From Gautieria morchelliformis (Eukaryota > Basidiomycota > Agaricomycetes > Gomphales > Gomphaceae), in assembly GCA_015179125.1 (NCBI GenBank), contig WHVA01000099.1, positions 1-64,000 on the forward strand: 64,000 nucleotides of DNA. Direction: 5' to 3'. Below the pieces are notes generated by a model, which saw only the letters and a program-made list of their open reading frames with translations, had not been told where the DNA came from and did no database searches. Numbering within the stretch: the first letter of the stretch is position 1; each line of letters opens with the position of its first letter. Made by a program: the position numbers and the translations under genes. Positions 1-64,000 of this stretch are shown here, piece after piece.

Positions 1-1612
1 CTTCTTATCGATCGTGAGGTGTCTTGCAGGTCCCAGACATCAGAATAAATTCTGTCACCGAATTTTGATGTTCGGTCTCTGGGTTCTCGAGGAAGAGGTT
101 TGCGCGCAATCTTGGCCTGAATACACGCATCACAGACAATTCTATCGCCTGTGGAGCTCAGTTCAATGCCCAATATCATGCCATGATTTAATAGATGTTG
201 TAGGGACTTCTGCGAGATGTGCCCCATCTTTTGATGAATTTCCATGGCAGATAAACACATATGGCTTGAGCACTTGGTGACTGGAGGTCTAGTCGATATA
301 AGCCATTGACTTTCGGTGCTTGCATCAATACTTTTCCAGCAGCATTAGATATTGTGCATTTCTGGCCACCGAGTCGAATGTCGTAGCCAGCATCATCGCA
401 CCGACCGATCGAGACGAGGGTAGCAGCAATTTTGGGTGCATAGTATGTATCTTGCAACGTGACTTCTACTGTTCTATCTCCAACCTTATTGGATAATACG
501 AGCAGTCCTGAGCCGAAGGCATCAAAGGTACCTTTGTTGGCTGCTCGGATAGTCCTCGGCTGTGAGAATTGACAGTAGTTCCTCAATAAATTTTTGTGAG
601 GAGTCATATGCGATGTCGTTCCGGTGTCGAGTATGACTATAACTCCTGAGGATGTGCTCAAATTGAAATTAGAGCACTCGTCAAAATTGGTGAAGGCAAG
701 ATGCCCATCACCACTTTCCTCAGAAGTAGACTCTTCTTCGGCAACATTCGCTTTTGCTTTACCCTTCTTCTTCTTCTTGCCTTTGGCTTTCTTCTTCTGA
801 CGTGGTCCTTGACCTTCTTTACCACCTCCTTTAGCCCAGCAATTTTCGATGGAATGTCCAGGCTTTTTGCAGTTGGTGCATACATGCGCCTTCTGCCCCT
901 TCTGGTCCTTCTTAGTAGATGAACCAATAAACACCTGCTCTTCTTGCGGGAGTGTTTTCTTCCTGTCATACTGAGCCTTTAGTACCCTAATAATATTATC
1001 AGGGACCAATGGCATCCCGCATTCTTCAAGCGAAGTTGTAAGGGCATTCATGACTGCCTCATAGGATGGTGGAAGTGACGCAAGGATTATGTCCATGAAT
1101 TCTTCTTCAGAAACTCTAGCTCCCATCTCATTAAGACGAGCATATAGGTCTTGGGCCTTGTCCAAGTGATCTCTCAAGTCTCCATCCTCAGGACATCTCA
1201 TACTGCGGAGTTGTCTCTGCAGGCTGGTGAGGACCATCTTGGGCTTTTTGGTCATTTCATTGACCAGTGCATCCCAAGTCTCTTTTGCTGTCTTCTGCTT
1301 CTGTAGCATCAGGGCTAATGACTCTGACACTGAGACGATGATTTGGGTCTTGGCTTGTCCTTCTCTAGCAAGGTATCTCTCCAGCTTCTCCTCGGCCTTA
1401 TCCATCTGAGTTTCCTCAGCTTCTGTTAGAATATGGCCTGGGGGCATGACTGGAGGATCAGGAGGTCGAGTGACTCTCCCTTCTACATGCTTGAGCAAAT
1501 TTTTGGACTCGAAATAGCTGATGAGAGTGGCTCGCCACAATGGCCAATTACTTCCATCAGTAGCAAGCTTCTCAACACCCAACAGCTTCTCAGAAGTGTC
1601 TCCGGGGCCCAT
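1..1612 (-). pseudogene. Copia-1 Gag-Pol, partial (Gag, zinc knuckle, protease, pre-integrase)
   Basis: Starts MGPGD at 1612, the ATG lying inside the primer-binding site. The N-terminal ~220 residues fit the Copia gag-polypeptide family (WPLWRATLISYFESK, then a helical block with WDALVNEM and LRDHLDKAQDLYARL). A CCHC zinc knuckle follows (CTNCKKPGHSIENC, near residue 255), then a Lys-rich linker and the retropepsin site LDTGTTSHM (near 325). A GAG-pre-integrase segment with EIHQKMGHIS and CDACIQAKIARKPLPRE follows in a different frame, so there is a one-base frameshift around 260-270 and the reading frame stops at 188 in the original frame. Integrase core, RT and RNase H would lie left of the window. 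Probably non-functional because of the frameshift. Confidence 0.88.
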
Positions 1613-1617
1613 AACCC
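1605..1617 (-). other. Primer-binding site, initiator-tRNA(Met) half-tRNA type
   Basis: Directly after the LTR end the minus strand reads GGGTTATGGGCCC. This matches the primer-binding site I know for Drosophila copia (GGTTATGGGCCC), which pairs with the anticodon arm of initiator tRNA-Met rather than its 3' CCA end. The ATG used for Gag-Pol lies inside it. Copia-2 has the same arrangement at 19926-19939. Confidence 0.8.
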
Positions 1618-2130
1618 TGTAGAGGACAGGAATTATAGGCAGTAGGTATGGACTTGTTATTCAAAAGAATAGACTAGAAATCAATTCACTAGAAATCAAT
1701 TCACTCTCTCAGTGAATTTAGTGGTCACTCTAAATATATTATACACTACCTAGAAATCAATTCACTACAGAGCATTTCTAGGTCAATAAATGCAAAGACT
1801 ACTAGACTAATTTACTTGCCTCTCTCAGTGAATTTAGTGGTCACTGAGAGAGGGGGAAATGTGTTCCACTGCGCATGTACTACTACCCGGCCCTTTAGCG
1901 CCCAAGAGCTCGCGCGTCGAAGTCATTTCAGACTCCGCTGGGTGCAGCCGCTTGTGAAAGTAGGAATAACAAGATGAAATAGAGAGATAAGGAATGAGTG
2001 GAAAATTTCGAAAATAACCAGAGAAATGGATGCATAATACAAGAACAATGTGAGAAGAAATTGGAAGGCCACACAACAAATTGGATATATTATGCTTGAT
2101 TTTGGTGCAGGAGCATAAATGCACCCAACA
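1618..2130 (-). repeat. Copia-1 5' LTR (513 bp)
   Basis: Right end (minus-strand start) is TGTTGGGTGCA and left end is CCTCTACA. The same tips appear at 34349-34845, and a diverged relative at 10760-11241. The LTR contains two copies of a CTCTCAGTGAA...TCACTGAGAG stem-loop (about 1704-1730 and 1820-1853), a motif also present in the otherwise different Copia-2 LTRs. Confidence 0.88.
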
Positions 2131-3533
2131 ACACTGTCAGTTAGATAACTTAGGTTTCTTTTGGAAGGTGGGGTAGTCTCTATAGCTCCTGTATCACCGT
2201 TGTACATGGGTGGCGACTGGTAGCCAGAATCCAGGTTAGTCGTAGTGTGAAATGCTGCAAGCTGGTTTGACGGCGGCATATCCAACGACGATGCCGGAAC
2301 TGTAGGTCCTTTTGAGGCTGGATATTGGCTGGAGTGTGACGGGAGTGGAAGATCTGGGATAGTAAACATTGAGGGTGAGGGGGTCGTGGAGTGCAATGGT
2401 AAGGACGAGTGTGATGGTAAGGGAAGGTCTGGAATGGAGAGCGCCGAGCTAGCCGTGGATGGTGTTCCCAAATGTGGACTGACAATAAATGGGTCGTCAG
2501 CACTCGCAGTGGGAATTTGGGCCTTCATTTTTATCCCCGAGTCCCTCTTGCTTTGTTTGACAACTATAAACCACCGCACTGAGTAGCATAGAAACACGAT
2601 ACAATGATGTAATTACTTACCCCCACTGAAGCCTCCTCGTCTTTGCCGGTGATATTGATGATATGGAGGTGGTGGTTTTATCGGCGAGGGCGAGCTAGTA
2701 CAAGATGCTACGAGGCATGAGAACCAACAAAGGGAGACAAGAAGAATGCTTACTGCTCAGGATTTGGGAGGAACGAAGGAGGCCATATCTATCGAAGTCC
2801 GGGATACCTAGCATAACTGTTAAGTATCACCTGTCGTATTAAGCTAAAATAATCGAGAAAATACCTGGACCGGTCTCGGTGTCTGGTCTTGCAGCGTACA
2901 CTTCCACTGGTAAACCAGGGTTATCGCTAATGAAGTCTGTCAGGCAGACTGACAGAAGTTAGTGTAGAAAAAAGATGTAGATTGAATGACTCACTCCATG
3001 TACCGCAGCCTTGCCACTTCTGTGCACAGGCAGCAGCAACCTTACCGCGATATTGGCAGGTTTGGACCACCCAGATGTGGTAGTAGTGGCGGGTATCCGG
3101 GTCTGTCTCCTGTGTGGCGCATGGGCACTCCGGCAGTTCGAGACAAAGCGTTTCGAAGGCCTGTGGCAATTCGTAAGGGGTGTATATCTGATTATCAGCA
3201 TGGCAAGGCCTGTAGCCATATCCTTATTAATCGTAGTTAAAATTCAACCTGGTGGGCAACGTACCAATTATAAACCTTTTCGCCGTTTCGCGTCCACGTT
3301 AGCATCATCTTGGCCATGCGTATACGTTCGCGATAAGGTCCAAAAGTCTCTAAGTGAAGGGTGGTGACCTCGTCCAGGTCAGGAAGAGAGGGTGTAGAGG
3401 AGTGCGACGAGCGAGGGGAGAATGAACCGGGCGACGAGTCCAAGACATTGAGGGAAGCATGAGCACCAGCAGCAGCAGCAGTAGCATATTTGGGTGTACC
3501 AGGATACATGGGGAACGAGCTAGCTGTACCCAC
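2131..3533 (-). pseudogene. Hypothetical multi-exon gene, 3' end cut by Copia-1 LTR
   Basis: Function not recognised. Exon 1 runs from the ATG at 3533 (MGTASSFPMYPGTPKYA), rich in Ala/Ser, to about 3240. An exon with ELPECPCATQETDPDTRHYY and HIWVVQTCQYRGKVAAAC follows, then small exons separated by GT-AG introns (GTGAGT...ACAG near 2945-2997; others near 2590-2875). The last exon is Pro/Ser-rich and repeats the phrase IPDLPLPSHSS twice. The frame then runs straight into LTR sequence at 2130, so the native C-terminus is lost. The two CxC/CxxxC motifs in the middle exon may be structural. Intron boundaries are my reading; the first donor (GTTGAA) is weak. Confidence 0.5.
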
Positions 3534-4001
3534 TTATCCCAGGTGCGCTCTATTTATCTTTGTGAGCCCTCCGAAATAAGAAAAATATATTGTTTGACAC
3601 TTACTTCAACCCATCATCGGAGAACACTGGATGTACGTGAGCAAGATTTAGAATAAGAGTATTGAGCTCGACTCTACGGGCCATAGAGTCGAGCCTTGCT
3701 AAATAGTTAACACAAACGGGACACGCAAGCGGCGTCCCAATGTGGGACAAGATGGTGTCTTATTGGGGCAGCCAATGGTCTGGCCTGGTCAGCTGCTGCG
3801 TCAGCTGGGTGTTCGGGCTTCAAAATCCCAGCTACCCTGCTTAGTCAGATTGTGTATACATTGAACAAGCGGTGTATATTGAAGCACACTCATTCCTGAG
3901 TGTTTTATCATCTACACTATCCATTCAATCTCATATAAATCACAAGAATCCACCCTTGCAAAGGCCAAGGAAGACAGGACTACAATGCAGACACATTAGG
4001 C
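3534..4001. other. Intergenic, no gene seen
   Basis: Contains GTCGAGCTC-type short palindromes around 3665-3700 and a GTCCCAATGTGGGAC palindrome near 3735-3750. No reading frame with protein-like composition and no recognised RNA gene. Confidence 0.5.
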
Positions 4002-4619
4002 AAAGCAGTTATGGTGCTAAAACTGTACATAGTGAGCAATCAAAATATATACAATCACTGAGTAGGAAATGGAATGAGTTCAGGATGTGAATCACTCCAA
4101 TACCATCTTCTAGGGATGGTTCAATAGCTCTTAATTCTTGATAAATATATACCAATGTTGCCCAATTTTTTGTGGGAATAAAAATGACCTGTGTAGTAAG
4201 AAATTGCATGGTAAAAACAGCCTATTAGTAGTACAGTGAACCACTTCCTGATTTCAGGCATTTGGATGCCCCTGGCAGGTGGCTCCTCTGTCCCTTGCCT
4301 TTCTTGTTAGGATAATTGATAGATGGTTCAACTGAAGGACATAGTATAGATACATGTTCTATACAAATACCCTTGCCAAGTTCTACGGAGTTTGCAATGC
4401 TGCATAAAGTCTGAGGAGATTGATCCATGTCCTTCTCAGTGATGGTACAGTCTATATTGTTCTATGGATAGATATATATATACTGTACATACACTGGCAG
4501 AAACAGCTAGCCCAGCATATACAGTATATACAGTATGTACAGTATATATTCATGGAACAATATAGACTGTATATATTTTGATTGCTCACTATGTACAGTT
4601 TTAGCGCTGTAACCGCTTT
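4002..4619. mobile_element. Miniature inverted-repeat element (about 618 bp)
   Basis: About 50-bp terminal inverted repeats, 4002-4051 and 4570-4619. Both share GCTAAAACTGTACATAGTGA and continue with GCAATCAAAATATATAC; the outer 13 bases differ slightly between ends. No transposase reading frame. The CxGTTAYxGYGCTAAAAC style of end resembles Tc1/mariner/pogo-type elements, but no clear TA duplication is visible, so the superfamily is open. Confidence 0.65.
4449..4570. repeat. Nested palindrome inside the miniature element
   Basis: Inner inverted repeat with arms AGTCTATATTGTTCTATGG (left) and CCATGGAACAATATAGACT (right), enclosing TATA-rich sequence and a CAGCATATACAGTATATACA run. It could form a long hairpin or be a second, nested miniature element. 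Confidence 0.6.
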
Positions 4620-4978
4620 TCCTGATGTAGGGACGCATTATCCACATGTTGCAAGACATCTAGTCCACAATATTGCATGGGTTGAGAAAGCACGAAGGGG
4701 CACGCTATATCTCTTGCAATTTTCTTATACAGCGAGCAAAGCTATACAAAGACCTAAGGTCTGCCCTTGGTTCATATATGATGTGGCATAACGCCACGAA
4801 AAGGTACCTGGCAGGACGTCAAGCGAACGTTTCCTCAACACCACGGAGTAGTTCTGCCAGGTTTACATAGCAAACAACAAAACAAACCATATCACATTGC
4901 GGGAGAGGCACAGCACTTTGCAGCCGAGCCGCTCACGACGAGTAGGAAGTCGCTGCGTGTCATACCCATCAAGATCAA
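4620..4978. repeat. Dispersed repeat, inverted partner at about 56050-56415
   Basis: Reverse-complement similarity to 56050-56415 across the whole stretch. Shared landmarks include GGACGCATTATCCA, TTCATATATGATGTGGCATA, CGTTTCCTCAACACCACGGA, the CAAACAACAAAACAAACCAT region and GGAAGTCGCTGCGTGT. Similarity stops exactly where Gypsy-1 LTR sequence begins, so Gypsy-1 lies against or inside this repeat. No coding frame. Confidence 0.75.
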
Positions 4979-5132
4979 GGGTGACCGGATATATGGTTTT
5001 GATGAACGATGAAGGCGAGGTCTTTGTTTAAAGAAAATTTATTTTTAAGGCAGAACGTGTTGCGGAAATATCGGAGGGGCGGAAGGTGTGGCGGAACTGA
5101 GGGTCGGAAGTCGGAAATGAACGGTCGTAACA
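4979..5132 (-). repeat. Gypsy-1 3' LTR, truncated and rearranged
   Basis: 5045-5132 matches the U3 start of the 5' LTR (TGTTACGACCGTTC on the minus strand). 4979-5015 matches another LTR stretch (GGTGACCGGATATATGG). About 95 bp of LTR between them is replaced by about 45 bp of unrelated AT-rich sequence, and the remaining half (equivalent of 12122-12610) is absent. A purine-rich AGAAGGGAGAT tract sits just inside (5133-5145, minus strand) as the likely polypurine tract. Confidence 0.75.
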
Positions 5133-5220
5133 GTATCTCCCTTCTAAGGTCGAGCCCCGCGAGACCACAGGTCGGATCACGTGACGTGTGAACAAACGCG
5201 TCGGAGTTCTAAAAAAATAG

Positions 5221-6188
5221 GCTGAGGAAGCTGCGCGGAAAGAGAAGGAACGTTGGGAGAAGGAGCGGAAGGAGCAGGAGAGGAAGGAACGCGAACGCCG
5301 TGAGGAGGAGGAGCGTGTCCATGAAGAGAAACGGAAACGGAACGCGGCACGGAAAGCTGCCGCGGACAAGGTGGCTGCAGAGAAAGCAGCTGCGGAGAAA
5401 GTGTCTGCGGAGAAGGCGGAAAGGGAACAGGTGAGTTGGGAATGTCCGGCGGAAAGGTTCTTGAATCAACTAAAAGGTTCCTCCAGAATGATGTTCATGA
5501 CGAGTCAGAGTCAGACTCGGAAGGTTCGGCGGAAAGTACACCGTCTCCGGAAGGAAAAGGGAAGCAAAAGGAAATTGCTACCCCGGTGAACCTTGTGGCG
5601 GAACGGAAACGTCGGGCAGACGCATTCCAGAAGGCTCGAAAGGAAAAGTTGAGTCGGATGTTGGAACTGCGCGAACTGGGGCTGGAAAATCCTGCGACTA
5701 AGAAGCGGAAAACTCAGGACAGCGATGAGGAAAAAGCTCCTTGTGACCCATGCGAGTCTAAGGGGGTGGATTGCATGTGGTCGAGAAATCCACGGGAAAC
5801 ATTGTGCGATCAGTGCCGTGACAGGAGCTGCGTTGTGGACGGGCGCACTTCGAGGGTGGAGCGAAAGAAACAGAAGGTTGAGGAGTCGAATCCGAAGGCG
5901 GAACCGGGACCGAGCGGAGGGAGGGCCGAGGAATCGTTTCCGGTGACCGGGAAGTCGGGACAGGCGGTTTTGAACCGATTTACCTTGTCTTATCCGCTTC
6001 TTGACATTGCCGGGTCACTGAGGGCCATGTGGGAGCAGCAGCATGAAATCCGGGATATCATGATTGATATGGCCGAGGTTCAACAGCATCAGGTTCTGTC
6101 GATTCAGAACCAGATGACTGTTATGTCTACCGTACTGCAGCAGTTGACGCGGGAAATGCGGTGGCGGAACGATCTGGTTCGGGACTGA
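5221..6188 (+). CDS. Antisense gene of Gypsy-1: coiled-coil protein with paired Cys motifs
   Basis: Plus-strand gene inside the minus-strand element. Exon 5221-5430 encodes an Ala/Glu/Lys/Arg coiled coil (AARKEKERWEKERKEQER...). A 58-nt GT-AG intron (5431-5488, GTGAGT...CTCCAG, CTAAA branch-like site) joins it in frame to an exon ending at 6188. That exon has an acidic Ser-rich segment (DESESDSEGS), a basic patch, then a cysteine cluster CDPCESKGVDC...CDQCRDRSC (Cys spacing 2, 6, then 2, 4) and a C-terminal helical region (MWEQQHEIRDIMIDMAEVQQH). The cluster resembles, but does not match, fungal Zn2Cys6 fingers. The 5' end is missing: a stop codon followed by AG lies just before 5221, and upstream element sequence is lost. 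Not part of the Gag-Pol machinery; function unknown. Confidence 0.6.
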
Positions 6189-6489
6189 ATGGATGCGCGG
6201 CTTCGGGAGCAAGGAATAGGGGCAGAAGCGGGTCCAAGCAGGGGGGCGGAAACGAGGGAACGGGTGGAAACGGAGTTGGTGAGTGTTGAGGTAGGAGAGG
6301 CGGAAAAAGAGCCGGAAACGGAAAAAGAGGTCGAGGCGGAGACAATGAGGGAGGAGTAGGGGTATCAAAAGACTTGTAGATAATTTCTTGAAGTGTCGGA
6401 AAATAGTGTAACGGGAAATTAATCGGATTTTGACAAATGGCTTGAGAACTGTAAGAATCAATGGGCGTCTGAAATGAGGTCGGAAATGA
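6189..6489. other. Gypsy-1 internal sequence between chromodomain and antisense gene
   Basis: Purine-rich on the plus strand with repeated GGCGGAAACG-type phrases. No convincing reading frame; it may be the 3' untranslated part of both opposing genes. Confidence 0.4.
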
Positions 6490-9400
6490 CTAGGGCGCGG
6501 AAATGGGGCCGGGCTTATCAGGATAGGACTTGTGGAAATCAGAGACGAGGTCAGAGGTATGATCGAGTTCCATGGCGGAAATCCACGAGGTCTCTTCGTC
6601 GGTGTTTTCATAGCCTGCCCACTTGACTAGGTACTGGAGTTGGCAGCGGTATCATCTGTCAAGCTTGGAGTTGAGAATTTCCGAGATCTCATATTCCGGT
6701 TCTCCGTCAATGACGACTGGCGGAGGCGGAGGTTGTTCTCGATTCGGAATTGTATTCGGAACTGCGGGCTCAAGCATGGAGACATGGAATACCGGATGTA
6801 CTGCGTGCATATTGTCAGGAAGTCTGAGGGTGAAAGAACGACTGCCGGCCTTAGCGATGATCTCGTAAGGACCAAGGTATTTCTCAGAGAGCTTCTTCGA
6901 GGGGCAAGTGGTGCGGAAGTTTTCCGCTTTGACAAAGGCTTTGTCGCCAATCTCGAATGCCGGTTGCAGAAGGCGTTTCCGATCAGCGGAAGTTTGGTAT
7001 CTCTTCTGGGCAGCGGTAATGTTCTCTCGGAGGTGTTGGTAAAGGTCGTCGAGTTCCACAATGAAATCTCGGGCTCTTGCAGAGGCGAGGTCGCGTTCGG
7101 GGTGGATGGCAAGATTCGGGTGGTAGCCCTTGTTGGCGTAAAAGGGTGAAATTCCGGTGGTAGCGGAAGGTGCATTGTTGTAGGCAAATTCCGTGAGTGG
7201 AAGAAGGTCGGACCAACTGCTATGTTGGTAGTTGCAATAGACGCGGAGATACTGCTCAAGGGTCTGATTAGTACGTTCCATTTGTCTGTCTCCTTCAGGA
7301 TGATAACCGGAAGTGAAGTGGAGCTTCATGTCGAGAGCCTTGCTGAGTGTGCGGAAAAAGGATGACACGAATTTGGAACCACGGTCGGAAGTGACATGGG
7401 AAGAGATTCCGTGCTTGGAGAAGACGTGGAGCACGAAGAGTTGTGCGAGTTGGGTGGAAGTGATGGTGTCGTAGGTCGGAATAGAGATGGACTGCTTTGT
7501 GAGGCGGTCAATGATCACTAGAATGGTATCATAGCCAGATGACTTAGGAAGTTTCTCAATGAAATCCATGGATATCGAATTCCATGGTTGTTCCGGGATC
7601 GGAAGTTGCTTCAGGAGGCCGTAGGGTTTGTGACATTGGGGCTTGGCACACATACAGGTGGTGCATGACTTGCAGTAGTCTTGGACCATCATGCGGAGGA
7701 GGGGCCAAGTATAGGTACATCGGATTATGTCGAGGGTTTTGTTCTGGCCTTGGTGTCCTGAGAGCGGATGATCGTGGCTTTGCTGGAGTACATGAAGTCG
7801 CAGATCATTGGTATCCGGAATGTAAATCCGGGATTTGTACCGGAGAAATACGTCGGAATCGAGGGACCATCCAGGACTGGTGGGGTCATCGAGGTGGGTT
7901 GCGGAGATGGGGTTGGAACGGAGTGCGGAACGGATGTCGGAATGGAGAGACTCGGTGTCCATCATAATTGAGGCGTGGAGTAGCAGAAACTGCAATGCTG
8001 TGGCATGCAGGGACGATGCCAGTTGCTCAGTGGAGAATACTGGGCGGAAGTTGTGCAGATTAACGCTGGCATAGTCGCTACTTCCCTCTTTTGGGTAGAT
8101 GTCCCAACGTCTAGTGAGTGCGTCGGGTTTTTCTCCGAGCTTTCTGGGGCGGAAACGGATCACCATGTTGAACTGTGAGAGATATTCAGACCAGCGGACT
8201 TGATGGCGAGTCAAAATCTTAGTAGTCGCGAAATACTCAAGGTTCTTATGATCCGTTACAACGTTGATCGGATAAGTTGGACCTTCGAGGTAGTGTCTCC
8301 AGATTTTGAAGGCTTCGAAAATCGCAAGTAGTTCCTTATCGTGGACGTCGTAGTTGAGTTCCGGGGCGGCAAAGGTGCGGGAATGAAAGGCGATCGGATG
8401 AATTTCTCCGTCGTCGGGGGAAATGATGGAAAGAATGGCAGCTAGCGCGTAGTCGGAAGCGTCGGTTTCAAGTACAAGTTGGGCATCAGGAATCCAGAAA
8501 CCAAGTATGGGAGCCGTGGTGAAGGCCGATTTGAGAGCTTCAAATGCGGAACGGCATTCCGGAGTGAAATTCCATGGGGAACCCTTCCTGGTGAGACGCG
8601 TGAGCGGAACAGTAATGTCGGAAAAGTTATAAATGAAACGCCGGTAAAAGTTGGCGAAGCCAAGGAAAGACTGCACATCCTTAACACCTCGGGGTTCCGG
8701 CCATTCTTGAATTGCCTTGACTTGTCCTCTGCCATGGTATGACCTGTTGGAGAGAGGATGTAGCCGAGGTATTCGACCGTGTCGCGATGCCATTCGCATT
8801 TCTCTGCTTTTGCGTAGAGATGGTGTTTGCGGAGACGGTGGAGTACTTCGCAGACATGTTCCCGATGTGTTTCCGGTGTATCGGAATAGATGAGGATGTC
8901 GTCAATGTAGACTAGGACGCATACGTCTAGGAGGTCGGAAAATACGTCGTTCATGAATCGCTGAAAAGCGGCGGGAGCATTGAAGGCATGACAACCCACT
9001 CAAAAGCACCATAGCGGGTGCGGAAAGTGGTTTTCCACTCGTCACCTTCCCGGACGCGGACAAGGTGATAAGCGTGCCGGAGGTCGATTTTGGTGTAGAT
9101 CTTCGCCCTGCGGGGAGTGTCGAGTAGGTCGGAAATGCACGGAAGCGGATATTTGTCCTTCTTAGTGAGGGCATTGAGTCCGTGGAAATCGATGCAGAGG
9201 CGGAGAGATCCATCCTTCTTCTTGACGAAAAGGACCGGAGCGCCATGCGGAGACAGCGAAGGGCGGATAAAGCCCATGTTGAGATGTTCATCGACGAACT
9301 CGCCGAGAGTTAGGAGTTCACTTTGCGAAAGGGAATAGATCGGTCCAAGGGGCGGAGATGCTCCTTCTTCCAAATCTATCTTCAAATCGTAAGGTCGATG

Positions 9401-10160
9401 TTCAGCTGGCTTATTGGCTTTGGCCTTGTTGAACACGTCTGGGAAGTCACGATATTCTTCCGGAACTGAGCTCATGTCGACCGGAGCGGAAGTCGAGGCA
9501 GAACGAGCCTTGACTGAAGCCGAATCGGAGAGGTGAAGCTGGAAAACGGTCGTATCTTCTTGCCGTTGCAATACGCGGAAAGCGGTGGTGGAAACGAGCG
9601 CAATTCGAGGAGCTTCGAGGGTCAGAGGTGCTAAAGCGGGACCGGAGTGTGGAACTGAAACCACGAGCAGAGTTGCAGAAGAGGCCTGAGCCATCTTTGT
9701 GGATGACGTCGGAATAGACGGAAGTTGATCCAGGGTACGGAACTGTATTTGACCCAATGCCCAGTTAATCGACGGATTATATCAGGTGAGCCAATTGTGT
9801 CCTAGTACAATGGAACAGCTAGCATCTAGCGGAGTAACGTAAAACGTAACTTCATGGTTGTCCCCAGTAGCAAAACGGATAGACAGGTCCACAACTTGGG
9901 AAATTCCCGTGTTGGAAGATCCGTCGAAGAGGCGGAGCGGAATAGTCGGAATGTTGCGGGTCGGAAGTTTATGTTTCAAAACAAAGTCGGAATCGAGGAA
10001 ACAGTGAGTCGAACCGGAGTCGACCAGTGCTGTAAACGGGGGTGTGGAAATGGTGTCGGAAGTGAGCGGAACGGAGAGAGAGTCGGAGGACGAAAGAGCG
10101 GATGTGTTGAGTTTAACCTCGTTTGTCGCACGAATGGGGTCAACACAGCCCTCAGCTCGT
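6490..10160 (-). pseudogene. Gypsy-1 Pol: protease, RT, RNase H, integrase, chromodomain
   Basis: Protease site LVDSGSTHCF near 10010-10030. RT spans about 8700-9450 with [21 protein letters not shown] and the catalytic VYIDDILIYS. RNase H has ETDASDYALAA and DHKNLEYF. Integrase has an HHCC finger (HPLSGHQGQNK...CKSCTTCMC) and a D,D,E core (SMDFIEKLP, TSDRGSKF, GDRQMERTNQT). The chromodomain is at 6490-6690 (EYEISEILNSKLD...YLVKWAGYENTDEETSW). Damage seen: an in-frame TGA at 9782-9784 where relatives have Arg (WLTxYNP), a TGA inside the chromodomain (6652-6654), a ~10-bp deletion near 8975 removing the FGLT-type residues after VVMP and shifting frame, and another frameshift near 8710. Ends at 6490. 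Confidence 0.88.
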
Positions 10161-12088
10161 GCGGAGGCCGGAGGACTGCTGACTATTTTTTTGAATCCGC
10201 AGCGGGAACCGCTTCGGATTTCTCTTCCATCTTTGCTGCGCGGCCCTTGGCCTTAGCAGCGGAGGCAGAAGCACGAGTGCAGTCGCGAGCGACGTGACCT
10301 CCTTTGCCGCAGAAAAGGCAAAGGTTGTTGTCCATGCGACGCTGGCGTTCTACAGGGGTTAGTTTTCCGTCCTTCCCAAGTTTATCGGAAAGGTCCGGAG
10401 TGCTCTTCTAGGTGTTGGTGTTGGAACCAGAGGCCTGGTTGTTGTGAGGGGTGGAGTTGTTGTTGTTCCGGTTGCCGGAGTTGGATCCGGAACTGTTGTT
10501 GCTGTTGTTGTTTCCGGAATTGTTGTTTCAGGAATTAGTCTTCTTCTTGTCTTTATCAGACTTCTTGTCGGAAGACTTGTTGTTCTTGATCTGGGTGGAA
10601 GTTTCCCGAGCAATCTCGGAGTGTCTTTCCCAGTAGCGCGAATCGATGGATTGGGCAAGGTTGCACAGGTCGGTGAGGGTGGCGGGTTTTCCGACGTGGG
10701 CAATTTCATCCTTGATCCGGGATGGCAAGCCCATGTAAAACTGGCGTCGGAGTGCGGCTTGTTAGCAACTAGGGGCTATGGCAGGGAAGGTTCGGTAGAG
10801 TTCTTAGAAAGCTAGAATCAAATACACTCTCTCAGTGAATTTATTGTCACTGATATATTAATACAATACCTAGAATCAAATACACTACATGATTTTCAGT
10901 CAACATGCTATGTAAATATGAAAGATACTACTCGCCTCTCTCAGTGAATTTATTGTCACTGAGAGAGGAGTATAATCCTGTCTCAGAAGGCATATACGCC
11001 CTTTAGCGCCCAAGGGCTCGCGCGTCAAGTCATTTCAAACTCCGCTGGGTGCAGCCGCCTGTGAAAATAGAGATAACAAAGTGGAATGGGGAGATAGGGA
11101 GTGACTGGAAATTTTCGAAAATAATCAGAGAAATGAATGCATGGTACATACAAGAACAATGTGAGAAAGAATTGGAACACCACACAGTAAATCGAACATA
11201 TTATGCTTGATTTTGGTGCAGGAGCATAAATGCACCCAACACGGCTTCTCCCCATTGGACTCGAGGAGCAAGCTGCTGGAATGTGACGATATATTTAGCT
11301 ATCTTATGAGTGTCTTTCATGCGAAGCTTATCGAGTTCATTTTCCGCATCGGCTTCCATGTCAAATGGTCCGAAGTTGCTGCGGAGTTCGGAAATGAAGT
11401 TGGGGTAATCATCGGACCAGTCCACAAGAGCGAACGGATCCATGAGGGCGGGTTCAAAGTAGTCGAGCGCCGTGCCTCGGAGATAGGAAAGGGCATAATT
11501 GACTTTTCGTTCATCGTCAGGAAAGGCGTCGGGACGATCACGGAAATTGAGTTGAAGCTGGACCAGAAATGGCTGGAGCTTCTTGGGGTCAGAACCGTCG
11601 AACTGATCTGGTTCGCGGACCTTTGTCTTGGGGCGTGGTGGTGCTTAGGCCGGGCGCTGAAGTTGTCCGGCTAGCATGGCGATGGCTTGTGCAAGATCCG
11701 GAACTGGCGCGGGCGGAACTGGGTCAGCGGGAATCTGAGGTGGAATTGGAGGTGGAGAACTGCCTGGGGGACCGCCAGGTGGGCCGCCATGAGGGCCGCC
11801 TGGAGGTGGTCCTGGTGCAGGTGGTGGTGGTGGAGCTGGGTGTCAGAATGACGCTGCTGTTTGTTCGCCGCTGCTACTCGTCGAGTTCCCGTCATAGTCG
11901 GGATTGTTGTCGGGATTAGCGTCGGGAACTTCTTCGAAACGTTGCGGAAAAGCATCGGAGAGCTCGTCGGCACGAGAGCTGCCGGAGGGTTCCGTGTGCC
12001 TGGGTGCTGCGGATCTAAGACTGCCAAAATAAGAGAGAGCTTCGACAGCTCCTGCTCGAGCTGAAGTAGCTGTGGTACGAGGAGGCAT
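10161..12088 (-). pseudogene. Gypsy-1 Gag, split by a solo LTR
   Basis: Starts MPPRTTATSARAG at 12088, 33 nt inside the LTR end. A Gag helical core is visible at 11246-11543 (LVDWSDDYPNFISELRSNFG; KIAKYIVTFQQLAPRVQW) and continues at 10754-10528 (MGLPSRIKDEIAHVGKPATL) on the other side of the inserted LTR. An Asn-rich tract follows, then a CCHC knuckle CLFCGKGGHVARDC near 10280-10320. In-frame TGA (10528-10530) and TAG (about 10408) interrupt the Asn-rich linker, and frames shift within 11550-12000. Confidence 0.8.
10755..11246 (-). mobile_element. Solo LTR of the Copia-1 family with 5-bp target duplication
   Basis: LTR 10760-11241 (482 bp) with tips TGTTGGGTGCA and TTGCTAACA on the minus strand, flanked by CGGCT at 10755-10759 and 11242-11246. 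It splits the Gypsy-1 Gag frame exactly between QWGEA and LRRQFYMGLPS. A solo LTR with intact target duplication is the product of recombination between two LTRs of a full insertion. Diverged from the 1618-2130 copy. Confidence 0.93.
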
Positions 12089-12121
12089 AGTGATAGTTAT
12101 CGGGTGGGAATCAGATAATAC

Positions 12122-12813
12122 TGTTACGTATCGAGATTTCCGCTAAGTCGGAACTGGAAAGGACAGCGGCTTCAACTTATAGGTTGCGCCCCCAATGAAC
12201 TATTGTCCTAAGTATTTCGGAACTGGGTCGGAAGTCGGAAAGTACTGAGCCAAAGGTTTGGTCAGAACTTGGGTCGGAACTGAGGTGGAAGGCGGAAGAT
12301 GGAGGGCGGAGAGAGAGACTGAGATCTTGCTAGACTCGCTGTGCTAAGAACAGGAGATGGAGCGAAGGAAATCAAGTATCGAAGGTGATTATCTGATTGC
12401 AGAATAACAGACATACATGAGGGGGTTTTTATACAAAACGCAGAACAACAAGTAATGGTATGGTACTAAGCAAATTCCGGAGGAAGCGGAAGTCGAGTAG
12501 ACAATGTGTGGAACTAACTATTGAGAACAATGGGACTACAAGGGGGGTTCAGGGTAAGGTAGAACAATGGCAAAGAACAAGGGGTCGGGAAAACATATCT
12601 GACAACGAACTACAAGGGTGACCGGATATATGGTTTGATGAACGATGAAATGGGTCCGGTGGGTCCGAGTAATAGAGTCAAAAGAACAAGGGAATAGAAC
12701 AATGGGCGGAATGTCAGAAATGTCGGAGGGGCGGAACGTGTTGCGGAAATATCGGAGGGGCGGAAGGTGTGGCGGAACTGAGGGTTGGAAGTCGGAAATG
12801 AACGGTCGTAACA
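12122..12813 (-). repeat. Gypsy-1 5' LTR (692 bp)
   Basis: Minus strand begins TGTTACGACC and ends TACGTAACA, giving TGTTACG/CGTAACA inverted tips. It contains 13 plus-strand CGGAA pentamers by my count against two TTCCG. Following internal sequence (GTATTATCTGATTCCC) does not show the usual TGG primer-site start. Confidence 0.85.
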
Positions 12814-12921
12814 GTGTTCGTCCATTGGGTCGGATGAATTTGATCGTCCAAGGTCGTCCAAGCTTCCAGGAATCAGAGAGTTCAGTGGTCCTGTGAAGAG
12901 TAAGAGTGTCTAAGTTTTTTG

Positions 12922-13999
12922 TGTTGAAAATTTTAGATTAAAATATCAATTAGTGCCTTTTAACGAATGAAATCTATTGCTTAGTGGTTGAAACCACTGT
13001 ATTCGCCTCTCTGTTATGTGCTGACTAAGCCCTTTGAGGCGCGTCCAGCACTGATGAACGAGGGTCACGTGACCGTGTCAGTGGAAAAATGGTGTCGATC
13101 CAAGGGATAGTCAAATCAAAAGCGTTCGCTTTTAAGGTAGTATAGAGTAAGCAGTGATAATAGACTCTCAACAAAGATTTGGAGTAAATTATTAAGATCT
13201 GAGTTCTGTAGCTATCAAACAAGACTACAGCAATTTCAGGAGGCAGAATAATCGATTCTGGATCGTTTCGTTCATACATTTGTACTAGCTATTTATACTA
13301 TGTTGATAGTAACTACTAGTGTTCAAGATATTGGATGGATGGGTCGAAAAACTACTTTGTAGCTAAGGGGTGACTAATTTATAGTCATAAAGTCATGGGG
13401 TGATGGGGATAGTGTCAGGATTGTCTGGGCTTTGAAATAGAGATCTGTACCTAGTATACAAAGCCCCTGTCCACATGTTGTTAGGATAGTAATCAGTCAG
13501 ATGTGTCATGGGATTCAAATAGGAAATGGATTTGATTTTACCCTGCCCAGCATATATGCTGGGCTTGGAGATGGGGCCGCTGTCTCTGTGCCCCTCTTGT
13601 GTGGCAGCTGATTGAGTATATGTGTTGCAGGTGACTTTCTCAGGTCACTCCACAACACCCTGTACCCCTGCGCAGTCTACTATTCTCTGCGGCATTTGGT
13701 GCCCGTACCCCTCGGTACCTATGGCCTGGCGCCTGTCGACGTCATGGCTGATACCATCACCCGATAGGCGCGCCGTCCCTGATCGACCGCACGTGGTCGA
13801 TGCTCGAACTTCTGTATATCACCCAATTTGTAAGTAACATAGCATGACATAATTTTTGTGTGATCGTCGTCTGTGCCGACATCTGTCATAAGTATAATTT
13901 CTGTTTCTTTTGAATTTTCTTTTGTTTTTCTTTCTTCTTTTATTAGTTTCTTTTTATATATAAATGATTCGGAGTGAAATAATTGCGTTTATCACAACA
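12922..13999 (+). repeat. LTR-like repeat, copy A (1078 bp); inverted copy at 43599-44656
   Basis: Begins TGTTGAAAATTTTAG and ends TTTATCACAACA, so TG...CA with TGTTG/CAACA tips, as expected for an LTR. The partner at 43599-44656 is nearly identical in reverse complement and lacks about 10 bases at one end. Flanks (TTTTG and GCCTT) do not match, so no target duplication. Conceptual peptides (for example minus-strand 13025-13279) are conserved only because the DNA is. A degenerate relative sits inside the hAT element at about 29690-30040. Confidence 0.75.
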
Positions 14000-15486
14000 G
14001 CCTTCACCTCCTCTCCCGGATGTGTGGTCCCGACACATGTCCTGTGGGGCCGCCACACGACCGCTGCATCTTGAAGAGAGGGCTTGGTGACACCGGGGGT
14101 TGCGGCCTGTACCTCATGTCTCAGGGGTGTGAGCATGTCTACATTGCGTGCATGGCACGCCAGATGGGTGTCTGTGCCATTGTGATGTGTGTGAGTCACG
14201 CAGCTCATCCTGGCCTGTGCAGGTGGAGACATGGCATATCCACACGCGAGGGTCGTATACATTGAGCGGCTGCGGGACATGGGAGGGTGCAGCTTAGCCA
14301 AAATGAAGTGCAGGGCATGCATCTGCAGCGGGAACACTGGTGCACCTCTGCACGGGACTAAATGCCCTAGCGGGGTGCACAGACGAACGGGATCAAGCCT
14401 GCGTAGGTTCCAGCACAAGCAACATCCATGATGGGCACGGTGTTCACAAGGCACGGAGTGTGTGGAGCCACCGGAGCTGTGCAAAGCTTGCACATGCCTA
14501 GGGTATGCATTGGCTGCATCGACTGCATCGGCTACGGGGCCTCGTAGGAGCCCCTCAGAGCAAGCACAAATGTGGAGCATGGAAGGACCATCCGGTGTGC
14601 ATGGGGCCCGCTGGCACATGCGTAGGGTATGCTCCTCTGCATGCCAGTGATGGGAGCGGAGGGCCGCTTCAGCAGCGCATGCACTGCAAGGCTCGCTGCA
14701 GCAGGAGGTGGTGGAGCATCATGCTCATGGGCGAGTGTGACATTGGTCATGCACCGAAGCGCTGCCGTACCTTGCATGTGCATGCGTGGGGCTGTGTGCA
14801 AGCGTGCAGCAGGCCCAGGGGCGTTGCGGAGACGCGTGGTACGCATGGGAGCTGCGCGAAGCGAGAGCTGGTGCGGAGGACACGTGGGCTGGCTTATCTC
14901 GGCTCATGGCTCTCTTGGCTCTCACTCCCCTTCTATGGTGCGCTGCCCTGACGAACCTTCTGACCGCTTGCATAGCTTCGCGCAGCCCCTCGCTGCTGTG
15001 TGTGGGGGTGGCTCCGGCTGCATGTGAAGCTGTCCGCACGTGGTGAGGTTATGCATGGGCTATTGTTCAGGTTTACAGAGTACTCTTGTAGAGTGTGCAG
15101 ACAATGGTGGCATGGGACAGCGCATGTGTGACAACGTTTGCTCCTGGTCACGCGTCAGGCTTTGAGATGTCGAACAACTACTCAGCTCCACTCTCGTCGC
15201 CGTCCACCGTACTGACGCCCCCGTATCTTCCAAGCTTCGCCGGGCCTCACCATACATCAGCTCCGCAGTGCTATGCCTGTGTCGATATGCGTCGCAGCAA
15301 CCCCAACCTCAGCCATCAACCTGTGTCCCAAGCGCATGCGCGTTTCCGGCATGGAGACACATATTCACTCCGTTCACACTCTGCACTATGTTGTGTGCGA
15401 TGCGCGTTTAGCACATATGATGATCGATATGTGCGTAGCAGGGTCGTGTGAGGTCCCTCCAGATGCAGAGGGGGTGTTCATGGACC
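14000..15486. other. GC-rich, TGCA-rich stretch without recognisable gene
   Basis: Composition changes sharply from the flanks: many TG/CA steps (TGCATG, GCATGC, TGTGTG) and comparatively few CpG. Several reading frames of 100-150 codons are open on both strands, but none has a recognisable domain. Stop-poor frames are expected from this composition. 46013-46520 has the same character. Perhaps a heavily deaminated old repeat. Confidence 0.4.
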
Positions 15487-15623
15487 TGAAAATGTCTTTG
15501 CGCAGCTAAATATAGGTTATCTCAGTGAATGGCAGATTCACTCTCACTGAGGTGCAACAATGTTCTAGAGAGATTATATAATGGCGTCATGGTCCGTGCG
15601 TTCTCTGCTTACTAACACTAACA
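15487..15623 (-). repeat. Copia-2 3' LTR (137 bp, internally deleted)
   Basis: Matches the 5' LTR at both ends but jumps from the first CTCAGTGAA...TTCACT stem-loop straight into the second, losing the ~111 bp between them. One fused stem-loop remains at 15521-15552. Confidence 0.85.
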
Positions 15624-15630
15624 CTCCCCC

Positions 15631-18600
15631 TTAAGCTGAACGCACTCCAATGGATATTCGAAGGTGAGCGAGCTGCGGAGCCGGCAGGGCCTTCGTGAGC
15701 ATGTCCGCCGGCATGTCAGCGGTAGGGCAGTAGTCGATGGAAATCAGGCCACGTTTGACCACATCGTGGATGAAGTGGTATCGTACGTCAATATGCTTGG
15801 TGCGTGCCTTGTATTGGTCATTCTTTGAGACTGATATCGCTGATTGGTTATCGCAGTACATGGTGACAGGCTGAGTGAGAGGACGGGTTAATTCGGCGAT
15901 GAACATGCGAATCCACAGGCCTTCTTTCATTGCGTGAGTGGCAGCTATGTATTCTGCTTCCGTTGTAGATAACACGACGACGGACTGCTTCTTTGAGCTC
16001 CAGGAAATGGCACCTCCGTCTATGGTGAACACATAGCCAGATATCGAATATCGATGGTGCTGTGAGGCTCCATCGGCATCCGAAAACCCTTCGAGTCCGG
16101 TGCGTTCTTGTTTTCCTGGCTTTGCCCATGTCCACCGATTCCTGACACCGATAACTAGCTTCTGGTCGATTGTTCCTTTCAGGTAACGAAAGACTCGCTT
16201 CACCTCTTCCCAATGAGGCCATCCTGGATTCTGCATGAACTGCGACAGAAATGTGACGGCGAACATGATGTCCGGCCTCGTCCCTAGGGCTGCGTACATT
16301 AGGGATCCGATGGCCTCGCGGTATGGGACTCCCTGGACGGCTTCGTAGTGGTGCGGCGTTACAGGGCATTGGCTAGGCTCAACTTGTGATGTGGGTCGAG
16401 TGGGGTCGACAGGCCCTTTGCATCTTGTAGTCCGAATCTCTCCAGTATCTTTGTAATATACGCGTGCTGTGAGAATGATATTGTTCGAGCCTTCCTGTCC
16501 CTTGCGACTTCGATGCCTAGCATCCAATGTAGGTCGCCTAGATCTTTGATTTTGAGCTCCTGGCTAAGTTCCAACTTAAACTTGCAGATGACCTCTCTCG
16601 AGCTTCCGGCAATAGTCATGTCATCGACATCTGCAGTGACGAGTAACATGTTATTGTCTTCCTGCTTAAGGAATACGGCATGTTCAACCCGGCATCTCCT
16701 AAAATGGAGTTTGAACATGATCGCGCACAGGTGGTCGTACCACTTGTGCCTGGACTGTCTCAGTCCGTGGATCGCTCTTTTTATGAGGCATATGTGGTTC
16801 TCTTTGCCTTGAACCTCGTATCCTCTGGGCTGGCGCATGTAGATGGTCTCCCTCAGCTGTGCATTGAGGTATGCTCCTTCTACATCTGTCTGCTCCAATT
16901 CCCAGTCATTTCTGACCGCCAGAGCCGCGATGATCCAAATCGCTGAGAGCTTCTCTGTCGGCGCGAAGGTCTCATTGTAGTCTATGCCTTCGACTTGCAT
17001 GAACCCCTGGGCGACGACTCTACTTTTGCGGTTGACAAGGTTGCCGCTCGCGTCGTGTTTATAGTGGAGGACAATTTGACTTCCAACAATGTTCGCGTCC
17101 TTAGGTGGCTCTACCAGTACCCAGGTGCCAACCTCTTCGTGCTGTTTCAGCTCCTTTTTTATTGACGCGTCCCATTCTAGCCAGTCGTCGAGTTTTCTAG
17201 CTTCTTTGACGTTCTTGGGGTCGTTTCCTGCGCTCAGTGCTGCCATCATCGCGTACTCCATATACTCCCCCTTGAGTTCGGCGTCGTCGCAGTCCGAATT
17301 GACGGTGCACTCGGAATCATGGAGGGCTGCGATGGCAGCGGTCTCCCTGGAGTCCCCGTTTGGGTTTTGGGGCGGGATCGGCATGCCACGTGGATACGCA
17401 GGTGCGTTCACGCGTCCAGAGCTCGTGCCCTGGCCCTGAGCAATATCGCGGACATACACTGATGGTTTGCGTAGTCTATGTCCGCACCCTTGCTCGGGTT
17501 CCGTTGCAGGTTCAGGCGGCTCGAAGCCTTCGAGCGGGTCAACTTGCAGTGCTTGCGGCGGATGTGGAGCTATCTCTTCGCTTGTATTTTCTTGAGGTAA
17601 GTCGTGACTTTGGTTTGGAGCAACACGCTGACTGCGCTGTGTGCTCTCCCCCTCGTTCTTGGCCGATATATCGCTCGGACCAACGGTGACATTGTTGTCA
17701 AACGTGATATTGTGTTCGTTTGTCACTTGCTGTTTTCCCGGCGAGTATATCCGGTGAGCTTGGCTTTCTCTGCTGTATCCAACCCAGCGTCCTTCGTCCG
17801 CCTTCGCGTCTAGTTTCCCACGATCCTCCTTTAGCACCCAGACCTTGGCGCCCCATTCTGGTAAGTTTGCCAAATCTGGTTTTTTGTTGAACATGAGCTC
17901 ATAGGGGGTTTTCCCGTCCAACAGGTAAGTGTACGTGCGGTTCTTGAGCCAGACCGCCGTGCTGAACGGACTCTGGCCATAGAAACTTGGGTAAGTCGGC
18001 TGCGTAGTGCATGGCGCGTGCATGCTCGATCAAGGTGTGGTTTAGACGTTCTGCTACGCCGTTCTGCTCGGGCGTATCGTGAACGGTAAGACTTCTGACT
18101 ATTCCCTTTGACTTCAGATGCTGATTGAACTCCTCGGATAGATATTCTCCCCCTCGATCACTTTGAAGTCGTTTGACTTTCCTGCCATGCTGTGTCTCTA
18201 TCCAAGCCTCGTACTGCTTGTAGAAAGTAAGTACTTCACTTTTCCTTTTCATTGGTTCGATGCGTGACCAGCGAGTGAAATTGTTGGTAAAGGTGACAAA
18301 GTATTCTCTCCCATCATAGCTCTGGGGTGTGGTAGGTCCCCATACGTCGCTATGTATTTTTTCACTGAGCTTTGTAGCTCGTGGCCCTATCCTTTCCCTA
18401 GGAATAGGTTTGTGCGTCATTTTCCCTTGCGCGCAAGAGGTACAGAACGTAGGTACACTCTTCTTATCTACCTCGATGCTGGTGATGACGCCTCTGATTA
18501 AGAGGCTTTTTATGGCGCGCGGGGAGATGTGACCCATCCGGCGATGGAGCTCGTCGATGGTGAGGGTTTTTTGCACGGCATTGACTGATTCTACTGGTGA

Positions 18601-19935
18601 TCCATGTTCCACTTTGTACAGTCCATCTTTGAGCGGTATCTTGCCCACAGTCATGCCTTTTGCGTCTCGAATTGTGCAATGCTGGTCGCATAGCAATACG
18701 GCGAATCCAGCTTTATCACATAGCACTAGTGATATCAATGTGAATGCCAAGTCCTGGCAATAAAGTACATCCTTCAGCGTTATGTGAGTCTTTGTTTTCC
18801 CATTCGGGATGACAACACGCATGTCTCCAACGCCGGTCGCGGTGAAGATCGTCTGTTCGGCTGCGGCAATTCTTCGGGGTGGGATTTCTTTGAAGGTAGT
18901 GAACCGATGGCGATCCGGGGACATGTGAGTCAAGGCTCCCGAGTCGTAGACGTCGACTTCGGTTCCTTTGTGCTTGCTACTCTCCCGAGCGAGTATGTGA
19001 CCGGCAAATGTGGTGGTGAAGGCCCACTCGCTGTCCTTGGTCACAGCATTTACTGACTCGCTCCCCTTCTTTTTATCGCTGTCCTTCTCCTTTTTCCCTT
19101 TTGATCTACAATCAGCTTTTATATGCCCCCTTTTTCCGCATTTCCAGCATTCAATGTCTGATTTCCCGGCATTGTTAGAGCTGTCGGTACGTCTGCCTTT
19201 TCGGCGACCCTTCGCGACTGTGAGTGCGCTCTCAGTAGCCTTAAGCTGCCGCTCCTCAATCTTGAGCCGTTTGAACTCGTCAAGTAGACTCTGGACGACC
19301 GTATCGGGTGTGAGTGTGACTTGCGCGTGCGTAGCTGACAATGAGATAGCGTTGATGAGTGGTCGGTACCCTTTTGGCAACGATCCTAGAATCACGGTGA
19401 CGAGGTCGTCATCGGTAAGGCCTGCATCCATCCCGGCTAACTGCTCTTGCATTTTCATGAGAGCTTTGAGGTGGGTGCGAACATTCGACTCATCCTTGCA
19501 CTTCATCTCGTACATCCTGCGCCGTATATCGACCTTGACCGTGAGAGCTCTACTTTCGTGCTTTGCACATAGTGCCTCCCAGATTTCCTTCGCTGAACCG
19601 AGCTTCCGGACCTCTATCAAGAGTGAGTCCGGTATCGTCGTAAAAATCTGTGCAGTAATTAAGGCCTCGCGTTGGTGATATTCATCCCAACGCTTCTATG
19701 CCTTCTCAAGTGCCTCCTCCTCGTCCTCATCCAGGACCTGGTTCGGATGGTACGTTGGGATCGGGGCTGGTACCCGAGCTGTGCCATCGAGGTGTCGTAG
19801 CACACCTTTGTTTGCCATGAGGGTGGCCCTCGTCTGTATCTTCCACGTTACCCAGTTCGACCCATCCCGGGCGAGCTTGGGAACTGCGAAAGACTTTGCG
19901 CCGGTGGTAGGTACTGTACTATCACCGGGGCCCAT
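15631..19935 (-). pseudogene. Copia-2 Gag-Pol polyprotein
   Basis: Starts MGPGDSTVP at 19935 within the primer site. Gag has the UBN2-type core (ALCAKHESRALTVKVDIRRR) and a zinc knuckle CWKCGKRGHIKADC (near 19120). Protease site VYDSGALTHMSP, pre-integrase HRRMGHISPRAIK with CTSCAQGKMTHKP, integrase core with SDRGGEYLS. RT carries the VDDMTIAG catalytic motif (usual form YVDDM; here an Asp precedes). RNase H has GFSDADGASQHH and TEAEYIAA. Breaks: in-frame TAG at 19696-19698, frameshift near 17960-18020, frameshift near 16370-16400. Length and order otherwise match a complete Copia polyprotein of about 1430 codons. Confidence 0.9.
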
Positions 19936-19939
19936 AACC
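19926..19939 (-). other. Copia-2 primer-binding site, half-tRNA(iMet) type
   Basis: Minus strand GGTTATGGGCCCCGG directly abuts the LTR end TTTTCA, identical in its first 12 bases to the Drosophila copia site. It contains the Gag-Pol ATG. Confidence 0.8.
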
Positions 19940-20187
19940 TGAAAATGTCTTTGCGCTAAAGACAGGTCATCTCAGTGAACGGCAGTTTCACTCTGTGTAT
20001 ATAGATATAGTAAAGTACCTAAAGACAGGTTATCCATGGGGATATGGTAAGTAAACTGTCTGTCCAACGATAGGTAAGTCTCACCTCAGTTAACGGCAGT
20101 TTCACTGAGGTGCAACGATATTCTAGCGAGATTATATAATAGTGTCATGGTCCGTGCATTCTCTGCTTACTAACACTAACGCTAACA
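19940..20187 (-). repeat. Copia-2 5' LTR (248 bp)
   Basis: Tips TGTTAGCGTTAG (minus-strand start) and ACATTTTCA. Two stem-loop motifs at about 19971-19993 and 20084-20110 with CTCAGTGAACGGCAGTTTCACT-like sequence. A TATATAATA box lies near 20140 on the plus-strand reading. Confidence 0.85.
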
Positions 20188-20375
20188 CGACATGTGTTGC
20201 CAGGGAGTGTGTTAGCCTCTGTCAAGTTGTTGTCAATAACGGCCTTTTCTTTGAATGGTGATGCAGGTGATGCAGAAGTGCAGTGATGTGGGTGATGCAC
20301 AGTACTGTGTTGAATTTTGCCAATGGCACAAAATATAGATTGATATGAGTACCACTCCTAATTATCTATGCTGTT

Positions 20376-22370
20376 CTAGTGGTGTCTAGCCTTCTTGGAC
20401 CCCTTCTGCCCACCTCCCACTCGAAAACAATACCTCTTGCCAGCCTCTTCAAGCTGCTCTATCAGAAACAATGCATCTACTACTTTGAGCTCAAAGGATA
20501 TCTTCAGGGTCTCCAGAGACATCCATGCAATGCGTGTAAGGGTGATATCGAGGCATTCCTCAGCTTCAAATCTGCTGCGCAGAAACTCCCACCTGGTGTA
20601 ATGACTGAGCTCTTGCTTGCCCTTCAACTCCATGAGCCAGTCCTGAATTGTTGGTACAACCTGTGCATGAGTATCAACATTACCAGCGGTACTCATTGTG
20701 GATGCCGGCGAATGAGATCGTTTTGCGGGTTGTGAGGCAGCGCGAAATGCCTGAAACACTTCTGGTGGGAAGTTGATATTGATGGCAGGGGTGGGGTGGG
20801 CTGTTGCAGGGGCTCAGTGCTAGCATACCTCGTTCCACCACGACGTGCGTGGTCAGATGCCGCCGGGTTTGCGCTATAGTGAAAAAATCTGAAATACTCC
20901 ACATTTGGCGGCATATTGAGATCAACGCCCGGTTTATGATCCATCTATTGACAAATAGGTGAGTATACACATGTTATGGAAAGAAAACACAAAACTATAC
21001 CAATTCTAATACCCACACCAGCTCCCCTTCATTGCTGATGACCTTATGGTGCCCATTGAGGGCACGCGCCATGCAAATTGACCCGGCGTGCTGAGCGCAA
21101 GTCCAGACGTCGCGCAGCTTCTCCAGCTGCGCTTTGTATCCATCCAAGTTTGTGGCATTGAGGGCTCGCCTGTCCACGACTTCAGGGTCGACCGGTTCTT
21201 TCTGTGAAAGGAACAGGTTGACGAGTTCTTTCTTTTTAGTCTTCGGTTTACCTGTGGTGCCGGTCTGTGCTTTGACCGCCTCTTCTAAAAATTGAAAGAA
21301 CTGTGAATTAGAGTATATTAGTTTGAATCAATGATGAGAAAGAAAGAAAAGCTGACCTTGGGGGGAAGAACGATGTCGATACAGGCTTCCCTGCCCCTCT
21401 TCGCCACCTGATTTACCCACTCAGCCTTCAAGGCCATCCAGTCGTCCTCAGTCTCCAATGCAAAGCAACACTTTGCTGGGTCCTTGTAGAAATGAGTTAC
21501 GAGGCTGATCCTTTTCTCTTCGGAGATCGCGTACAGGCCGAGTACGAAGTGGAGCGTCCCCTTCACCTCGTCAAGAGTGCTCATCGGATTGACGAGCTGC
21601 GTTCGATGAGCAATCACCCCGATTTGGTTACAGAACGGTATAAGAAATTTCATTTCTATGAAAAAATTAGTCAGTAAGCATAAAATAAGAAAAGAAAAAA
21701 AGGAAACACAAAAGAAAGAAAAATACGCACGGGCAGGCAAAGGATCCTTTGCCACTGCATTGGCTTTGCTCACAGCCTTGCCCTTCTGCTTTGGAGCTGG
21801 AGGTGGAGATGGCGAGGGTTCCATCATACCGTCGCGATCATCATCGCTGCTAGACACTCCCTCCTCATCCACATACTCGATATCATCATCACCGATGTCG
21901 AGTATCTCAGCGTATCCCGGACCATCGTTCACAATGGGGAGGTTGAGCTCGTCCTCATCGTCCTCGGGCACCATGCTGAGGTGCGTCTTGCCTGTGATAT
22001 CAATGGCCTGGCGCGTTTTCGTGGAGGTGGGTTCTTTGGCTGAGACAACAGTACTGGATGCTCTGGATGTGGCGGAGAGAGTAGTGGTGGGGACTTTAGG
22101 TTCGGCGTCAGCCCTGGATTTGGCCGTTGAACGCGGTTTTGACCCGGCCTCAGTGGACGCATTGATGGCGCCATTCCTCTTTGATGGAGGAGGTATCTTG
22201 ATGGGAGGTATGCTTCCCTCACGTATTCGAATGGAGGGAGTACGGCTGCGCCTGCCTTCGATGATAAGGGCAGTGTCAAGTGTGTCGCGCTGACGAGTTT
22301 TGGGGTTGTTTTCAGGGGGCAGCTCCAAAGGAGTGAGAGCTTTAGCAGTTTTTTTCTTGATACCAGCCAT
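20376..22370 (-). CDS. Unrecognised multi-exon gene with possible C-terminal SAM-like helical domain
   Basis: Starts MAGIKKKTAKALTP at 22370. Residues 1-215 are basic, then acidic (PEDDEDELN, DIGDDDIEYVDEEG) and Pro-rich with PAPKQKGKAVSKA, so probably disordered and nuclear. Introns I can place: 21658-21731 (GTGCGT...TCATAG) and about 21299-21357 (GTCAGC...TTCACAG), then one near 20944-20998. The middle exons read MSTLDEVKGTLHFVLGLYAI, DDWMALKAEWVNQVAKRG and KAQLEKLRDVWTCAQHAGS. The last exon (to 20376) has TIQDWLMELKGKQELSHYTR followed by alternating helices, which could be a SAM-type domain. The splice before the last exon is unresolved, so a frameshift there is possible. Function unknown. 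Confidence 0.55.
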
Positions 22371-22959
22371 AATGACGCGATTAGAATGAAGCTTAGTATG
22401 TGTTGAACGCAGCGATGGAGGTCACTACATGGCGCGTAGCGGTCACGTGACGGCGGTCGTGCAACTGTCACAATATCATGCCGGCAAGACTTGCAGATGA
22501 AGCAAGGTACTGTCACATCAATGTAATTAGGGTTTATATAGAGGTTATATTATATTTAAGTCCTTAAACCTGAGGCTTTGGCTATGTAGAAGGCTAAAAA
22601 GGCTGGGAGAAGGCAAACAGACATGCACCCCTCCCCCCTTCCATAACCTGGAGATTACATCATTGTTTTCTATTTCCAACATTTATACATGTATATTACT
22701 ATAATCTGAGAAAGTTACAGACCTTACTGAAAGAATTTGAGTGCATAATGATGCATATAAGTGAAATTATCCAAATATTCAATAACTCAGAATAAGCCAG
22801 GTTTTGTATATCAGAGGGTAGCTACTACATAGTACAGAATATATACAAAGTACCAGCCCTTAATCATCAATTGCTGTGGAGATACAGCTTGATCTTTTCG
22901 AGTGGCACCGGGCGGCATGTATTTCAGACTCCGCCCTATGTACCCGAAACAGCTGTAAT
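22371..22959. other. Intergenic, no gene seen
   Basis: GC-poor sequence with TTTATATAGAGGTTATATTATA near 22535 and no domain-bearing frame. It separates the promoter side of the 22370 gene from the Copia fragment. Confidence 0.4.
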
Positions 22960-24812
22960 ACCCAGAGCTTGGCGCCCCATTCCGGTAAGTTTGACAAATC
23001 TGGCTTTTTATTGAACATGAGCTCATAGGGGGTTTTCCCATCCAATTGGTAAGTGGATGTGCGGTTTTTGAGCCAAACTGCATGCTGAATTGACTCTGGC
23101 CATAGGAACTTGGGTAGATCCGCTGCATAGTGCATGGCGCGTGCATGCTCTATCAATGTGCAGTTCAGGCATTCTGCTACGCCGTTCTGCTCGGGCGTAT
23201 CATGAACGGTAAGGCTTCGGATTATACCTTTCAACTTCAGATGCTGATCGAACTCCTTGGATATATATTCTCCCCCTCGATCGCTTTGGAGTCGTTTGAC
23301 TTTCCTGCCATGCTGTGTCTCTATCCAAGCCTCCATGCTGTGTCTCTATCCAAGCCTCGTACTGCTTGTAGCAAGTAAGTACTTCGCTTTTTCTTTTCAT
23401 TGGTTCGATGTGTGACCAATGAGTGAAATCATCAGTGAAACTGACGAAGTATTCCCTCCCATTGTAGCTCTGAGGTGTGGTAGGCCCCCATACATCGCTA
23501 TGTATCTTTTCGCTGAGCTTTGTAGCTTGCGGCCCTATCCTTTCCCTAGGAATAGGCTTGCGTGTCATTTTCCCTTGTGCGCAAGAGGTACAGAACGTAG
23601 GTACACTCTTCTTATTTACCTTGATGCTGGTGATGACGCCTCTGATTAAGAGGCTTTTTATGGCGTGTGGGGAGATGTGACCCATCCTGCGATGGAGTTC
23701 GTCGATGATGAGGACCTTCTGCACAGCGTTGGCTGATTCCATAGATGATCCATGTTCCACCTTATACAGTCCATCTCTGAGCGGTATCCTGCCCACAGTC
23801 GTACCTTTCACATCTCGGATCATGCAATGCTGATCGCGTAGTAGTACAGCGAATCCAACTTTATCACATCGCACTAGTGATATTAACGTGAATGCCAAGT
23901 CCTGGCAATAAAGTACGTCCTTCAGCATTATATGACTTGTTGCCTTCCCATTTGGAATGGCAACTCGCATGTCTCCAACACCTGTAGCAGTGAAAATGGT
24001 CTGTTCGGCCGTGGCAATTCTACGGGGTGGGATTTCCTTGAAGGTAGTGAACCGATGGCGATCCGGGGACATGTGAGTCAAGGCTCCCGAGTCGTAGACG
24101 TTGACTTCGGTTCCTTTGTGCTTGCTACTCTCCCGAGAGAGTATGTGACCGGCGAATGTGGTGGTGAAGGCCCACTTGCTGTCCTCAGTCACAGCATTTA
24201 CTGACTCGCTCCCCTTCTTTTTATCGCTGTCCTTCTCCTTTTCCCTTTTGATCTACAATCAGCTTTTATATGCCCCTTTTTTCCGCATTTCCAGCACTCA
24301 ATGTCTGACTTCCCAGCATTGTTAGAGCTGTCGGTACGTCTGCTTTTTCCACGACCCTTCATGACTGTGAGTGCGCTCTCAGTAGCCTTAAACTGCCGCT
24401 CCTCTATCTTGAGCCATTCGAACTCGTCGAGTAGACTCTGGGGACCGTATCAGGTGTGAGTGTGACTTGCGCATGCGTAGCTGACAATGAGATAGCGTTG
24501 ATGAGTGGTCGGTACCCTTTTGGCAACGATCCTAGAATCACGGTGACAAGGTCGTCGTCGGTAAGGCCTGCATCCATCCCAGCTAACTGCTCTTGCATTT
24601 TCATGAGAGCTTCGAGGTGGGTGCGAACATTCGACTCATCCTCACACTTCATCTCGTACATCCTGCGCCGTATATCAACCTTGACAGTGAGAGCTCTACT
24701 CTCGTGCTTTGCACATATCGCCTCCCAGATTTCTTTCACTGAACCGAGCTTCCAAACCTCTATCAAGAGTGAGTCCGGTATTGTCATGAAAATCTGTGCA
24801 GTAATTAAGGTA
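22960..24812 (-). pseudogene. Copia-2 family fragment (Gag to integrase), no LTRs
   Basis: Close relative of Copia-2 17860-19660: DSGALTHMSPDRHRF, LHRRMGHISPHAIKSL, SDRGGEYISKEF and KFLWPESIQHAVWLKNRT are shared. Left homology ends near 22960 in KLWVL; right homology ends at 24812 in GCAGTAATTAAGG, where Copia-2 continues with the gag N-terminus. No LTR at either side. Frames are broken near 24200-24400 (including loss of a base in the Lys-rich linker) and at 23334 by a 25-bp tandem duplication. Truncation on both sides suggests deletion after insertion. Confidence 0.85.
23309..23358. repeat. 25-bp perfect tandem duplication within the Copia fragment
   Basis: The unit beginning CATGCTGTGTCTCTATCC and ending AAGCCTC occurs twice in a row, 23309-23333 and 23334-23358; Copia-2 has it once (about 18190). 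It shifts the integrase frame by one base. Confidence 0.93.
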
Positions 24813-25389
24813 TGCATCCCTATCATCCCCATCCTGCCCCGTGCGCGACGCCTACGAGGCAGGACTGGTAGTCGCGGGTGTGTAGACCTGTCCACACTGT
24901 TGTTGATTTTGTGGACCCGGATACAGGTGTAGTGCTTTGTGTAGTGCTAGCAGTGCTTCTGCCACCGTCCTCAGAGCTGTCGTCCGGGTCAGAGCAGTCT
25001 GTCTCTAGTATCACTCGTGGAACACTTTCTCTGGAGTCTGGTGTCCTGTGACAGTCGAGCGGTGTACGACTTGGGCCACCAATACTGCTCTCTCAAGGGA
25101 AAGAATACGACGTGGGTGATCCTGCACGGCGTAGGGAGGCATGCCTGGAGCGGGATCATGGCGGGGACCTATCGGACGGGTATTCATCCGTGGTCGTTGA
25201 TTGCGAGTGGTGTGAGGAGCGCTTGTCCATGAGATGAAGGGGCTGTGAGGAGACTCGTTTATATAGTGGATGTACAGGCTCTTTGAAATAAGGCGCTATT
25301 CTCGGCGTCGTGTGAGCGGTGGTCGCCGTCGCCTTGGGACTGTGGCGGCCCCTGCACGTTTCGGCGCCAATCAGAGCCGCCAGCGTCAG
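24813..25389. other. Intergenic with unconvincing open frames
   Basis: A 71-codon plus-strand frame (25017-25232) and a minus-strand frame (24823-25014) exist, neither with a recognised motif or paralogue. Confidence 0.35.
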
Positions 25390-27060
25390 TTTTCATTTTC
25401 GGAGCCGATCAACGAGTACACCAGGACCTACAATGAGACACGTCCATCGACGCGGTCAACTACCCACGCATATCACCCATCGCAGCCTGATGCGTTTGGA
25501 AATGGATAAAGGGAGGCTGCGCATTTCCCAGCTCAGTTCCTGCACCACCCCTCCTTCATCCCACTCCCCTTCATCTTACGCCACCCCCCCCGTTTCATCT
25601 CACCATGCCGAATGCATCCCGACGGTCGAACCGCCGCTCTTCCAGCCGTGCCGCGCCTGCGGCGGCGGAGACCAACGTCCTCATCGTGACCATCGAGGAT
25701 GATGCGCAGACGGCCAGTACGAGTACGTCGGGAGGCGCCGCGCAGAGGACGGTCGTGCTCCCGAGGGAGCTCCCGGGATACCCGTACCGTGAGGTGTCAG
25801 AAGCCGCGATCGCGGCGATCGAAGGGGAGCTCGGGGACATGCCCGTCGTGTTTTTTCAAGCGTTCATGAGGGAAATGGGCGACAGGTACGTCGCTGCGCG
25901 TGCGCTGCTTGCCACGCATCTGACCGGGCATTTTCAGCCTGCTTCTAGCTACCAACGGCCTGATAACAAGAACATCGATCACGGGGCCAATCCCACGCGA
26001 GGTGGAGATCACCCTCCCCGACACGTTGGACGTGAGCGACACCCCGACGCACGTCCTCGCCATCTGCGCATCCACGCCCGCTGACCAGACGGTGCCTATC
26101 ACGCTCTACCCCGTGCACGCCCCCGTGCTCGTCGCGCACTGCGCGAACCTCGCACTCCCCCCCGGGGGTGTCCGCCCCCTCGTCCTCGAGGCGCACTCCC
26201 CGAACCTCCCGCTCCCCCCTGCGGGCATCCGCCGCCTCGCCCTTCCCGTCCACGCCATCCGCCTCCCCAGCCCCCCCACCTTCCACCACGTCTTGCAGTA
26301 CGTATACACAGGCCGCCCGGAGCCGCTCCTCATGGCGCTCCTGCCGCTCTCTGGGGGCATGTCGTCTGAGGCGCCTCATGCATACAGGATGCGAGCCGTG
26401 GAGACGCACACGCTCCCGGAGTTGCTGGAGTTTGCGTATACGGTGCAGGGCGTGTGGGACAATGTGGGGATGCTGGGCGTGTGCGACGACACGCTGTCGG
26501 AAGTGGTGTGGTGTGCGTGGGTGATGTTGTTGAAGATCCTCGAAATGAAGATGGAGGCGCAATGAGCGTTGAGCGATGGACTAGCCCGGTTTGGGCTGGG
26601 TGAAGAGTTAGTACGAAGTACGCGTAAACTACGATGAAATTTATAGGAGATTTTTTCATGTACAGAGTGTGTCCTGAATGAAGCCGGGACTCGTGCTTGG
26701 TCCAGTTACATTCATTATGCAACGCAAAAGTAGACGGATCGATCCACAAGGTTATATATGTAAAGCATTTCCCATGTTGTGTGGCGAGTGTGGCCTCACG
26801 TGACGCCCAGTCCATCGATAAGTAATGTTTACAGCCACAGCTAGCCTCGTAAATCTCGACGTGACACTTTATCTTCCTCCGTCCGTCACCGACGCCAACG
26901 GGTTCCTTCCGGTATGGTCCACCTGGTGCCCACGGCGAGATGCGAGCGATTGCCCAGAATGCGTACAAAGGAGCACAACACAGCGTGGGTATGAAAGTGC
27001 CACGAGGATGGCAGCGTCTCCCCTACACTGCAGGAACAGCGCCCCCTGAAAATCAGTACA
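25390..27060. repeat. Segmental duplication, copy 1 (partner about 54050-55640)
   Basis: Direct repeat covering promoter, Clp1-like gene and downstream DNA. Shared upstream phrase CAGGACCTACAATGAGACAC-like (25423-25445 and 54080-54102) and GATGCGTTTGGAAATGGATA. Shared downstream TGGACTAGCCCGGTTTGGGC, TAGGAGATTTTTTCATGTAC and TGTGGCCTCACGTGACGCCC. Copy 2 has a ~60-bp deletion after GCCGGGAC. Confidence 0.88.
25605..26565 (+). CDS. Clp1 (clampless1)-like protein, paralogue 1
   Basis: Two exons, 25605-25885 and 25938-26565, with a 52-nt intron (GTACGT...TTTTCAG, branch CTGAC), giving 302 residues. N-terminus is Ser/Arg/Ala-rich; residues ~50-90 hold LPRELPGYPYREVSEAAIAA. The C-terminal two thirds follow the pattern I associate with basidiomycete Clp1: EITLPDT, THVLAICAS, ITLYPVHAPVLVAHC, LPSPPTFHHVLQYVYTGR and GVWDNVGMLGVCDDTLSEVV. 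A ~20-residue unit (ANLALP...GVRPLVLEAHS / PNLPLP...GIRRLALPVHA) is tandemly repeated. Clp1 is required for clamp-cell development in Coprinopsis and for the dikaryotic programme in Ustilago. Family assignment is from remembered consensus; a search could overturn it. Confidence 0.68.
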
Positions 27061-27849
27061 TTTGGCGCCTGGAGAATCAGTTCATAAGGGACTGCTAAGA
27101 AGTTCAAAAGGAGCTTGGAACTGGCTACCTCAAGTTTTTTACCTCCAATCGGCACACCCTGAAATTCAGTAGTGATCATGAACATTTTAGTGCATTTAGT
27201 GGCTTGCCGGCAGCGGTCTTTGCGCGGTATCCAAGTGCTTTTGGGACTTGTATGTAGCCACAAATGAACTTTATTTCAGGTCATAAATACAGGGCGGGCG
27301 ATCACAGCAAAGCGTAGGAGCGAACATCGAGTACGCAATAGAGAGCAAAAATCAGAGCTAGACGGATAATCGAATGTCCAAGTCGGGCGTGCAGAGTCGA
27401 GCGTCGTTGTTGAACGTGCCGGGAATCGAAGTGATTAGGGAATCGAGATGGGTCAAGCGAGCTTGGCATCTAGGATAAGTCATGCATGCAGGGAATATAT
27501 CCAAAGCAAGTCGCGTGTGGCGGAAAACAACGCGTCAGCAATTGAGAGCGAGATGAAAGATTATCGGAATACAACGAAGAGGCAACAGCGAGTGGAACGT
27601 TGAAGCATATTCAAGCTTTCAAGACACTTGACGGTGAGTTTGTAGTGTCCTTCAGAAGGATATACCCCGTGCGCCTCACAGCGCTTCGGATCGACGATGA
27701 AATCACGAAATGAGGCGTGAAAAATCGTCACCTGGCCATCATCTTTATAAGGATTACCAAATACCGAAAGAAATTGGGAGAGATCCCTGTCAGTCGCAGA
27801 TTATTTCGTTTGGAGCAGGGACGTAATGCCGGCCTTGGATAGTGGTGTG
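26566..27849. other. 3' flank of the Clp1-like gene and intergenic DNA
   Basis: 26566-27060 belongs to the duplicated segment. 27060-27849 shows no gene, only weak short frames. Confidence 0.5.
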
Positions 27850-28958
27850 TTAAGACATCACTGCCGACAGTAAATCCATTCTTCTCGACACCTCCCAATC
27901 CTCCGTGCTGGGAGGGAATGCTCGGGACATAATGTGGTTGTAGAGCTGATCGAGTGGGCCAGTCTGTGACGGTGTAGGTCGAGTTGACCCCAGCGCGTTG
28001 ATCTGCTGCAAGCGCTCCTTAAAGTCGAATCTAGGGTCATTGATATATCGCACGGCAGTTGCTGCGTAAATGAATAGTTTGTCCGACCGTTCGAGCAGGA
28101 TTGATAAGTCGTTATTGGGCGGCCAGTCTCGTTCGTCCGTGGCTAGTTTTGATAAAGAACTCTTCGAATATTAGCCTGCACATGGGCTTTGGGGATTTCG
28201 TGCAGCTGAACGACCTTGACATTCGGCGATGAGAGAAAGGTGTCCCGTATTTGCGGCTCGGGTCAGCCTGCAATTAGAAATTTGAGGGAAATATCCGATT
28301 CAAGGGTGAGAACTGCCTTGATCAATTATTCCACGGTCGACTGATCGGTACATTCATCGATAGCGTCGATAACGACAATTTTAAGCCTCTCCACAGATCC
28401 ACGACTGGCGTCCCGAAATGGATGAACAAGCAGACAGCGGAACTGTTCAAGCAACGTGTCAGTGGCCACATCAGGATTGCTTCGGAGAACCTCACATATC
28501 GCTGATCTGATCTGGGGGGATATTCAACCAAGCATACGTGCAATAGTAGGCACGATGAGACGTGCGTCACGACATGAGTCAGAGTCGGAACAGAAGAAAC
28601 TGGCCCCCAGCTTCAGCTTCTTGTCCATTCGCTCGCTGAAGGTGACAGCAACGCTGGACTTTCCTATGCCTGCCATCCCGCCGAGCCAACAGACATTAGG
28701 AGCTGTGTCATCCTCAGCCCATCTCTCTAGATCATCCAAGACGTTTACAGGAGTGTCCTCCATGCAACCTGCGAATTCGCTCCCCTGTCCGTGGTGTGAT
28801 TTGTAAGACACATCATAAGCTGACTTGAGACTCCCTGAAAAATACACGTTTAATAACCACCCCATCGTATTGCAGCGGCAAGCTTACAAAAACATCATCC
28901 TAAAGGAAGTATTTCAATACTGAATGATCAAAAACTGTTTCGGTGGGGAAGGTGGTGT
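27850..28958 (-). pseudogene. NACHT NTPase (NLR-type) pseudogene, main part
   Basis: Walker A loop WLGGMAGIGKSSVAVTF near 28680, followed by LGASFFCSDSDSCRDARL, then a Walker B segment LKIVVIDAIDEC at about 28360-28395, both typical of fungal NACHT proteins. Further on come KVVQLHEIPKAHVQANIRR and SDKLFIYAATAVRYINDPRF. Premature TAA (about 28328, after DQSTVE) and TGA (about 28267, before PEPQIR, where relatives have Arg) stop the frame; the C-terminus ends at 27850. Fungal NLRs are cytosolic STAND proteins involved in non-self recognition. No repeat domain is visible downstream. Confidence 0.82.
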
Positions 28959-28959
28959 T

Positions 28960-30330
28960 TAGGGATGCACACCGTCCGTATTATGGCCACGGCCATATAA
29001 TGTACGGCGGGTTGACGGATACGGCAGACTGTATGCTGTCCGTATGATCAAGACCTCTCCCCTCTGACGGTACGGTACGGCACCGTACCGGCCGTATTAC
29101 GGTTGATGGCAATATTATACGGTGGGGCTATTGGAAGATCGGTTAGTGACCGATCCACGTAGACTATGATGTTTCATTATATTAGTATGCTCGCCTATGC
29201 GGCCTACACAGGTAGCTGCGCTTTATGTCAGCCTATGCAGACTAATTAGGCATGCCCGATGTGTATGTGCCAGCAGTAGTGCCCGTCAGGTGCTGTGTTT
29301 TTGGCTCGGCTTGTTAGAATAAATGGATAGCTATATCACACAGTATTCTAAGGTCTATACAATCGTCTAACTGAGCTAACATCTGGGAGAAATGATCCAT
29401 GCACCAGTAACAGTGCCTGCCCTGGAAAGCAGGCACCTGGGCCCTGGTCAGAAGAAATATTGCTATGGGACTAATAGATCCATACAGAGACATCGGACAC
29501 GATGGAGATTACAGTACACTGTCCTATCTATGGACATACTGAATAGCTACCTCAGGAGAGAGGTACAGAGATGGCAAATGCCTTGCCAAGGCTGCTGTAG
29601 GCACACAGCACAGGACACACATGATTTCTTTTCTATTCTATTCCCCTGACCAGCTCCACTAATTACGAGCTATATTACATGTTGAAAGGGGCTTTGTACA
29701 TTGCTCCAAGGTCCCATCTTAGATACTTGTCAGTAGGACAAGTATCCCCATCATTGTGCCTGCTCCACAGCTGTATGCAGACTGTGGAGAATTTCCACAT
29801 TATCCTGACCCATTCTGTTACTATCTTGAACACTGGTACTCACTACTATTTTAGTATAAGTAGCTACCATAAATGTATGAACAAAACATCCAGAATATTA
29901 CCCAGAACAATCCAGAATTGCTGTTTTTGATCTGACTGTTCTTCAGATCGACACCAATCTTCTATCGACTCGGTCACGTGACCTACATCAATCAGTGACG
30001 CACTCGCTCCACAGAGCTTAGTCAGCTCATGCATATACCGTGTACAGGGGTGCACGAAGAGTCCCAACTCCCTGAGTCATCAAATCTATCAATTCTGATA
30101 TATATAATCTATTTTTCCTAAAACGGCTAACATATTTTCAGCGTTTACCGATGCATGCCGTATACATACCGTACATACCGTACACGGCCGTATTTGTACA
30201 GTATATATGGTGTCAAACCGTACTGTATACCGTACCGTCGGCACAGCACACCGAGCCTCGACGGTACGGGTGCCGTGGCCGTAATACAGCACCGTACAGC
30301 CATGGATGTACAGCACGGTGTGCATCCCTA
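28960..30330. mobile_element. Non-autonomous hAT-type DNA transposon (1371 bp)
   Basis: Terminal inverted repeats TAGGGATGCACACCGT at both ends and a perfect 8-bp target duplication GTGGTGTT (28952-28959 and 30331-30338), both diagnostic of hAT. Subterminal zones (28990-29115 and 30145-30310) are packed with CCGTA/TACGG words, a usual arrangement for hAT transposase binding. No transposase frame. Carries a degenerate piece of the 12922/43599 LTR-like repeat internally. Confidence 0.88.
29690..30040 (+). repeat. Degenerate fragment of the LTR-like repeat inside the hAT element
   Basis: Collinear landmarks with 44131-44580: GGGGCTTTGTA, ATCTTGAACACT, TAGTATAAxTAGCTA, AAATGTATGAAC, ATCGACACCA, CGGTCACGTGACC and GCTTAGTCAGC. 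Spacing and many bases differ, so this copy is much older than the 12922/43599 pair. Confidence 0.7.
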
Positions 30331-30338
30331 GTGGTGTT

Positions 30339-30505
30339 ACCTGCAAAATCTGTGCCACATTTGCATCCATGTGGAGCAGGGTATCCATCTGCGCTGAGTT
30401 AAGCAACCGAACATCTCTGAATAAGCACGATGAAGATAATGACCCACCTCAAACACATCCAACAGGAGACTGATCTTACCGGGCCGTGTAGTCTTGATGC
30501 GGAGT
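30339..30505 (-). pseudogene. NLR N-terminal exons, cut on both sides
   Basis: Minus strand reads KTTRPGKISLLLDVFE then a GTGGGT...TTCAG intron, then an exon ending DANVAQILQ immediately before GTAAC, the donor into which the hAT element inserted. LLLDVFE is common at the start of basidiomycete NLRs. The upstream side is cut by Gypsy-2 and resumes at 40194. Confidence 0.55.
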
Positions 30506-30720
30506 TGTAAAGGATGTCGATCTTAAGACCTTGTATCACAAGGGCACTACAGAACTTGACCAATGAGTGGTATTCTGAATGCTACGTAGTGACAGGTAAG
30601 AGTAAGATGCGATGGGAACCGCTGGCCGGTTCCCACGCATAAACTATACAGTGGGTCCCTAAGGGGCCCACTGGGAGTATGTAATAACTATTGTACATGT
30701 AGACACACGGGTTATTTACA
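30506..30720 (-). repeat. Gypsy-2 3' LTR (215 bp)
   Basis: Minus strand TGTAAATAACCCGTGTG at the start and CATCCTTTACA at the end. Preceded by the polypurine tract at 30721-30731. Contains the palindromic GGGAACCGCTGGCCGGTTCCC at about 30612. Confidence 0.93.
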
Positions 30721-30756
30721 CCCTCCCCCTCTATAGACAACTATAGGGGTCAACTA

Positions 30757-32736
30757 CTACTCATAGAGGTCATCCATGAGGGAGTCCTCTAGAGTGGCCG
30801 ATACGATGACGTCGTTGTCGTACTGGGCGGGTGGAGCATGTGACTGCTCCGGGGGCACCTCCGCGTCATCGGTGGTGATTGGGAAAGGCTGGTTGGCCTC
30901 ACCACTAGCGGCGGTATCCGCTTGGGTGATGGGGCCAGTGTCCTCGTGGAGCATGGCCTCAATGGCCGGGTCCTCAGTCTGAGGAGGGGGCCAGAAGTGC
31001 GCTAGCTCTTGGTCGAGCTGAGTGTGAGTGAGGGGTCGCGGCACCATGGCCCTCACATGGCTGGTCTCGATGACCTTTTGTTGGCCCTCGTGGGCGGCAG
31101 CACTGAATGCCGTGCCGGTGATGCTACGTTGAACATAATGTTCAATGCATGCCACTCGCTCGCGAGTGACCCCCGCGTAGTGGGCCAACCATCTCGCGAT
31201 CTCGGTGAGGGGGATGTCAGGGCCGGCTCAGCCCTCCACAGGGAATGGGCCCGTGATTGAGAGCCGCAGGGTGGTGCTCTGAGGTGTCAGCACTTCCCTG
31301 GCGTCGACGAGGCTCAACCATTGGTCTGTCGAGCCGAATAGGTTGAGTAGCCTCGCCCTGAGAGGTGATGCAACCCCTTTGACCCGGGGCGCAAGGGCCT
31401 TCAACCACATCCAGACATCCATGTCGTCTAGGTTGAAGGTGCCATCCACGTTGTCGCGGATGGGGGATGGGATTCCTTCAGGGTTATGTATCCAACCCTT
31501 CCGGATGGCCATGATATCGTGCGGGGTACCGCCCGCTATCATGAGACAATCCCTTTTGGGATTGCGAGCACGTTGTTCGCGCTCGATGCGTTTAAATACG
31601 CCGATCATCTCACATGTACACACGAGCTGTGGCGTTTCTTTTGCCCGCGCTATGAGTTCGACGAAGTGTGGTTCGTCGAGCGGGCAGACGTCGTACCATT
31701 GAGTACGACGCTGTTGGGACTTCCCTACCGGCCGTGGTAGGAGGCTAGTCTTGGAGATCGGTGGATCTCCGAGTGGGACGAGTGTCCCCTCCCCTGGGTA
31801 GGGAGGGTGAACTGTCCCCGCCGGTGGAGGCAGGGCCACGCCAGGCCCGATGTACTGGGCCTCGATCTGTGCTATCCGCCATTGAAGGGGGTCATTGACA
31901 GTGTGCGACGATGACGCCACTAGGTAAGTGCTAATCCCGGTTTCCCTCACAATGGTTAGCCCATTGACGGTGTTGGGGGAGCCGCGCAATTTCTTGCGCT
32001 TCTTCTTTGGCTGCTCTGCCAGCCGCTGTGCCCTTTCTGGGTCGTACGTCTTCCAGACGGATGAGTCTGACTCCCATCCATCTGGGACGCCGTATGCAGA
32101 GTAGGAAGGCGCACTATGCCCTTCCATCATTGTCGTTGTCGGGGTTGGCGCCGACAATCGGGACGCTAGTCCCGATGTTGCACGCGCTGGCAGAGGCACC
32201 GTCGTGCGAAGTGATGATGGCCCGGCCACTGGGTCCGTGGCTGGGTCATGTCGAGGCCTTTTTGAGGCAACGTGGGCCAGGGTAACCTGGAGCTGGGCTG
32301 CGCTCAGCTGTTTCTCCAGTTCCTTAATCCTGGCGCGCTCGGTTGCGAGCACGTCATTGCGGTCTTCGACCGCGCGTTCCAGCTCCTTGACCTCTTTTTT
32401 AAGGTCGTGGATGTCCCGGAGGGGCTCTTCTCACTTGTCACGCGCGATGCCCCTTGGGAGCCATCCCCAGGCTGCATCGACGGCGTCGCCGATGTCTTCG
32501 TCCCGCAATTTGACCTTGCGGGTGCCTGTCGCGGCCCTTAGGTGCGCGGTGTAGTCCGCACACTTTGCGCAATCGTCCGGGTGGACGATGGGGAGGGCGT
32601 CCTCCCATCCCACGATCATCCAGTGCTCCTGGTCTATTGGAGCACGGAGAATGTCTGCGGCCCCCTGTCTCAGGACCGTTGTTCGCGTTGTGGACGTTGA
32701 TGGATCAACATACATCCCATCCTTAGGGGGCATCAT
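30757..32736 (-). pseudogene. Gypsy-2 extra 3' ORF: coiled-coil protein of unknown function
   Basis: About 650 codons on the same strand as pol, between chromodomain and 3' LTR. Starts MMPPKDGMYVDPSTS at 32736. Features: HPDDCAKCADYTAHLRAATG, a coiled coil (LKKEVKELERAVEDRNDV, ERARIKELEKQLSAAQ), a basic NLS-like PKKKRKKLRG, then a region with CPLDEPHFVELIARA and LTEIARWLAHYAGVTRE, and an acidic tail ending DSLMDDLYE. Two in-frame TGA codons (32431-32433, 31228-31230) interrupt it; both fit CGA to TGA. No signal peptide or membrane segment, so not an envelope gene. The position parallels the extra gene of Gypsy-1, though on the other strand there. Confidence 0.65.
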
Positions 32737-32829
32737 CTTCGTGGGGATGATGGTGGTTAGCTTCCAAGAAGCGATGCGCCCTCGGAAAGATCCGAGGTGA
32801 AAATTTAACCGCGCCGTTGCGTGGTCTGC

Positions 32830-35800
32830 ACGTGACAGACGCGTCTAGCAGCGTCTGGGGAGGTCACATGGCTTTCCCACCCCCCAAAGCTCTAGATAGC
32901 TATCTAGGGCTTCACGGTCCTTGCAGGACGACATGGGTTCCCATGTCACGTTGCCTAGGGTCTAACGGACCTGGAACTCCAGGTCCGTCGAGTTTATCCA
33001 TTGATGTGTGATAATCTCGTCTACAAGCCACTCCTTGTCATCATTTGCTCCAAAGTCATAAAATGACTTGGCCTCATGACGAGGGAACAATTCGTCGTTG
33101 TTAGCCTCGTATCGCCATACGAGGCTGGAATGGAAGACCGGTGAAATGTGATGGCTTTTCAGCTCGTCGGGAAGATCGAGGGTCACCGTCGAGGCATCGT
33201 TGTGAGCCTTGATGACGCGGTACGGTCCGATGTACCGCGGGACTAGCTTTCTGGCTCTTCCTTTCGGGAGAGTTAGGTTTTGTGTCGAAAGGTAGACGTG
33301 GTCATTGCCCGCATACCTATCGCTCGCCATACGTTTCGTATTTGCGTGAAACGTTTGCGTCACTCAATGCTCTATGATTGCATCGTGTGCCGCCATCAGG
33401 TTCCGTTTTGCCTGATGTGCGAACCGGGCCACCCCCTTGAACAGGGTGTCCACGGCTATGGGGAGGTCTATCCGCGGCATATAGCCGTGGTTCAGCTCGA
33501 AAGGTGCGAACCCTGTGGTCGCACTGAGGTTGCTGTTGAGGGCGACCTCAACCATTGGGAATTTCAATGCCCAATCCTTCTGATCGTCTCTGACGACCCC
33601 ACGCAATATCTGGCCGATTGAGCGGTTTGCCCGCTCGGTTGCTCCATCCGTTTGGGCATGGAAGGCAGTTGACATGAGGAGCTTAGTCCCCATGAGTCGC
33701 TGTAGTTCACGCCAGAAGATCGACGTGAACTTTGAGTCTCTGTCTGAGACGATGGAGTCGGGAACTCCGTGGAGTCAGATGACCTCCTTCAGAACCAGCC
33801 AGGCTACTCCCTTGGCTGACACGCTCGTCGTGGTTGGTACGAGGTGTACGAGCGACGTTAGTCGGTCGATGACTACCATCAGGTAGTCACAGTCGTTGGA
33901 TTTGGGCAGGGGCCCCATGAAGTCGATGCCAATCAACTGCCACGGCCTATCCGGAATGGGTAGGCTGTGTAGTAGGCCTTTGGGCCGTTGTGGTCTGGTT
34001 TTCATCATCTGACACCTTGCGCATGATGTGCAGAATGCTTCTATGTCTGGATTCATGCCCAGCCACCAATATGATCTTCAAACGTAGTTCAAAGTCTTCA
34101 GATGGCCGTAGTGGCCGACTATCTGATGTGCCCGATCGATGATGATTTCGATCAGCTTCCTTCCCCCTTGAATAACAGAGCAGGGGACGGCAATGACGTC
34201 TCTTTTGAGCTTGTTCTTAGTCCATATCAGCCCGTCCCGGATCCCGAATCTCAGATGTGCACCCGGGTGCACCATGATCTTTGTGAACACGGCGTCCCTG
34301 TGGTATGTGTCTCATAGGACCTTAGACAGGTCTACGCCTTGCTCGATGTGTAGAGGACAGGAATTATAGGCAGTAGGTATGGACTGCTTGCTCAAAAGAA
34401 TAGACTAGAAATTAATTCACTCTCTCAGTTAATTTAGTTGTCACTGTAAGTATATTATACACTACCTAGAAATTAATTCACTACAAAGGATTTCTAGGTC
34501 AATAAATCGAAAGAACACTAGACTAATTTACTTGCCCCCGCAGTGAATTTAGTTGTCACTGAGAGAGGGGGAAATCTGTCTCACTGTGCATGTACTACTA
34601 CCCGGCCCTTTAGCGCCCAAGAGCTCGTGCGTCAAAGTCATTTCAGACTCCGCTGGGTGCAGCCGCTTGTGAAAATAGAAATAACAAGATGAAATGGAGA
34701 GGTAAGGAGTGACTGGAAAATTTCGAAAATAATCAGAGAAATGGGTGCATGGTACAAGAACAATGTGAGAAGAGATTGAAACACCATACAGCAAATCGAA
34801 TATATTATGCTTGATTTTGGTGCAGAAGCATAAATGCACCCAACACGACGACCCGGTCCAGGGGCGCACCGTCATTTCCTGCAGCGATGACTCTGATGTC
34901 ATCGTCATCATCGTCGCGTGACGCGGGCTCTGGCGAGCCCTGGTTTAATGCGGCGGATTCCATTACTCTTGCCTCTGTCTTCTTGGCGAGGTGTTTAGAG
35001 CGTCTTGCTGCCGCTGTTCGCAGCTCGATATACCGATCAATGGGCAGTAACTCACCGTCCGGGTCTAAACGCGCATCTGCGTTCACGAAGACGTGGCCTG
35101 GGTGATTGTCATCACTCGTGTCGTTCTTGTAGTAGCGCGACAGGCAGTCCGCTACCTTGTTCTCTACACCGTCGACATGAACGGTGTTGAAGTTGAACCG
35201 GGAGAGAAACTCCCACCATCTGACCTCGCGGTCAGACAGGCTCTTCTGGGTCTCGAAGTACTTGAGCCCTATGTGGTCTGTGATGAGGGTGAACCTTCAC
35301 CCCAGCAGTTTGTCCTCCCATTTCATGAGAGCCTCGAGCACTGCGATCGTCTCATGCTCGTGAGTCCAGTAGTGTTGCTGCGCAACGCTGAACTTCTTTG
35401 ATAAGAAGCCGGCAGGTCGATAAGTTTTCCAGTCAGGCCCTTGGCCGTAGACCGCACCGACCCCAGCTTTTGATCCGTTGGTGATCACCCAGATCGGCTC
35501 TGGGCACCCTGCGTCTACTGGACGCAGGATCGGGGCCTTACAGGCCAACACCTTAATGCTTTGCCAGCATTTGTCTAGTAGTGGTGTCCATTCGAATGGA
35601 CGGTTGTTACGCGCACAGCCCGATACTGGGATGGTATGTGCGCTAACATCTGGCATGTAGTGTGCCAGATACTGTACCAGCCTGAGGAAACGCTGGATGT
35701 CGTTGAACGTCCGTGGCTTGCGCCACTCGCGGATGCGTTGCATCTTGTCCTCGTCAGCATGTGCCCCTCGGCCATCGATGATATGGCCAAGACACTCCAT

Positions 35801-36622
35801 TTGGATGGAATAGAGGTCCACCTTTTTCTTGCTCAGAAAAAGGTGATTCCTCCTCAGCCTGTCAAAGACAATGTAGAGGTGTTCTTCATGCTCTTGTATT
35901 GAGAGCGAGAATATGAAGATGTTGTCCATGTATACATGGACGAAGCGACCTATGCAGTCGCTGAAAATGGCTGTCATCAGCCGTTGGAATGTTGATGGGG
36001 CATTGCAGTCCCCCATCTGTATCACCTGGCTCCTGAAGGTGCCAAGGATCGTTGCAAAGGCAATCTTTGCTGCATGATCCGGATGGATCCGGATCTGCTC
36101 GTATGCTTCTGACATATCAAGTTTTGTTTGATATCGACAGCGAGCCATGTCGCTGCGAATGATATCTTGATCCGGGAAGGGCGTGACGTCCTTCACCGTG
36201 TTTTCATTCTGCTGGTGCAGATCGAAGACAGTTCTCAATGTACCGTTCTTTTTCAGCACACACAGCATGGGCACTGCCTGCTGCACGACTGCTGGAATCC
36301 ACCACTTTGCAGTGGTGTATCGTTCCATCTTAGCCGACAGTTCCTCTCGGAAGTGTTTGGGACATTTCGGTAGTCGATACCGCATGTGGTTGTTGGGATC
36401 GATGAGGTTGATCTCATGGTTGATCTCCCATAGTGGTGGGAGTTCTAATTGAATTCCACTGACTAAGTCAGTGATTCGTTCCATCCATTCCTCGCGGAGG
36501 CGAGGAAGGTCATCATCTGTGAGGATGATGGTGGTGGTTGGCTTAGAAGCCATTAGGCGCTGTTGGCGTCTATTAGGTCCCGCGGCGTGCGGGCCTGCTT
36601 TCCTCTTTCCCATCGCTTTCAC
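32830..36622 (-). pseudogene. Gypsy-2 Pol: RT, RNase H, integrase, chromodomain
   Basis: RT 35900-36500: LCVLKKNGTLRTVFDLHQQN, TKLDMSEAYEQIRI, then VYMDNIFIFS, where the second catalytic Asp of YxDD is Asn. RNase H WVITNGSKAGVGA has Asn in place of the first catalytic Asp. Integrase: HYGHLKTLNYV...CTSCARCQ finger, GIDFMGPLP, SDRDSKF and TDGATERANRS (D,D,E present). The C-terminus GPYRVIKAHNDASTVTLDLP is followed by a chromodomain-like EWLVDEIITHQW...TWEPMSSC. Stops: TGA at 35297, 34312, 34078 and 33775, and a TAG inside the chromodomain near 32985. Interrupted by a solo LTR at 34349-34845. Confidence 0.9.
34344..34850 (-). mobile_element. Solo LTR of the Copia-1 family inside Gypsy-2 pol
   Basis: LTR 34349-34845 (497 bp), tips as in 1618-2130 including TGTAGAGGACAGGAATTATA. 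Flanks CGATG (34344-34348) and CGACG (34846-34850) are a 5-bp duplication with one transition. Inserted in the RNase H to integrase linker. Two stem-loop motifs at about 34420-34447 and 34537-34570. Confidence 0.92.
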
Positions 36623-36700
36623 CGTTAGGTGAGAGTGCCTCTCCCTACGGTTGTAGGGTGAGTTCGAGGATGAGTCGTCCCACGACTCGTCCTCCTGGCT

Positions 36701-38532
36701 TCAATGAGCCAGGTTAGGCTTCGGTGCCTGGGTGATTCTGCTCACCCGTGGCCCCTTGTCCTCGTTCGTTGATCCATCGTCATCAAACAATACCTTGCCC
36801 ATGGGGATCACTTTGTTCCCCTTGCGGATCGTCCCTGGGCTCAAAAAGTCCAGGGTTATGCCGAACCTCCTTAAGAATGGTGTTCCTAAGATAGCGTCAT
36901 AATATTCGACGTTTGCTACGTTGAAATATTCATGGTATGTCTCATGACCAAACTTGATGGTCGTGTTCGTTCCATAGTTGATCATGGGATGGCTGCCTAT
37001 GCAGGCTAGCTGCAGCGCGATTGGTTGCTCCAGGGAGAATGTCTTCATCCCTGTAGCTCGCGTGAATTCAGGGGATAGCAGTACACCTTCGCTGCCGCTA
37101 TCTAGCAGGCAGTGGGCTTTTACGCCATTTATTTCCCAGTACCCGGATAGGGTACGGTTCTCACTGCGCGGGCGCGTTGGCCGTGTCCTGTGTTTGCTTC
37201 GGTGGTGATACACCGCCTCGGCCGCCTTGTCTGGCGTGACCGACGTGCGTACCACCATGACCTTCGTGGCGGTTTCATCTTCCAGTGCGAATCTGATTGC
37301 GCTGGACCTGTAGGTGGTGTCTTCCACCTCTTCATCCCATTCATTGTATTGGGACGGCTCTGGGTCCCACTCCTCAGTGGGCGCATCTCCGTTGTCCAGA
37401 GTGTCGTTGGGTTGGGGATCACCCTCCCCCTCTTCATCAATCTGTTGAAGAGAACTTTGACCGAGATCCGTCTCCGGATCCTCGGCCTCACCGTCGTGCC
37501 TCACGGCTGCTGTCCTTATACCGGACCTAAGCCGGGGGTACTCTGCCTTCTTGTGGCCAGGTTGGCCACATTCAAAGCACGTGGTGTTGCTTTGGCTGCC
37601 ATTGGGCCTATCGTTAGGCTGGCCCAACGTTTTCGCTGGTGGGGCAGGTCGTGTGGACGACCCTGACGCTTGAGGCTGTTTAGCTTCAGGCGGGCGTCCG
37701 GCTTGTGCTGGGCGTGAGGGCGGTAGCCATTGTCCTGCTCCGCTTCTTGCGAACAGGCTGGGCCTGGCCAGGCCCGTTTGTGTCAACGGCTTGCTCCCTG
37801 TGAGCCGGGCAGCACTTGCCGTTGCTGCTGCGCTTTCTGCGTGGTGCATCCCCATGTTGTATCGGGATGCCTCCTCGATCATCCGGGCCATCTTGAAGAG
37901 TTGCTCTATTGAGCTGCTCTCGGCATTATAGCCCTTTTTGAGGACCTCGTTGCGCAGCATTTCGCGCAGCGCTGATACGAACTGTCTCCGGAACGTGTAA
38001 TCGTCTGGTGGCTGTATCATACATGCCGCGTATTTTGTGAGCTTGTTCAGCATCTCCTGAACGGTTTTCATTCCCTGCATGACCGCGTCGAATTTATTCA
38101 ATGCGTGATGGTACGTCAGTGTGTGCAGGAACCTTTTTTGAAGGCCTTGCATCACGGTTTCCAGCGTCCAGCTGCGGCCCTGGCGATCGAAGCGTTCAAC
38201 GTTTCGAAGAACCACTCCTGGGCTTCACCGGTGAGGCGAATGCCCACATAGCCGACCTGCATGTCGATGCTGGTTGGCCCTAGGAGGCAAGTCATTTTCA
38301 GCCATCGTAGGATGGCTGCCACAAAGATTTCAAACTCTTTGAGGTCAGATCCCCCGGCATATGGCTCGGGGCGAGCCAATTTTACGCCGGCTTTCGCTAG
38401 CACAGACTTCTCCGGGTCTGTGTCCGTGGTGTCTGCTAACGCCACGCGGATCATCCATGTGATCCCATCGTGCGGCTCCGTTGGTACGACGTCAGCCTGG
38501 TCAGGGATTCCCTGGCCTTCCGTTGGGGTCAT
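36701..38532 (-). pseudogene. Gypsy-2 Gag and protease
   Basis: From MTPTEGQGIPDQ at 38532. Gag core KLARPEPYAGGSDLKEFEIF, LTGEAQEWFFETL, then after a frameshift near 38180-38215 WTLETVMQGLQKRFLHTLTYHHALNKFD. Zinc knuckle CFECGQPGHKKAEY has Tyr where the fourth Cys should be. Protease CLLDSGSEGVLLS near 37100 and LGTPFLRRFGITLDF. Ends KPNLAH at 36701. About 80 bp later the RT frame begins in a different frame (36622). Confidence 0.88.
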
Positions 38533-38535
38533 GGA

Positions 38536-39775
38536 TCACTCGCGCGGCTGTGACGCCGTGCGGGGCAGGCTGTTATATGCCCTGACGGGCCCCAGGCCCA
38601 GATCAGGCTTGGGATCGGGAGCATTTTGTGCTCTCAGTTCCAGGGGCATTTTGTGCCTGGTGTCCCCGGTCAGTCCCACGTTGCGGATCCGCAGCCTGCT
38701 GTTGTAGGCTGCGCGCGCCCGCCGGGTGTCCTTTACGGCTTGCTTGAGCTGCTCGTCCAGCAGCTGAGCGGTGTGGCTGTGGGCCACTGTCTCTGCAGTG
38801 TTCTTCACTAGTAGCTCGAGTGCCCGTGTGTGGCGGTGTGCGGCTGCAGCTTCTTTACGCTGCCAGTGTGCGACTTTGAGCTCTAAGCTCTCGGTCGTCA
38901 TTTCAGAGTCAGGCTCTGAGGCGACCTGATCCCTAACGATCTGTTGGATCATTTTACGGCTGTCCATTGGGGCAGCCTGTTGTTCTTGAGGTTTGTTCCC
39001 AAACCTTACGTCCTGTTCGACCAGGACGGCTGGCGGTGGCATTCGCTGCTTGTCCCGCTCCTTTCGGGGCGGGTCTTCCATGTCGCGACTGCTTTCGTTG
39101 GCTGCGGACTGTCGCGAGCTCGGGCGAGTTGCATCGCGTTCCCCGCGTGGGCAGAGGGCTTTCTGGACGTCCTCCACCGTGGCTGCTTCTTGCAGCCTGA
39201 CCTCCTCCGCCTGGTAGAGTTCTTTGCCGATTGCCATTAGGGCGGCGGCTGCGTTGTCAAGCTGCGATGCCAGCTGATCGTGCTTGTGGCGCGTCAGCAT
39301 GCTTCGGTGCAGCGCCGCCTGCACCTGTTTGTTCAGAGCCTCTGCCGTCTCGTGGTCTATGGCATGAACCCTCAAGCTCTTGCGACTGGAGCTCGAGTAT
39401 TCCAAGTCCTGACCATCGTCTGGGGCTCGTTTTCTTTGCCGTCGTCCCCCTTCAGGGACGATCATCGTTGCTCTACTTCGTGAGTGTCGGTTTCAGTCGT
39501 GGCTTGGTGCCTGCCTCGACATTGTTGCTCTACCGTCTGACGACGGTGAGACTTCTCTGCCTTTTCCTTTGTCTCTGGGCAGAGAGGGATGGAGGGGCGG
39601 TGCCGGCTCGTTGCCCGGCATCATCTCTTCCTCGGCCACGCTCGACGAGACGGGTTGGGGTTTCCTCGTCCTCTACTGAGGGGACGAGGGCGGTGAGATC
39701 TACGATCTCTCCGTCTTCTATCATCCTGGACTCTTGGTCCAGGGTAGCATCAGCCATCATGTCGCTGGGCTGCAC
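38536..39775 (-). pseudogene. Gypsy-2 N-terminal Gag extension (coiled coil)
   Basis: Two frames: MQPSDMMADATLDQESRM from 39775, acidic, then after a frameshift near 39500 a 309-residue frame (to 38536) that is Ala/Gln/Arg-rich with coiled-coil stretches (EALNKQVQAALHRSMLT; KEAAAAHRHTRALELL). The terminating TGA (38536-38538) is in frame with, and four bases from, the next ATG (38532), so the two were probably one Gag protein separated by a CGA-to-TGA change. Confidence 0.7.
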
Positions 39776-39973
39776 CTGGGGCGTGGACCTCGAGCTCGTC
39801 GCTCATGTCCGTCTTCGACCGCGTGGGATCATCATGCTTGCAGCTGACAGTAGAAGATCTACTGGAGGGTTTCAACGATGTTTAGTCGTCGACGCAGCGA
39901 TCTTTTTCAAGATTGCTTCGAATCCACTATCGGTTGGTCGCATGGCAATCAACCGCAGGATAGTTCAAAAATG

Positions 39974-40188
39974 TGTAAAGGATGTCGATCTTAAGACCTT
40001 GTATCACAAGGGCACTACAGAACTTGACCAATGAGTGGTATTCTGAATGCTACGTAGTGACAGGTAAGAGTAAGATGCGATGGGAACCGCTGGCCGGTTC
40101 CCACGCATAAACTATACAGTGGGTCCCTAAGGGGCCCACTGGGATTATGTAATAGCTATTGTACATGTAGACACACGGGTTATTTACA
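39974..40188 (-). repeat. Gypsy-2 5' LTR (215 bp)
   Basis: Pairs with 30506-30720; visible differences GGGATTAT/GGGAGTAT and AATAGC/AATAAC. Internal sequence after it (CATTTTTGAACTATCC) does not start with TGG, so the primer type is unclear. Confidence 0.93.
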
Positions 40189-40464
40189 GGAGTGCAATGC
40201 GCCCATGTTGTCAAGATATTCACCTGTAAGCTCTTGTACCTGAAAATAAGCCGTGACTGTTAAATTAAGACATTTGGGAGTCATATATACAGCTACTCAC
40301 GAGATTATGCAGTTGCTGTTCCACTTATCGCCAAATCTTTCTTGAAGGACATGAAGGAGAAATAGTTATATTGAACAACCCCCACTGGTATTGTTGCATA
40401 TACTATAGGTTCGGGCATCTTGCATCAGATCAGATGCTGTAGAGATGTTGTCCCAGGGTCTTGT
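40189..40464 (-). pseudogene. Probable upstream continuation of the NLR pseudogene
   Basis: Removing Gypsy-2 and one GGAGT copy joins this DNA to 30505. The minus strand has TTTTCAG acceptors near 40242 and VQELTGEYLDN, then GTGAGT near 40300. I cannot define the first exon; similarity of 40465 onward to a dispersed repeat limits it. Confidence 0.35.
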
Positions 40465-41390
40465 CAAGATTGGAGTTTGGGCATTAATATCGCATGTTAG
40501 TGGCGAATGCCCGAATAGCATGTGTGATCTAGCGAATCGCCCAGTGAACAGTACCGAAGAGGTAAGGGTTAAAAGCTAAGAGGGTTACTCGAAAGGAATT
40601 CGCCCTGATCTACAGTCATAGCGAAATAGCCCGTGGCACTTGACGATGTAACGTGCAAGGTGTCACGGAAGGGTTGTCTAAGTAGCGACAATCCCTTCGC
40701 CGGCGAAGGTGCTCCTTCAGAGCCCTTTTCCGACAGCACAGAAAATAACTCGAAGGCTAAGGTAATGAAGATGAAGTATGAGAACTCACCAGTGAGGCCT
40801 AAGTCCTCTTCTGGTCGAAGATAGAAATCTACAGGAGAAGGCTCAAGGTGATAGTCACAGCAAGGTCAAGTTTGCACAAGATGGACGTATGATAATTAAA
40901 CTGGAGAATATACATGTAGGGGTGCATGGTCAGGATACATAATAGATGAAATAGACATCCAATAGAATGGAAGAGGGGTGCGAACATGAAACGACGGAGA
41001 GGAAAGAGGGCGAAGGCCCCTATGTACGAAAACACGCCTTGGGACCTGCATATACACCACCCTGCACAGACTCTTCGTCTGCTGGGTTAGTCCCACATGA
41101 CCTACGGGTAGGATGCCCCACGAATGCATTCTGGACATAGGAACACCCAAAGGGGGTTGAGTTGAGAAGATGATGGGACCAGTGATGAACCATCAACCCG
41201 GGTAAAGGATGTCGATTGTGTTTGATGGCGTGCCTGCTGGCGAATGATGCGAGTAGCGAATGGTCATATGGCGAATGTGGCGAATAGCGAATGGAGCGAG
41301 GAGTGAATGGAGCGAAGACACGCGAACATGGAAGAGTGGTGAAAGGGACAACAGGGATAGCTGGGTACAAGAAATAAATGAGTCATGACA
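40465..41390 (+). repeat. Dispersed repeat with GCGAAT motifs, copy A (inverted copy 45000-46012)
   Basis: Reverse complement of 45000-46012 over about 0.9 kb. Shared landmarks: GTCAAGATTGG, GAATGCCCGAATA, GATGTAACGTGCAAG, CCTTCGCxGGCGAAGG, TGAGAACTCACCAGTGA, TTGCACAAGATGGACG, GGTAAAxGATGTCGATTGTG. It contains many GCGAAT/ATTCGC words. No transposase or polyprotein. Confidence 0.75.
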
Positions 41391-41640
41391 GCCTGCACCT
41401 CCTTGCAATTCATGATAGGACCAGTGATGAACCAACAATCCAGGTAAAGGATGTCGATTGTGTTTGATGGCATGGCTACTGGCAAATGATGCAAGTAGTG
41501 AATGGCCAGTTGGCGAATGTGGCGAATAGTGAATGGGGCAAGGAGTGAATGGAGCAAAGCTGAGCGAACATGGAAAGGTGGTGAAAGGGAAAACAGGGAT
41601 AGCTTGATACAAGAAATAAATGAGTCATGACAGCTGTGTA
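41155..41640 (+). repeat. Two ~240-bp tandem units with GCGAATG arrays
   Basis: Unit 1 about 41165-41395 and unit 2 about 41403-41637, both running from ACCAGTGATGAACCA through GTAAAGGATGTCGATTGTG, then ATGTGGCGAATAG and on to AATAAATGAGTCATGACAGC. A weaker third unit at about 41780-41975 ends GAATCATGACAG. Confidence 0.85.
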
Positions 41641-43598
41641 GTGAAAACTTCAGCGAAGCTAATTCGTCCTGCGCTGCAGTGGTACGAGTCCCATTGAGTC
41701 CAACCTGCATGGAGGCTGCAACTGACACTATCCGAATGCATCCTGAGCATGTGGGTCTGTCATGGAGTGGGAGTTTAACAGATGATGGGTTCTATGATGG
41801 ATGAGGGCTCCAACACCTGGCGTACTGGCAGGAATGATGCGAATAGCGAATGCGAAAGCAGTATGGCGATGAATATTTTGGCAAGATATTCGCTGGTTCA
41901 GGAAGTCGTTCGCTGGTTCAGGAAGTCATTCGCCTTGTGCTGAGGGATGATTCGCAGAATAAACGAATCATGACAGGTCTCTCTTTACAAGGGACGACGT
42001 ATGTGTCAGTAGAATGTGAATCAAGCACCACAACTAACATGGGGTGCCCAGTAACTGACCTCTTTGCAAATCCCTCCTCCACTCCTCTGGAAACCAGTGC
42101 CAAACAACGCCCCAGCAGGCGCAGGTTCAACGACAGCAGGAGCGGAACCAAGTTGCACCGGACCGACACTGCCCCAGTGAGCAAGGATGCTGGGGGATGC
42201 AACACATGGATAACCTTGGGCCGGTACGTTCTGCTGCTTGGACACCCTTACACCGCTGAGAGAAACAACTTGAGATAGAGAAGCAATATGAACACAAGAT
42301 CGGCGGGAAGGTAAAAGTATGCATGCTCGCCCTGTTCTGAGGAATACAAGCTCGAGCTGGACGACATCGGTTTTGCAGCAAGGTGTGGGGAGTGATGAAA
42401 GTGATGAAGGTGAAAGTGTGGGGGGTGGTTTGGGTGATGAAGATGAGAGTGAGGGGAAAGAACGAGCTTATATAACTCTGCAGAAGTCGAAATGACATTA
42501 GCTTTTTTTTCTAGTCTCACACAGGACAACAGGTTGTGGGTTGGGGTTACTCCAGAGCTCGAAATAAAATCTGTAACACATGAGTGCATTATAGTCCCTG
42601 CATTCTAGTCCCACACCAGGACTATCATCCACGGCGGACAGGAATTGTGCCTCTGCGTACCCTCTTGGACCAAGGAACTCAGATGAGTTCAATGTCATTG
42701 TCACTGGAAGTGGGTCCAAGCTGCACTATGCCATGCAAGCGACTTGTCAGATGCTGGAAGCCCTAGCTGTAGCACCAATGAATTCTATCAAGATGATGGT
42801 TCCCTGGTTCAAGGTCTAGCTCTCATACGATGTTCAATTGCTTACTCCAGTTGGTTGGATTCAGATTCCTCATAACTCATAATGCACTTCCAACTTGCAG
42901 TTGCATGATCAGATTGACTTGGACCTGTCACAATTCCAACTCCATACATACTCCCATTCCTCCTATCCAAAACCCCACGTCATAACCCGTGCCACTAATC
43001 ATCAGTCTAACCCCGATCCCCTCCAGCCCACATATGAACTCCTAGACCCACGCATACCCACATGGCCACACCCCCACACAGAACCGTGGATCAGCAATCG
43101 ATGCAGTGAGCCGCAGATCCATCCCCGAGCCCGAAACCACCTGATCCATGGAGTGGCACGACAGCTAGTCTGCCACGCACCCATCCCTTCCGTTCTCTTT
43201 CCATCTGTTCCTCCCACCACGCCACCTGTTTCTGATCAAACTCCTTCCATCATAACACATATATTATCTGTCCCTATTTTGGTAGCTAGGATACGTACAG
43301 ACCGCAGCATCCGGCGTCACAGATCCCCTAGTCCATACCTCACACATGCATCTACTCACACCTGTCGCATCCTTTTCGTACTAGATCACTATACACAACA
43401 GATAAATAGTCGTCGTGTATATTCTGGATAGTCAGTCAATTGAACTCACTTGTTTCCGCACTTAGCTATCCACTTCGAAGCCCATCATTCCGCATCATAC
43501 ACACCTCATTGCTCGAACACTCTGCGCGACCCACTCACATCGAGACGACCGCATACTCGATTCGACTTCGTGCCGAAGCCTGAATCATACCACTTTTC
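41641..43598. other. Intergenic, no supported gene
   Basis: A 178-codon plus-strand frame (42895-43431) is rich in His/Pro/Ser/Thr with no domain and no paralogue; I do not call it. Remaining frames are short and C-rich on one strand. Confidence 0.35.
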
Positions 43599-44656
43599 TG
43601 TTGTGATAAACGCAATTATTTCACTCCGAATCATTTATATATAAAAAGAAACTAATAAAGAAGAAAAGAAAAACAAAAGAAAATTCAAAAGAAACAGAAA
43701 TTATACTTATGACAGATGTCGGCGCAGACGACGATCACACAAAAATTATGTCATGCTATGTTACTTACAAATCGGGTGATATACAGAAGTTCGAGCATCG
43801 ACCACGTGCGGTCGATCAGGGACGGCGCGCCTATCGGGTGATGGTATCAGCCATGACGTCGACAGGCGCCAGGCCATAGGTACCGAGGGGTACAGGCACC
43901 AAATGCCGCAGAGAATAGTAGACTGCGCAGGGGTACAGGGTGTTGTGGAGTGACCTGAGAAAGTCACCTGCAACACATATACTCAATCAGCTGCCACACA
44001 AGAGGGGCACAGAGACAGCGGCCCCATCTCCAAGCCCAGCATATATGCTGGGCAGGGTAAAATCAAATCCATTTCCTATTTGAATCCCATGACACATCTG
44101 ACTGATTACTATCCTAACAACATGTGGACAGGGGCTTTGTATACTAGGTACAAATCTCTATTTCAAAGCCCAGACAATCCTGACACTATCCCCATCACCC
44201 CATGATAAATTAGTCACCCCTTAGCTACAAAGTAGTTTTTCGACCCATCCATCCAATATCTTGAACACTAGTAGTTACTATCAACATAGTATAAATAGCT
44301 AGTACAAATGTATGAACGAAACGATCCAGAATCGATTATTCTGCCTCCTGAAATTGCTGTAGTCTTGTTTGATAGCTACAGAACTCAGATCTTAATAATT
44401 TACTCCAAATCTTTGTTGAGAGTCTATTATCACTGCTTACTCTATACTACCTTAAAAGCGAACGCTTTTGATTTGACTATCCCTTGGATCGACACCATTT
44501 TTCCACTGACACGGTCACGTGACCCTCGTTCATCAGTGCTGGACGCGCCTCAAAGGGCTTAGTCAGCACATAACAGAGAGGCGAATACAGTGGTTTCAAC
44601 CACTAAGCAATAGATTTCATTCATTAAAAGGCACTAATTGATATTTTAATCTAAAA
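43599..44656 (-). repeat. LTR-like repeat, copy B, inverted relative to 12922-13999
   Basis: Starts TGTTGTGATAAACGC and matches copy A in reverse complement with very few differences (for example CAGGCACC versus GGGCACC near 43895). It stops at CTAAAA (44656), short of the TTTTCAACA end of copy A. Confidence 0.8.
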
Positions 44657-44999
44657 AAGGCGATGAGGCATACACCGCGCCGGTCGCCCTGCTCCATGGA
44701 CATGCTGCCCGTACCTGTTTGTGCACGCGTGCACACGTGTCTGTCATGACGCGTTTATCTCTCATACTCAGAAGCTCAGTTTTCCTACTTTCACCCCACC
44801 TTCACGTTCATTCCGACCACCATTGTCATGTTCGGTAACCGACTCTCGCTGTTCGCGCCAACTACCACAGCTGCGCCGCCAAATGCACGATCGACGTCCT
44901 GGGGCTGACTCGGCAGTCATCACTGGGCCTACCACCTCCTCTGCTCGACCCTCTTCCAATGGTGTTCGAATAGTTGGGTTGCCGTAACCTGTGCATTTC
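44657..44999. other. Intergenic, no gene seen
   Basis: Plus-strand frame 44721-44987 has no recognised motif. Confidence 0.3.
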
Positions 45000-46012
45000 C
45001 TGCACCTTGTTATCCCCATTTCCCCTTTCGCTACTCCTCCTCAGTGTTCACTCGGTTTCACCCTCCACCTCAACCTCTCCTCTCCCATGTCACCTCTCTT
45101 CGCCCTTCCTTGCATTTCTCTGAACGGATATTCGCTGCTCGCATCATTCACCAGCAGGCACACCATCAAAAACACGATCGATACCACTCACCCGGCATAA
45201 CGTTCATCATTAACCCCATCGTCTTCTTAATCCAACCCCATTGGGCGTTCATATGGTCAAAACATGTTCGCAGGAGATCTCCTCCATAGGCCGTGCGGAA
45301 TCAACCCAGTAGGCCAAGAGTCCGTGCAGGGTAGCATGTATGCGGGTCCCAAGACATGGTTTTGTCCATAAATGCTTTCGCCATCTTTACCCTCCGTCGT
45401 TTCATATTCTCTCCCTTCTCACATTCTATTGTATGTTTATTTCATCTATGCTGTATCATGGCTGCGCACCCCTATCCAACCCTGACTTGTGACGGCCTCT
45501 TTCCTATTCGCTGATACCTTACGAGCATTCGATATAAGTAGTTTACATTCGCATGTATATTCCCCAGTTCAATTATCATACGTCGTCCATCTTGTGCAAA
45601 CTTGACCTCGCTGTGATTATCGCCTTGAGCCTTTCCTTGAAGATCTCTATCTTCGACCAGCCAAGGACTTAGGCATCACTGGTGAGTTCTCATACTTCAC
45701 CTTCGTTACCTTAGCCTTCGAACTACTTTCTGTGCTGTTGGCGAAGGGCTCTAAAGGAGTACCTTCGCCAGCGAAGGGACCGTCGAAACTTAGACAGCCC
45801 TTCCACGACATCTTGCACGTTACATCATCAAGTGCTGTGAGCTGTTTCGCTATGACTGTAGACAGGGCGAGCCCCGTTCGGGCAACCTCTTTGTTTCGTG
45901 AACATTCATCGGTTCACTTATTCGCCGAACGGCATAATTATTCGCACAAGTTATTCGGGCATTCGTTGTGTTCACTAATACACAATATTAACGCCTAAAA
46001 ACCAATCTTGAC
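45000..46012 (-). repeat. Dispersed GCGAAT repeat, copy B
   Basis: Partner of 40465-41390 in opposite orientation; lacks the tandem extension. Both copies keep a ~63-codon frame with the same stop and no indels, but substitutions are mostly non-synonymous, so I treat it as non-coding. Confidence 0.7.
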
Positions 46013-46540
46013 AGTGTCGCAATGCCATACACCCTCATGCGACGCTACTCCATGGGTGCAGTTTAGGTGTTTGCAGCGAAGTCCCACACCCTCGCCACCT
46101 GCGGCACAGCAGTGTGCATGCGTCGTGGCAATGCAGAGGCCAACGCTAGCGAGCTGTCAATAAGCCTGCGGGGCCTTCAGGAGCCGGAATGCAGAGGTGC
46201 AATGGAGGCCTCAGGCGCAGTGAGTGCATCTACCTGGCTGAGCACTTACTGTGTCTGTTTCACGGCTGCAACTCGCTCCTCCAAACACGTGAAGTCCCAC
46301 ACATCCCAGAGTTCCTTGTGACGCTTCTGTGCACATCCGGCACTGCCACCCTTATGCCCGCTGGAGATCACCCCATGGGCCACACCACCCATGTGCTCTG
46401 CACCCAGTTCACGTGTGCTCCACAGGCCTCTGGCCTCACCGTGTCTGCTGCACGCCACCATAATGTGCCTCGCTGCCCCATTCAGCACCCGCTGCTTCCA
46501 GTGGCATCCTACCATACGCCCACTTAGGAGGATGTTCACA
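46013..46540. other. TG/CA-rich stretch without gene
   Basis: Same character as 14000-15486 (CTGCAC, GCATGC, CACATC). It ends abruptly where the AT-rich island begins. Confidence 0.4.
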
Positions 46541-47339
46541 TTGACAACAATGTACATTCTTCTAGGATATATGAGATATCTTTTAAAATATCAACCCTAA
46601 CTGAATTCATAGTCCATCATTTTGAGCAACTTGTATATTGTGGATATCCTAAATTTTTTTGAATGTTCTGATATTTTAAAAATATGGTTGTATGTGCTAA
46701 AGCATGGTGTGTATTCAGATAACAGAGCAATTTCAGAGAGGATGTGGATGACTATATATTAAAAGTATATATGACGCTTGTTACATGTATGATGATAGAA
46801 TGTAGAGGCGAGTATGGACTATATGAGTACACGTTAGAAGTATATATGAAACATGTTAGATGTACAATCACAGAATATAGAAGCAAGTATGGACAATACC
46901 TGTACTATATTATTATATATGGTTGATAGATCTGATTAGAAGGTATGTTTAAAATAATATGCATGTATAGTACAAAGATATGTAACTATTGATGTTTAGA
47001 CAATGGGGTATACACCCTTTCCTGGGGGAGCAGCAGACTGTGAGAAAGAACTTTGGGGCTAGGATTAAGCATGCCTTACAGGTGCTGGCAACTGCCTCAA
47101 TATTGATATATTTTATGAAATATAGATGAGCTCAGCTATATATACATATATATGACACTTATAAACATCCTCCTTATAGCCATGCACCTCCCTTGCATTC
47201 CACTTCTTGTCTGTGCTCCTCATACCTCCACTAGCCCCTCCATCACACTGCGCCATGCCATTTGGATTGGTGGTTGGGCCAAGCGCTGACTTGCCTGAAA
47301 CCTTATGCGTCGGGATGTCACATTCTAGAGGGGGGGTGA

Positions 47340-47593
47340 TGTCAGGGGACCACCCATTCTTCCCCTCATTTCCCTTCCTTGCATCTCTTCCTCACATCTC
47401 TTTCATTGCATCCTTCCTGTATTCCTCCTTCTTTTGTGCATCACCACCAGTGGTGTGACTTGCTTATGTCATTGTGTAGCAGCTATATAGTTTGTCGCTG
47501 AGGTAAGGAGATCCTCACTCTGTTCTCTTTGGATCTCCTCTACCTCAGGTAGCCGCTCTAGGGAGTAGAGCACCAGGTAGAGTCACCCTTACA
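47340..47593 (+). repeat. LTR with polypurine tract, remnant of a plus-strand Gypsy-like element
   Basis: TGTCAGGGGACC...CACCCTTACA, TG...CA tips, preceded by AGAGGGGGGGTGA as polypurine tract. About 170 bp of GC-richer DNA upstream (47165-47339) may be the pol tail. The downstream side is directly AT-rich island DNA. No second LTR in the window. Confidence 0.55.
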
Positions 47594-47733
47594 GATTATT
47601 TCTTTGTATTTGGTTATAACTATATCATCCATTATATGATACTTACCTTCTGGAATAATATCAATATTATATATGAAAAGAATTTCCTATTTGTGTACCC
47701 TTTCATTAAGCTTAATTCTAGACCATTGAACCA

Positions 47734-48418
47734 TTACATTATACTGTCAAAAGATAGCTTTTGAAAGTAATCACAATCTGTTTGACAAGGTACTTCTAAT
47801 CCTTTCTCAAGTTCATCTACAAACTTCTTAAATGCTTCAAAGCATTGTAATATTTTCTTTCTATTTTCCACAGGTTTCATACCATCACTTCATTATATTA
47901 ATGTTCCATGTGTTCTGAAAAAGGTCCAAAATGGAAATTTTTTTATTGCGAATAAGTATCCAATAAAATACTACTATAAACATTTTTAAAGAAAAAGACT
48001 TTCAAAGGGCCCCCACCCCCTTTCAATAAAAAAGATTAGAATGGGGGACCTTTGATGTCAAAAAATATTATTGTTTGTTGGTGAGTAGGCACCTACTCTT
48101 TTACATAAATTTCAGATTTTTGAAAATCATTTTTATACTCCAATTCCAAAAAAAATCGTATATTTTAGGATAAAAAAAGAAAAGATAGTATTTTATTGGA
48201 CACCCTTCAAACCTGAAAATATTTGCAATAAAAAAAATCCATTTTTCAAACCCTCAAACAGGAGCTTTTTCAGAACACATGGAATGTTATATTATATAAG
48301 ATAGGATATGGATAATATTGTGATGTGAGCTTATCACCGGTAGGTGAAAAAGAATAATTTGTTGATATTTTCTAGTTTTAAAATCATCTTTGAGATCATT
48401 TTCAAGTTTATTAGGCAT
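47734..48418 (-). pseudogene. AT-rich gene remnant of the island, split by a MITE
   Basis: Minus-strand segments with coding-like composition: 48418 leftwards MPNKLENDLKDDFKTRKYQQ then, after a frameshift, FSPTGDKLTSQYYPYPILYN, ending at the MITE edge (48290); beyond the MITE, MKPVENRKKILQCFEAFKKF and VDELEKGLEVPCQTDCDYFQ to a TAA at 47734. Read together they look like one small intronless gene. I do not recognise the family. Confidence 0.4.
47907..48290. mobile_element. MITE / hairpin element in the island (about 384 bp)
   Basis: Arms GTTCCATGTGTTCTGAAAAA (left) and its complement TTTTTCAGAACACATGGAA (right), followed inwards by TTTTATTG and TCCAATAAAATACTA in both arms. No coding frame. 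A partial direct relative lies at 48455-48540 (AAAGCTCCTGTTTGAGGG). Flanks TATATTA/TTATATTA may be the target duplication. Confidence 0.7.
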
Positions 48419-48440
48419 CCTATTTTATACAATGTTGTGT

Positions 48441-48560
48441 TGTGGGTATTGTAAAAAAGCTCCTGTTTGAGGGCTTGGAGATGGAAATTTTTTTATTGTA
48501 AATATTTTCAGGTTTGAGGAGTGTCCAATAAAAGACTATCTTTATTTTTTTATCCTGTTT
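48441..48560. repeat. Partial second copy of the island MITE
   Basis: Shares AAGCTCCTGTTTGAGGG, TTTTTTTATTG, AAATATTTTCAGGTTTGA and TGTCCAATAAAA with the right arm of 47907-48290 (opposite strand). Confidence 0.65.
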
Positions 48561-48675
48561 ACCTATAAAAAAATACTATTTATGCTTGTAAAAATGTTAT
48601 CCTTATTTTTTTTATCCTAATTGAAATGGAAACCATTTATATAAATGATTCCAGAGTTATTCTGGACTTTAATAG

Positions 48676-49584
48676 GAGAATATCCAAGAATACCGGTCTA
48701 TATTTAGATCTTTTGATTCATTGAAACCGATACACAATGCTATAACAGGCTCATATATTTTAACCCACGATGATATGGTGGTAGATCCAGAAACAAGAAT
48801 GGATTGTATCATAGCTATAGATGATATAATAACTGGTAACTCTGGTATAGACCTCTTCATGTTATTCATTCCAAAGAACATGCATGATAGCATACACATA
48901 AATTTCCCAATAAAGAAGGATGATATATGTAAAACTATTCCAAAAGTCATAGTCAGATTAGGGGGAGATCCTACAATGTTTTATGAAAATATACAGAAAA
49001 TAATATGTATATGGATTAGTAGGTTTGGTTTTAACATAAGTATACACGATTGTATATGGAATGAAAAATATATCAATGCGAGAAATGTGATGAAATCACA
49101 TATTAGCAGCATATCATATAGAAAGTGGGAGTAAAGGAAATATAGTTAATATGTCTCAAATAATGGCTTCAGTAGGTTCAATATATATCCACAATGATTA
49201 TGGAAATACTGATAAAGATAGTTTCATAGATATGGGATTCATAGAATCATCATATTTGGATGGTTTGAATCCTGATGAATTTATGTTACATCTGGTAACA
49301 TCTAGAACAGGTGTTATTAATACAGGTGTACAAACATCATCTACAGGTTATCTTAGTTGTAGGGCATCCGTGATAATGGCAGATTGTAATTTAGATTATG
49401 CTGGTAACATATGTGAACATGATAAACTAATATCACTTCCTGATATAAGTAAGTCCAAGCATTTTAACAATGTAAATATCAAGACCTAAAATAAATCCTA
49501 CATGGAATTTTATTCAAATGAAGGTTATATAACTAGAGATATCTATAATCCTAGAAGGAAGTTTCCTAAGATAAACAGATTTTA
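48676..49584 (+). pseudogene. Divergent multisubunit RNA polymerase largest subunit (RPB1-type) fragment
   Basis: Three successive frames with no intron. Frame one (48676-49134) has SLKPIHNAITGSYILTHDD, matching the pore/funnel segment around the conserved QDxxTGxYxLT, and later CIWISRFGFNISIHDCI, matching the LxxxGFSxGIxD helix. Frame two begins near 49105 with ESGSKGNIVNMSQIMASVG, the near-universal GSKGSxINxxQ segment, then GFIESSYLDGLNPDEFMLHL and SRTGVINTGVQTSSTGYLS, corresponding to the bridge-helix/trigger-loop block ([30 protein letters not shown]). Frame three (49490-49584) is a short tail. The active-site NADFDGD region is absent: the fragment starts downstream of it. It is far too divergent and AT-rich to be the fungal RPB1, RPA1 or RPC1. 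Likely source: a cytoplasmic DNA virus or linear plasmid. Confidence 0.8.
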
Positions 49585-49610
49585 AAAGAATATATCCTAA
49601 AAGTATCTTC

Positions 49611-49802
49611 TCATATGAATTTGTGAACTGGAGTTCTCATAGATTGTATATCTTTGTATGACATATTTTTACTCTTTATCTTATCATCTATAGCTTTCTC
49701 TTTACAGAATTCTTCTAACTTATTGATATCAAAATTCCTAAGTATTTCTCTTTCTTGCAGAACATTTATAGCATTTAATACCCATACCCTGCAAGTCCAC
49801 AA
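49611..49802 (-). CDS. Small AT-rich frame of the island, unrecognised
   Basis: 63 residues from 49802, convergent with the RPB1-like fragment and 27 bp beyond it. Lys/Glu/Ile-rich (NFDINKLEEFCKEKAIDDKI). The frame stays open upstream for about 15 more codons (SNDVPIVQNDILWTCRVWVL), so the true start is further right. Compact tail-to-tail spacing is virus- or plasmid-like. No family assigned. Confidence 0.4.
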   Translation of the reverse strand: MWTCRVWVLNAINVLQEREILRNFDINKLEEFCKEKAIDDKIKSKNMSYKDIQSMRTPVHKFI

Positions 49803-49890
49803 TATATCGTTCTGAACTATAGGTACATCATTCGAAACTCCCAGAAGTCATAGATCCAGATTTGTATATTTGAAAAGATTTTGTTACTCC

Positions 49891-50232
49891 AACAAGAGAG
49901 TTGCCATCATCCGTGCTCTATCCACTCGCAGTGCTCCCCATCGCACAGGTAGTCACACGCTTGGCTCGCTTGCCGCGCTCTCGCTAACATTCGCACAGTT
50001 CTTCGCAATTGGCCTCTTCCCTCTCCCTTTGTATGACCGCGTATCATGCAGGCTTTTTCCCTACGGGTTTTTACCCCCGCATGCCATCGCGCGCCGGCTT
50101 CACTTCTGTTCTCTTGACCTTACATACACTCCTATAGTACCGCGCATCTTGTTTCCTTTTGTTCATTACTGCCCTTGCTTACTCTCCTACCCCGCATCTT
50201 CTTTCTTCTTGTACATTAACATATCATCAATA
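49891..50232. other. GC-richer flank between island and Harbinger element
   Basis: Pyrimidine-rich; one 166-codon frame crosses into the transposon end and is not credible. No gene seen. Confidence 0.35.
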
Positions 50233-50424
50233 GGGTGTTTCACGCTTGCGTTTTCACGGCTTTTTCGGCGTTTTTTTGGTCGGATTTTTTGTCGCCATTT
50301 TCAGGAAACGTCAGCGAAAATGTGCGGAAAATGTACCAAGCGTGAAACAGGTCGCCACGCAGCAAGATAATTATTAGACTAAGTTCTTCTAGTATGTAAT
50401 TACTAAGACTCGCAGTCCCAAGTC

Positions 50425-51963
50425 ATGCCTGCTCTTCCCTTGCGTCAGCAGCTCCTGTCCGATGCCTTCACTTATAGCCGCCGGCTTCAAGAGGCTCGAC
50501 GCCAAACCCAAATCCAAGACCCGTCAACTAGTGACGAGGATTTGCCAGACACAGGAGATGAGCAGCGATTGGACACAGACTCGGATTCACTCTCTACACT
50601 GTCTTCGCTATCCTCTCAGGGTTCTGAGATGTCTGGTTTTGACACAGACATAGACATGGACTCCAGCAGCATATCCTCGGATGACGATGAGACTCACATA
50701 CGTCGGCTCCATACCCTTCGGAAGCACATCCATTCCCTTCACCACACACGTGTCCTTGGCCCCAACCGAGTCCACAAGGTTTCCCAGCTCGACCTTGTCC
50801 TACGCCTATATAAAAATGACGATCCCAAACGATTCCGGCGGAACTTGCGTGTGTCATCAACAACGTTTGATCAGTTGGTTGGAAGGTCAAGGACCACCCT
50901 GTCTTTATGAGTACAGGGAGTGTGCCACAGATGCCAGTGGCCAAACAGTTTGCTATTGCGTTGTTTCGGTTTGGGCACTTCGGTAACAGTGCATCGGTAG
51001 AATCTGTGGCCCAATGGGCAGGGGTCGCTGCCGGACATGTTACCAAATGTACACGCCGTGTTATGACAGCATTTGCATGTTTGCATGACGAGGCAATTCG
51101 GTGGCCCACGTCTGAGGAGAAGGAGGCGGCAAAGGCCTCGGTGGAGGCAGTGTCGTGTGTAGCCTGGCGTAATGGGTATGCAATGGTAGATGGCACCCTG
51201 GTCCCATTGGCCGACAAGCCTGGCTTCCATGGAGAGGCATATTTTGATCGCAAGTCCAATTACTCCCTGAATGTGCAAGTAAGTACTACTAGAGTATTTG
51301 CACAGCTTGTAACAGTTTTTTTTTCATAGCTCATTACTCTACCCAATCTTCAAATTATCGACTATGTGATCGGGCACTGTGGAAGTGCCCATGATTCGAC
51401 GGCTTTTCAGGATTCACAGGCGTACAAGCGCCATCACAGGCTCTTCTGCAATGGCGAGTGGCTATGGGCAGACTCTGCATATCCAGTGGAGTCCTGGTGC
51501 ATCACACCGTATAAACGCCCTGCTGCTGATCTCGACGAAAACCGTCAGTTCAACTTCTGGGTGTCCCATGTAAGTGCTTATTCACACAGTCATACCAGCC
51601 TCGTTGAATCATAATATCCAGGTACGCATACGCTCAGAGCATGCAGTAGGCTATTTGAAAGGAAGGTTTCAGTCACTCCAGGGCCTGCGTCAGCAAATCA
51701 AAGATGAGCGTGACCACAGACTTGCCGTCGAGTGGATTCGAACATGCCTGATTATACATGCATTAATCCATCAGATCGAAGCCAGTGAAAGAGATAGGGA
51801 TATGGAATATGAAGAGGAACTAATTGAACTTGGTTGCAGCTCGTCATCAGATGATGACGATGAAAGAGTCACACATGACCGGGGTGCCGGAAGACAAACG
51901 GCTGGGAATAGTAAAAGGTGCGAGGTCAAGGAAGCTCTATTTGCTAGTGGTCTAGTCGAATAA
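50425..51963 (+). CDS. Harbinger transposase (DDE_Tnp_4)
   Basis: Exons 50425-51278, 51330-51569 and 51622-51963; introns of 51 and 52 nt (GTAAGT...TCATAG, GTAAGT...TCCAG). N-terminal acidic Ser-rich region, then DPKRFRRNLRVSSTTFDQLV, QFAIALFRFGHFGNSASVES, the first catalytic Asp in YAMVDGTLVPLADKP, the second in GHCGSAHDSTAFQDS, and Glu in RIRSEHAVGYLKGRFQSL. Ends at 51963 after an acidic tail. One fault: the frame changes by one base near 50880 between FDQLVG and KDHPVF, so this copy is probably inactive or carries a recent 1-nt deletion. Confidence 0.87.
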
Positions 51964-51984
51964 CATGAGGGGGCGCGATAATTG

Positions 51985-53577
51985 TCAGGATAAGGATGGT
52001 TTGAAAGATACATCTCCTGTGGGGAAACTGGCTGGTGTAGACATTCCGGATATATTTGAGCCCTCCAGGAAATCGGCCAGCGGGTCATCCATGCCCATAT
52101 GCTCAGGGAAAGACATGTGCGATGATGTTGCAATTGATGAGTCAGACTGACCGTTGTGACGCATACGCAGCAATTTTACCTGCCAGTCACGTTCCTCTTG
52201 CCTTTTTTGATATTCTTCATCGCGCCTCTCAGCCCTGATACGCCGTGCTTCCTCACGCTCATCTTCCCGCACTTTTTGTCTCTCCTGTATTTCCCACTCC
52301 ACACGCTGCTTCTTGGCAGCCAACTTGGCTTGTGCGAACTCCAGGTGTGCCATTTTCTCCTTATGTCTCTGCTCTTCCTTCTGTTGCAGCCGGTGAATCT
52401 CTGCCATTTCAACTTGCTCAAATTCCTTCGAGAGACCACCCTTGTTAGACTTGTACCCCATGGATGCTTGTGCCTTGCCTTTGGTCGTCTTTTTTGTAGG
52501 AGTGTGAAAAGTAGAAACGGTGATAGACTTTGCTCGCATTGGAAATACTGACATCGATCTTTTTGCTGTGAGATCTTCCTTGCATTTCAAGGCGGCTGCA
52601 ATCCGTGGAGAACGCTTGGCACCAGGTGAATCGGTTTGGTGGGAGATATTGCCACTGTCTGAGGCTGGCCAATCAATCGCCACAGAGTCGTCACTGCCTA
52701 TCGCATTGTCGCCAGGCATATCATCTATTCCGCTCGTAGTCTCCTCCCCTCTTATTGTTCCATGCTCAGCTTCTCTCTCAGAAACCTTGCTATCAAAGAG
52801 CTCATCAAGGTCTCTTTGAGAGCCATGTTTCGAGGATGTCACCCCAACGGCATTGTAGTTGGGAAGCTCGCGCCACATGGGGTGTAAGTCGTCCCAAAAG
52901 GGGAAGTCTTCACGGATGGCATCTAGTAAGTCCTGTCAACGATATGTTAAGGGCAGCAGAACTGCTAACATACCCAACTTGTTTGCAATCTCTGAGCCTG
53001 GGGTGACGTCCTCTGGCTCAAGACCTGCCCCTGTAGCCCCCAACTCACGCACATGCCTTGCGTAAGTCTTTTTCAGGCTGACATCGTTTTGTCAGGCCAA
53101 ATCTCATCCACAACGACAATAACAAGCCTACCATCCCAGGTGCTGACCCACCGACTTTGCAAAACGCCCCGGGTCGCTGGCATATTGAACAGCATTATGC
53201 TCTTCGAAGATATGCTTGGCGAGGACACCATGGAGGTGTATTTTCTGGTCCTTTGCCTGTAATTTGCGCCGATTGTTGTCCTTTGCGTCGCGCGTGGAGT
53301 CGGAGAAGAGCTTGCGCCGTAAGTCCGGCTGGTCAATGAGGAGCTGGATCAGCGAGTGAGTCCACGCGTGATTAGAGTCCCATTTGATGTCGGGTGCTCT
53401 TTTCTTTTTCTTAGCTTTCACAGCTTCCCCATCATTGCTAACTTCATCCTCAAGTTGTTGGGCGGATTCGTCACTCCCAATAGCTTCGGCGGCTTCACGG
53501 ACCTTGATACTGGGTCGAATAACGCGTTGGGATTTACTAGAAGGGTTTGCTGGCATTTGGCGTTTAGCTTTAGGCAT
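51985..53577 (-). CDS. Harbinger Myb/SANT-like accessory protein
   Basis: Three exons: 53577-53132, 53077-52974 and 52932-51985, with introns of 54 and 41 nt. Starts MPKAKRQMPANPSS. SANT-like domain KWDSNHAWTHSLIQLLIDQP with QKIHLHGVLAKHIFEEH, continuing in exon 2 as LKKTYARHVRELGATGAG and exon 3 as AIREDFPFWDDLHPMWREL. A long helical, Glu/Arg/Gln-rich coiled coil follows (VEWEIQERQKVREDEREEAR). In the superfamily this partner binds DNA and brings the transposase to the ends. Reading frame intact. Confidence 0.82.
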
Positions 53578-53823
53578 CCGGACGGACAGTGGTGGATAGT
53601 CAGAGCCTTGTAAAAACTTTTTTTAATTACAGGTATAATAGGACATTCGAATGCCTAAAAAAAAGTCGTGAAAAAAACGGCGAAAAAAGCCGCGAGGGCC
53701 CCAGCGGCGCTTTTCCAATTCCCATTTTTCTGGCGCTTTTTCCAAAAACGCCTCGAAAACGCCTCGAAAACGTCGACGAAAACTTGGACGAAAACGCCAC
53801 GAGAACGCAAGCGTGAAACACCC

Positions 53824-54049
53824 TAAATCTATTTCTCGCCTCGCTCGGCACCGGCGTCAGTCTGATCCGCTTCTCGGGCATACCGGAATTCGTTGGCCAA
53901 ATGTTTACTATCCTACTCAATTCCAATCCTACTCAACTCCAGTGCGGTCTGCCGGTATCGGCCCTTACTCTAGTCCTTTGTGTGGGCGGTAAATTCCATG
54001 TGCTGCCCTTGCTACAATACTCCTAGTATCTTATCGATCCTTTGATTGA
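53824..54049. other. Short intergenic stretch
   Basis: No gene; imperfect direct repeat TCCTACTCAATTCCAA/TCCTACTCAACTCCAG near 53910-53942. Confidence 0.4.
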
Positions 54050-55640
54050 TTCGGCACCAATCGAGTGCACACTAGGACCTACAATGAGACACGTCCATCG
54101 ACGCGGTCAACTACCCACGCAGATCACCCATCTCAGCCTGATGCGTTTGGAAATGGATAAAGGGCGCGTTTCCCCGCTCAATTCCTGAACCAAACCTTCT
54201 TCATCCCGTTACCCTTCATCTTACGCCACCCCCACCGTTTCATCTCACCATGCCGAGTGCGAACCTCCGCTCTTCCAGGCGTGCCGCGCCTGCGGCGGCG
54301 CGGACCAGCCCGCTCATCGTGCCCATCGAGGACGATGCTGTTTCGGATTCGCAGGCGAGTACGAGTACGTCTGGGGACGCCGCGCCGAAGACGGTCGCGC
54401 TCCCGAGGGAGCTCCAGCGGTTCCCGTTCCGCGAGGTGTCGAAAGCCGCGCTCGCGGCGATCGATACGAAGCTCACGGACGTGTCCGTTGAGTGTATTCA
54501 AGACAAGTTGAAGGACATCGGCGACAGGTACGTCGCTGCGCGTGCGCTGCTCGCCACGCATCTGACCGGGGATTTTCAGCATGCTTCTAGCTATTAATAG
54601 CATCGTTGCAACGTGTACCAGGGGGCCGCTCCCGCTCCCGCGCGAGCTGGAGATCACCCTCCCCGACACGGCAGACGCGCGCGACCCCCCCACCCACATC
54701 CTCGCCATCGACGCGTCCACGGCCGGCGAGAAGACGGAGCTCATCACGCTCCACCCCGTGCACGCCATCGTCCTCGTCGTGCACTGCGCGAACCTCGCGC
54801 TCCCCCCCGAGGGCGCCCGCCCCCTAGTCCTCGGGGCGCACTCTGCGAACCTCGCCCTCCCCTCCGCGGGCGCCCGCCGCCTCGCCCTTCCCGTGCACCC
54901 GCTCCGCCTCCCCAGCCCGCGTACCTTCCGGCTCCTCCTGAAGTACTTATACACGGGCCGCACGGAGCGGCTCCTCGCGGCGTTCCTCCCCCTCCCTGCG
55001 GGCACGCAGTCGCCGCATGCCTACATTAGGAATATTGCGGAGACGTGTACGATACATCGGCTGCTGAAGTATGCGTATACGGTGCTGGGGGTGTGGGGCA
55101 ATGTGGGGGAGCTGGGCGTGTTCGACGAGACGCTGTGGGGCCTGATGGATTATGCGTGGGGGATGTTGTTGGGGGCCCTCGAGGTGAAGATTGGGGAGCA
55201 GTGAACGTTTGAGCTATGGACTAGCCCGGTTTGGGCTGGGTGGACACGTAGTACACGCGGAAACTACAAATAGGAGATTTTTTCATGTACAGAGTGTATC
55301 CTTCTGAATAAAGCCGGGACGGATCAACAAGGATATATATGTAAAGAATTTTCGATGTTGTCTGGGACTGTGGCCTCACGTGACGCCCAGGGCATAAATT
55401 CCTCCTTCCTCCATCCGCCACAAACGCGAACGGGTCCCTTCCGGTGGTGCACATGGTGCCCACGGCGAGATGCAAGCTATGGCCCAGAGGTACAAAAGGA
55501 GCACAACACGGCGTGGGGTATAAAAGTGCACCAGGCAGCGTCTCCCCTGCTCAGCTCGAACGCCGCGATTCTCAACCCTCGCATCACAACGGCAGCCCTC
55601 AAGCTTCCAGCATGTCAGTGGTAAAGTCACTATTCTTGAA
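54050..55640. repeat. Segmental duplication, copy 2 (partner 25390-27060)
   Basis: Same order as copy 1: shared 5' flank, Clp1-like gene, shared 3' flank through GTGACGCCCAG. Further right, the GGTGCCCACGGCGAGATGC stretch is also shared (26928-26946, 55455-55473). Confidence 0.85.
54250..55204 (+). CDS. Clp1 (clampless1)-like protein, paralogue 2
   Basis: Exons 54250-54527 and 54580-55204, with the 52-nt intron at the same position as paralogue 1 (GTACGT...TTTTCAG, branch CTGAC); 300 residues, frame intact. Motifs EITLPDTADARDPPTHILAI, LHPVHAIVLVVHCANLALPP, FRLLLKYLYTGRTERLL and GVWGNVGELGVFDETLWG are closer to the remembered Clp1 consensus than paralogue 1. The same internal ANLALP repeat is present. 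Different residues at many sites but both intact argues for retained function of both. Confidence 0.7.
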
Positions 55641-56049
55641 GCTTAGCTTGTGCCAAGTGACGTCGAAGGTGCATAAATCAAAAATTCGCTCTGCAAATTC
55701 ATACTGTGCCGCTCGGAGCGAAGGACGCCTCGGGCACGTTCTGGACTGAAGAATTTACATCTGTCTCCAAGAAATATGAAAGAGCGGGTCTTGGCTAACC
55801 TTTTCCACCCATTTGCCGCCCATCAATGTCTGAGGCAACAACGTAACCACCGAATTCCGCGGCAGTCCCAACGGCGACAATGCCTATCTTGTAGCTTGCA
55901 TCCATCACATCGCTGTTCATCGCGCATCGCGTCATCCCTGGATCTCACCGCCTACGACCCGAAGATGAACGTTAAACAGCCGAAACGCGAGTCGATGGGT
56001 GGAGAGGAAGCTAATAACCCAATCACTGGTCTTGGTGCTGCCTAACCAG
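55641..56049. other. Unassigned, possible exon remnants on the minus strand
   Basis: The minus strand has ASYKIGIVAVGTAAEFGGYV and EITDWLGSTKTSDWVISFL in nearby frames, which look protein-like, but I cannot build a gene and do not recognise the family. Confidence 0.3.
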
Positions 56050-56415
56050 TCGGTGATCTCGATGCATATTACACGCAGCGACTTCCCACTACTGGTGGTG
56101 AGGTCGCCGGCTCGGCTGAGGTGTGCCGCGCCTCTCCCGCATCGTGGTATGGTTTGTTTTTTTGTTGTTTGCTGGGTATAAACCCAGCAGAACTATTCCG
56201 TGGTGTTGAGGAAACGTTCACTTGACTGTACTGATTGCAGGTACCTTTTCATGGCGTTATGCCACATCATATATGAACCACGGGCAGACCCTAGGTATAT
56301 CTTTAGCTGTATAAGAAAATTGCGAGAGACCTAGTGTGCCCCTTCGTGCTTCCTCAACCGGCGCAATATTGTGTGTGGACTTGATATCTTGCAACGTTTG
56401 GATAATGCGTCCCTA
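56050..56415. repeat. Dispersed repeat, inverted partner of 4620-4978
   Basis: Reverse complement match described at 4620-4978, for example GGCGTTATGCCACATCATAT, TCCGTGGTGTTGAGGAAACG and ACACGCAGCGACTTCCCAC. Confidence 0.75.
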
Positions 56416-58116
56416 GTGGAGTGCTTTGTGACAATATACTAGAGGCCAGTTTGTTAGTGCACCCGCATGAGGCGTTCATGATCTTTAGATATGGTTATCC
56501 CATGGATGTGTCTCCATGAAAGGAAGTATGCCATCGTAAATAGTTGTACCTGCTGCCAGACTAGGGTGCTGGTGAGGGCCAGTTGCCGTTTTTTTTTCTT
56601 CCAAATACTGCGTCTCAGCAGTATAAGCTTGCGAAATAGTATGTGGTTTCTTTTTTCTTTTTGTAGAAATGTTTTTGAGTTTGCGCTGCCGCGGCCCGTA
56701 CCGTTACATAAAGACTGATCATGCCACGGTTCTCAGGTAGCGTCTCGCTTTGTAGGTCATGTGTCACCCTGTTCAAAGGAGATCTCACACTCATGATCTG
56801 GCAAGACTTCCTTCGCTGCTTCCTTCCCAGTTCCTTCAGCAAATCATGACTCGTAGCTCAGCTTGATCTGGCCTAAGAATACCCGTGGCTAACCATATCG
56901 GTATTCAGCATGCCTGGCGCCAGTACCAGTAGTAGCTTCCCGGCAGATCCAGACTCCACAGCCTTCCACATTGCCATTCAAGTCGGTACGTGGTTGTCCA
57001 TCACACCTTACAGAAGGAGGATGCGTTTGTCGGGTAGTTTCGGGCATCGCGCAGAATACTAAAAGACAGCTTCGATTTCGCACCGGGCTCGGAGTACTAG
57101 CACCATATCCTGATTCCTGGTTGACATCAGCATCGCTCATCGTGTGGAAGCTCGACGGCTCGACAACCGCGCGATGTATGGGTAATGGGAGATATGTGGT
57201 ACTAGTATTCAACCAACATATAGGTTTTCCGCTTGAAGACACATACTTGCATCCTGATCAGCCTCACACCGGTCCCCCTTACAGTATGCTTTAATCTCCT
57301 CGCATCCTGAGCATTTTAACAAGGGAGACCCCAACTTGCCTGCTCAGCGTGACCATGTGCTGCACACTCCTAGTAAGTATCCTCTGATTGATTTGGCCGT
57401 CCTGGTAAGATGGCCCGGGGGTAAAGAGTGCCAGATGACTGCCTACCTTACTTGTTGTAGGTAAGTGGAAGGTCGTACTGACGATGTTAAAGTCCAGAAA
57501 CAAAGTAATTATGGCATCGTCCCGTGATGAAATTAAGCCGTTCGTACGTACGTGCGCATGATATGCATTTACGTTACCGCGCAGATGCTAGTGGTACCCC
57601 ACGAATCTCGGCGATCTGTGTGGGTACAGCTCCCCAAATGGCAACGCCAGGAATGATGCCTCGATATCGGGTAGATCATACACTCCGGACACGGAATATG
57701 CCTTGCTGGTGCTGTACCTACTTACATACCCTTCAGCATCTCAGGTATAATGGTCACGCCATTCTTTCGAAGCTCAGCCTTCTGAGGACGAAGATTCCGT
57801 GTTGTCTGGATCTATGCATGGGTCCTAGACCGTGTGGCCTTCGAGGAGTGCTTGCTAGAGAAGGTGGCCAAGGCTGGCTCAAGGGAAATCTTTACCCCCA
57901 CAGTCAGAGCGCCATACGTCTCATTGACCCGGCGTGAGGGGCACTGTTTATCCGTCTTCTTCGTTAACACCCACGAATGCCAGGCTGGTCCTATAGGATG
58001 TCATGGGATTTCCAAGCCGGGGCCATACCATATTTAAGATAGCTGAGGTCGATGCCTCTCATGTTCGAAGACAACATTGACGGGGTGATGTAGATCTGCG
58101 GATTCGCCATTTTTAT
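56416..58116. other. No supported gene
   Basis: Short frames only. A plus-strand frame at 57834-58037 (AFEECLLEKVAKAGSREIFT) looks protein-like and could be one exon of an old gene; nothing around it can be joined with confidence. Confidence 0.3.
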
Positions 58117-58540
58117 GCCCGGGTAAATTAATTAAAATGAAATCACGAAGTACGACTTAGCTGAACCAAACCGTCTGTCTGACTGTTTCACGGCGAGTTA
58201 GCATCAGCCCCACAGTTGGATGTCAACGATATAATTGCAATGCGCTACAAGTGACTTTGTATGAATTCCATTACTGTAAGTTGATAAACACACCTCAACC
58301 AAATTCTGCCGAAGCTCCCATACCTGTGACATTGCTTTCCTGCTCACACTTATTCTGACATTCTGTCATCACCAATTTCGATGTCCAGGGAAATAAATTA
58401 AAATGAAATCACGAAGCACGACTTAGCTGAACCAGACCATCTGTCTGACTGTCCCCTCCGAAAGCCTGCGTTTGGGTCATAACGAGTTAGCGTCATCCCC
58501 ATTGTTCGGCGTTAACTATAAATCTCTATCGTAGAGCTGT
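58117..58540 (+). repeat. Direct repeat pair
   Basis: 58117-58215 and 58386-58500 share AAATTAAAATGAAATCACGA, GTACGACTTAGCTGAACCA-like sequence and CTGTCTGACTGT, then GAGTTAGCxTCAxCCCCA. Units are about 269 bp apart. Confidence 0.7.
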
Positions 58541-58632
58541 TCTGAACGTGCGATAATCGTCTAGGATGACGGCGCATCCAACAAGAACAAGGCCCATGGT
58601 CAGACCTACACAGGTCCTGGGTGCGTGGGCGT

Positions 58633-59092
58633 TTAATAGCCATCTTTCGGAAAGGAACCCGAGGTCATCAGCTTGACATATAGAACTAGAAGCAGTGTCA
58701 AGAGATGCATGTGCCTGGTTCTGTAAATTTGCAGGGAATCGAAGTTGGAGTAACCACGAGTAACTACTGTGTCTTGACTACTATTCGGATCGACGATCAA
58801 GGCTTTACCACTGAAAGAGATTCCCTGCGCATTGTCCACCTTGATATAGTAACTGTGTCTTGACTATTCGGATCGACGATCAAGGATCTACCACTGAAAG
58901 AGAGTCTCTGCGCATTGTCCGTCTTGATATACGACGCACACATGGCCGCAGGTTCTTGAGCTTTCCCATATCCAATATTAACATGGTCCATCGAAGATCA
59001 CCTAGCCTAGTACTGGCCTGGTGAGCCAATAGCGCAACTTGATGGCTATGACACCGGCGACAGACATACGCGTGACAAATTATTGCAGTCAT
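58633..59092 (-). pseudogene. Unrecognised gene remnant with a tandem exon duplication
   Basis: The minus strand holds NAQRLSFSGRSLIVDPNSQD followed ~87 bp later by NAQGISFSGKALIVDPNSSQ, a tandem duplication (58776-58862 and 58863-58935 on the plus strand). After the second unit the frame continues YSNFDSLQIYRTRHMHLLTL to a stop at 58633. Frames change between the units, so at least one is out of frame. I do not recognise the family. Confidence 0.45.
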
Positions 59093-60820
59093 GTGGAGTT
59101 AAGAATAAAATGGCAGGCTCATAGTTGCAGTTAATTCCGGCGGGCTATGAGCCAATCAATCCTTTGAGCTTTGTGAGTAAGAAGTTCTTTGATGGATTCT
59201 CAAGGCTTTTCGACCCTTGATTGGTGTAACCATTTTGTTATAAGAAACAACCGGTCTTGAATGGATGAACAGCGTGCATTGGAAACCTAACCTTCTGATG
59301 TCTGTTTAACAGTAGATTCGCAGGCGACGGGGCAGTAGGCGTTGTCGGAGTTTCCGTTGTCGGAGTTTCATCAAGGACAATATGCTTTCAAGTTCCGCCA
59401 TCATGAATAATAGTTTGCTTTCGATTTTTGCATACTGATCCAGGAAAAACCCACTCTTCTACAGCGCCCTCACTGCTCTATGGCCTCAGCCCAAAGGATG
59501 TTGATACCCGTTACCCTTGACCGCATTCCTGGCTCATCACGAAGTCACTTTCATCAATGGCACCATAGCATCCTCTGTTCCTTGAGCACCGCAGTTTCTA
59601 TCACTGCTTACAAGTATCTCTTTCGAGCTACTGCCGTCGATCGGAATAGAGTACAAAGAAGCCATTCCCCCACCGCCAGCCCGTGTCGCTGCTTTCTTCT
59701 CTCAGTGATCCTTGGGTTTCACAGACGCTGAGCGCTGTGAAGCCTTTTGCTACTATCCAGCTCATACACAAGGGTGGGCGGAAATGGCTGTATACCATCC
59801 TAGTTTTCGAATCGCCCAAGCTCAGAGAGCACCATATGAGAATATACATCCCGTACGTTGATCGAGGACTTCATAACCGAGTTGCCACATACCATGTTAT
59901 ATTAAATTCAGGCAATGAACACCAGGGAGGATCTTCTGGAGGACTCAGAGCCATGGGACTCTCCTACTGGATACTACGCACAATATGCATACCCTCAAAG
60001 TTTGTCCGTGTCGAATTTTTTCACAGTATGCTTCAGATGTCTTTCCGTGAAATTTCCAACTGACAGGACGTGGATATGGAAGCATCTCGGATACCATCTT
60101 AAACATCGATTAGCACAACTGAAGCGCGCCCTGCGAATAAGGAGGTGAAGCAAATGTATGAAGAAAATGTATCATAGGATGTCGGAAATATTCACAGATC
60201 GTTGGGCGGGAACTGGAATGTAACGCAGGAATAGGCCCCCTGATGGTGTTTAATCCACTGCGGTGAGACGAGCGTTCTCCCGACAATTGACTGTGAGATG
60301 TCATTTCCAGGACACGTTTTAGCAATTGATGGGAACCGAAATGGCGCCGATCAATCGTTTCATCCACGTACTTGTTATTCGCGCTTGCATTTGATGTTTG
60401 CATATTGCCTCTGGCGATCACTGCTTCTCGGCTCCGATATTGGGGATGTTCGGGTACGAGAATTTCCCGGAGGCGTGTTCTTCTGCGATCCTGGAGGACA
60501 CCGTACTTATCCAATCCTTGTCCAAGAATTGCGGAATTTTTTGGTACCGACATGTCCTTACCGTTTAGTCAAACGATGCCGAAGTGGGACGACAGCACTG
60601 TGTATAATTATAAACAGGCACATAAAGTTAGCAGGATTGCCAGAGCAAAGATGTAGAGCCACCATCCATTCTCGTTCACTGGAAAAAGTAGACTGAAGCT
60701 TTTGAAACGGCCTTCCCATTAGCTGCCATTAGGGGCAACGTAGTAAAACATGTTTTTGGGTGGGAGATGAATGGCAGCGTGGCGAATGGACAAATGGCGT
60801 CGGGAGCGAAAAAAAGTTCT
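59093..60820. other. No supported gene
   Basis: Frames of 70-150 codons exist on both strands (for example 60110-60553 minus, 60298-60696 plus) without motifs or splice structure I can defend. Confidence 0.3.
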
Positions 60821-62005
60821 CTACTCATCAAACGTCAGACCCTCCGCCCAAGAGGCATACTTCTCTCTCTCAGCGGCATCCTTCCCTAGCTTGGGCGTCA
60901 ACATCGCGGGGCCTTCACTGCCGAGCATAACGCGACGAGGAGGCTCTGTGAGGTTGGCAAGGTCGTAAAGGCGCTTAGCGAGCTTGTCGGGGTCACCTTT
61001 GATCATAGATGGGTCGACGTTAGCAAGCAACGAGCACGTCACGTTCCCGAGGAGTTGAGGGTCCGTGTAGGCGGGGTGCTCATAGACAGTGTAGGTATGA
61101 TTCTTTACGAAGTTTGTTCGGAAGAACCCCATCTCAGCGAGGGTGATCTGAGAACAGGGTGAGATGGGAAGTTGCTGATGCGCGCAGATATCCCTACTTT
61201 GATGTTCCATGCCGGGTCAAGCTCACTGATCATAGACTTGGTGATACCCTCGAGCGCTATATGAATTAATATCTTTGGGTGAATGATGTCTCGAAGGCAG
61301 GGAGAAGACATGGACAGACCGTATTTACTGTCAGACGAAAATAGTCCATTTGATCGGACTGTAACACGAACGAAAATTATACATAACAGACCTTGCAGAG
61401 TAATAACCGGTGGCCCCACCGGGCTATATATAGTCATCAGCTGATTCACGGATGTGGTGGATACACAAGATCACTTACTACAATGCCGTATATTGAAGAA
61501 GCTTGAATGAGGCGACCGCCCCTGGGTTTGTTGACTTCGCGGAAAAACTTGATAGCAGCGAGAGACACTCGTGTCGCGCCGAAGAAGTTGGTCTAAGTGG
61601 TGATGTGAGCATGCATAAAGGTATCTGTCAATATTATACCTCAAACATATCTTTACCATCCGACATAGGCATAGCCTCGACCTCGCCCACGGCGCTGTAG
61701 CCAGCATTATTGTACACCACATCGATGTGACCAAAAGTGGCTTCCGCCTTCTTGAAAGCAGCGTCGACATCCTCCTGGTCCCGAACGTAACAACAAGCAG
61801 TTTGTCCACGCCGTACTTTATCTGCAGTTCCTTCATGGATTCAGGCCTGCGGACGGCAGCAATGACGGCGTCTCCTTTGGAAAGGAGGTACTGGGTCACA
61901 GAAAGACCCATGCCATTGCTAGCCCCGGTGACTGTCCCTAACGCATCAGAATTTCTTCGATGATGAGGAACAGGCTCACTCACCAAACCAAATTTGAGGA
62001 GACAT
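60821..62005 (-). CDS. Short-chain dehydrogenase/reductase (SDR), multi-exon, probably frameshifted
   Basis: Starts MSPQIWFG at 62005; intron GTGAGT...TTAG to about 61948. Classical SDR order: cofactor-binding TVTGASNGMGLSV, NNAGYSAVGEVEAMP, then ASSIYGIV and the catalytic YYSASKY, where the AG|T-AAA-TAC-G codons are split over two introns around an 8-nt microexon (61320-61327). Then LEGITKSMISELDPAWNIK, GFFRTNFVKNHTYTV and the end TFDE at 60821. Near 61795 the frame slips between KLLVV and QEDVDAAF; about 7 bases seem missing, removing the usual DV residues of strand 3. Substrate unknown. Head-to-head with CLN3. Confidence 0.78.
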
Positions 62006-62242
62006 GGGTGCCAGTGAGACAAAGGAGATACGCGACGGTTCGGGGCAAGCTCCCCCATCCGTGCTCGTTGGCCGCGTTTCAGTTTCGTATTCTTTGTCCG
62101 TATGAGGACTCCGCGCCGTGACAACCCCTACCGCCGCCCACAGGGCCCCATGGGAGACCATACCTTGCGTCCTCGTGACATGTGAATGGTGGCTCACAAC
62201 TCATTGGAGGCTGAATCACTAGAGCTTCGCCGTGTAACGACA
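62006..62242. promoter_or_regulatory. Putative bidirectional promoter between SDR and CLN3
   Basis: 237 bp separate the two divergent start codons. No TATA box stands out; an ATTGGAGGCTGA (CCAAT-type on the minus strand) lies near 62203. Function is inferred only from gene arrangement. Confidence 0.4.
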
Positions 62243-64000
62243 ATGGCCACTTCTGCTTCTCACCACCAGGATGACCCAAACATGGAGTCGTCGGAGACGC
62301 TAGAAAGTGCTTCTTTGCTACTAAAGGAGGTAGCTCACCCAGGAGGTGAGCATGAAATGTGTCCGCCGTGACTCTCTTGGTTGTGAAAGATGTGCTGCGC
62401 TCACTCCTGACTCTCAGCGCAGCGCAAGTTATTGTTCAAGCTGGGTGCTTCCTTTTTTCTCTTTGGATTGATCAATAACGGTATGTATGCTTCTCCGCGA
62501 GCTATCACCATACTCAATGATAGCCCAGTACTTTATGTCATTATTCTCTCGGCGGCGTTGGATCTTGTGCCTCCTTCCACACCGAAGGGAATCATTGCAT
62601 TTTGCAATATTGCACCTTCTCTTATCGCAAAACTGGGATGGCCTTACATTCTGAAGGGACGAATACGTTATCGTAGAAGGTTGATCGGCTGTTGCTTCCT
62701 CAGCGTCCTTGGCATGCTTGTACGTGACAACCACATCAACTAAATTATTAAATTATTCCCACATACTGTTCACAGGTGGTCTCTGCTTTCGATGGTCTTA
62801 GTATGAGGTTGTTAGGAATAGCTTTGGCATCCTTTTCCTCTGGTAAGAGAAGAATGACCCGAGTTGATCGTTTATTAATGAATAAACTCGGTCACTAACT
62901 GTAGGGCTGGGAGAATTAACTTTCCTTCAACTCTCTACGACATATCATCCCCTTTCCGTGGCTGGACACGCTGTCGGGTGCGTTAAGATTTCACGCTTGT
63001 TGAAATACCTCCCTCTCACGATTTAGACGTGAATGTCCCTTGTTGGTACATCTTGGTCTATATCCCACCTGTGCAGATACTTTGCAAGCGGAACGGGAGG
63101 CGCCGGCCTGGTAGGTGCCGGACTTTGGTGGTTTTTGCGCTCACTTGGAGTTCGTCTGGGCATTGGACTATCTTCCGTATGTTGGTGCCTCTGAGTCTTC
63201 AGTAATTATGATTTATCTTATTCTAGGTTTTACCCCTCCTGATTCCCGTGACGTATATGTTCCTGCTTCCATCTACTCTTGCTTTCGCCTGCTTAATCGC
63301 CAGTAATGATGATGACGATGGCGAAGATACCCCTACCTCTGCTATATCTTCATATGTGCCCATCCCTACGAGCGAGGGAGATAACGAACCGGTTTTTGCT
63401 CCGACAACATTTTCATCGCCTGTCGAAACCGATCAGGTTGCATTGACCCCTATAGATAAATGGACTCTTGTGAGACCATTGCTGCTGAAGTTCATGTTAC
63501 CACTCTGTAAGTCTTTAACACGAAATATGTGTTGCTTACGATATCTCCCCTACCCAGCATGCGTATACCTTGTAAGCACTGTGATCTCTCAGCTGCTTCG
63601 TACACTGATAACAGACCTTAAGCTCGAGTACACAATCAACCAGGTGATGGGAATCCTTGCATTTAAAAGCTTATAACTTAATTTTTTCCTTGCACAGGGC
63701 ATTGCGCCCACTCTAGTTTATCCAGTTCCTTCTCCGATGACTCAACCATTTCTTAGTCATATTATCACATCAATACGGGATTATTACCCTCTGTGGCAAG
63801 TGCGTCTGTTTTGTCGGCTTCAAATAGGCCCCTGTTTCTTTCAATCCTAACATTTCCTACGCAGCTTGTCTACCAATCCACCGTATTCATCTCACGCTCG
63901 GCTCTCTCGCTGGGAATCCCCCGCTTCCCTCTCGGCTTCTATCATTGCCAGCCATTGTGCAAGCCGCAATTCTCGTCACCCTTGTTTTTGAATCTGCTTC
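62243..64000 (+). CDS. CLN3: CLN3/battenin (Btn1) vacuolar membrane protein, partial at window end
   Basis: Exons by splice signals and frame: 62243-62329, 62423-62480, 62529-62719, 62776-62842, 62905-62977, 63077-63176, 63227-63506, 63558 onward, with at least two more to the window end. Conserved CLN3 blocks: SFFLFGLINN, YVIILSAALDLVPPSTPKG, LRLLGIALASFSSG-type LLGIALASFSSG, GLGELTFLQLSTTYH, YFASGTGGAGLVGAGLWWFL, SLGVRLGIGLSS and INQ/GIAPTLVYPVPS, with the hydrophobic segments expected of the multi-pass family. An acidic luminal/cytosolic loop (NDDDDGEDTP) interrupts the middle. CLN3/Btn1 acts in the vacuole/lysosome membrane in pH and amino-acid homeostasis. The C-terminus lies beyond the edge. 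Confidence 0.92.

Follow-up and report, generated by a model that had tools for sequence, protein, structure and literature searches.

Broken RNA polymerase genes in a mushroom-forming fungus as probable relics of a large DNA virus

Relics of giant viruses are known from fungal genomes, mainly those of early-diverging or basal fungi, and include a giant endogenous viral region of 1.5 Mb in Rhizophagus irregularis that is related to Asfarviridae (PMC10640383). When that study appeared, fungi had no identified virus with a double-stranded DNA genome; the other evidence that it presents consists of genomes of virions sampled from crustal fluids, whose main eukaryotes were Ascomycota (PMC10640383). 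Giant viruses of zoosporic fungi, the Mycodnaviridae, belong to Imitervirales (Myers et al., preprint, as cited in PMC12993054). In the literature searched we found no giant-virus relic in Basidiomycota. Fungi also harbor cytoplasmic linear plasmids with RNA polymerase and capping enzyme genes of their own. Those of yeasts (pGKL2 type) are AT-rich, are not known to carry VETF-L, and have a divergent, fused RNA polymerase.

The locus described here lies in a window of 64,000 nucleotides from Gautieria morchelliformis (assembly GCA_015179125.1, contig WHVA01000099.1, positions 1 to 64,000). A sequence-only reading had seen in it an endogenised island, of viral or linear-plasmid origin, with a divergent RPB1-type RNA polymerase gene. 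We put the probability at roughly 0.9 that the island stems from a large DNA virus of the phylum Nucleocytoviricota, whose DNA entered the fungal nuclear genome and then decayed.

An AT-rich island between host repeats

The island, at about 47595-49890, is sharply bounded (Table 1): it has 29% GC as against 49.8% for the whole window, and in a composition scan by 100-bp steps GC ran from 0.19 to 0.40 across 47600-49890, compared with 0.43-0.56 at 47200-47599 and 0.45-0.59 at 49900-50199. The sequence-only reading had drawn the island from 46541 to 49890. Its AT-richness is real, but host repeats fill the left third of that interval, which rules it out as a single viral island; because both left-hand repeats are dispersed in the genome, the island proper shrinks to the extent given in Table 1. 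The small opposite-strand frames that had been described are present within it.

The MITE-like repeat on the far left, which is AT-rich too (32.5%), has at least 38 other copies in the genome, 96-98% identical among the matches listed (40 of 815 candidates were scored; the 41 matches listed comprise two from the window itself, one from the overlapping contig C227 and the 38 other copies). For the repeat that adjoins the island, 40 of 305 candidates were scored, and its inner part (about 47338-47594), with TG...CA ends, may be LTR-like, with no target duplication seen. Scoring covered 40 of 82 candidates for the repeat at the right border, and the transposase-bearing repeat beyond it is presumably of Harbinger type. 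Of ten large open reading frames (ORFs) of the window, seven match retrotransposon families, two have no family and one falls just under the cut-off for a gag-protease family; three other ORFs had no family match. Scanning the window for Rfam families and tRNA genes gave nothing.

Table 1. Features of the island and its surroundings (window coordinates)
Feature	Position	Strand	Basis or remark
MITE-like dispersed host repeat, non-viral	46526..47175		inverted ends GGAGGATGTT/AACATCCTCC; apparent TTA target duplication
Second dispersed host repeat, adjoining the AT-rich island	47217..47594		copies 80-99%
AT-rich island, probably virus-derived	47595..49890		composition; RPB1 homology; C148 match
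51-aa frame	47737..47889	-	22-residue match to C148 ORF187
Imperfect inverted repeat, about 73% self-complementary, AT-rich	48167..48556		DNA comparisons
RPB1-like fragment, domain 3 region, 152-aa open frame	48676..49131	+	PF04983
RPB1-like fragment, domain 4 end and domain 5 start, bridge helix/trigger loop region, 131 aa	49094..49489	+	PF04998; PDB
78-aa frame, DUF6914 similarity below threshold	49611..49847	-	E 0.002, 18.3 bits against cut-off 27
Dispersed host repeat at right border	49913..50126		copies 74-90%
Host repeat with DDE_Tnp_4 transposase	50228..53000	+	99% copies on C637, C440

Judged from contig evidence, the island sits in a host nuclear chromosome. Host repeats flank it on either side, and a second contig, C227, is 99.6% identical to the window across 10 kb, extending 447 bases into the island before ending there, at window position 48041; together these support the nuclear capture that had been proposed. 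Two related pieces described below are likewise embedded, one inside the 240-kb contig C148 and one inside the 722-kb contig C226, with flanks of host-like GC and, on one side of the C226 relic, a DUF6533 gene.

The RPB1 fragment and its relatives

The two plus-strand frames are parts of one broken RPB1 gene, covering domains 3-5. The downstream frame (to 49486) matched Pfam RNA_pol_Rpb1_5 (PF04998) above cut-off (E 6.8e-9) and Rpb1_4 below it (E 5.9e-5, 23.4 bits, cut-off 24.8), and the upstream frame matched Rpb1_3 below cut-off (E 7.9e-5, 23 bits, cut-off 28.9). Searched against PDB, the downstream frame found RPB1 chains (best 3h0g, 9.3e-13); of the five matches that the upstream frame alone gave at E 10 or below (best 0.31), none is an RNA polymerase. 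The profile search of the translated segments against RPB1 families thus agrees with the RPB1-type gene that had been proposed. As for the two frameshifts claimed for it, one change, between 49094 and 49131, is supported; the second, upstream, is possible but has no homology behind it.

The fragment is also short internally. Its conserved GF..D and GSKG blocks are 100 bp (33 codons) apart; host Pol II has 89 codons there, Neocallimastix P0004 has 82, and the spacing in seven viral references is 67-95 codons, or 34-62 more than in the window fragment. Relative to host Pol II, the loop between the VG and GF[IV] blocks has 12 residues fewer, and the RTLPHF motif, which all three host subunits and all seven viral references keep in some form, is absent. 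Both ends of the gene are missing, including domain 2, where the catalytic aspartates are located. Given the frame changes inside it, the shortening between conserved blocks and the missing ends, the fragment cannot work as a polymerase subunit and is dead in the fungus.

The genome contains extra RPB1 and RPB2 copies besides the host's three of each. The host RPB1 genes of Pol I, II and III are on other contigs (C777, C225 and C1048, respectively), and the window fragment, 32-48% identical to them over the aligned parts, is not any of the three. Its closest relatives are two database fragments (57% and 67%) and a second RPB1 relic, on C226 (60-63%). In a tree built from 17 of 20 rows (P0003, P0009 and P0010 omitted), the window fragment, P0001 and P0002 form one clade (support 100/100); beside the relics stands P0007 (83/86), a protein that its database entry calls Pol II RPB1. 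On this alignment of 125 columns, grouping with host Pol II, III or I withstood the approximately unbiased (AU) test (p 0.176, 0.164 and 0.298, respectively).

A linked island with RPB2 and a VETF-L-like gene

A further AT-rich island lies on contig C148 and contains one ORF besides broken RPB2 and VETF-L-like genes. The RPB2 pieces are AT-rich themselves and match PF00562 (E 6.6e-46 and 1.2e-18). RPB2 is separate and ends in its domain 7; an ORF on the opposite strand follows tail to tail, and then the VETF-L-like gene. The link to the window is short: the last residues of C148 ORF187 match window 47797-47862, within the 51-aa frame, at 15 of 22 amino acids, and the DNA is 86% identical over 58 bp (47806-47863), scoring 69.8 bits as against 41.0 bits for the best of 300 first-order Markov resamples. 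From this we infer that the two islands, although on separate contigs, derive from one virus. A 115-bp shard on C682 has 90% DNA identity to C148, and the pieces on C148, C226 and C682 apparently come from the same virus as the window island or a sister of it.

The linked RPB2 piece stands outside the references on a branch of length 3.56, in a tree with 11 viral rows from 20 loci (nine partial or near-duplicate rows and host RPA2 were omitted). AU tests of a clade with Pol II, Pol III or both gave p values of 0.034, 0.024 and 0.023, uncorrected and affected by long branches, and so would weigh moderately, at the borderline, against a cellular origin.

Two matches, of 51% and 65%, cover residues 7-686 of P0011 in the broken VETF-L-like gene; P0011 is a 690-aa protein, 67% identical to the largest C148 piece. 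By sequence, the piece found only a chance-level match in PDB (E 1). The AlphaFold model of P0011 is of modest confidence (pLDDT 77.8, pTM 0.44), and its best 33 Foldseek rows have low global TM-scores (0.14-0.32). Of these rows, 18 are named viral early transcription factor (E 2.3e-28 to 2.7e-9), 10 more come from nucleocytoviruses under other names and five are nameless. Proteins of an iridovirus, a pithovirus and a marseillevirus rank best and Moumouvirus comes 31st; the named viruses are ones that we take to belong to the phylum Nucleocytoviricota. Four PDB entries matched the model under E 0.001, all of them TBP complexes (3.6e-5 to 1.2e-4). By way of P0011, the broken C148 gene is predicted to resemble VETF-L of Nucleocytoviricota.

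Searches for other viral genes and for free relatives gave little. The capsid profile PF04451 had no match in the genome (its control likewise found none anywhere), and neither did VLTF3 (PF04947; control uninformative). Motif scans of IMG/VR viral contigs with the RPB1 piece, the RPB2 piece and VETF-L alignments found no relative, nor did a VETF-L search of the genome contig collection; the blank in IMG/VR counts against the viral reading. DUF5757 appeared in one of 29 viral records with RNA polymerase motifs, below cut-off, and no literature on it was found. The protein-primed DNA polymerase family PF03175 gave three short pieces above cut-off, on C437, C780 and C884.

Origin of the island and comparison with known systems

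RPB1, RPB2 and VETF-L would, to judge from their families, have been part of the virus's own transcription machinery. Fragments of its DNA were most likely captured during repair of chromosome breaks and would then have decayed in the fungal nucleus. The alternative of a fungal cytoplasmic linear plasmid (a virus-like element), which had been offered alongside a virus, would explain the AT-richness, and nuclear copies of such plasmids are known; the three PF03175 pieces also fit, but they are on contigs other than those of the islands. Since yeast plasmids have a fused polymerase, the linked C148 island, with its stand-alone RPB2 followed by an opposite-strand ORF and its VETF-L-like gene, leaves a plasmid origin unsupported, as no fused RPB2-RPB1 gene is present there; we regard such an origin as very unlikely and retain the viral half of the proposal. 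Contaminating viral or other DNA misassembled into a fungal contig is an unlikely source as well, at odds of only a few in a hundred: C227 ends within the island, where assembly is evidently difficult, but it agrees with the window well past the border, the pieces are broken, and separate islands lie inside two long contigs with host-like flanks.

Slightly less credible than either of these is that one of the host's RNA polymerase genes gave rise to the fragment as a decayed duplicate or processed copy. In its favor, the short RPB1 alignment is compatible with a grouping with each host polymerase, and a broken Pol II RPB2 duplicate on C371 shows that such duplicates occur; that duplicate differs, however, having host GC (0.48) and being partly near-identical to host Pol II. 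Against a host copy stand the island's low GC, the closer identity to database proteins than to the host's genes, the second relic on C226, the shortened VG-GF[IV] loop without RTLPHF and the DNA match to the RPB2/VETF-L island. A similarly slim chance attaches to another phylum of large DNA viruses that encodes RNA polymerase, such as Mirusviricota: mirusviruses carry polymerase genes of a similar general kind and the RPB2 branch is very long, but all 28 sourced rows among the best 33 fold matches of P0011 are from Nucleocytoviricota.

A decayed nucleocytovirus accordingly remains our reading, and the relics suggest past contact of the fungus with a giant-virus-like lineage that has yet to be sampled. 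The earlier suggestion of such a lineage is supported. Among public proteins there are unbroken relatives with 61-67% identity, and the lineage may for that reason be in circulation still; at 690 aa, they suggest that it exceeds a single fossil. Chances are about even that mushroom-forming Basidiomycota are or were infected by an unsampled nucleocytovirus lineage whose VETF-L is compact, at about 690 aa, and whose RPB1 lacks a segment that cellular and viral references retain, and that this lineage repeatedly left small shards in the nuclear genome. Relics in a mushroom genome would bring Basidiomycota within the reach of direct genomic evidence for giant-virus contact, and RPB1, RPB2 and VETF-L offer sequence baits for finding the virus.

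Several known systems resemble these relics in part. RNA polymerase fragments of Neocallimastix and Piromyces (P0004, P0009, P0010) are fungal and RPB1-like and likewise lack the GKRIP..RTLPHF segment, at 35-40% identity to the window. Linear plasmids of the pGKL2 type share the fungal setting, AT-richness and a divergent RNA polymerase, but differ from C148 in gene content and in polymerase fusion. The VETF-L of Lymphocystis disease virus 2, Pithovirus and Marseillevirus matches the P0011 model (E 2.3e-28 to 1.6e-24), whereas sequence identity between the relatives here and the matched viral proteins is 12-17%, and the 11 relatives have 576-694 aa compared with 975-1496 aa for 27 of the 33 best viral matches. 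Like Mycodnaviridae, the relics represent Nucleocytoviricota associated with fungi; unlike those Imitervirales of zoosporic hosts, their best fold matches are not mimiviruses. The R. irregularis region likewise belongs to a fungal nuclear genome and counts genes for both the large and the small RNA polymerase subunit among its nucleocytovirus markers; there too, the capsid gene was not found (PMC10640383). That region is a single one, its host forms arbuscular mycorrhiza and its grouping is with Asfarviridae; the relics here are small broken pieces scattered over several contigs of a basidiomycete, and their transcription factor finds its best fold matches in iridovirus, pithovirus and marseillevirus proteins.

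Composition and borders of the island

The AT-rich island extends from ~47595 to ~49890, has 29% GC (49.8% for the window) and holds both RPB1-homologous frames. The sequence-only reading had set it at 46541-49890: the AT-rich part stands, but the left third of that interval consists of dispersed repeats and lies outside the island. The MITE-like element there has 38 other copies at 96-98%, plus one on contig C227, among the 41 matches listed (scoring covered 40 of 815 candidates). C227 itself matches the window at 99.6% from 48041 back to 38023 and terminates within the island; it may be the other haplotype.

Other features of the window were also observed. An imperfect AT-rich inverted repeat occupies 48167-48556, parts of which recur, by eye, near 47900-47990; it may be a transposon or a repeat of viral origin. 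On the minus strand, a frame at 49611-49847 weakly resembles DUF6914, a fungal family (E 0.002, under cut-off), and could be either a gene that a virus acquired from its fungal host or a chance match. Ten large ORFs within 1-40000 were compared with protein families, and seven of them matched those of retrotransposons (copia and further types with reverse transcriptase).

Features of the window and RPB2 matches elsewhere in the genome
Feature	Location	Strand	Basis or remarks
MITE-like element	46526-47175		inverted ends, apparent TTA duplication
Second dispersed repeat	47217-47594		copy search, scoring covered 40 of 305 candidates
RPB1-homologous open frame (upstream)	48676-49131	+	Pfam Rpb1 domain 3, E 7.9e-5, under curated cut-off
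RPB1-homologous open frame (downstream)	49094-49489	+	Pfam Rpb1 domain 5, E 6.8e-9, over cut-off; domain 4, 5.9e-5, just under
Host repeats, right border	from ~49913
Repeat with DDE_Tnp_4 transposase	from 50228
Host RPB2 genes	C198, C471, C479		RPB2 family search
Broken duplicate of host Pol II RPB2	C371:11194-11565		host GC; part of it near-identical to the gene on C198
AT-rich RPB2 pieces	C148:58721-60399		RPB2 family search
RPB2 matches under cut-off	C1103, C501		RPB2 family search

A broken RPB1 gene distinct from the host genes

That the island carries a divergent RPB1-type gene is borne out by the domain 5 profile match of the downstream frame. In the PDB this frame matched RPB1 chains, the best being 3h0g from S. 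pombe (9.3e-13); the 65 sequences at E ≤ 1 include chains of Pol I and Pol III and of archaeal, bacterial and African swine fever virus polymerases. The upstream frame matched no polymerase there in a single-sequence search. Because a frame change separates the two pieces, and domain 1, domain 2 and late domain 5 are unmatched, the fragment, judged by its family, cannot work as a subunit.

In the assembly of the same fungus (122 Mb, 1113 contigs), the downstream frame has five matches: itself, the host RPB1 genes of Pol II (C225), Pol III (C1048) and Pol I (C777), named from sequence, and a piece at C226:607410-607529 (minus strand) in a separate AT-rich patch. Identity is 32-48% to the three host genes over aligned parts versus 60-63% to the C226 relic, which supports the earlier separation of the gene from host Pol I/II/III. 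The upstream frame has one other match (E 0.24) and no second copy. A DUF6533 gene, of a family typical of Agaricomycetes, lies near the C226 relic (E 1e-11). In the PDB, the host's own Pol II fragment matches 3h0g best (1.2e-166), followed by budding-yeast and then animal chains, which marks the host as a fungus; with the DUF6533 gene it is a probable basidiomycete.

Three proteins were found outside the genome, the closest being P0001 (57%) and P0002 (67%); a profile search gave ten RPB1-like proteins, adding some from Neocallimastix and Piromyces. The GF..D-to-GSKG spacing is 100 bp (33 codons) in the window versus 89 codons in host Pol II, 67-95 in seven viral references and 82 in Neocallimastix P0004, and the VG-to-GF[IV] spacing is 19 residues versus 31 in host Pol II. 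The GKRIP..RTLPHF segment, present in some form in the three host subunits and seven viral references, is missing from the window, P0001, P0002 and the Neocallimastix-type proteins. RPB1 blocks are shortened in P0004, P0009 and P0010 (Neocallimastix, Piromyces); these proteins of anaerobic gut fungi may likewise be relics of viruses.

In the RPB1 tree, the window, P0001 and P0002 form a single clade (100/100). Joining this clade to host Pol II, III or I was not rejected (p 0.176, 0.164 and 0.298, from a short RPB1 piece with long branches). Grouping the window by itself with host Pol II was rejected (7e-6, also with long branches), a result that mainly repeats its kinship to P0001 and P0002.

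A larger, probably viral island on another contig

The RPB2 family search gave 12 matches in the genome, and one set leads to a larger AT-rich island, C148:57884-63443, with a broken RPB2, a 187-aa ORF and a broken gene resembling VETF-L, the early transcription factor large subunit of Nucleocytoviricota. The RPB2 is split into a 469-aa frame and, beyond an interruption, a 270-aa frame with domains 6 and 7; the ORF is on the opposite strand, as are the several pieces of the VETF-L-like gene, which spans residues 7-686 of P0011, a 690-aa database protein. This is probably a viral island and the best lead to the identity of the virus. The last residues of the 187-aa ORF correspond to window 47797-47862 (opposite strand), with 15 of 22 positions matching; the DNA match is 86% over 58 bp and scores 69.8 bits, whereas the top score was 41.0 when the window island was resampled 300 times under a first-order Markov model. 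C682 carries a 115-bp shard that shares 90% identity with C148. A short RPB2-like stretch at C501:49135-49224 (E 0.055, under cut-off), in a frame of 57% GC, matches the C148 RPB2 at 78% over 60 bp.

VETF-L is a nucleocytovirus hallmark. The largest piece of the C148 gene matches DUF5757 (E 3.6e-14), as do all 11 database relatives (576-694 aa; best two 67% and 61% identical). A structure model of P0011 (11 sequences, pLDDT 77.8, pTM 0.44) had 68 matches to viral models at E ≤ 0.001, the best 50 of which were examined. Among the first 33, 18 are named early transcription factor, nine are uncharacterised, one is a B175L homologue and five are nameless; the 28 whose source is given come from iridoviruses, pithoviruses, marseilleviruses, Orpheovirus, Solivirus, Solumvirus, an asfa-like virus, Moumouvirus and poxviruses. 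The four PDB matches at E < 0.001 are all entries with TATA-binding protein, one of them a human pre-initiation complex. TM-scores were low, so the fold reading is based on the E-values and their consistency.

Origin of the island and known fungal cases

The window island is very probably (about 0.9) an endogenous nucleocytovirus relic. A tree placed the C148 RPB2 among 11 viral sequences and the Pol II and Pol III subunits of the host: grouping it with Pol II, Pol III or both was disfavoured (p 0.034, 0.024 and 0.023), with long branches, the C148 piece having a very long one (3.56). Capsid (PF04451) and VLTF3 (PF04947) had no match in the genome, but neither family was found in any control genome. 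Three short pieces of protein-primed DNA polymerase (PF03175) exceeded the cut-off (C437:50533, C780:31374, C884:20496), two in AT-rich surroundings and all on contigs other than the viral islands; they are possibly linear-plasmid relics, separate from those islands.

No report of Nucleocytoviricota or giant viruses in Basidiomycota was among the matches listed in the full-text literature (for one query, 12 of 2,227), with preprints and most subscription papers outside its scope. PMC10640383 describes a 1.5-Mb region in Rhizophagus that is related to Asfarviridae and lacks a capsid gene, and cites polymerase relics in basal fungi as well as virion genomes with fungal-derived genes from crustal fluids where the main eukaryotes are Ascomycota. 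PMC12993054 cites Mycodnaviridae of zoosporic fungi.
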